Positions 1 through 23,710 of a stretch of 23,710 nucleotides of DNA are shown here, piece by piece; position 1 is the first letter of the stretch, and every line of letters starts with the position of its first letter. The stretch lies in IMG/VR virus record IMGVR_UViG_3300031141_000041, positions 1 through 23,710 of that record; one strand, 5' to 3'. The stretch is from a virus. The notes under the pieces were generated by a model that was not told the origin of the DNA, made no database searches, and saw only the letters and a list, made by a program, of their open reading frames with translations. A program made the translations under genes and the position numbers.

Positions 1-58
1 TGCAGAGGTCGCTAGATTAGACAATATGAAATGTGAGTATTGTCCACTATTAAATTAA
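1..58 (+). CDS. C-terminal end of an unknown protein (truncated by window start)
   Basis: An open frame runs from base 2 to a TAA at 56-58 and encodes a tail ending in KCEYCPLLN. It stops five bases before tRNA-Gly, a natural gene-to-tRNA junction. The CxxC pair near the end could be a metal site, but too little is visible to assign a family. The open frame is short and could be chance. Confidence 0.4.
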   Translation, partial: AEVARLDNMKCEYCPLLN

Positions 59-62
59 AAAA

Positions 63-137
63 GCGAAAGTAGCTCAGTTGGTAGAGCTCTAGCCTTCCAA
101 GCTAGTTGTCGCCAGTTCGAGCCTGGTCTTTCGCTCC
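63..137 (+). tRNA. tRNA-Gly (anticodon TCC)
   Basis: A complete cloverleaf is visible. The acceptor GCGAAAG (63-69) pairs with CTTTCGC (128-134). The anticodon stem CTAGC/GCTAG encloses loop CTTCCAA, giving anticodon TCC. The T arm has the TTCGAGC loop. CC of the 3' end is encoded (136-137), followed by G rather than A, so the final A would need CCA-adding enzyme. It would read GGA, which suits an AT-rich genome. Confidence 0.95.
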
Positions 138-179
138 GTGACTGTTTGTGCATTTCACCAGATTTCCATAGATATATAG
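136..179 (+). promoter_or_regulatory. Family B promoter-like repeat downstream of tRNA-Gly
   Basis: CCGTGACTGTTTGTG (136-150) is followed 16 nt later by CATAGATATATAG (167-179). The same two blocks recur after tRNA-Ser at 1378-1422. The TTTG and TATATAG boxes resemble a Bacteroidota -33/-7 pair. The first base of the nuclease start codon is at 185, so a transcript from here would have almost no leader. Promoter function is inferred. Confidence 0.45.
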
Positions 180-184
180 TATAT

Positions 185-829
185 ATGGAAAACAAAAGAA
201 GAAGAGCAGACAGTAGAGAATACCATATCATATATAAAACCATATGTTTAATTACAAAAAGGTTTTATGTAGGTATGCATTCAACAGATAACTTAGAAGA
301 TGGTTATCAAGGATCAGGTAAACGTTTATGGTTATCTATAAACAAACATGGTAAAGATAACCATGTTACAGAGACTTTAGAAACGTTACCTAATAGAAAG
401 GCATTAGCTGCTAGAGAAAAAGAAATAGTTAATGAAAAGTTTTTAGAAGATCCACAGTGTATGAATTTAGCAATAGGTGGAGAAGGAGGAGCTGGTGTAA
501 TGACCAAGGAACAGTTAGCAAACGGAGCAATTAATGCAAACAAGGTTAAATGGTTAAATCCTGAATTTAGAAGTAAGATGTCTAATATAATGTCTGAAAG
601 AAATAAGGAGTTACATGTTAAAGGAATATTGAAAGCGCCTCCATCATTTGAAGGTAAGAAACATACAGAAGAAACTAAGATGAAATTAAGTAAGGCAGCT
701 TCAGAAAGAAGTCCAGAACAGAATTCACAATTCGGAACTTGTTGGATTACTAATGATACTGAAAGTAAAAAGATTAAAAAAGGAGATACTATACCAGAAG
801 GCTGGAAATTAGGAAGAAGATTAAACTAA
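185..829 (+). CDS. GIY-YIG homing endonuclease
   Basis: A 214-aa protein with a GIY-YIG nuclease fold at its N terminus. HIIY (14-17) and FYVG (27-30) are the two signature strands, followed by a GSGK-type turn near residue 43, an AAREKEIV helix (75-82) carrying the expected catalytic glutamate, and the NLAIGGEGG motif common in phage family members. The C-terminal half contains GKKHTEETKMKLSKA, a NUMOD3-like DNA-binding repeat. I chose the ATG at 185; an in-frame ATG at 146 would read through the family B box. The gene sits between tRNA-Gly and tRNA-Thr, the usual habitat of free-standing homing nucleases that cleave tRNA loci of rival phages. Its target site is unknown. Confidence 0.88.
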   Translation: MENKRRRADSREYHIIYKTICLITKRFYVGMHSTDNLEDGYQGSGKRLWLSINKHGKDNHVTETLETLPNRKALAAREKEIVNEKFLEDPQCMNLAIGGEGGAGVMTKEQLANGAINANKVKWLNPEFRSKMSNIMSERNKELHVKGILKAPPSFEGKKHTEETKMKLSKAASERSPEQNSQFGTCWITNDTESKKIKKGDTIPEGWKLGRRLN

Positions 830-830
830 C

Positions 831-849
831 TTAAGTAAGAGATACTTAA
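831..849 (+). terminator. Hairpin after the GIY-YIG gene
   Basis: TTAAGTA / AGAGA / TACTTAA is a perfect 7-bp stem with a 5-nt loop, 2 nt after the nuclease stop codon. There is no U tract, so it may be an mRNA 3'-end stabiliser or processing site rather than an intrinsic terminator. Confidence 0.3.
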
Positions 850-1046
850 AACAGACATCTATGGAGTCTATAAATGAAATAGGGGTAATAGAACGGACAT
901 CCTTAATGCCGATCTCTGAGGAATAAGACAGGTGATAGAGTCTCCCAGTAATTTGACTTTTTTTAATGTGGTAAGACACTAATGTGTTTGTTTGAAAGCA
1001 AATAAAACCGTTAAAATCCAGTTTAGTAATCTTGCTAAACGAAGAT
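850..1046 (+). other. Gene-free spacer between nuclease and tRNA-Thr
   Basis: No convincing reading frame or tRNA is seen in these 197 bases. Small hairpins occur: ACAC/GTGT around 978-990, and GTTTAG/CTAAAC just before tRNA-Thr (1021-1040). A T-run lies near 957-965. It may be a tRNA precursor leader or remnant sequence from nuclease insertion. Confidence 0.4.
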
Positions 1047-1123
1047 GCTTCCATAGCTCAGTTGGCTAGAGCAGCTGATTTGTAATCAGCAGGTCGTAAG
1101 TTCGAGTCTTACTGGAAGCTCCA
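1047..1123 (+). tRNA. tRNA-Thr (anticodon TGT)
   Basis: Acceptor GCTTCCA (1047-1053) pairs with TGGAAGC (1113-1119), and TCCA is encoded at the 3' end (1120-1123). The D arm is GCTC...GAGC. The anticodon stem GCTGA/TCAGC carries loop TTTGTAA, anticodon TGT. The T arm is GTAAG-TTCGAGT-CTTAC. It would read ACA. Confidence 0.96.
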
Positions 1124-1165
1124 ATATTAGTTGGTTCATTGACTTACTGGAATAAACGTATTAAT

Positions 1166-1238
1166 TGTCCTATGGTGTAACTGGCAACACGTCTCGTTTT
1201 GGTCGAGAAGAGTCGAGGTTCGAGCCCTTGTGGGACAA
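1166..1238 (+). tRNA. tRNA-Gln (anticodon TTG)
   Basis: Acceptor TGTCCTA (1166-1172) pairs with TGGGACA (1231-1237) with one G-T wobble. The D stem is GTGT/ACAC. The anticodon stem TCTCG/CGAGA carries loop TTTTGGT, anticodon TTG. The T arm is CGAGG-TTCGAGC-CCTTG with a G-T pair. The 3' end shows discriminator A followed by CA, so CCA is not fully encoded. It would read CAA. Confidence 0.92.
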
Positions 1239-1295
1239 CAATAGGAAGTAAGGTAAGCGCACCTTTTTAATGTCAGAACACATTAAACCTATTTT

Positions 1296-1379
1296 GGAGG
1301 ATTGGACAATGGTTGTCAAACTGTCTTGAAAACAGTCGGGTGTTAAAGCTTTGCAGGTTCGAATCCTGTGTCCTCCGCC
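1296..1379 (+). tRNA. tRNA-Ser (anticodon TGA)
   Basis: Acceptor GGAGGAT (1296-1302) pairs with GTCCTCC (1370-1376), followed by G and CC. The anticodon stem ACTGT/ACAGT carries loop CTTGAAA, anticodon TGA. A long variable arm of about 15 nt lies before the T arm GCAGG-TTCGAAT-CCTGT, as expected for class II tRNA-Ser. It would read TCA. Confidence 0.94.
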
Positions 1380-1422
1380 GTGACTGTTTGTGTCAGTCGG
1401 TAAAATAAACATAGATATATAG
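1378..1422 (+). promoter_or_regulatory. Family B promoter-like repeat downstream of tRNA-Ser
   Basis: CCGTGACTGTTTGTG (1378-1392) is identical to 136-150, and CATAGATATATAG (1410-1422) is identical to 167-179. The spacer is 17 nt instead of 16 and its sequence is unrelated. Conservation of only the two boxes is what a promoter would show. It would drive the 47-codon gene and the structured RNA region downstream. Confidence 0.48.
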
Positions 1423-1472
1423 AAATCGCTAAATGAATTAGTAAGAATAAATAAGATTAAGAATAAAAAGTA

Positions 1473-1616
1473 ATGTCAAATAACACACAAAGCAACAGTA
1501 GTAGTCAAGTAAACACAACAAGGAATACATTTAACACGAATGTATCTAATTTAAAAATGTTAGGAAGTTCTAGAAGAATCCAATGGGATAGTAAAAGAAG
1601 ACACCGAGCAATTTAA
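1473..1616 (+). CDS. Small Asn/Ser/Thr-rich protein of unknown function (47 aa)
   Basis: ATG at 1473 to TAA at 1614-1616. The first half is polar and low in complexity (MSNNTQSNSSSQ). The second half is basic, with SSRRIQWDSKRRHRAI at the end, which could bind nucleic acid. It lies between a family B promoter-like repeat and the tRNA-like and structured RNA elements. No family is recognised. The position and clear start and stop favour a real gene, but the short frame in an RNA-rich region could be chance. Confidence 0.45.
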   Translation: MSNNTQSNSSSQVNTTRNTFNTNVSNLKMLGSSRRIQWDSKRRHRAI

Positions 1617-1722
1617 AAAGTAAACAGTACTTTAAATACTTCCCATAAGAACAGTGTCCCAGTTAAAGTCTTTTAATTAGGTTCGAAAGAATAAGGATTG
1701 TGATATCACGGTCGCCTATAAC

Positions 1723-1799
1723 AATTGATTAGTTTAATGGTAAAACAATTGGGAATTTAAATTCCCAATAGAACATAGGTTCGAATCCTATATCAATTG
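1723..1799 (+). tRNA. Atypical tRNA with enlarged anticodon arm (decoding identity unclear)
   Basis: Acceptor AATTGAT (1723-1729) pairs perfectly with ATCAATT (1792-1798). The D arm is GTTT-AATGGTA-AAAC. The T arm is ATAGG-TTCGAAT-CCTAT, with a normal 5-nt variable loop. The anticodon arm (1748-1769) is 22 nt instead of 17. It is a perfect inverted repeat that cannot form the usual 5-bp stem with a 7-nt loop; the nearest fold is a 7-bp stem with an 8-nt loop ATTTAAAT. Possible readings include TAA (Leu), TTT (Lys) or TTA, so no amino acid is assigned. It may be a non-decoding tRNA-like RNA, a domain of a larger RNA, or a decayed gene. Confidence 0.6.
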
Positions 1800-1804
1800 C
1801 AAAG

Positions 1805-1895
1805 TATAAGGAAAACAGAACAAATAAACAAAGGCGGATTTGGTTTCCAACATCGAAGTAATTCGGTTCTGCGGGTTCGAATCCCATTCTTATAT
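1805..1895 (+). pseudogene. Degenerate tRNA-like element
   Basis: TATAAGG (1805-1811) can pair with TCTTATA (1888-1894) as an acceptor stem. A T-loop TTCGAAT (1876-1882) sits on a poor stem GCGGG/CCCAT with a C-A mismatch. CGAA-GTAA-TTCG (1854-1865) looks like a class II variable arm. No acceptable D arm is present, and the only anticodon-like fold (loop TTCCAAC, anticodon CCA) needs two G-T pairs. It could be a decayed tRNA or a tRNA-mimic domain of the adjacent structured RNA. Confidence 0.35.
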
Positions 1896-1899
1896 TTAA

Positions 1900-2396
1900 G
1901 TCATTACCCAAAGGGTGAAGGACATGGGTTAGGATTTAATTCCATCAATAGCATTCCCTAAAGATGCTCAGTTAATCTACGGGATTAGCAAGTATAAGTA
2001 CTGTGAAAAGTAAGTGAAGCTAGGACAAGCTGGAATAAGATAAAGGTTTATCTCCAGTCCCAGATATTTCTAGAAACCTCGAAAGACCCGAAACTTTTCT
2101 CAGTATTTTTTTATAACTAGGCCCAAAACCAATGCATTGGCTAGGGATCGAAGCTCACAGATGACGGGTTTATTAATGCAATTATAATATAGCTTCGGTT
2201 AAATTATATTTTAATAGATTGGCGCGGATGCTGGCCGAACCGTTGGTCGGATTAGTTGGTAACTCTAAGGCGTTTCGCAAAGTTACACATTATTTACTGG
2301 ATATCGTTGCACCGACACCGTTCGAAAGGTTATATTTAAGAATCGGTCTTTATAGTAGGTGATTAATATCGCAGCCTAGCATATCCAGTATTTTTT
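1900..2396 (+). ncRNA. Large structured non-coding RNA candidate (GOLLD/ROOL-like in setting)
   Basis: There is no open frame, but local helices are dense: ACCC/GGGT (1906/1913), AGCAT/ATGCT (1950/1964), GTTAATC/GATTAGC (1971/1983), CTGGA/TCCAG closing GATAAA/TTTATC (2030-2057), the palindrome CCAATGCATTGG (2129-2140), CGAAGCT/AGCTTCG (2149/2191), GTAACT/AGTTAC capped by GCG-TTT-CGC (2259-2286), and a 10-bp helix TACTGGATAT/ATATCCAGTA (2295/2381). That last helix closes a branched domain with ACCGA/TCGGT inside and is followed by six Ts, so it doubles as a terminator. GOLLD and ROOL are known large RNAs of phages and prophages that often lie beside tRNAs; class membership here is inference. 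The 5' boundary is unknown and may lie near 1617. Confidence 0.55.
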
Positions 2397-2421
2397 ATTA
2401 ACATCATTAAACCTAAAAACA

Positions 2422-2931
2422 ATGGGTCCAGATTTTAAAAAAACATTAGTATTAGATTCAAGTTACATACCTAGGAGTATTGTATCTTCGAGTAGAGCAT
2501 TCATTATAGTATATAAAGGTAACGCAGAAGTTGTTGCTAATCACCCTGTATGTTTCAATCTAGTAGATGAAGATCTTAAAATCCATAAGCCATCAATCAT
2601 CCGAATCCCTAAGTATGTTAAAACTGCAATACATAAGGTTCCATTAACCAAGCCTAATATTTTTAAGAGGGATGGCAATGAATGTGTATATTGTGGACAT
2701 AGTGTCAGAAAGGATCTTACAATAGATCATGTGATACCTAAATCAAAGGGAGGAAAGGATAAGTGGAATAACTTAGTTACCGCTTGTTTTAAATGTAACA
2801 ATAAAAAAGCGAGTCTTTCTTTAGAGGAATTTGGTGCAGATATAGAAGAACCTATACGACCTCATTACATTATGTTAATGAAGCAAATCAATCACATATA
2901 TAAAGAATGGAAGATATACCTTTCGCTCTAA
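2422..2931 (+). CDS. HNH endonuclease family protein
   Basis: A 169-aa protein. The N-terminal part (residues 7-50, KTLVLDSSYIPRSIVSSSRAF) matches the leader domain of the widespread bacterial HNH proteins related to McrA. The HNH core follows: CVYC (88-91), LTIDHVIPKSKGG (99-111), N117 in WNNLVTAC, and CFKCNNKK (122-129). The two CxxC pairs would bind zinc, and D102-H103 with the asparagines form the metal-dependent active site. This full architecture differs from small intron-borne HNH nucleases, so a role in DNA processing or packaging is possible. The gene starts 26 nt after the terminator-like T run of the structured RNA. Confidence 0.85.
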   Translation: MGPDFKKTLVLDSSYIPRSIVSSSRAFIIVYKGNAEVVANHPVCFNLVDEDLKIHKPSIIRIPKYVKTAIHKVPLTKPNIFKRDGNECVYCGHSVRKDLTIDHVIPKSKGGKDKWNNLVTACFKCNNKKASLSLEEFGADIEEPIRPHYIMLMKQINHIYKEWKIYLSL

Positions 2932-2941
2932 TATATAGATT

Positions 2942-3730
2942 ATGATAAACATAGAGCTATTAAACATCGAAACATCAGAACATGATTCAAGAGATCTTGT
3001 TATTGAAAGCATTAATAATCCAACATTTGAATTTCCAGAATCAGTAGATTATAGAAAGGATCTTCCAAGAGCATGGGATCAGGGAAGTGATGGACCATGC
3101 TCAGCGTATGCTGCGGCCGCTATTAAAACTTGGCAAGAATTAAAAGACTATGGATCTACTGAGGAATTGTCTAGATATTTTATATACAATCTAAGGCATA
3201 ATGCTCCTAAAAAAGGTATGACACCTCGACACACTATGCAGCTTCTAAGAAAATATGGAATTCCATATAAAGATTCTTTTAAAAGAAGATGGAAGAAGAA
3301 AGAGGATATTCCACAAGAAGTAATGGATGAGGCAATAAACCATAGAATACTCGGTTATGCTAGAATCATGACGGTTGATGGATTAAAGAAATCTATCTAT
3401 AAGAATGGACCTGCCTATATTGCAATGCCAGTATTTAATGATTCATCTTCATTTTGGAAAGCAAACTTTAATGAAAGAATATTAGGCGGACATGCGTTAT
3501 GTGTTGTCGGTTACAATAGTGATGGTTTTATCTTAAGAAATTCATGGGGAAGCAATTGGTCTGATAGAGGACATACTACATACCCATACTCTGATTGGGG
3601 ATCTCACTATGAGGCATGGACTAGTATTGATGAAAAGTCAAATGCTCCAGTTCTTAATACTACAAAGAAAAAAGATGCTGTAAAAAAACGGAGATCTATC
3701 TTTAGAAGATTTTTATCTATCTTTAAATAA
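2942..3730 (+). CDS. Papain-like cysteine protease (peptidase C1 family)
   Basis: A 262-aa protein. Q47 in WDQGSDGPCSAYA would form the oxyanion hole and C53 is the nucleophile. H184 in GGHALCVVGY is the catalytic histidine and N200 in LRNSWGSNWSDRG completes the triad. No signal peptide is visible, so it may act in the infected cell or be packaged. The prodomain is absent or very short (about 35 residues precede the DYRKDLP segment). The last 25 residues are strongly basic (KKKDAVKKRRSIFRRF). It starts 10 nt after the HNH gene and may be co-transcribed. A phage-borne papain fold could mature virion proteins, attack host proteins or cut host surface proteins; the substrate cannot be read from the sequence. 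Confidence 0.9.
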   Translation: MINIELLNIETSEHDSRDLVIESINNPTFEFPESVDYRKDLPRAWDQGSDGPCSAYAAAAIKTWQELKDYGSTEELSRYFIYNLRHNAPKKGMTPRHTMQLLRKYGIPYKDSFKRRWKKKEDIPQEVMDEAINHRILGYARIMTVDGLKKSIYKNGPAYIAMPVFNDSSSFWKANFNERILGGHALCVVGYNSDGFILRNSWGSNWSDRGHTTYPYSDWGSHYEAWTSIDEKSNAPVLNTTKKKDAVKKRRSIFRRFLSIFK

Positions 3731-3772
3731 ACTATTCTCATTTTATGTATATAATATCATATACAATACATT

Positions 3773-4120
3773 ATGAGTAAAATAGAACAGCCAAAAATCT
3801 ACGTGAATATAGATCCGGATCTAGAAGAGTTTTTAAATATATTAAAAGACGGTTCCAGTTGGGAACTTGTAAGAGAACGTGACGGACTTACGAAACGATC
3901 TAAAGATGTTAAATGGATTCAATATGACTTAAATGGAAGTTATGATTCACATCATAATAAAGCGGAGATTGGAATGTCTTTATTAATGTCTCCATTCAAC
4001 CACGGATTTACATGGCAAACTTCAGCAATCACTGAGATTATAGAGAGTGGAGAAGACTATGTACAATTCAAAACACTAAACAGCAATTACAAACTATCTA
4101 AAATAAATAAAAATGATTAA
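3773..4120 (+). CDS. Hypothetical protein (115 aa)
   Basis: Unrecognised. It is a soluble, mixed alpha/beta protein with an acidic N-terminal part (DPDLEEFLNILKDG) and no membrane segment or known motif. It overlaps the KTSC gene by 8 bp, so translation of the two is probably coupled. The 42-nt upstream gap is AT-rich with a TATGTATATAATAT stretch that could act as a promoter, but no member of the three repeat families is present. Confidence 0.75.
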   Translation: MSKIEQPKIYVNIDPDLEEFLNILKDGSSWELVRERDGLTKRSKDVKWIQYDLNGSYDSHHNKAEIGMSLLMSPFNHGFTWQTSAITEIIESGEDYVQFKTLNSNYKLSKINKND

Positions 4121-4409
4121 GACACAAACTAACGTGTATGATTCTTCTACTATTGAAGCATCGACATATGATTTTAAAACTAAGGAGTTATTTGTAGTAT
4201 TTAAACACGCAACATATATCTATAAAGATGTACATGTTGTTGATTATTACTCATTTGCAAATGCAACATCACAGGGTATTGCGCTGAACTCAGTTATTAA
4301 AGGAACTTATAGTTTCGAGAAAATAGAAGACGTTGAATCATATATTGCAACATGTAATACTATCGGAGCATATATTAATGATAAAGGTGAAGAAGATGTC
4401 AAAGCCTAA
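4113..4409 (+). CDS. KTSC domain protein
   Basis: A 98-aa protein that is almost entirely one KTSC domain. It has the pattern of Ser/Thr substrate-like residues near the N terminus (YDSSTIEASTYD), then LFVVFKHATYIYKDV, then YYSFANATSQGIALNSVIKGTYSF. The domain is common in phages and bacteria, sometimes fused to RNA-processing enzymes, and its biochemical role is not established. It overlaps both neighbours (8 bp upstream, 14 bp downstream), which indicates an operon. Confidence 0.75.
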   Translation: MIKTQTNVYDSSTIEASTYDFKTKELFVVFKHATYIYKDVHVVDYYSFANATSQGIALNSVIKGTYSFEKIEDVESYIATCNTIGAYINDKGEEDVKA

Positions 4410-4527
4410 TAATCCTGATTTTATATATTGGGAAGATACATGGAACGATAAAAAACCAAAAACTCCAAAAACAGAATGTTGTGGCGATTGGGATGGTGAG
4501 GGTAACTGTTGCACTAAAATATTATAA
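4396..4527 (+). CDS. Small cysteine-rich protein (43 aa)
   Basis: The start is taken as the ATG at 4396, preceded by a purine-rich AAAGGTGAAGAAG that can act as a ribosome binding site; an upstream in-frame ATG at 4333 lies deep inside the KTSC gene. The C terminus holds ECCGDWDGEGNCCTKIL, two CC pairs that suggest a metal site or disulphides. No family is recognised. Confidence 0.6.
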   Translation: MSKPNNPDFIYWEDTWNDKKPKTPKTECCGDWDGEGNCCTKIL

Positions 4528-4536
4528 AATAAAGAC

Positions 4537-4860
4537 ATGGGATTATTACAAAAAATAGAATGGAAAACTAGGAAGTGGAACATTACTTTTAAATTACTAG
4601 ATATTCAATTACGAGATGGTGGAGGATATTGGGGGTTTACGTTTTGTGAATTAACTAATAATTATATACAATACTCGTTAGCATCTATTGAGTTTGTTTT
4701 GCCGAATGGAGCAGAACGAAAAAGAATGTCAATAATCGACTGGGATTTGTTGTTTTTAAGAACGCCAATACGTAATTGGGTTAACCATATTGATGAAAGT
4801 ATTTTATGGGGACATAAACCATCTAGTATTGAGAGAATATTATACGCAATTTTAAAATAA
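4537..4860 (+). CDS. Hypothetical protein (107 aa)
   Basis: Unrecognised. The sequence is rich in aromatic residues (GGYWGFTFCELTNNYIQY) and probably forms a small beta-rich domain; no signal peptide or membrane helix is clear. It begins 9 nt after the cysteine-rich gene and is the last gene before the first family A promoter, so it probably closes the transcription unit that begins upstream. Confidence 0.72.
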   Translation: MGLLQKIEWKTRKWNITFKLLDIQLRDGGGYWGFTFCELTNNYIQYSLASIEFVLPNGAERKRMSIIDWDLLFLRTPIRNWVNHIDESILWGHKPSSIERILYAILK

Positions 4861-4868
4861 GTTACTTA

Positions 4869-4911
4869 AAGTTTTTTTATATCAATTAAAAGTGTTATAT
4901 TTACTTATAAC
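4869..4911 (+). promoter_or_regulatory. Family A promoter repeat, copy 1
   Basis: A T7-8 run followed by ATATC, a spacer AATTAAAA, then GTTATATTTACTTATAAC. TATATTTA fits a Bacteroidota-like -7 box (TAnnTTTG with the final G changed) and the T run takes the -33 position. The block ends 14 nt before the ATG at 4926. Near-identical copies lie at 5612, 6535, 8040, 12575 and 16366. Confidence 0.8.
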
Positions 4912-4925
4912 AAAAACAAATAAAC

Positions 4926-5561
4926 ATGGAACCAGAAAAAGATATATTCGACGAGTGGGCCGATGAAAGAGAAGCCAAATCATGGATTAGAAAAAAACTA
5001 GAATTCATTCCATTGTGGTGGGAAAGAGATGGTAACAGTATGCACCTTGAATTTACAAGAGGAGTAAAGAATCTTATTTATTGGTTTCCTATCATATGGA
5101 AAGATCGTAACTGGGATTCTCATTATATCTTTGAGATCTTAAAACATAAATTGACATCACAAGCAAATTATATCGCAGAACAGGACAGACATACAAGGGC
5201 TCAGAAGGATGCAAGGGATATGAAGCGATGTGTTGAGTTAATGAAATTAATTGATGATGGTTTTTATGAGGGAGAATATTGTGATTATCATAAAACAAAG
5301 AATTGGTTTGAACCATTAGATGATAATACAGGTTCATCAACATGGGAATCTAGAGAACTAGAAGAAAACTTCGATGACTATTTCGCTAAATATCCATTAA
5401 TCCATAAAAGAGCATTAAATGGCGAAGGACCTTTTGGTAAAAATGATACAGAAAAGAGCAAACAAATAATAGCAATGAATATTGGAAACATTAACCAAGA
5501 AAGAGCACATTCGTTATTGTTTAAAATAATGAAAGATAATATTCTTGGATGGTGGGATTAA
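4926..5561 (+). CDS. Phage protein of unknown function (211 aa)
   Basis: It resembles a family of hypothetical proteins seen in many large phages, recognisable by the run FTRGVKNLIYWFPIIWKDRNWD (residues about 44-65) and a following helix LKHKLTSQANYIAE. It is rich in Trp and acidic residues, with no signal peptide and no enzyme motif. It is the only gene of its unit, between family A promoters 1 and 2, which implies independent and strong expression. The function is unknown. Confidence 0.8.
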   Translation: MEPEKDIFDEWADEREAKSWIRKKLEFIPLWWERDGNSMHLEFTRGVKNLIYWFPIIWKDRNWDSHYIFEILKHKLTSQANYIAEQDRHTRAQKDARDMKRCVELMKLIDDGFYEGEYCDYHKTKNWFEPLDDNTGSSTWESRELEENFDDYFAKYPLIHKRALNGEGPFGKNDTEKSKQIIAMNIGNINQERAHSLLFKIMKDNILGWWD

Positions 5562-5574
5562 CTCTTATCTATAA

Positions 5575-5599
5575 TCAATATAAATAACAATTATATTGA
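5575..5599 (+). terminator. AT-rich hairpin downstream of the 211-aa gene
   Basis: TCAATATAA / ATAACAA / TTATATTGA is a perfect 9-bp stem with a 7-nt loop, 14 nt after the stop codon and just ahead of family A promoter 2. No U tract follows, so it may be a 3'-end stabiliser or a weak terminator. Confidence 0.35.
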
Positions 5600-5611
5600 A
5601 AACAGTTACCC

Positions 5612-5656
5612 AAAAGTTTTTATATATGATATAAAATGCTTATATTTACTTATAAC
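5612..5656 (+). promoter_or_regulatory. Family A promoter repeat, copy 2 (diverged)
   Basis: AAAAGTTTTTATATATGATA leads into ATGCTTATATTTACTTATAAC. The -7 half is identical to the other copies, while the upstream half has a shortened T run and a changed spacer. It ends 15 nt before the ATG at 5672. Confidence 0.72.
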
Positions 5657-5671
5657 TAATAACTAAAACAT

Positions 5672-5971
5672 ATGTCAATCAACAAAGTATTAATTCAGGC
5701 ACAGTATTCAGAAAATTATTCAGAAAATGAAGTTCCTTTTTGGAAAAAGAAAGGTGGACAGGTATTTGAAATAGAAATAGATGCAGATCTATTAATGTAT
5801 TCTGATCCTGCAAAGATCTTTACGGAGATGTTGATGAAACATTGTAACGAGCAGTGGAAATACGAGTATGTCTCTCATGAGATATTGTTTAGTAAACCTA
5901 TAATAATAGGTACGGCTGATGAATACAAGAAGACATATCACTACTTAGAGGCAGATAAGGAAAATGTCTAG
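5672..5971 (+). CDS. Hypothetical protein (99 aa)
   Basis: Unrecognised small soluble protein beginning MSINKVLIQAQYSENYSENE, with a likely beta strand at the start and a helical middle (DPAKIFTEMLMKHCNEQW). It is first in a two-gene unit under family A promoter 2 and overlaps the flavodoxin-like gene by 8 bp, so the two are probably translated together. Confidence 0.72.
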   Translation: MSINKVLIQAQYSENYSENEVPFWKKKGGQVFEIEIDADLLMYSDPAKIFTEMLMKHCNEQWKYEYVSHEILFSKPIIIGTADEYKKTYHYLEADKENV

Positions 5972-6518
5972 GGGTTTAATCGTAGTATCAGACTCAAATC
6001 CATTAGGACTTTCTCATAAGTTAATAGCCCCGACAATAAAACTATTATACACTAAAAGGGGTTTTAAATGTGATATAATAGACTTACATAGAGATGAATT
6101 TAACCCTATGGCAAATAGGGACTCCCTATCTAACAAATTATCAAAACACTATAAGCATCACATAAAAACAGCAGATCATATACACTTCATTACAAGCGTT
6201 AATTTAGGTGGAATTTCGCCAGGGCTTGAGGGTTTCTTTGAACAAGTATTGACAAGTGGATTTGCATATGATAGTATTGATGGTAAACCAAAGGGTAGGT
6301 TGCACAAGAAAGAAGTTTATTTTTATCTACAACATACCAAGACCATGAAAACTAAATTCAATGCGGCTTGGTTAAGATTAAAGTTTAGTGTGATTCCTAC
6401 CATTTTTAAAACAAGTACTATATTTCAGAGTGGATTATCATGGGGAGATAGAGAAATTAAATCAAAGAAGATCAATAAGGTTAGAAATACCTTAATAAAG
6501 AAACTATTTAACGATTAA
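5964..6518 (+). CDS. Flavodoxin-like NAD(P)H oxidoreductase family protein
   Basis: A 184-aa protein with the layout of the Flavodoxin_2 / NAD(P)H:quinone oxidoreductase family. It has strand 1 GLIVVSDSNPLGLSHKLI (4-21) with the phosphate-binding loop, then CDIIDLHRDEFNPMA, then ADHIHFITSVNLGGISPGLEGFFEQVLTSGFAY (70-102), the part that normally contacts flavin. In typical members the equivalent loop reads PxWW, here VNLG, so flavin binding is not assured. It could be an FMN enzyme for quinone or redox-stress handling, or a fold reused for another purpose. It overlaps the upstream gene by 8 bp. Cellular enzymes of this type are rarely reported in phages. Confidence 0.72.
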   Translation: MSRGLIVVSDSNPLGLSHKLIAPTIKLLYTKRGFKCDIIDLHRDEFNPMANRDSLSNKLSKHYKHHIKTADHIHFITSVNLGGISPGLEGFFEQVLTSGFAYDSIDGKPKGRLHKKEVYFYLQHTKTMKTKFNAAWLRLKFSVIPTIFKTSTIFQSGLSWGDREIKSKKINKVRNTLIKKLFND

Positions 6519-6534
6519 CTGTTAATAACTTTTT

Positions 6535-6592
6535 AAAATAAGTGCTCTAGGGTTTTTTTATATCAATATAAAGTGTTATATTTACTTATAAC
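6535..6592 (+). promoter_or_regulatory. Family A promoter repeat, copy 3 (long form)
   Basis: This copy carries an upstream extension AAAATAAGTGCTCTAGGG before the T run, shared with copies 4 and 6. The core reads TTTTTTTATATC, then AATATAAA, then GTGTTATATTTACTTATAAC. It ends 15 nt before the ATG at 6608. Confidence 0.82.
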
Positions 6593-6607
6593 TAATAAAC
6601 AAATATT

Positions 6608-6913
6608 ATGAACGCACAAGAACAAGTAAAAGAAGTAAGAGATATAGTAAGACACTATTTCGAAGAAAACAGTATGTATGCTGGGATTGATGATATGAGT
6701 ACTGATAATAAAGAACATGTTATTAATATCGGTGCTAGTATATTATGTACTAAATGGGGTATTGGATATGAAGGTGGTAGTTTTGTACAAGCTGTCGTTG
6801 AAAACGATTTACAAGGTGCAATTGGAAGAGCAGATGGAATAAGCTTGAGAGCTTTAAAATTCTTTTGTCAATTAATGTATAATACTGGTCAACCAGTTTT
6901 TAAAGAAATATAA
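6608..6913 (+). CDS. Hypothetical protein (101 aa)
   Basis: Unrecognised, mostly helical and soluble, beginning MNAQEQVKEVRDIVRHYFEE. The region CTKWGIGYEGGSFVQAVVENDLQGAIGRAD suggests a compact helical domain. It is the first gene behind family A promoter 3 and is separated from the following lipoprotein by only 3 nt, so it leads a four-gene unit. Confidence 0.75.
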   Translation: MNAQEQVKEVRDIVRHYFEENSMYAGIDDMSTDNKEHVINIGASILCTKWGIGYEGGSFVQAVVENDLQGAIGRADGISLRALKFFCQLMYNTGQPVFKEI

Positions 6914-6916
6914 ACT

Positions 6917-7198
6917 ATGAAAAATTTAAACAAAATATTTTACGTATCAATAATACTTATACTATTTTCAAGTTGTGCTAACACTGTTGATGTTCAAGAT
7001 TGTGTTGTTTATAATCCTTCTGGCTTCTGGTCAGGATTATGGCACGGAATCACATTACCTTTTTCTTTTATAGGGAGTTTATTCTCAGACAATATTGCAG
7101 TATACTCTATTAATAATAATGGAGGTTGGTATAATTTTGGATTTGTATTAGGTACGACTGCTGCATTTAAAACAACAACTACTAAATCAAAAAAATAA
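6917..7198 (+). CDS. Predicted lipoprotein (93 aa)
   Basis: The signal peptide MKNLNKIFYVSIILILFSSC has a basic start, a hydrophobic core and a lipobox ending in C20. The mature part is about 73 residues with glycine- and aromatic-rich stretches (GFWSGLWHGITLPFSFIGSLF). It would be anchored in the host envelope, plausibly for superinfection exclusion or lysis, but nothing in the sequence decides this. It lies between two short soluble genes in the same unit. Confidence 0.78.
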   Translation: MKNLNKIFYVSIILILFSSCANTVDVQDCVVYNPSGFWSGLWHGITLPFSFIGSLFSDNIAVYSINNNGGWYNFGFVLGTTAAFKTTTTKSKK

Positions 7199-7199
7199 T

Positions 7200-7373
7200 A
7201 TGAGTAAATTTAAAATTGGTGATAAAGCCACAAAAGAAAAAGGATATAAATTTCCATGTACAATAGTATCTGTATTTGAAACAAAGGAAGGTAATATTAG
7301 ATTAGTTGCAGAAATGGATGAATTCGGATTATTACATATATTTAACGAAAGTCAATTAACCTTAAACAATTAA
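7200..7373 (+). CDS. Small SH3-like phage protein (57 aa)
   Basis: ATG at 7200 overlaps the TAATATG end of the lipoprotein gene; TAA at 7371-7373. The protein begins MSKFKIGDKATKEKGYKFPC and continues TIVSVFETKEGNIRLVAEM, then GLLHIFNESQLTL. This is a recognisable small family in bacteria and phages with a single SH3-like beta barrel. No molecular role is established. The next gene starts 3 nt later. Confidence 0.8.
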   Translation: MSKFKIGDKATKEKGYKFPCTIVSVFETKEGNIRLVAEMDEFGLLHIFNESQLTLNN

Positions 7374-7376
7374 ACC

Positions 7377-7973
7377 ATGGGTAATACTGCAGACAAAGCA
7401 AAATTAGAATTTGAAGTTTTAAGAAGTACAGTAGAAGATGCAATCATAGCACCTTTTGAAAAAGAGATACTTGCATTAGTAGATAAGTTTGGTGAAAGCG
7501 GACAGAGTGGAGGCTCTGCACAATATACTGCAAGCGCAATATCATTAGCAGTTAAGAAATTATGTATGCGGGAACCTATATGCGATATTACCGGTATTGA
7601 TTCCGAATGGAACGACGTTAGGGAATATTGCGACGGTAGAGAGACATATCAGAATAAAAGATTGTCGTCGGTATTTAAAGAAGGGAAAGAAGGAACTCCA
7701 TATTATTTAAATGCAATCGTTTTTAAAGGACAAGATGATAGTACTTTCACAAGTAATTCAGTTAAATTAAAAGATGGAAGTAAACTTGGAAGTAGCCAAT
7801 CCATTAAATTACCATTCAAACCTAAAACATTTTATGTAGATGTTATTGAAACAGAATGGCACAAGAATAAAGAGACTGGTGAATTAACTGTACAACCAGG
7901 CGGTGGCTGGTGGACCTCAGTTATTAAAGACGAAAGTCAATTAGAAGAGGTATTTGATTACTATCAGAAATAA
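7377..7973 (+). CDS. Conserved phage protein of unknown function (198 aa)
   Basis: It resembles a hypothetical protein family common in large phages. Features are SGQSGGSAQYTASAISLAVKKL (42-63), a polar DITGIDSEWNDVREYCDG segment and YQNKRLSSVFKEGKEG, followed by a C-terminal beta-rich part ending in PGGGWWTSVIKDESQLEEVF. No catalytic motif is obvious and no signal peptide is present. It is the last gene of the unit behind family A promoter 3; a hairpin follows 20 nt after its stop. Confidence 0.75.
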   Translation: MGNTADKAKLEFEVLRSTVEDAIIAPFEKEILALVDKFGESGQSGGSAQYTASAISLAVKKLCMREPICDITGIDSEWNDVREYCDGRETYQNKRLSSVFKEGKEGTPYYLNAIVFKGQDDSTFTSNSVKLKDGSKLGSSQSIKLPFKPKTFYVDVIETEWHKNKETGELTVQPGGGWWTSVIKDESQLEEVFDYYQK

Positions 7974-7993
7974 GTCGTTCACTTCTTGTGAGT

Positions 7994-8010
7994 GTTCATT
8001 AATAATGAAC
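7994..8010 (+). terminator. Hairpin after the 198-aa gene
   Basis: GTTCATT / AAT / AATGAAC forms a 7-bp stem with a 3-nt loop. A third AATGAAC half-site follows at 8016, so alternative pairings exist. No U tract is present; it may be a 3'-end structure or a protein-binding repeat upstream of family A promoter 4. Confidence 0.3.
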
Positions 8011-8039
8011 GATAAATGAACATATCTAAAAACTTTATG

Positions 8040-8097
8040 AAAATAAGTGCTCTAAAGTTTTTTTATATCAATTAAAAGTGTTATATTTACTTATAAC
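8040..8097 (+). promoter_or_regulatory. Family A promoter repeat, copy 4 (long form)
   Basis: AAAATAAGTGCTCTAAAG, then TTTTTTTATATC, AATTAAAA and GTGTTATATTTACTTATAAC. It is nearly identical to copies 3 and 6 along its whole length. It ends 13 nt before the DNA ligase start codon at 8111. Confidence 0.85.
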
Positions 8098-8110
8098 TAA
8101 TAAACAACAT

Positions 8111-9424
8111 ATGAAAAAATCAAATTTACAATTAATACAAGATTTTATAGAGGCATCTAACTCCTCAAACTCAAATACTGATAAATTAAATGTTTTAAAA
8201 ACATATACGGAATATCCGGTAGTTTGTAGTGCATTGCTATATACATATGATCCTTATAAACAATACTATGTTACTTCAAAGAATTGCAAGAAGAGGTCAG
8301 ACATTGTTGGAGCACCAGGTCAATATTTTGATCTTTTCGATCTACTTGATGATCTTAATAATAGAGTAATCACTGGACATGTCGGAATTGGAGCAGTTAA
8401 TCAATTTGTAAGTGAAAACCAAGAATTTGAGGACATTATCTTTAATATTATTGATGGAAACCTTAAAACAAGGTCGACTGCATCTATGATTAACAAGGTA
8501 GTTCCTGGATTGATACCGACATTCGATGTTGCATTAGCAGAAGCATATAATGCCAAAACTAAAAAGAAGGTAAACTGGGACGACGGATGGTACGTTAGTC
8601 GTAAATTAGATGGAGTAAGATGTATATGTATCATTGATGAAAATAGTGATGCTAAGTTTTATTCTAGAGCTGGTAACGAATTCAAAACTCTTGGTAAAAT
8701 TGCAGAAGTAATCAAAGCATCTGGCGCAAAGAACGTTATATTAGACGGAGAGGTTTGTATTTTAGATGAAAAAGGAGATGAAGATTTCCAGAGCATCATA
8801 AAAGAAATAGGACGTAAAAACCACACCATTGAATTTCCAAGACTAATAACTTTTGATATTTTAACACCAGATAATTTTGATACAGGAACATCTAGGAATA
8901 TATTAGGTAAAAGATACGAAGCATTAGACGCTTTCATGGATATTTACATGAAGTCTTTCAATAATCATATTTCAATGACTTATCAAGAAATTGTAGAAGA
9001 TGATAAACAACTAGAAGATCAGATTGCAAAAGCAAACAAATACGGATGGGAAGGTTTAATGATTCGTAAGAACGATATTTATAAAGGTAAAAGATCTTCA
9101 GATATTCTAAAGATTAAATCATTTGTTGATGATGAGTATATTGTAGTTGCTGTAGAAAATTCAATCAATAGAGTTATCGTTGAAGGTAAAGAGGTTGAAG
9201 AAATGATGCTAAAGAATATCATTATAGAACATAAAGGATCTAAGGTTCATGTTGGTAGTGGATTCTCACATGAACAAAGACGACATTACTTTTTAAATCC
9301 TAATGATATTGTAGGTAAAACAGTTACAGTTCAATATTTTGAAGCAACTGAAAACCAAGAGGGAGGATATTCATTAAGGTTTCCAGTGATAAAGGCAATC
9401 TACGAAACAAAGAGAGATTTTTAA
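8111..9424 (+). CDS. ATP-dependent DNA ligase
   Basis: A 437-aa ligase of the T4-like covalent nucleotidyltransferase family. K165 in SRKLDGVRC is the lysine adenylated by ATP. Motifs in order: SRAGNEF (185-191), ILDGEVC (210-216), FPRLITFDIL (242-251), EGLMIRK (314-320) and ILKIKSF (332-338). An OB-fold follows at about 340-437. The N-terminal 140 residues form a DNA-binding-domain-like helical part. The ATG at 8111 is chosen because it lies 13 nt after the family A promoter; an in-frame upstream ATG at 8078 lies inside the promoter. It would seal nicks during replication, repair or recombination. Motifs are intact. Confidence 0.95.
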   Translation: MKKSNLQLIQDFIEASNSSNSNTDKLNVLKTYTEYPVVCSALLYTYDPYKQYYVTSKNCKKRSDIVGAPGQYFDLFDLLDDLNNRVITGHVGIGAVNQFVSENQEFEDIIFNIIDGNLKTRSTASMINKVVPGLIPTFDVALAEAYNAKTKKKVNWDDGWYVSRKLDGVRCICIIDENSDAKFYSRAGNEFKTLGKIAEVIKASGAKNVILDGEVCILDEKGDEDFQSIIKEIGRKNHTIEFPRLITFDILTPDNFDTGTSRNILGKRYEALDAFMDIYMKSFNNHISMTYQEIVEDDKQLEDQIAKANKYGWEGLMIRKNDIYKGKRSSDILKIKSFVDDEYIVVAVENSINRVIVEGKEVEEMMLKNIIIEHKGSKVHVGSGFSHEQRRHYFLNPNDIVGKTVTVQYFEATENQEGGYSLRFPVIKAIYETKRDF

Positions 9425-9435
9425 ATATAAAATAT

Positions 9436-9660
9436 ATGGAAAGTAAAAAGAAATTCACACCGATATATGAACCAACTAGCGATATGCGAACTAATTCATT
9501 ATCTAAAGTAGAGGGAGGTTCTACGGTTACTATCATATATGAGGGATATCGGGTAGATTACACGAATATAAAGAATCCGATAAGATATTTGGAAACAGTA
9601 TTCGCGAAAACGAAAGAGGAAATAATAGGAGTATTAATTAACGGAAAACCACATAAATAG
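9436..9660 (+). CDS. Hypothetical protein (74 aa)
   Basis: Unrecognised small basic protein beginning MESKKKFTPIYEPTSDMRT, with a beta-strand pattern in STVTIIYEGYRVDY. It starts 11 nt after the ligase stop and ends 5 nt before the reductase gene, so it sits inside the ligase operon. Confidence 0.68.
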   Translation: MESKKKFTPIYEPTSDMRTNSLSKVEGGSTVTIIYEGYRVDYTNIKNPIRYLETVFAKTKEEIIGVLINGKPHK

Positions 9661-9665
9661 AGCGT

Positions 9666-10364
9666 ATGAATTTAATATTAGGAGATGGATTACTAGGAAG
9701 TGCAGTGATTGGGGCAAGCGGCTGGCCGTTTGTTTCTAGAAGAGAAAATGGATTCGATCTTAATAATGAATCATCATGGAGAAACAATGTACCGAATGGA
9801 GTTGCTAATATTATTAATCTTATAGCAAATACAGATACTTATAGTAAAGACATCGATGAGTTGTTTGAAACTAATTATCGTGGAGTCGTTAAGCTTGTTG
9901 ATTACTGTAATGATAAGCGCATTAAGCTTATTCATTTCTCAACAGACTACGTTTATGAGAACTCTAAGTCAAACGCAAAAGAGACAGACAAAACTAAACC
10001 TACTACACCATACGCTATGTCTAAGGCACTTGCTGACGAGTACATAATGAAACATTCTAATAATTATTTAATTCTTAGAGGAGCCCAGAAAGACGATCCA
10101 TTTCCATACGATACAGCATTTGTAAATCTACATGGAAACTTTGATTATCCCGATGTTATTGCAGATATTGTAATAGATATGGTTAGAAGCGAAGCAGTTG
10201 GATTATACAATATCGGGACAGCCACTAAATCTATGTATGATTTAGCTAAGTTAACAAAACCGCAAGTAGAATCAGCAATAGCGCCTGACCACTTCCCAAA
10301 CGATGTTACGATGAATTTATCAAAAATGAATAAACACTTAAAACAATGGCAGGACCAAGAATAA
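9666..10364 (+). CDS. RmlD-like NAD(P)-dependent sugar-nucleotide reductase (short form)
   Basis: A 232-aa short-chain dehydrogenase/epimerase-type protein. The nucleotide-binding loop GDGLLGSA is at 6-13, STDYVY at 92-97 supplies the active-site Ser/Thr, and YAMSK (116-120) gives the catalytic Tyr and Lys. The best fit is the dTDP-4-dehydrorhamnose reductase (RmlD) group, but it is some 50 residues shorter than usual members and lacks part of the C-terminal substrate region. It could modify a deoxysugar or another NDP-sugar. Other sugar-related genes nearby are the dehydrogenase at 13516 and perhaps the oxygenase at 10576. Confidence 0.8.
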   Translation: MNLILGDGLLGSAVIGASGWPFVSRRENGFDLNNESSWRNNVPNGVANIINLIANTDTYSKDIDELFETNYRGVVKLVDYCNDKRIKLIHFSTDYVYENSKSNAKETDKTKPTTPYAMSKALADEYIMKHSNNYLILRGAQKDDPFPYDTAFVNLHGNFDYPDVIADIVIDMVRSEAVGLYNIGTATKSMYDLAKLTKPQVESAIAPDHFPNDVTMNLSKMNKHLKQWQDQE

Positions 10365-10579
10365 CAATATGTAGTGGATGTCTAGAAGATTTCCAGAACA
10401 ATGACTTATATACAGTATCTAGATTTATAAATAGATCAGTTGGTATTAAGAGTGGATTGTACGGAGTTCCTTATTGTGAAAAATGTATCAAAGATACTGA
10501 TTCATATCATAAAATAACAACTCAGCCCAAGAATAAAATTAAAGAAGCGCTAGCTAAAAAGAAACCCAAAAAGAAATGA
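10346..10579 (+). CDS. Small zinc-ribbon-like protein (77 aa)
   Basis: CSGC (9-12) and CEKC (44-47 region) form two CxxC pairs about 32 residues apart, the spacing of a small treble-clef or zinc-ribbon domain. The C-terminal tail is strongly basic (KIKEALAKKKPKKK), suggesting nucleic acid binding. It overlaps the reductase gene by 19 bp and the oxygenase gene by 4 bp (ATGA), so translation is coupled. No specific family is recognised. Confidence 0.75.
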   Translation: MAGPRITICSGCLEDFQNNDLYTVSRFINRSVGIKSGLYGVPYCEKCIKDTDSYHKITTQPKNKIKEALAKKKPKKK

Positions 10580-11310
10580 TAAACCCTAAGATTGCAGTAG
10601 CAGCAGGCTCATTAACCGCAACATATAATAATGCAGCGGAATTCCCTCATATAGTATTTGATGATTTTATAGATCCATCAATACTAAAGGATGTTAATGT
10701 GGAAGCTCAGATGATATTAAACGAAGATGAGGAAACTAGAAATTGGAGATTTGGCATTAACGAGGCAGATCATCCAGATCAAATATTAAAGAAAGGTATT
10801 AAAGACCTAGAGAAAATGACACCCTCTATGAATTTACTATGTAGATACTTTAATGATGATGCATTTATGGTATTCTTGAGAGAATTAACAGGTTTAAAGG
10901 ATCTTGTGCCCGACTGGGGATTTGCAGGTGGAGGATTCCATGTAACATCACCTGGTGGATTATTAGGAATTCATCATGATTTCAATTTCAAAGATGACAT
11001 GGGACCTGAGAGAATGTATCGTAAAATAAACTTGCTTGTTTATATAAACGAAGAGTGGGAAGACGAGTGGGATGGGGCTCTAGAGCTTTGGAAATCTGAT
11101 TTAACGAATGATTTTAAAACATTGCAGCCAAAATATGGTAGAGCAGTTTTATTTAATATAGAGAATGCGCCACACGGACATCCCCGCCCATTAAAATGCC
11201 CAGAAGGAGAAACTCGAAGAAGTTTAGCGTTCTATTATTATGACAAAGTAGTGCCAACTAATGAATTGTATGAAAGAGCATATTGGAAATACGGTAAAGA
11301 ATTAAAATAA
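10576..11310 (+). CDS. 2-oxoglutarate/Fe(II)-dependent oxygenase
   Basis: A 244-aa protein with the double-stranded beta-helix signature of the prolyl-hydroxylase-like 2OG oxygenases. H133-x-D135 in GIHHDFNF and H200 in NAPHGHPRPL would bind iron. R214 or R215 in ETRRSLAFYYY would bind 2-oxoglutarate. The segment RKINLLVYINEEWEDEWDGALELW is the typical core strand pair. It could hydroxylate a protein side chain, a nucleobase or a sugar. It is linked by ATGA overlap to the zinc-ribbon-like gene and follows a sugar reductase, which favours surface or capsid glycan chemistry, but that is inference. Confidence 0.88.
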   Translation: MINPKIAVAAGSLTATYNNAAEFPHIVFDDFIDPSILKDVNVEAQMILNEDEETRNWRFGINEADHPDQILKKGIKDLEKMTPSMNLLCRYFNDDAFMVFLRELTGLKDLVPDWGFAGGGFHVTSPGGLLGIHHDFNFKDDMGPERMYRKINLLVYINEEWEDEWDGALELWKSDLTNDFKTLQPKYGRAVLFNIENAPHGHPRPLKCPEGETRRSLAFYYYDKVVPTNELYERAYWKYGKELK

Positions 11311-11320
11311 ATTGAAATAG

Positions 11321-11355
11321 GTTGAAACTTTTCAATATAACTATATATAAATTAA
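11321..11355 (+). promoter_or_regulatory. Family C promoter-like site 1
   Basis: GTTGAAAC (11321-11328) and TATATAAATTAA (11344-11355), with box starts 23 nt apart. The same pair at the same pitch recurs at 13462, 21546 and 22242. It precedes the histone-like gene at 11378. Confidence 0.55.
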
Positions 11356-11377
11356 GAATTTTAAAAAAGAAATTATT

Positions 11378-11557
11378 ATGATACAAGATTTAATTACACA
11401 ATTAGAACAAACAGTAGAAGATATTAGAACTGATGCTGCTAAATTTGACGAAAAAGGAAATAAGGCTGCAGGAACAAGAGTTCGTAAAGCAATGCAAGCT
11501 ATTAAAGGTTTAGCACAAGACGTAAGAGTCGCAGTTTCAGAAGCTAACAACTCTTAA
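11378..11557 (+). CDS. Histone H1-like DNA-binding protein (Hc1-like, Bacteroidota type)
   Basis: A 59-aa protein with ATG at 11378 and TAA at 11555-11557. It matches the small histone H1-like family typical of Bacteroidota. An N-terminal helix MIQDLITQLEQTVEDI leads to AKFDEKGNKAAGTRVRKAM, the family signature, then QAIKGLAQDVRVAVSEAN. Such proteins bind DNA non-specifically. The lysine-rich tail found in longer chlamydial Hc1 is absent. It has its own family C promoter and no gene overlap, so it may be strongly expressed, perhaps to organise phage DNA or alter the host nucleoid. Host capture is likely. Confidence 0.85.
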   Translation: MIQDLITQLEQTVEDIRTDAAKFDEKGNKAAGTRVRKAMQAIKGLAQDVRVAVSEANNS

Positions 11558-11658
11558 ATTAAATTAGATCACGATTGCAGCGAATAATTCTAGATAAGTA
11601 AGACTGTTTTTCAATGATCTATTAGTCTATCACACTAGACTTTAAATAAAGGTGATTT

Positions 11659-11732
11659 GATAAGGAAGTTATGATACTATCATATTCAGTGATTTTGATT
11701 ACAGGATATATACTACTTCTAAATACCTTATC
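11659..11732 (+). ncRNA. Branched, tRNA-sized structured segment upstream of tRNA-Ala
   Basis: GATAAGG (11659-11665) pairs with CCTTATC (11726-11732), a 7-bp closing stem over exactly 74 nt. Inside are TATGAT-ACT-ATCATA (11670-11684) and GTGAT-TTTG-ATTAC (11689-11702, one G-T pair), with AAGT/ACTT possible beneath. It has no TTCGA T-loop, so it is not a normal tRNA. It could be a decayed tRNA, a precursor leader or a small RNA. Just upstream, AGTCTA/TAGACT (11624-11641) forms another hairpin. Confidence 0.35.
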
Positions 11733-11736
11733 TAAT

Positions 11737-11809
11737 GGGGGATTGGTGAAATTGGCTATCACGCTGCCCTTGCACGGCTGTATTTTGAGTTCGAGTCTCA
11801 AATTCTCCA
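11737..11809 (+). tRNA. tRNA-Ala (anticodon TGC)
   Basis: Acceptor GGGGGAT (11737-11743) pairs with ATTCTCC (11802-11808) with two G-T pairs. The D arm is GTGA/TCAC. The anticodon stem CTGCC/GGCTG has one T-T mismatch, with loop CTTGCAC, anticodon TGC. The T arm is TTGAG-TTCGAGT-CTCAA. Discriminator A is followed by CA. It would read GCA. It lies apart from the main tRNA cluster but again close to a GIY-YIG gene. Confidence 0.9.
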
Positions 11810-11828
11810 CATTGTGCTTATCAGCAAC

Positions 11829-11864
11829 AAAGGCTTTATATATTAATATATAAAGCCTTTTTAC
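11829..11864 (+). terminator. Strong intrinsic terminator after tRNA-Ala
   Basis: AAAGGCTTTATATA / TTAA / TATATAAAGCCTTT is a perfect 14-bp stem (11829-11860) followed by TTAC and more Ts. The stem is symmetric, and its A/T ends could let it work on both strands. Confidence 0.85.
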
Positions 11865-11868
11865 TTTT

Positions 11869-11938
11869 AAAGATCTCCTGATTCCATAAATATAGTAGTT
11901 TGTCGTTATTCAATTGTATTTGTCCAGGAGATCTTTTT
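11869..11938 (+). terminator. Long-loop terminator element, copy 1 (repeated at 19867)
   Basis: AAAGATCTCCTG (11869-11880) pairs with CAGGAGATCTTT (11925-11936), followed by Ts. The 44-nt loop holds ATTCCA, GTTTGT, TTATTCAAT and TTGTC, all shared with the copy at 19867-19936. Stem differences between the copies keep pairing (T-A to C-G, T-A to T-G). The loop also contains GTTTGTCGTTAT, complementary to 11954-11965 downstream. Confidence 0.75.
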
Positions 11939-11942
11939 TATT

Positions 11943-11957
11943 AGATATATAGTATAA
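11943..11957 (+). promoter_or_regulatory. Family B promoter-like site 3
   Basis: AGATATATAGTATAA follows directly on the terminator element. TTTGT lies 25 nt upstream (11919-11923), close to the 26-27 nt seen at the tRNA-flanking sites. It would drive the GIY-YIG gene at 11978 with a leader of about 20 nt. Confidence 0.45.
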
Positions 11958-11977
11958 CGACAAACAAACTATATAGC

Positions 11978-12475
11978 ATGTACATTTACAAAATTACAAA
12001 CAATCTTAATGGAAAGTCTTATATTGGACTTAAATCTAAAACTGTAGAAGAATCTGAGGATTATTACGGTTCAGGGAAACTTATAAACCAAGCTATTGAT
12101 AAGTATGGTAAGGAAAACTTCACAAAAGAAATATTAGAAAGAAACATAGACTCTCATGAGATCTTAAATGACCAGGAGATCTATTGGATAAAATATATTG
12201 ATACATTCAATAAAGGTTATAATTTAACCAAGGGAGGCCAGGGAAATCTAGGGCGTGTTACTTCAGAGGAAACCAGGGCTAAGTTAAGTGAAGCTGCTAA
12301 ACAACCTCTATCCGAAGAGACTAAAGAAAAGATTAGACAAAAGGCTAAGTTAAGAAAAGGCCGTAAGGTGACTGAAGAAACTAGATTAAAATTAATAAAA
12401 GTAGCAACAGGCCGTAAGATGTCTGAAGAAACTAGACTAAAGATGTCTAATTCTGCGAAGAATAGAAGAAAATAA
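11978..12475 (+). CDS. GIY-YIG homing endonuclease with NUMOD3 repeats
   Basis: A 165-aa protein. YIYK (2-5) and SYIG (14-17) are the signature strands, then DYYGSGK, the EILNDQEIYWIKY helix with the expected catalytic glutamate, and YNLTKGGQG. The C-terminal half has repeated SEETRxKLSxAxK units (about residues 105-165), NUMOD3-type DNA-contacting modules. It differs clearly from the copy at 185, so the two are not a recent duplication. It follows tRNA-Ala and two terminators and has its own family B box, consistent with a free-standing mobile gene. Confidence 0.92.
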   Translation: MYIYKITNNLNGKSYIGLKSKTVEESEDYYGSGKLINQAIDKYGKENFTKEILERNIDSHEILNDQEIYWIKYIDTFNKGYNLTKGGQGNLGRVTSEETRAKLSEAAKQPLSEETKEKIRQKAKLRKGRKVTEETRLKLIKVATGRKMSEETRLKMSNSAKNRRK

Positions 12476-12487
12476 TTGAAAGTTTTT

Positions 12488-12530
12488 CACAAGGATTTTT
12501 TTATGTCGTTTTTCTTGTTTATAATATAAA
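12488..12530 (+). promoter_or_regulatory. Diverged family A-like site
   Basis: ACAAGGATTTTTTTATGTC followed by CTTGTTTATAATATAAAG. It keeps the ACAAGG and T7-AT-R-TC blocks of family A but has a different -7 half. A related string, TTTATGGTCTTTTTCTTGTT then ATAAT, lies at 13427-13450. It may be a relic or weaker promoter ahead of copy 5. Confidence 0.35.
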
Positions 12531-12574
12531 GAATGTCCTATCTATAATCATTATAAACTACAAAATAAATACAT

Positions 12575-12619
12575 AAAAGTTTTTTTATATCAATATAAAG
12601 TGTTATATTTACTTATAAC
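12575..12619 (+). promoter_or_regulatory. Family A promoter repeat, copy 5
   Basis: AAAAGTTTTTTTATATC, AATATAAA, then GTGTTATATTTACTTATAAC. It lacks the AAAATAAGTG extension. It ends 14 nt before the lipoprotein ATG at 12634. Confidence 0.82.
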
Positions 12620-12633
12620 TAAAATTTTATATC

Positions 12634-13398
12634 ATGAAAAAATACTTATTTATTACAGTAGCATTATTTATTTCAACGTCATTCACCTCATGTGATAAGG
12701 AGGCAATATACGAAGAGCCGATCGAACTAGAACCTATTAGTGACGCTAGGTTATGTATTAAACGCACAGTAGAACGGGCAAGTACCTTATTTATTAGTGG
12801 AAACACTAAAATATATGAATATACTTACACTGGATCGAGATTATTAAATTGGACCTTAACTCGAATTGACGAAAGTACTACGTCAAAGGAAACATACGAT
12901 AATACTTATAAAAACGGATTAATAACCAGTATGTCAATATATAATACATTAGGTCGAGATGATTCTTATGATTTTGAGTATGATAGTGCAGATAGGGTAA
13001 TTAAACAAATTAAAAACAATGTGGTTGAATTCACATATATCTATATTGGCAATTCTGTGGAAAAATACGATTCTTCTGGAGAATTACAAGTGAAGCAAAC
13101 ATATGACGAGTACGATAACATGATTCAGCGTAAATCTAAGAATGCAATTAATACATGGGAGATTGTCGATATGACTCATGATGATAAAAACATGGCATTT
13201 AAGAATGTAGATATATGGTACCCTACTAGCCCATTTAGATATAAAAGTAGCAACAATTTTATTACACAGGTTTCAAGTACAGACAACTGGTCTCTAACTA
13301 GAGATATAACATACGATTTGAGTGATTTTCCAACAGAGATTACAACATATCACCCTGATGGTATGATAAGTATAGAAACCTTAGAATATAACAAGTAA
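12634..13398 (+). CDS. Predicted lipoprotein with YD-like repeats (254 aa)
   Basis: The signal peptide MKKYLFITVALFISTSFTSC ends in a lipobox cysteine at 20. The mature protein starts CDKEAIYEEP; acidic residues right after the cysteine recall surface-export signals of Bacteroidota lipoproteins. The body is beta-rich with repeated pieces such as IYEYTYTGSRL, YDFEYDSADRVIKQI and KQTYDEYDNMI, typical of secreted YD-repeat/RHS-like lipoproteins of Bacteroidota. It would be anchored in the host envelope. It is the only gene behind family A promoter 5, so it is expressed on its own. A role in superinfection exclusion or surface alteration is speculation. Confidence 0.8.
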   Translation: MKKYLFITVALFISTSFTSCDKEAIYEEPIELEPISDARLCIKRTVERASTLFISGNTKIYEYTYTGSRLLNWTLTRIDESTTSKETYDNTYKNGLITSMSIYNTLGRDDSYDFEYDSADRVIKQIKNNVVEFTYIYIGNSVEKYDSSGELQVKQTYDEYDNMIQRKSKNAINTWEIVDMTHDDKNMAFKNVDIWYPTSPFRYKSSNNFITQVSSTDNWSLTRDITYDLSDFPTEITTYHPDGMISIETLEYNK

Positions 13399-13406
13399 TA
13401 TTCAAC

Positions 13407-13441
13407 AAAGACGAGGACTACATTAATTTATGGTCTTTTTC
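13407..13441 (+). terminator. Possible terminator after the lipoprotein gene
   Basis: AAAGAC (13407-13412) pairs with GTCTTT (13433-13438), followed by TTC. The loop is 20 nt and may pair internally (GAC/GTC alternatives). It is a weak call because the stem is short. Confidence 0.35.
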
Positions 13442-13461
13442 TTGTTATAATCAACCTTTAA

Positions 13462-13503
13462 GTTGAAACAAATCAACATTACATTATATAAAATATAAAT
13501 TAA
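13462..13503 (+). promoter_or_regulatory. Family C promoter-like site 2
   Basis: GTTGAAAC (13462-13469) and TATATAAAATATAAATTAA (13485-13503), starts 23 nt apart. It precedes the UDP-sugar dehydrogenase gene at 13516. Just upstream, AACCTTTAAGTT forms a short palindromic stretch. Confidence 0.55.
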
Positions 13504-13515
13504 TCAAAAATTATT

Positions 13516-14421
13516 ATGCAAAACATAGGTATCATAGGTCAGGGTTTCGTAGGGGGAGCAATTAAAGAAGGTTTCAAAGACCACTTCAGTTTGTTTTTAT
13601 ACGATAAATTCAGTGATGGTAAATCAAATACAAATCTAGAAGGAGTAGTTGCAAATGCAGATGTTATATTCGTATGTGTTCCCACACCAATGGATGCTAG
13701 AACGGGGGAAGCTTCAATATCTATAGTCGAGGAAGTAATATCTGAAATAGACGATATTGCTGGAGATTTAGGTAAAAATCCAACACTTATTATTAAGTCA
13801 ACTGTTCCACCAGGAACTACACAACACTGTAATGATATATCAAGATATTGTGAGGTTGTATTTAATCCAGAATTCTTAACAGAAGCAAATGCAGTTAATG
13901 ACTTTAAAAATCAAAATAGAATAATTATAGGAACATGTGATGGATATCAAGCTGACGAAGTTGTTGCTATATTTAGAAAAGTATTTCCAGATGTTTTAAT
14001 TCCAGTAACAGAATCACAGGAGGCTGAAATGTGTAAGTATATTACTAATACATTCCTTTCTGTCAAAGTCAGTTTCGCTAATGAAATTTACGATATATGT
14101 GAAGCTCATGGAATCGATTATGAAGTTGCAAAAGACTTAGCTATATTAGATCCAAGATTAGGTAATTCGCATTGGATGGTTCCAGGGCCAGATGGTGATA
14201 GAGGATTTGGAGGACATTGTTTCCCAAAAGATCTGCATGGACTATGTTATGTTGCTGAAGAATTTGGAGTAGATGTAGATGTTTTGAAAGCAACATTAAC
14301 CACTAATAATAGAGTTAGAGCGGATCGAGATTGGGAATCACAGGACGGTCGAGCAATCATAAACTATGAACAGATAAAACCAAATAAGGTTAGATCTTTC
14401 TTCAATAGTTTGTTTGCATAA
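13516..14421 (+). CDS. UDP-glucose/GDP-mannose dehydrogenase family protein (short form)
   Basis: A 301-aa protein. The Rossmann loop is GIIGQGFVG (5-13), followed by FVCVPTPMD (52-60), KSTVPPGTT (94-102) and VFNPEFLTEANAVNDF (115-130). CKYITNTFLSVKVSFANEI (173-191) is the central dimer helix with its lysine. GFGGHCFPKDL (230-240) carries the catalytic C235. The family normally oxidises UDP-glucose or a related sugar nucleotide to the uronic acid with two NAD+. It usually has a C-terminal UDP-binding domain and over 380 residues; here that domain is missing, so substrate binding or oligomerisation must differ. It has its own family C promoter. Phage forms may feed surface glycan synthesis or modify host capsule. 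Confidence 0.9.
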   Translation: MQNIGIIGQGFVGGAIKEGFKDHFSLFLYDKFSDGKSNTNLEGVVANADVIFVCVPTPMDARTGEASISIVEEVISEIDDIAGDLGKNPTLIIKSTVPPGTTQHCNDISRYCEVVFNPEFLTEANAVNDFKNQNRIIIGTCDGYQADEVVAIFRKVFPDVLIPVTESQEAEMCKYITNTFLSVKVSFANEIYDICEAHGIDYEVAKDLAILDPRLGNSHWMVPGPDGDRGFGGHCFPKDLHGLCYVAEEFGVDVDVLKATLTTNNRVRADRDWESQDGRAIINYEQIKPNKVRSFFNSLFA

Positions 14422-14453
14422 TAAACAAATAACGAATACCATATATAAAGATC

Positions 14454-14888
14454 ATGAGAAACATACTATTATTTTGGCCTAACTTCATAAGCGAAGGATG
14501 GTTTACAGTTAGATATTACAAAGCAGTAAGATCTATTAAGGAAGAACTTGAACAAGCTAATCTTAGAATAGATTGGATCGGTAGAATATACACAGTTGTT
14601 AATATAGATGAAAGCTTAACGGAACAGCCAGACATAATGCAACAAGCATACGTATTTAAACAATTAGGTCCTATCAATGATATCTTAATTAAGTATGGTT
14701 TATCGAATGATGCTTTTCCAGAACTAAGTAAGATTAGTGATAATTCTTATTTGGTTGTATTATATCCGGAGAACGATAACTTCAATTTATATGGTTTCTT
14801 TAGAAACTTAATATTTGCAGGAATGGTCGCCGGCGCTGGTTATGGAATATATCAAGTTGTTTTAAATCTTATTGAAGCATATAAATAA
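14454..14888 (+). CDS. Membrane-anchored hypothetical protein (144 aa)
   Basis: A soluble N-terminal part beginning MRNILLFWPNFISEGWFTV includes an acidic stretch (VNIDESLTEQPDIM). The C terminus has one hydrophobic segment (about residues 114-138, LIFAGMVAGAGYGIYQVVLNLI), a likely tail anchor. Its stop codon shares a base with the ATG of the nuclease at 14888, so the two are translationally coupled. No family is recognised. Confidence 0.72.
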   Translation: MRNILLFWPNFISEGWFTVRYYKAVRSIKEELEQANLRIDWIGRIYTVVNIDESLTEQPDIMQQAYVFKQLGPINDILIKYGLSNDAFPELSKISDNSYLVVLYPENDNFNLYGFFRNLIFAGMVAGAGYGIYQVVLNLIEAYK

Positions 14889-15643
14889 TGGAAACGACAA
14901 TAGTAAGGGTCGAAAAACACGGGCTTAGGCACTATGAGGTAACATCAGGTGACGGTCGAATTATTGGAGTATTTCCATCAATAACAACAGTATTAGGCGA
15001 GACTAGTGATAAGAGTGGCTTAGCAAAGTGGAGAGAAAGAGTCGGACCTGAAGAAGCAGATAGAATATCAAATCTATCGATGAACAGGGGAACGATAATG
15101 CATAGGTTAATTGAGTTGTATAAGGCAACGAAAGGAACCAGTGCTAGTAGATTAAAGGAACTAAAAAAGATAGCATCAACTGACGAAGAGATCAATCAAT
15201 ATTCCGAGAATGTAGATGGTACTATTTGGTTAGAATCAGGCTGGGAAATGTTCATGAAATTCTATGATAACTCTGATAAATTCTTCGATAGAATAAAGAG
15301 AGTTATATCAGCAGAGAATTTCTTATGGTCAAAGGTTGGATATGCTGGAACTGTAGATAATATTTCAGAAATGACTGATGGTAATATCTTGGTGATAGAT
15401 TATAAAAACTCAAGAAGACCTAAAAGAGATGCGTGGATCCAAGATTATTTGGTGCAAGGTTCATCATACTTCGTTGCCCATTGGGAAAGAAGTGGAATCA
15501 AACCGAATGGCGTGGAAATATGGATAGCGAATGAGGAGGATAGTATTCCTCAAATATTTAAATTAACAGAAGAAGATATTAAATACTATTTTAAAGAATT
15601 TCAAAGAAGATTAGAATTATTTAAAGAAAAATATCCGGTTTAA
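14888..15643 (+). CDS. PD-(D/E)XK exonuclease, MGME1/RecB-nuclease-like
   Basis: A 251-aa protein with the order of motifs seen in MGME1/RecB-type single-strand exonucleases. SITTVLGETSDKSGLAKWRE (31-50) comes first. H72 follows in RGTIMHRLIELY, E143 in SAENF, D157 in AGTVDNIS and D171-x-K173 in VIDYKNS. Last is the QxxxY-type element around Q190 and Y194. The metal site D157-D171-K173 is intact. Likely roles are DNA end processing, recombination or degradation of host or flap DNA. The four-cysteine iron-sulphur cluster of Cas4 and AddB is absent. It is coupled to the upstream membrane protein by a 1-bp overlap and followed after 11 nt by another membrane protein. Confidence 0.85.
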   Translation: METTIVRVEKHGLRHYEVTSGDGRIIGVFPSITTVLGETSDKSGLAKWRERVGPEEADRISNLSMNRGTIMHRLIELYKATKGTSASRLKELKKIASTDEEINQYSENVDGTIWLESGWEMFMKFYDNSDKFFDRIKRVISAENFLWSKVGYAGTVDNISEMTDGNILVIDYKNSRRPKRDAWIQDYLVQGSSYFVAHWERSGIKPNGVEIWIANEEDSIPQIFKLTEEDIKYYFKEFQRRLELFKEKYPV

Positions 15644-15654
15644 CACAACAAATT

Positions 15655-16359
15655 ATGAAAATATTTATTAGAAACATATGGATTCATCTTAGATGGTTCA
15701 TTGTAACAGTACCAGTCCAATTATTTGGAGTATTGACTGCGTTTTACATGGTCCCTATTGCGTATGCATTTAGAGGATTAGGCAAGTGGAGTCCATTTTG
15801 GATATGGATGGATGATGGGAGAATTGACCCCAAATCAAAATCTGGATATTCATCAGACTATTATGTCTTTTTAGATAGAAGAGGTTTAGTGAAAGAGGAT
15901 TTCAAACTTGCATATTATTGGATGGCATCAAGGAACCGAGTTATAAACTTTAGAAGCTTATTCAAAGTACCTTCAGCTAAATTCCCTAAGAAATCAGGTA
16001 ACAACAACATCGTTATTACTAAAACAATAATTGACGACTTACGAAAATATAATGGAACTCCGATAAGACAGGACGGAAGATGGGAAGCTCGTGCCGAATT
16101 AAAATATTTACCAGACAATAAATCTCAAGATATTTGGCAAGTAAATACTGGAGAAATTCAATCTAACAAAACATCGATTATTGGGACAGGTTATATCTTA
16201 TATAGAATAGGAAATTGGCACTCATTCAGGTATTCTAAATGTTTTGAGATTAAAGCAATAAACAGAAACTTAACAATATGGCTTGGAACTAACAATTCAA
16301 CGAATATGATTGCTGCTAAATTTCAACCAATAAAACCATGGGATATCCATCTTAGATAA
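15655..16359 (+). CDS. Hypothetical membrane-associated protein (234 aa)
   Basis: A hydrophobic N-terminal segment (about 14-40, FIVTVPVQLFGVLTAFYMVPI) would insert into a membrane. The rest is polar with many Trp and Tyr residues (KWSPFWIWMDDGRIDPKSKSG, FKLAYYWMASRNRVINFRSL) and a beta-rich C terminus. Similar-looking proteins occur in large phages, but I cannot name a function. It closes the unit that begins at 13516. Confidence 0.72.
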   Translation: MKIFIRNIWIHLRWFIVTVPVQLFGVLTAFYMVPIAYAFRGLGKWSPFWIWMDDGRIDPKSKSGYSSDYYVFLDRRGLVKEDFKLAYYWMASRNRVINFRSLFKVPSAKFPKKSGNNNIVITKTIIDDLRKYNGTPIRQDGRWEARAELKYLPDNKSQDIWQVNTGEIQSNKTSIIGTGYILYRIGNWHSFRYSKCFEIKAINRNLTIWLGTNNSTNMIAAKFQPIKPWDIHLR

Positions 16360-16365
16360 TTTTTG

Positions 16366-16423
16366 AAAATAAGTGTACAAGGGTTTTTTTATATCAATTA
16401 AAAGTGTTATATTTACTTATAAC
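16366..16423 (+). promoter_or_regulatory. Family A promoter repeat, copy 6 (long form)
   Basis: AAAATAAGTGTACAAGGG, TTTTTTTATATC, AATTAAAA, then GTGTTATATTTACTTATAAC. It begins 6 nt after the upstream stop codon and ends 18 nt before the LOG-family start at 16442. Confidence 0.85.
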
Positions 16424-16441
16424 TAATAAACAAAACAAAAT

Positions 16442-17116
16442 ATGAGTAAGATAGATGACGCATGGCAAATCCTAAGAATCCAAGGAGAATTCACAAAAGG
16501 ATTTGATACCTTTAACGAAATAGACATTCCCTGCGTTTCCGTATTTGGAAGTGCTAGAACAAAGGTAGGAAGTAAATGGTATAATGAAGCAAGGGAATTT
16601 GCAAAACTAATAGCATGTGAAGGATTCGGAGTAATTACTGGAGGAGGCCCTGGAATAATGGCAGCATCTAATCACGGAGCTCATGAAGTTTCAGGTAAAT
16701 CCATCGGAATTGGTATTGAGTTACCGTTTGAATCAGGGATGAATAAATACGTTGATTTAGGAATGGAATGTAGATACTTTTTTACAAGAAAGGTAATGTT
16801 CCTTAAATATTCACAAGCATTTGTAGTATTTCCAGGAGGACTTGGAACATTAGATGAATTGTTTGAAGCAATTACACTATCTCAATGTGGACATAATGTT
16901 AAATATCCTATAGTATTGGTTGGAAAAGATTATTGGTCAGGATTAATTGATTGGTTAAAAGATACCGTATTAGAGAGTGGATGTATGAGTCCTAGTGATT
17001 TTGATTTATTTAAAATTGTAGATACTGCTGATGAAGCAAGGAACGAGGTAATGGAACATCATTATAAGAAGGTAACAGCCCCTGGATATGTAGGTAAGGA
17101 TTTTAAAAACTTTTAA
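16442..17116 (+). CDS. LOG-family (lysine decarboxylase-like fold) nucleotide hydrolase
   Basis: A 224-aa protein of the TIGR00730/LOG group. SVFGSAR is at 33-39, GGGPGIMAASNHGA at 67-80, R116-K117 in FFTRKVMF, and PGGLGTLDE at 131-139, the defining nucleotide-binding and catalytic motifs. Characterised members are nucleoside-5'-monophosphate phosphoribohydrolases that split the base from ribose 5-phosphate, including cytokinin activation in plants. In a phage it could recycle or destroy nucleotides, or act on nucleotide signals used in immunity; the last idea is speculation. It leads the unit behind family A promoter 6, which also includes the RNA ligase. Confidence 0.92.
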   Translation: MSKIDDAWQILRIQGEFTKGFDTFNEIDIPCVSVFGSARTKVGSKWYNEAREFAKLIACEGFGVITGGGPGIMAASNHGAHEVSGKSIGIGIELPFESGMNKYVDLGMECRYFFTRKVMFLKYSQAFVVFPGGLGTLDELFEAITLSQCGHNVKYPIVLVGKDYWSGLIDWLKDTVLESGCMSPSDFDLFKIVDTADEARNEVMEHHYKKVTAPGYVGKDFKNF

Positions 17117-17119
17117 TAT

Positions 17120-17395
17120 ATGAAATATTTTATAGAACATAATCAGTATTTTAATGAATTAGGAATTCCAAGTGATCCATACTTTAGAGTATATCACATG
17201 AAGAGGTTTTTAGGATTAATATCTTATAAGAAATATTCAACAGAGACTACTTGTGGAATTGGAGATTGCTATAATACTCCAATTAATTTCAAATCTGAAA
17301 AAGTAGCAAAGAAATTTATTAAAAACATACTTTGTTTAGGTATTAAAACAGAAAACACGAAAATAACTACAATTAAAGAAATAAGCTGTGAGTAA
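17120..17395 (+). CDS. Hypothetical protein (91 aa)
   Basis: Unrecognised basic protein beginning MKYFIEHNQYFNELGIPSD and containing TTCGIGDCYNTPINFKSEKVAKKFIKNIL. It starts 3 nt after the LOG gene and overlaps the next gene by 8 bp. No membrane segment is seen. Confidence 0.7.
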   Translation: MKYFIEHNQYFNELGIPSDPYFRVYHMKRFLGLISYKKYSTETTCGIGDCYNTPINFKSEKVAKKFIKNILCLGIKTENTKITTIKEISCE

Positions 17396-17696
17396 AAACA
17401 TTACATATAACATAGGGTACGAAGGTTTCGGTACTAGTGGAATACTTTCTAAATTCCCAACACTATTAGAAAATACAAGTTTCACTGAATTTGTTAAAAT
17501 AGTAAGAGATACTCAATCAATAGACACTTTATGGGAATGGGCCACTGATTTTAGAGTTACCACATCAACAATGTGTTTGTTTATTAGAATAGATGATGGG
17601 GAATTCTATTGGGAGTATAAGATAAAGCTTATGAATGTCCGAGAATACAGAGCTAAATGGGAAAGCAAGTATGGCCCATGGAACATGGAATATTAA
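17388..17696 (+). CDS. Hypothetical protein (102 aa), GTG start
   Basis: The likely start is GTG at 17388, overlapping the previous stop; no ATG lies early in the frame. The protein is soluble, with aromatic-rich stretches (TLWEWATDFRVTTSTM, GEFYWEYKIKLMNVREYRAKWE). No family is recognised. It is part of the unit behind family A promoter 6. Confidence 0.68.
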   Translation: MSKNITYNIGYEGFGTSGILSKFPTLLENTSFTEFVKIVRDTQSIDTLWEWATDFRVTTSTMCLFIRIDDGEFYWEYKIKLMNVREYRAKWESKYGPWNMEY

Positions 17697-17734
17697 AGCA
17701 GAATTAAGAGTAATATAACCTATAAAGAATTAAT

Positions 17735-18778
17735 ATGAGAAAGCTAGCAACAATTAAAAAGATTGATAATATCGTTCCAATCGAAGGAGCAGATATGATA
17801 GAACTTGCAGTTATAGGAGGATGGAACGTAGTAGTCGGTAAAGCGGTAAAACATTCTATTGGAGATCTAGTAGTTTATTGTGAGATTGATTCATTTTTAC
17901 CAATAGAACCTGAATTTGAGTTCTTAAGAAAAAGTTCTTACAGAAAAATGTTAGATGACGAAGGATTTCGTTTGAAAACCATTAGACTTAGAGGACAATA
18001 TTCACAAGGACTTGTATTACCATTAGGTGATGCAATAGAAGTAATGAATAGAAGATCAGATATTAGGCATGTTGTTCCATTCGGAGAGGGAGATGACGTA
18101 ACTGAAATGCTAGGTATTATCAAGTATGATCCACCAATCCCACCTGAATTAGCAGGGAAAGTTAAAGGTAACTTTCCAAGTTTCTTAAGAAAAACTGATG
18201 AGGAAAGAATTCAAAATCTTGATGCTGAATTTGCATCATGGAAAGATGAAGATCTTAAGTTCTATGTTACTGAGAAATTAGATGGAAGTTCTGCTACATA
18301 TTACTGGAGAAATGGAGAATTTGGAGTATGTTCAAGGAATTTAGAGCTTTTAGAAACTGAAGGAAATTCATTCTGGAAAGTTGCAAGAGAACTTAAATTA
18401 GAAGAAAAGTTATCAAAACTAGGAAGGAACATATCTCTTCAAGGAGAATTAATAGGTGAAGGGATCCAAGGAAACAGATATCGTATAAAGGGCCAAACTG
18501 TTAGATTCTTTAATGTATTTGATATTGATAAATACAAAAGAGTCGGATATCCTGAAATGACTAATCTAATTAGTGAGGTATTCGAATTACAGATGGTTCC
18601 AGTTTGTGCTGTTCCAGGCTTTGAATTACCAGAAACTGTTCAAGATCTATTAGAACTTGCAGAAGCTAAATCTATATTAAACAATAAAGCACAAAGAGAA
18701 GGAGTTGTTATTAGAAGTAGCGACAATACTATTTCATTTAAAGCAATTAGTAACAAGTTTTTATTAAAATCAGAATAA
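17735..18778 (+). CDS. RNA ligase (Deinococcus DraRnl/Rnl5-like)
   Basis: A 347-aa protein. The N-terminal 100 residues (RKLATIKKIDNIVPIEGADM...YCEIDSFLPIE) form the OB-like module typical of the DraRnl group. The nucleotidyltransferase core then shows K181 in TEKLDGSS (adenylated lysine), QGELIGEGIQGN (236-247), FFNVFDI (258-264), EGVVIR (322-327) and SFKAIS (334-339). It ends near motif V, the right length for this group. DraRnl-type enzymes seal nicked RNA duplexes with a 3'-OH. In a phage with tRNAs, repair of tRNAs cut by host anticodon nucleases is a natural role (inference). No polynucleotide kinase is present in the window. Confidence 0.92.
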   Translation: MRKLATIKKIDNIVPIEGADMIELAVIGGWNVVVGKAVKHSIGDLVVYCEIDSFLPIEPEFEFLRKSSYRKMLDDEGFRLKTIRLRGQYSQGLVLPLGDAIEVMNRRSDIRHVVPFGEGDDVTEMLGIIKYDPPIPPELAGKVKGNFPSFLRKTDEERIQNLDAEFASWKDEDLKFYVTEKLDGSSATYYWRNGEFGVCSRNLELLETEGNSFWKVARELKLEEKLSKLGRNISLQGELIGEGIQGNRYRIKGQTVRFFNVFDIDKYKRVGYPEMTNLISEVFELQMVPVCAVPGFELPETVQDLLELAEAKSILNNKAQREGVVIRSSDNTISFKAISNKFLLKSE

Positions 18779-18796
18779 ATTTAAAATAAGCATAAT

Positions 18797-19861
18797 ATGA
18801 AGAAAAACAAGGAATTTTTATACAACTATTTAAATGCATATTCACCAGCAGGGCAAGAGCAAGAGGGACAGGCTATCTGGGAAAATTACATTGAAGATCA
18901 TGTTGATGTAATTAAAACCGATGCATATGGAACGTCGTATGGTATTAGAAGAACAAAGAATGTAGAACAACCTTTAAAAGTTGTGATTGAGGCACATTGC
19001 GATGAAATCGCTTGGATAATTACACATATCGAGGCTGATGGTATGATTAGAGTTAAAAGACATGGTGGATCAGATAATATGATTGCACCTAGTAAAACTG
19101 TGATGATACATACACATAAAGGTGCAAAGGTTAAAGGATTATTCGGTTGGCCTGCAATTCATACAAGAAATGCATATACTTCAATGGGATATGATCAGCA
19201 TGAATTATGGGTAGATACTGGGTTAAAAGATCTTGCTGCTGTAAATAAAGCAGGAGTTGAAGTTGGAAACTTAATTACATTCGATGATCAGTTCCATGAA
19301 ATGGGAGACTTTTACGTAGGGAGATCATTAGATAATAAGATCGGCGGTTATATCATTGCAGAAGCTCTTAGAGAGATCTCAGAGAAGAAACATGAATTAC
19401 CTTATGATTTATACGTTGTAAATTCAGTTCAAGAAGAGGTTGGATTACATGGTGCTAAGAAGATTGCTAAATTATTACAAGCAGATCTTGCGCTAGTTCA
19501 TGATGTATGTCATTCACTTAGTTTGAAAATGGATTCAGCTAAAGATGGAAGTATGAAAGCTGGGGATGGTCCATGTATTGAATATACTCCACAGAATCAC
19601 AGAGGTATTAATAAGATGATTAGGAAAATTGCTGATGAGAATAAAGTACCACTTCAATTAATAGTAGGATCAATGGGGAATGACACTATGGCATTCTTTA
19701 TGGAGAATACTCCGACTGCAATCATAGCAACCCCTCTTAAGTATATGCATACAACTGTTGAAATGGCGGCAAAGAAAGATGTTAAAAGAGCTATTAAGTT
19801 GTTTGTAAAGTTCTTATTGGAATTAACACCAGCAAAAATTAATGAAATAAATAATAAATAA
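18797..19861 (+). CDS. M42-family metallo-aminopeptidase
   Basis: A 354-aa protein with all metal and catalytic residues of M42 peptidases: H67 and D69 in EAHCDEIAW, D179 in RSLDNKIGG, E213-E214 in VQEEVGLHGA, D236 in LVHDVCH, and H318 in YMHTTVE. Family members are cytoplasmic, large tetrahedral oligomers that remove N-terminal residues from peptides using two Zn or Co ions. No signal peptide is present. It ends the unit that begins with the LOG gene, and terminator copy 2 follows 5 nt after the stop. It could complete breakdown of host protein during infection together with the papain-like protease; this is inference. Confidence 0.93.
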   Translation: MKKNKEFLYNYLNAYSPAGQEQEGQAIWENYIEDHVDVIKTDAYGTSYGIRRTKNVEQPLKVVIEAHCDEIAWIITHIEADGMIRVKRHGGSDNMIAPSKTVMIHTHKGAKVKGLFGWPAIHTRNAYTSMGYDQHELWVDTGLKDLAAVNKAGVEVGNLITFDDQFHEMGDFYVGRSLDNKIGGYIIAEALREISEKKHELPYDLYVVNSVQEEVGLHGAKKIAKLLQADLALVHDVCHSLSLKMDSAKDGSMKAGDGPCIEYTPQNHRGINKMIRKIADENKVPLQLIVGSMGNDTMAFFMENTPTAIIATPLKYMHTTVEMAAKKDVKRAIKLFVKFLLELTPAKINEINNK

Positions 19862-19866
19862 TTCTT

Positions 19867-19936
19867 AGAGACCTCCTGATTCCACCTAGTATATTCGTTT
19901 GTAATTATTCAATATACTTGTCCAGGGGGTCTTTTT
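19867..19936 (+). terminator. Long-loop terminator element, copy 2
   Basis: AGAGACCTCCTG (19867-19878) pairs with CAGGGGGTCTTT (19923-19934), then Ts. The 44-nt loop shares ATTCCA, GTTTGT, TTATTCAAT and TTGTC with copy 1 at 11869. Stem changes relative to copy 1 keep pairing, which supports RNA structure. It terminates the LOG to M42 unit. Confidence 0.78.
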
Positions 19937-19955
19937 ATTATAAACAATAGGAATT

Positions 19956-19970
19956 AAGATATATAATATA
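19956..19970 (+). promoter_or_regulatory. Family B promoter-like site 4
   Basis: AAGATATATAATATA follows terminator copy 2. No TTTGT box is present at 25-27 nt upstream; the terminator T run lies there instead. It would drive the genes from 19999. Confidence 0.4.
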
Positions 19971-19998
19971 CATAAAACTTAAAACAAACAATAGAGTT

Positions 19999-20307
19999 AT
20001 GAATAAATTAAATAAATTTTTTACAAACCACGGGTCAAAGGTTATAGTTATACTTTTAGTATTGTTATACTTTAAATCATGTAGTGTTGATACTGGATTA
20101 ACTAGGGTCAAGAAAGAAATTAAAATAGAACATGCCAACTTTGCTGAATTAAAAGCAACGATTGAAACATTACCTACTAAACTTGATGTAAGAATTGAGG
20201 GTCTTAAGGCTGAGAAGAGAATGATTCAAGGTACAGACAGAAAAATGTTAGATGTTCAACGTCAAAATGAAATCGAACGTTTAATCGAAGAATTAGAATC
20301 TAAATAA
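19999..20307 (+). CDS. Small membrane-anchored coiled-coil protein (102 aa)
   Basis: One hydrophobic segment VIVILLVLLYF (15-25) follows a basic start, so the N terminus is cytoplasmic. Residues about 38-102 are highly charged and heptad-like (VKKEIKIEHANFAELKATIETL, MLDVQRQNEIERLIEELESK), predicting a periplasmic coiled coil. The architecture resembles inner-membrane spanins, but SC after the membrane segment might also be a poor lipobox. It lies 1 nt before the next membrane gene, so the two may form a complex. Confidence 0.75.
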   Translation: MNKLNKFFTNHGSKVIVILLVLLYFKSCSVDTGLTRVKKEIKIEHANFAELKATIETLPTKLDVRIEGLKAEKRMIQGTDRKMLDVQRQNEIERLIEELESK

Positions 20308-20308
20308 T

Positions 20309-21151
20309 ATGACTAAAAATAAAATAATAAACGGATTTATCATTGGTACATTTGTATCACTGTATATTTTAGTGAGTGTTGTATCAACAATCCACGTTAT
20401 AGACTTTTTTGAATTATCAAACCCTTATTGGTTAGCAGTAACCTTAGCAATTGGCTTTGAATTAGGAGCTGCCGCATCACTTGCAGCACTTTTAACTCTA
20501 GATAAAATGAATAAAAGTTTAGTATGGGCATTGTTTATTACAATTACAGCGATGCAGATGCAGGGAAATATGTACTATGCATTCATTAATATAGAGAACT
20601 TCCAAGGATGGGTTGAATTATTCAACTTAGTCGAATGGGAACCTTTAGCACAGAAAAGATTATTAGCTGCAGTATCTGGAGCAATATTACCTCTAGTAGC
20701 ATTAGGATTTATTAAATCGTTAGTAGACTATATTAAACCTGAATCTGAGGTTGGAGAATTAACCGCAATGGATTTAAAGGAAGTTACTGAAGATATTAAT
20801 CAAACTGAAAAAAAAAGTGAACTAGCAATTGACATCGCTGATAATGTAGATCTTAATGAATTAATTCTAGAAGATCTATTAGAAAATCAGGAAGACTATG
20901 ATGAAGTTGAACCAGAAGCAATCCCTTTTACTAAAGAAGAGGAAGAAAAACTATGGGATTCTACTAAATTAACTGAGAATGATATTGAGGTAATAGTAGA
21001 AGCTAATGAAAATCCAGTCGAACCTTCTAAAGAATTGAAGGAAGCAACTAGATTATATTCAGATCCTGAGCCAGATGCTCCAATAACTGGAGGAAGTAAA
21101 GGTCCTTTATATGAATATAGAACTTCTAAAAGAAAGGTTGATGAAGATTAG
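20309..21151 (+). CDS. Multi-pass membrane protein with acidic cytoplasmic tail (280 aa)
   Basis: About four membrane segments: residues 10-31 (FIIGTFVSLYILVSVVST), 41-62 (LAVTLAIGFELGAAASLAALL), 69-87 and 120-142. From about 145 the protein is soluble and very acidic (VEPEAIPFTKEEEEKLW, IEVIVEANENPVEPSKEL). The end is basic (YEYRTSKRKVDED). No transporter or holin family is recognised. It is coupled to the following gene by an 11-bp overlap. A membrane scaffold or lysis role is possible but not supported by motifs. Confidence 0.75.
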   Translation: MTKNKIINGFIIGTFVSLYILVSVVSTIHVIDFFELSNPYWLAVTLAIGFELGAAASLAALLTLDKMNKSLVWALFITITAMQMQGNMYYAFINIENFQGWVELFNLVEWEPLAQKRLLAAVSGAILPLVALGFIKSLVDYIKPESEVGELTAMDLKEVTEDINQTEKKSELAIDIADNVDLNELILEDLLENQEDYDEVEPEAIPFTKEEEEKLWDSTKLTENDIEVIVEANENPVEPSKELKEATRLYSDPEPDAPITGGSKGPLYEYRTSKRKVDED

Positions 21152-21545
21152 TTTACAAAAACCATACATAACACAAAAGATTGAAGCAAGTGCCCTTAAA
21201 ACGATACTTGCTTCAACTTATCAAACTGCTTATCGTTTATATCTAATAACAAGTGGTATCAAGGAAGTCCAATCATTCTACGAGAGTGACAATCCTGATT
21301 TTTATGTATTAGCATCAGTGAAAACTGAAGCTGCTCCAGTGGGACAGGTACGAGATCAGATATGGAATATCAAACACCTGCACCCTTTATTAAATAAAAA
21401 ACCAAGATATTTATTAAGAGTAACAGTTACTAATAAATTAACTAACAAGAACGTATATTCTTGCGAATTGGTATCTATTAAGCGAGAAACTATTTACAAT
21501 CAAATACAAGAATGTATATTAGATTTAGACGTGTTATTAAAATAA
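21141..21545 (+). CDS. Hypothetical protein (134 aa)
   Basis: The start is taken as ATG 21141 because AGAAAGG lies just upstream; an in-frame ATG at 21111 would overlap the membrane gene further. The protein starts MKISLQKPYITQKIEASALK and is alpha/beta with a basic middle (LLNKKPRYLLRVTVTNKLTNKN). No family is recognised. Confidence 0.7.
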   Translation: MKISLQKPYITQKIEASALKTILASTYQTAYRLYLITSGIKEVQSFYESDNPDFYVLASVKTEAAPVGQVRDQIWNIKHLHPLLNKKPRYLLRVTVTNKLTNKNVYSCELVSIKRETIYNQIQECILDLDVLLK

Positions 21546-21577
21546 CATGAAACTTTATAAAATATAGATGTATAATT
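21546..21577 (+). promoter_or_regulatory. Family C promoter-like site 3
   Basis: CATGAAAC (21546-21553) and TGTATAATT starting at 21569, again a 23-nt pitch. It begins directly after the preceding stop codon and precedes the gene at 21603. Confidence 0.48.
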
Positions 21578-21602
21578 AATTATTAATAATAAACAAAAGA
21601 AC

Positions 21603-21821
21603 ATGTCACAAGAAACTCAAGAACAAACAAAGGAACAGGAAACTGTAACACAGGAACAACAGACTCCGGTATTTGAAGAAATAAATAGTATGGATTCGGA
21701 TTCAGCATTAAATGTATTGATTCAAGCTGCTAATTTAGCACAAACATCAGGTCGTTTAAGTGTTAGGGATTCTGTATTACTTGCAAAAGCAATTGATACT
21801 GTCCGTCCAGGTAGTATTTAA
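21603..21821 (+). CDS. Small Gln/Glu-rich protein (72 aa)
   Basis: The N-terminal 25 residues are a low-complexity run of Q, E and T (MSQETQEQTKEQETVTQEQQ), probably disordered. The C-terminal 45 residues are helical (DSALNVLIQAANLAQTSGRLSVRDSVLLAKAID). It is a single gene between a family C promoter and a strong terminator, so it is a discrete, probably abundant product. No family is recognised; a small structural or decoration protein is one possibility. Confidence 0.75.
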   Translation: MSQETQEQTKEQETVTQEQQTPVFEEINSMDSDSALNVLIQAANLAQTSGRLSVRDSVLLAKAIDTVRPGSI

Positions 21822-21842
21822 TATTTCTTTATGAAGAAGGTG

Positions 21843-21875
21843 AAAGGGTTCTAATTTCTAATTAGAACCCTTTTT
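21843..21875 (+). terminator. Strong intrinsic terminator
   Basis: AAAGGGTTCTAATT (21843-21856) / TCT / AATTAGAACCCTTT (21860-21873), a perfect 14-bp stem with a 3-nt loop and a T5 run. It ends the single-gene unit at 21603. Confidence 0.92.
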
Positions 21876-21893
21876 CATTTTAACAGGGATTGT

Positions 21894-21906
21894 CATAGAT
21901 ATATAA
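21894..21906 (+). promoter_or_regulatory. Family B promoter-like site 5
   Basis: CATAGATATATAA lies 18 nt after the terminator, with the terminator T run in the -33 region. The next start codon is at 21944. Confidence 0.42.
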
Positions 21907-21943
21907 AATTTATAGTGCAATTATAAATATAATTCATCCTATT

Positions 21944-22246
21944 ATGAAACAACTTTTAGATAAATTTTGTAACTTATTTCCTCTTATTGAATTCGAAGTA
22001 ATAGAAAAAGAAATCAAAGCTCAAATGTCGGTAGAATCTATTTCGACAGGGGAGAAGGAAATCAGAAGAATGCTGACAGAAGCAAAAAGAGCCCTGTCAA
22101 AATATAAGAAACTACATAAGCATGGCAAAGCAAGTGCTGACGAAGTATTTGATCACGAATGGAGGGTCCATGAATTACAAGATCAATTGATGAAATTCCA
22201 AGATGACAGTACTGAGCTAGATAGCGATGATACCTTTAATATTTGA
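21944..22246 (+). CDS. Hypothetical helical protein (100 aa)
   Basis: Unrecognised and largely alpha-helical and charged. GEKEIRRMLTEAKRALSKYKK and DEVFDHEWRVHELQDQLMKF suggest a coiled coil or helical hairpin; the tail is acidic (DDSTELDSDDTF). It is a single gene between a family B site and a family C site. Confidence 0.72.
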   Translation: MKQLLDKFCNLFPLIEFEVIEKEIKAQMSVESISTGEKEIRRMLTEAKRALSKYKKLHKHGKASADEVFDHEWRVHELQDQLMKFQDDSTELDSDDTFNI

Positions 22247-22277
22247 AACTAAATAGGTATTTTTGATATAAATTATA
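22242..22277 (+). promoter_or_regulatory. Family C promoter-like site 4
   Basis: TTTGAAAC (22242-22249), which overlaps the preceding stop codon, and GATATAAATTATA starting at 22265, a 23-nt pitch. It precedes the gene at 22311. Confidence 0.5.
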
Positions 22278-22310
22278 TATTAAAAACAATCATTAAAACA
22301 AAGAAAGTAT

Positions 22311-22580
22311 ATGCAGGTAACACCTATATTAGTTGTCAGAATGCCATTCAATAGAACGGAAGATGAAGTATCTAATGTGTTTATGGACTTCCAGGAGACA
22401 CCAATATCTGATGAGTATAATTTACTAGTACTTAAGAACTATGAACCAGGTGAAACCGAGATACAGTTTGAGTGTGTTAATAGTAGCCATAGCGTAGTGG
22501 AGTTCGAGGAACTTAAATTAAAGCTATTGAAAGAGATGGAAACTAACCAAGTTACTAGACAAAATAATAAGATTAAGTAG
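22311..22580 (+). CDS. Hypothetical protein (89 aa)
   Basis: Unrecognised. It begins MQVTPILVVRMPFNRTEDEV, a beta strand followed by a helix, with an acidic middle and a basic C terminus (MLTNQ-type polar tail ending NNKIK). It is the first gene of the cluster that runs to the window end; the next gene starts 6 nt later. Confidence 0.7.
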   Translation: MQVTPILVVRMPFNRTEDEVSNVFMDFQETPISDEYNLLVLKNYEPGETEIQFECVNSSHSVVEFEELKLKLLKEMETNQVTRQNNKIK

Positions 22581-22586
22581 CATTCA

Positions 22587-22796
22587 ATGGACTTAGAAGA
22601 ATTTGAACAATTATATATTGATTTAGTTAATCCCAGCGTATTAATAGAACATTTTGAAAACGATAGTGAGTTTTTAGATTGGTTACGGCTAGGAACAGTT
22701 GAAGAGATGGGATGGGCACTCAAAGCATTTATTAAAGAAGAATTATATTATCATTGTAGTCTTATTAAAAAGGAAATGGAAAATGGAACAATATAA
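22587..22796 (+). CDS. Hypothetical acidic protein (69 aa)
   Basis: Unrecognised helical protein beginning MDLEEFEQLYIDLVNPSVLI. The pattern FENDSEFLDWLRLGTVEEMGWALKAFIKEE suggests a compact helical bundle. It overlaps the next gene by 14 bp. Confidence 0.68.
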   Translation: MDLEEFEQLYIDLVNPSVLIEHFENDSEFLDWLRLGTVEEMGWALKAFIKEELYYHCSLIKKEMENGTI

Positions 22797-23226
22797 TGAA
22801 AGTTATTACTTAGGAGAACTAGCAGGAGAAATCATTGAAATGAAATATCTTCCAACACTGGAGACAGATATGCTTAAGACCTTTAACGTTGTTAAAGTAG
22901 ATGATGATGAACTCATAGAGAATAATAGGCTTAACGATATATTAGATAATTCATATACATTTAATGGAGGATCTGGAGATTCAAAAGCTGCGCATAAGAA
23001 TTGGATCAACCATGTTTATGTATTAGCAGAGAAACACCTACCCGAGAAACTAGAATGTAAAATCAATAAAGTGAAGCCATCTGATATGGATTCCTTTAAA
23101 AAAGGTTTAAAGAATTATTTATGGAATACTGATTTAAGCTGGTATATGCCGGAGGATGATTTCTTTAAACCAAATCATATGTTTGCGTGGTGTTCTACTA
23201 TAATATTAACAAGAACTAAACAATAA
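22783..23226 (+). CDS. Hypothetical protein (147 aa)
   Basis: The ATG at 22783 is preferred because AAGGAAATGGAAA upstream is purine-rich and a start at 22699 would overlap the previous gene almost completely. The protein begins MEQYNESYYLGELAGEIIEM. It has a conserved-looking GGSGDSKAAHKNWINHVYVLAEKHLPEKL segment and ends WCSTIILTRTKQ. No family is recognised. Confidence 0.68.
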   Translation: MEQYNESYYLGELAGEIIEMKYLPTLETDMLKTFNVVKVDDDELIENNRLNDILDNSYTFNGGSGDSKAAHKNWINHVYVLAEKHLPEKLECKINKVKPSDMDSFKKGLKNYLWNTDLSWYMPEDDFFKPNHMFAWCSTIILTRTKQ

Positions 23227-23242
23227 GCAAAAACAACATATA

Positions 23243-23485
23243 ATGATAACATTAGATCAATTTATTAAAGAACATAGAGAAGCGCATAACACTAAAGATG
23301 CAGTTTACTCTGCATATCATTACGATGCAATGGAGGCCTATGCAAAACAAAGAGTAATAGAGGAGATGGAGTTAATACCTCATTTAGAAACTCCTTTGGG
23401 CGAGGAGATTAGATTAAGTTACTATTATGTATTAAAAAGAATTAAAGAACTAAAGAATAAATCATGGAAGGTTTCGAAAACATAG
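23243..23485 (+). CDS. Hypothetical helical protein (80 aa)
   Basis: Unrecognised, almost entirely helical (MITLDQFIKEHREAHNTKDA, YDAMEAYAKQRVIEEMELI). It starts 16 nt after the previous stop and overlaps the following truncated gene by 22 bp. Confidence 0.68.
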   Translation: MITLDQFIKEHREAHNTKDAVYSAYHYDAMEAYAKQRVIEEMELIPHLETPLGEEIRLSYYYVLKRIKELKNKSWKVSKT

Positions 23486-23710
23486 AGATTGGATTGAAGA
23501 AAGATCTGATAGGCAAAGAATTTATCTATAAAAGCAAATACGGTGGAGTACTTAAAGGAACTGTTGATACAGTATACCTTTCATATACAATGTCAAGCGA
23601 CGCTGAGTTAGCAAGAAAGTTAAAGGTGCTGTTTAGTAGCAAAAGTGGTAAAGTTAATCTTAAACCAGAAGATGAGACTCCAATCGATGTAGAATTCTCA
23701 TGGACAGGTA
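23464..23710 (+). CDS. Hypothetical protein, truncated at the window end
   Basis: ATG at 23464 opens a frame that stays open to the last base (82 codons visible). It begins MEGFENIEIGLKKDLIGKEF, then YGGVLKGTVDTVYLSYTM and a basic stretch RKLKVLFSSKSGKVNLKPED, suggesting a beta-rich, possibly nucleic-acid-binding domain. No family is recognised from this part. Confidence 0.6.
   Translation, partial: MEGFENIEIGLKKDLIGKEFIYKSKYGGVLKGTVDTVYLSYTMSSDAELARKLKVLFSSKSGKVNLKPEDETPIDVEFSWTG

Follow-up and report, generated by a model that had tools for sequence, protein, structure and literature searches.

The window analysed here is a stretch of 23,710 nucleotides of viral DNA (IMG/VR record IMGVR_UViG_3300031141_000041) which, judged by its gene content, looks like a fragment of a T4-like phage, its genes including ligases, homing endonucleases and an exonuclease of a kind that T4-like cyanophages frequently carry. 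Searches for related phages using the flanking proteins identified a near-identical contig (L009/G002) and one distant syntenic phage, L010, the nearest relative after that contig, itself a 175-kb contig carrying the same HNH and peptidase genes at 76-77% identity. Elsewhere in the window the sequence TTTTTTTATATCAATTAAAAGTGTTATATTTACTTATAAC recurs as a promoter-like leader upstream of the ORFs at 4926, 5672, 6608, 8108, 12634 and 16442, and would fit a promoter of the Bacteroidota type. At 11737-11960 there is a tRNA-Ala with two highly stable, T-run-bearing hairpins after it, where the local fold z drops to as low as -8.3. The tRNA cluster under study, and the non-coding DNA adjoining it, contain the features listed below, the boundaries of the units (U) having been obtained by comparing the whole region with fetched phage loci.

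834-1041, plus strand: U1, a conserved non-coding unit between a GIY-YIG-type gene and tRNA-Thr
1047-1379, plus strand: tRNA-Thr, tRNA-Gln and tRNA-Ser, the ordinary part of the cluster (Rfam, ARAGORN)
1473-1616, plus strand: U2, a conserved small ORF of 47 codons
1723-1800, plus strand: U3, tRNA-like, with no normal anticodon loop (Rfam tRNA model, 58.5 bits)
1804-1900, plus strand: U4, tRNA-like, with an intact T arm and an odd body
1900-1990, plus strand: U5, a three-hairpin RNA
1996-2111, plus strand: U6, a small RNA with a pseudoknot, standing alone and with T7 after it
1998-2003/2101-2106 and 2005-2011/2093-2099: stem P1 of U6
2020-2025/2068-2073: helix P3 of U6
2013-2021 and 2080-2092: conserved strands of U6, AGTGAAGCT and CGAAAGACCCGAA respectively
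2112-2290, plus strand: U7, with conserved AGGGAWCGAAG, GTTGGTAACT and AAAGTTAC
2293-2396, plus strand: U8, an RNA closed by the helix 2295-2304/2381-2390, followed by T6

Upstream of position 1900 the cluster holds coding and non-coding elements side by side. Homologues of U1 were found in L151 (88%), L242 (85%), L204, L144 and L124, with a tRNA directly 3' of the unit in L242 and L151, and its consensus folding is weak. The reading frame of U2 is kept in L124 and L233, and its product is a small basic protein (MSNNTQSN...QWDSKRRHRAI) conserved in phage tRNA clusters. A preliminary description of this DNA had placed a possible transcript start at 1378; the segment from there onwards is partly coding, on account of 1473-1616. 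Nor does 1378 stand as the start of a giant RNA, as the repeat at 1379 precedes the conserved 47-codon ORF; a GIY-YIG-type homing endonuclease gene follows the second copy, at 137. This 14-nt repeat, CGTGACTGTTTGTG, lies 3' of two tRNA genes (137-179 and 1379-1422) and is followed 16-17 nt on by CATAGATATATAG, with a coding gene after both copies; it is possibly an mRNA promoter or a processing site. Anticodon arms are abnormal in both tRNA-like elements. That of U3, for which ARAGORN found no valid anticodon, consists entirely of a perfect 22-nt palindrome (1748-1769), which might resist or decoy anticodon nucleases, and among the fetched phage loci there is one further tRNA whose anticodon arm is palindromic. 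U4 was not called by ARAGORN at default settings and has a homologue at L124:8784-8861, upstream of U6 in that phage.

In 1900-2396 there are no plausible ORFs, just spurious short ones, as the preliminary description had stated for these approximately 500 nt, and the G+C content is 38% compared with 32% window-wide. The 10-bp helix that it had reported, followed by six Ts, is likewise exact (TACTGGATAT/ATATCCAGTA at 2295-2304/2381-2390, then T6 at 2391-2396). Its proposal that helix density exceeds chance has a weak case from folding alone: in one piece the 501 nt fold weakly better than shuffles (z -1.9; 4/100), and sliding 120-nt windows fold in an ordinary manner (mean z +0.37). Cut at the boundaries of the homologue sets, U6, U5 and U8 gave z values of -3.0, -2.4 and -2.2 respectively, and U7, at -0.3, folded no better than shuffles. 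In the homologues, compensatory base changes are present across phages in each of U5, U6, U7 and U8, so that the presence of structured non-coding RNA beside the tRNA cluster is borne out; as far as the aligned homologues allow us to judge, the structure of 1900-2396 is supported by covariation rather than by folding energy.

The comparisons behind U5 and U8 involve a single homologue each. For U5 this is L146:12283-12373 (minus strand), against which 20 pairs were checked, five being changed on both sides and none broken. For U8 it is L242:5989-6096, located immediately before a tRNA, in which the 10-bp closing helix is retained with three compensatory changes and one pair lost; in the window this helix, with the T6, probably doubles as a terminator. 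U7 has homologues at IMG/VR loci L151, L253, L124, L242 and L189 and in the uncultured phage LR756500, with compensatory changes in two stems, CCGA/TCGG and GTAACT/AGTTAC. Within their units the homologous stretches of U7 and U8 cover 2143-2287 and 2294-2392 respectively.

The largest body of evidence concerns U6. A 17-nt piece, CTCGAAAGACCCGAAAC (2078-2094), matched an uncultured phage tRNA cluster, L025, and provided the first lead to homologues, the family being exposed by extended patterns combined with a check of the flanking stem; long patterns also matched coding sequence by chance (KDPK codons), and requiring the P1 stem removed these. Its members are pseudoknotted RNAs, roughly 100-130 nt long, that share the invariant strands AGUGAAGCU ... 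GAAAGACCCGAA, long and unpaired, and the window carries the P1 stem, the AGUGAAGC strand, the P2/P3 pseudoknot and the GAAAGACCCGAA strand. The family model R1 scores the window at 60.9 bits, and a profile made without the window and its near relatives recovers window positions 2006-2101 at E = 4e-10, the best decoy being at 0.64. In an alignment of 43 sequences after redundancy removal, using 10 pairs from P1, five from P2 and six from the pseudoknot helix P3, 168 cells were changed on both sides compared with 71 ± 6 in shuffles, and the covariation score was 0.471 compared with 0.222 ± 0.013 when shuffled and was far lower with the partners slid. Covariation was seen in P1, P2 and P3, and again in P1 and P2 in a model-fitted alignment of 72 matches, in which 94.6% of P1/P2 cells pair, this alignment being biased towards the model. 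In L253 and L151 the core is near-identical to that of the window's U6, with P1 arms that are different yet complementary. L023, part of which is matched by the U6 model at 41 bits, looks by eye like a circular permutation of U6 with a T-run of its own.

Pattern-based scans detected U6 in at least 58 distinct IMG/VR sequences. Among isolates it is present in Klebsiella phages RaK2/K64-1 and KP13-26, Erwinia phage Hena1 and Proteus phage PM135, and, as partial or weaker matches, in E. coli phage mogra, Rhizobium phage RHEph12 and Cellulophaga phage phi19:3; several phage families are represented, and in the isolates it is unannotated as RNA. A strict U6 pattern gave nine matches in 84,980 prokaryote genomes, none of them with a P1 stem. 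No Rfam 15 family matches U6 and no description of it was found in the open-access literature, where a gut structured-RNA catalogue (PMC8040213) could include members. The family is apparently uncatalogued, and it is widespread, occurring in tRNA clusters of numerous phages that are not related to one another. Of 61 sites, 41 have a tRNA no more than 20 nt from U6, usually at 0-3 nt, and units placed so directly between tRNA genes could be structured spacers or insulators whose sole role is to offer the ends of tRNAs to the nucleases that process them. We regard this as unlikely, given that U6 carries long invariant single strands and that it occurs away from tRNAs in some phages (RHEph12, phi19:3 and L023) and, as described below, inside RNase P RNA.

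The L025 RNA that holds the CTCGAAAGACCCGAAAC match resembles bacterial RNase P class A (RF00010), the model scoring it at 32 bits and E 1e-8, below its gathering score of 100. An RNase P core pattern recovered further phage-encoded RNase P-like RNAs, several of them miniature (CRI-to-CRV core approximately 150 nt) and often in tRNA-bearing contigs, with relatives in 595- and 642-kb uncultured phage records. These RNAs, and the copies of U6 grafted into them, are located as follows.

L025, 1280-1560, minus strand: phage RNase P-like RNA
L026-L035, L039-L043, L045-L049, L051 and L053: further phage RNase P-like RNAs
L025, 1395-1500, minus strand: U6 inserted within an RNase P RNA hairpin
L043, 12836-12941, minus strand: U6 inserted within an RNase P RNA hairpin

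Other inserts occupy the same RNase P hairpin in L051 and L042, and a permuted tmRNA (RF04321, 119 bits) at L049 6318-6605, minus strand, shares a tRNA cluster with a mini RNase P RNA. We considered whether the window itself encodes an RNase P RNA and rejected this, the motif shared with L025 being the insert in that phage's RNase P RNA; the window region gave no RNase P match at E ≤ 10 and lacks the combination of GAGGAA...CAGGAC with TAGATRAATG...ACAGAATCCTG, and the RNase P model R2 found no match in G002, the contig near-identical to the window. We also rejected the idea that U6 partners phage RNase P in trans, as the two hardly co-occur except for the two inserted copies. The same grafts, taken together with the other U6 members that abut tRNAs, would fit a portable domain tied to tRNA maturation, inserted in phage RNase P RNA in two contigs and separate elsewhere. 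This appears improbable: U6 was present in two of 23 RNase-P-bearing records, in both as the inserted copy, and RNase P in one or two of 43 searched records, nearly all of them U6-bearing, many of the records in either comparison being fragments.

The homologues of the region as a whole form a mosaic, in which separate units occur in varying order and often with tRNA genes in between. The order in L242 is U6, tRNA, U1, tRNA, GIY-YIG-type gene (HEG), U7, tRNA, U8, tRNA, and the orders in L151 and L253 are different again, with tRNA genes interleaved. In L010 the interval from the last tRNA (tRNA-Arg) to the HNH gene contains nothing resembling the element; at 4471-4582, shortly before this tRNA, L010 carries a different structured RNA of approximately 100 nt, with homologues in L161, L124, L230, L224, L127 and L077. 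A BLAST search of phage isolates with the entire segment returned nothing at 1e-5, and the proposed Rfam check, run with Rfam 15 over 830-2430 at E ≤ 10, returned tRNA-type models only, with no match to GOLLD, ROOL, tmRNA or others. The favoured interpretation in the preliminary description was one giant structured RNA (approximately 500 nt, or about 1 kb if extended over 1378-2396), either a divergent relative of GOLLD or ROOL or a new giant class. The continuous non-coding stretch beside the tRNAs and the z of -1.9 for its one-piece fold agree with such an RNA, as does the known occurrence of GOLLD and ROOL beside phage tRNA islands (PMC12286853). Against it, the segments have separate homologues in other orders with tRNAs intervening, 1473-1616 is coding, the syntenic phage L010 is without the element and no large RNA model matched, so that we consider a single giant RNA very improbable and membership of GOLLD or ROOL as contradicted. 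We give equally little credence to a cluster of decayed tRNA genes, which would account for U3 and U4 with their aberrant anticodon arms but not for U5-U8, none of which forms a cloverleaf and all of which recur in other phages with compensatory changes; for U6 this reading is refuted.

At the level of sequence, these comparisons show separate homologous units that move independently, carry compensatory changes and are packed tightly against tRNA genes. We consider it probable that this region forms the last part of a phage stable-RNA operon, composed of tRNAs, independent small RNA genes (U5-U8 and probably U1), tRNA-like elements and a small ORF. By analogy, the best inference for U5-U8 is that they are trans-acting stable RNAs resembling T4 RNAs C and D. 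In such an operon U5-U8 would be co-transcribed with the tRNAs and cut free at the tRNA ends by tRNA-maturation nucleases, processing by these enzymes being the simplest inference since unit ends abut tRNA ends, and the transcript would end at the last stem of U8 and its T6. Each RNA unit would fold independently, and adjacent units could work together in one complex. In U6 the P1 stem is predicted to close the P2/P3 pseudoknot, which would hold the two invariant strands together; invariant unpaired strands held in this way suggest a putative site at which a small molecule, or a protein of the host or the phage, would bind. U6 would presumably act in trans during infection, and we rate as doubtful the conjecture that it interferes with a defence factor or an RNase of the host.

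Whether U6 represents a new RNA class is in our view evenly balanced. On this reading it would be a portable pseudoknotted module, spread over unrelated phage families of many Gram-negative hosts, which may sit between two tRNAs, occur by itself or be inserted into other RNAs, that of phage RNase P among them. It would have a biochemical activity of its own, never described, in protein or ligand binding, perhaps in counter-defence.

Amongst known systems, GOLLD resembles the units described here in being a phage RNA that adjoins tRNAs and whose function is unknown, but its Rfam model was unmatched and the units are approximately 90-180 nt in length compared with >800 nt for GOLLD (PMC12286853); a member would be a single RNA, in many cases longer than 800 nt, in which the 3' half is conserved, whereas we found segments whose homologues are independent and differently ordered. 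ROOL also adjoins phage tRNA islands, but again its Rfam model was unmatched and there is no single large fold here. For tmRNA there was neither an Rfam match nor an ARAGORN call in the region. RNase P class A (RF00010) hosts U6 as a hairpin insert in phage RNAs, U6 itself not being an RNase P RNA.

Phage tRNA clusters have long been known to hold stable RNAs of unknown function, such as T4 RNAs C and D. U6 provides a defined family for such RNAs, one that has a pseudoknot and invariant nucleotides and is represented in isolates, and because these include the E. coli K-12 phage mogra its role is open to experimental test; it also suggests that entire RNA families lying amid the tRNA genes of phages escape automatic annotation. 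T4 RNAs C and D were detected by Northern blot and their function is unknown (PMC9697503). These RNAs (rnaC/rnaD, species 1 and 2) are, like U6, small (approximately 120-140 nt) and located beside a phage tRNA gene, whilst model R1 had no significant match in the T4 tRNA region, U6 being the only unit so compared. The 3' end of rnaC is a tRNA-like T arm, loosely resembling U4, and rnaD lies beside tRNA-Arg, just as the U6 of mogra is placed between tRNA-Met and tRNA-Arg.
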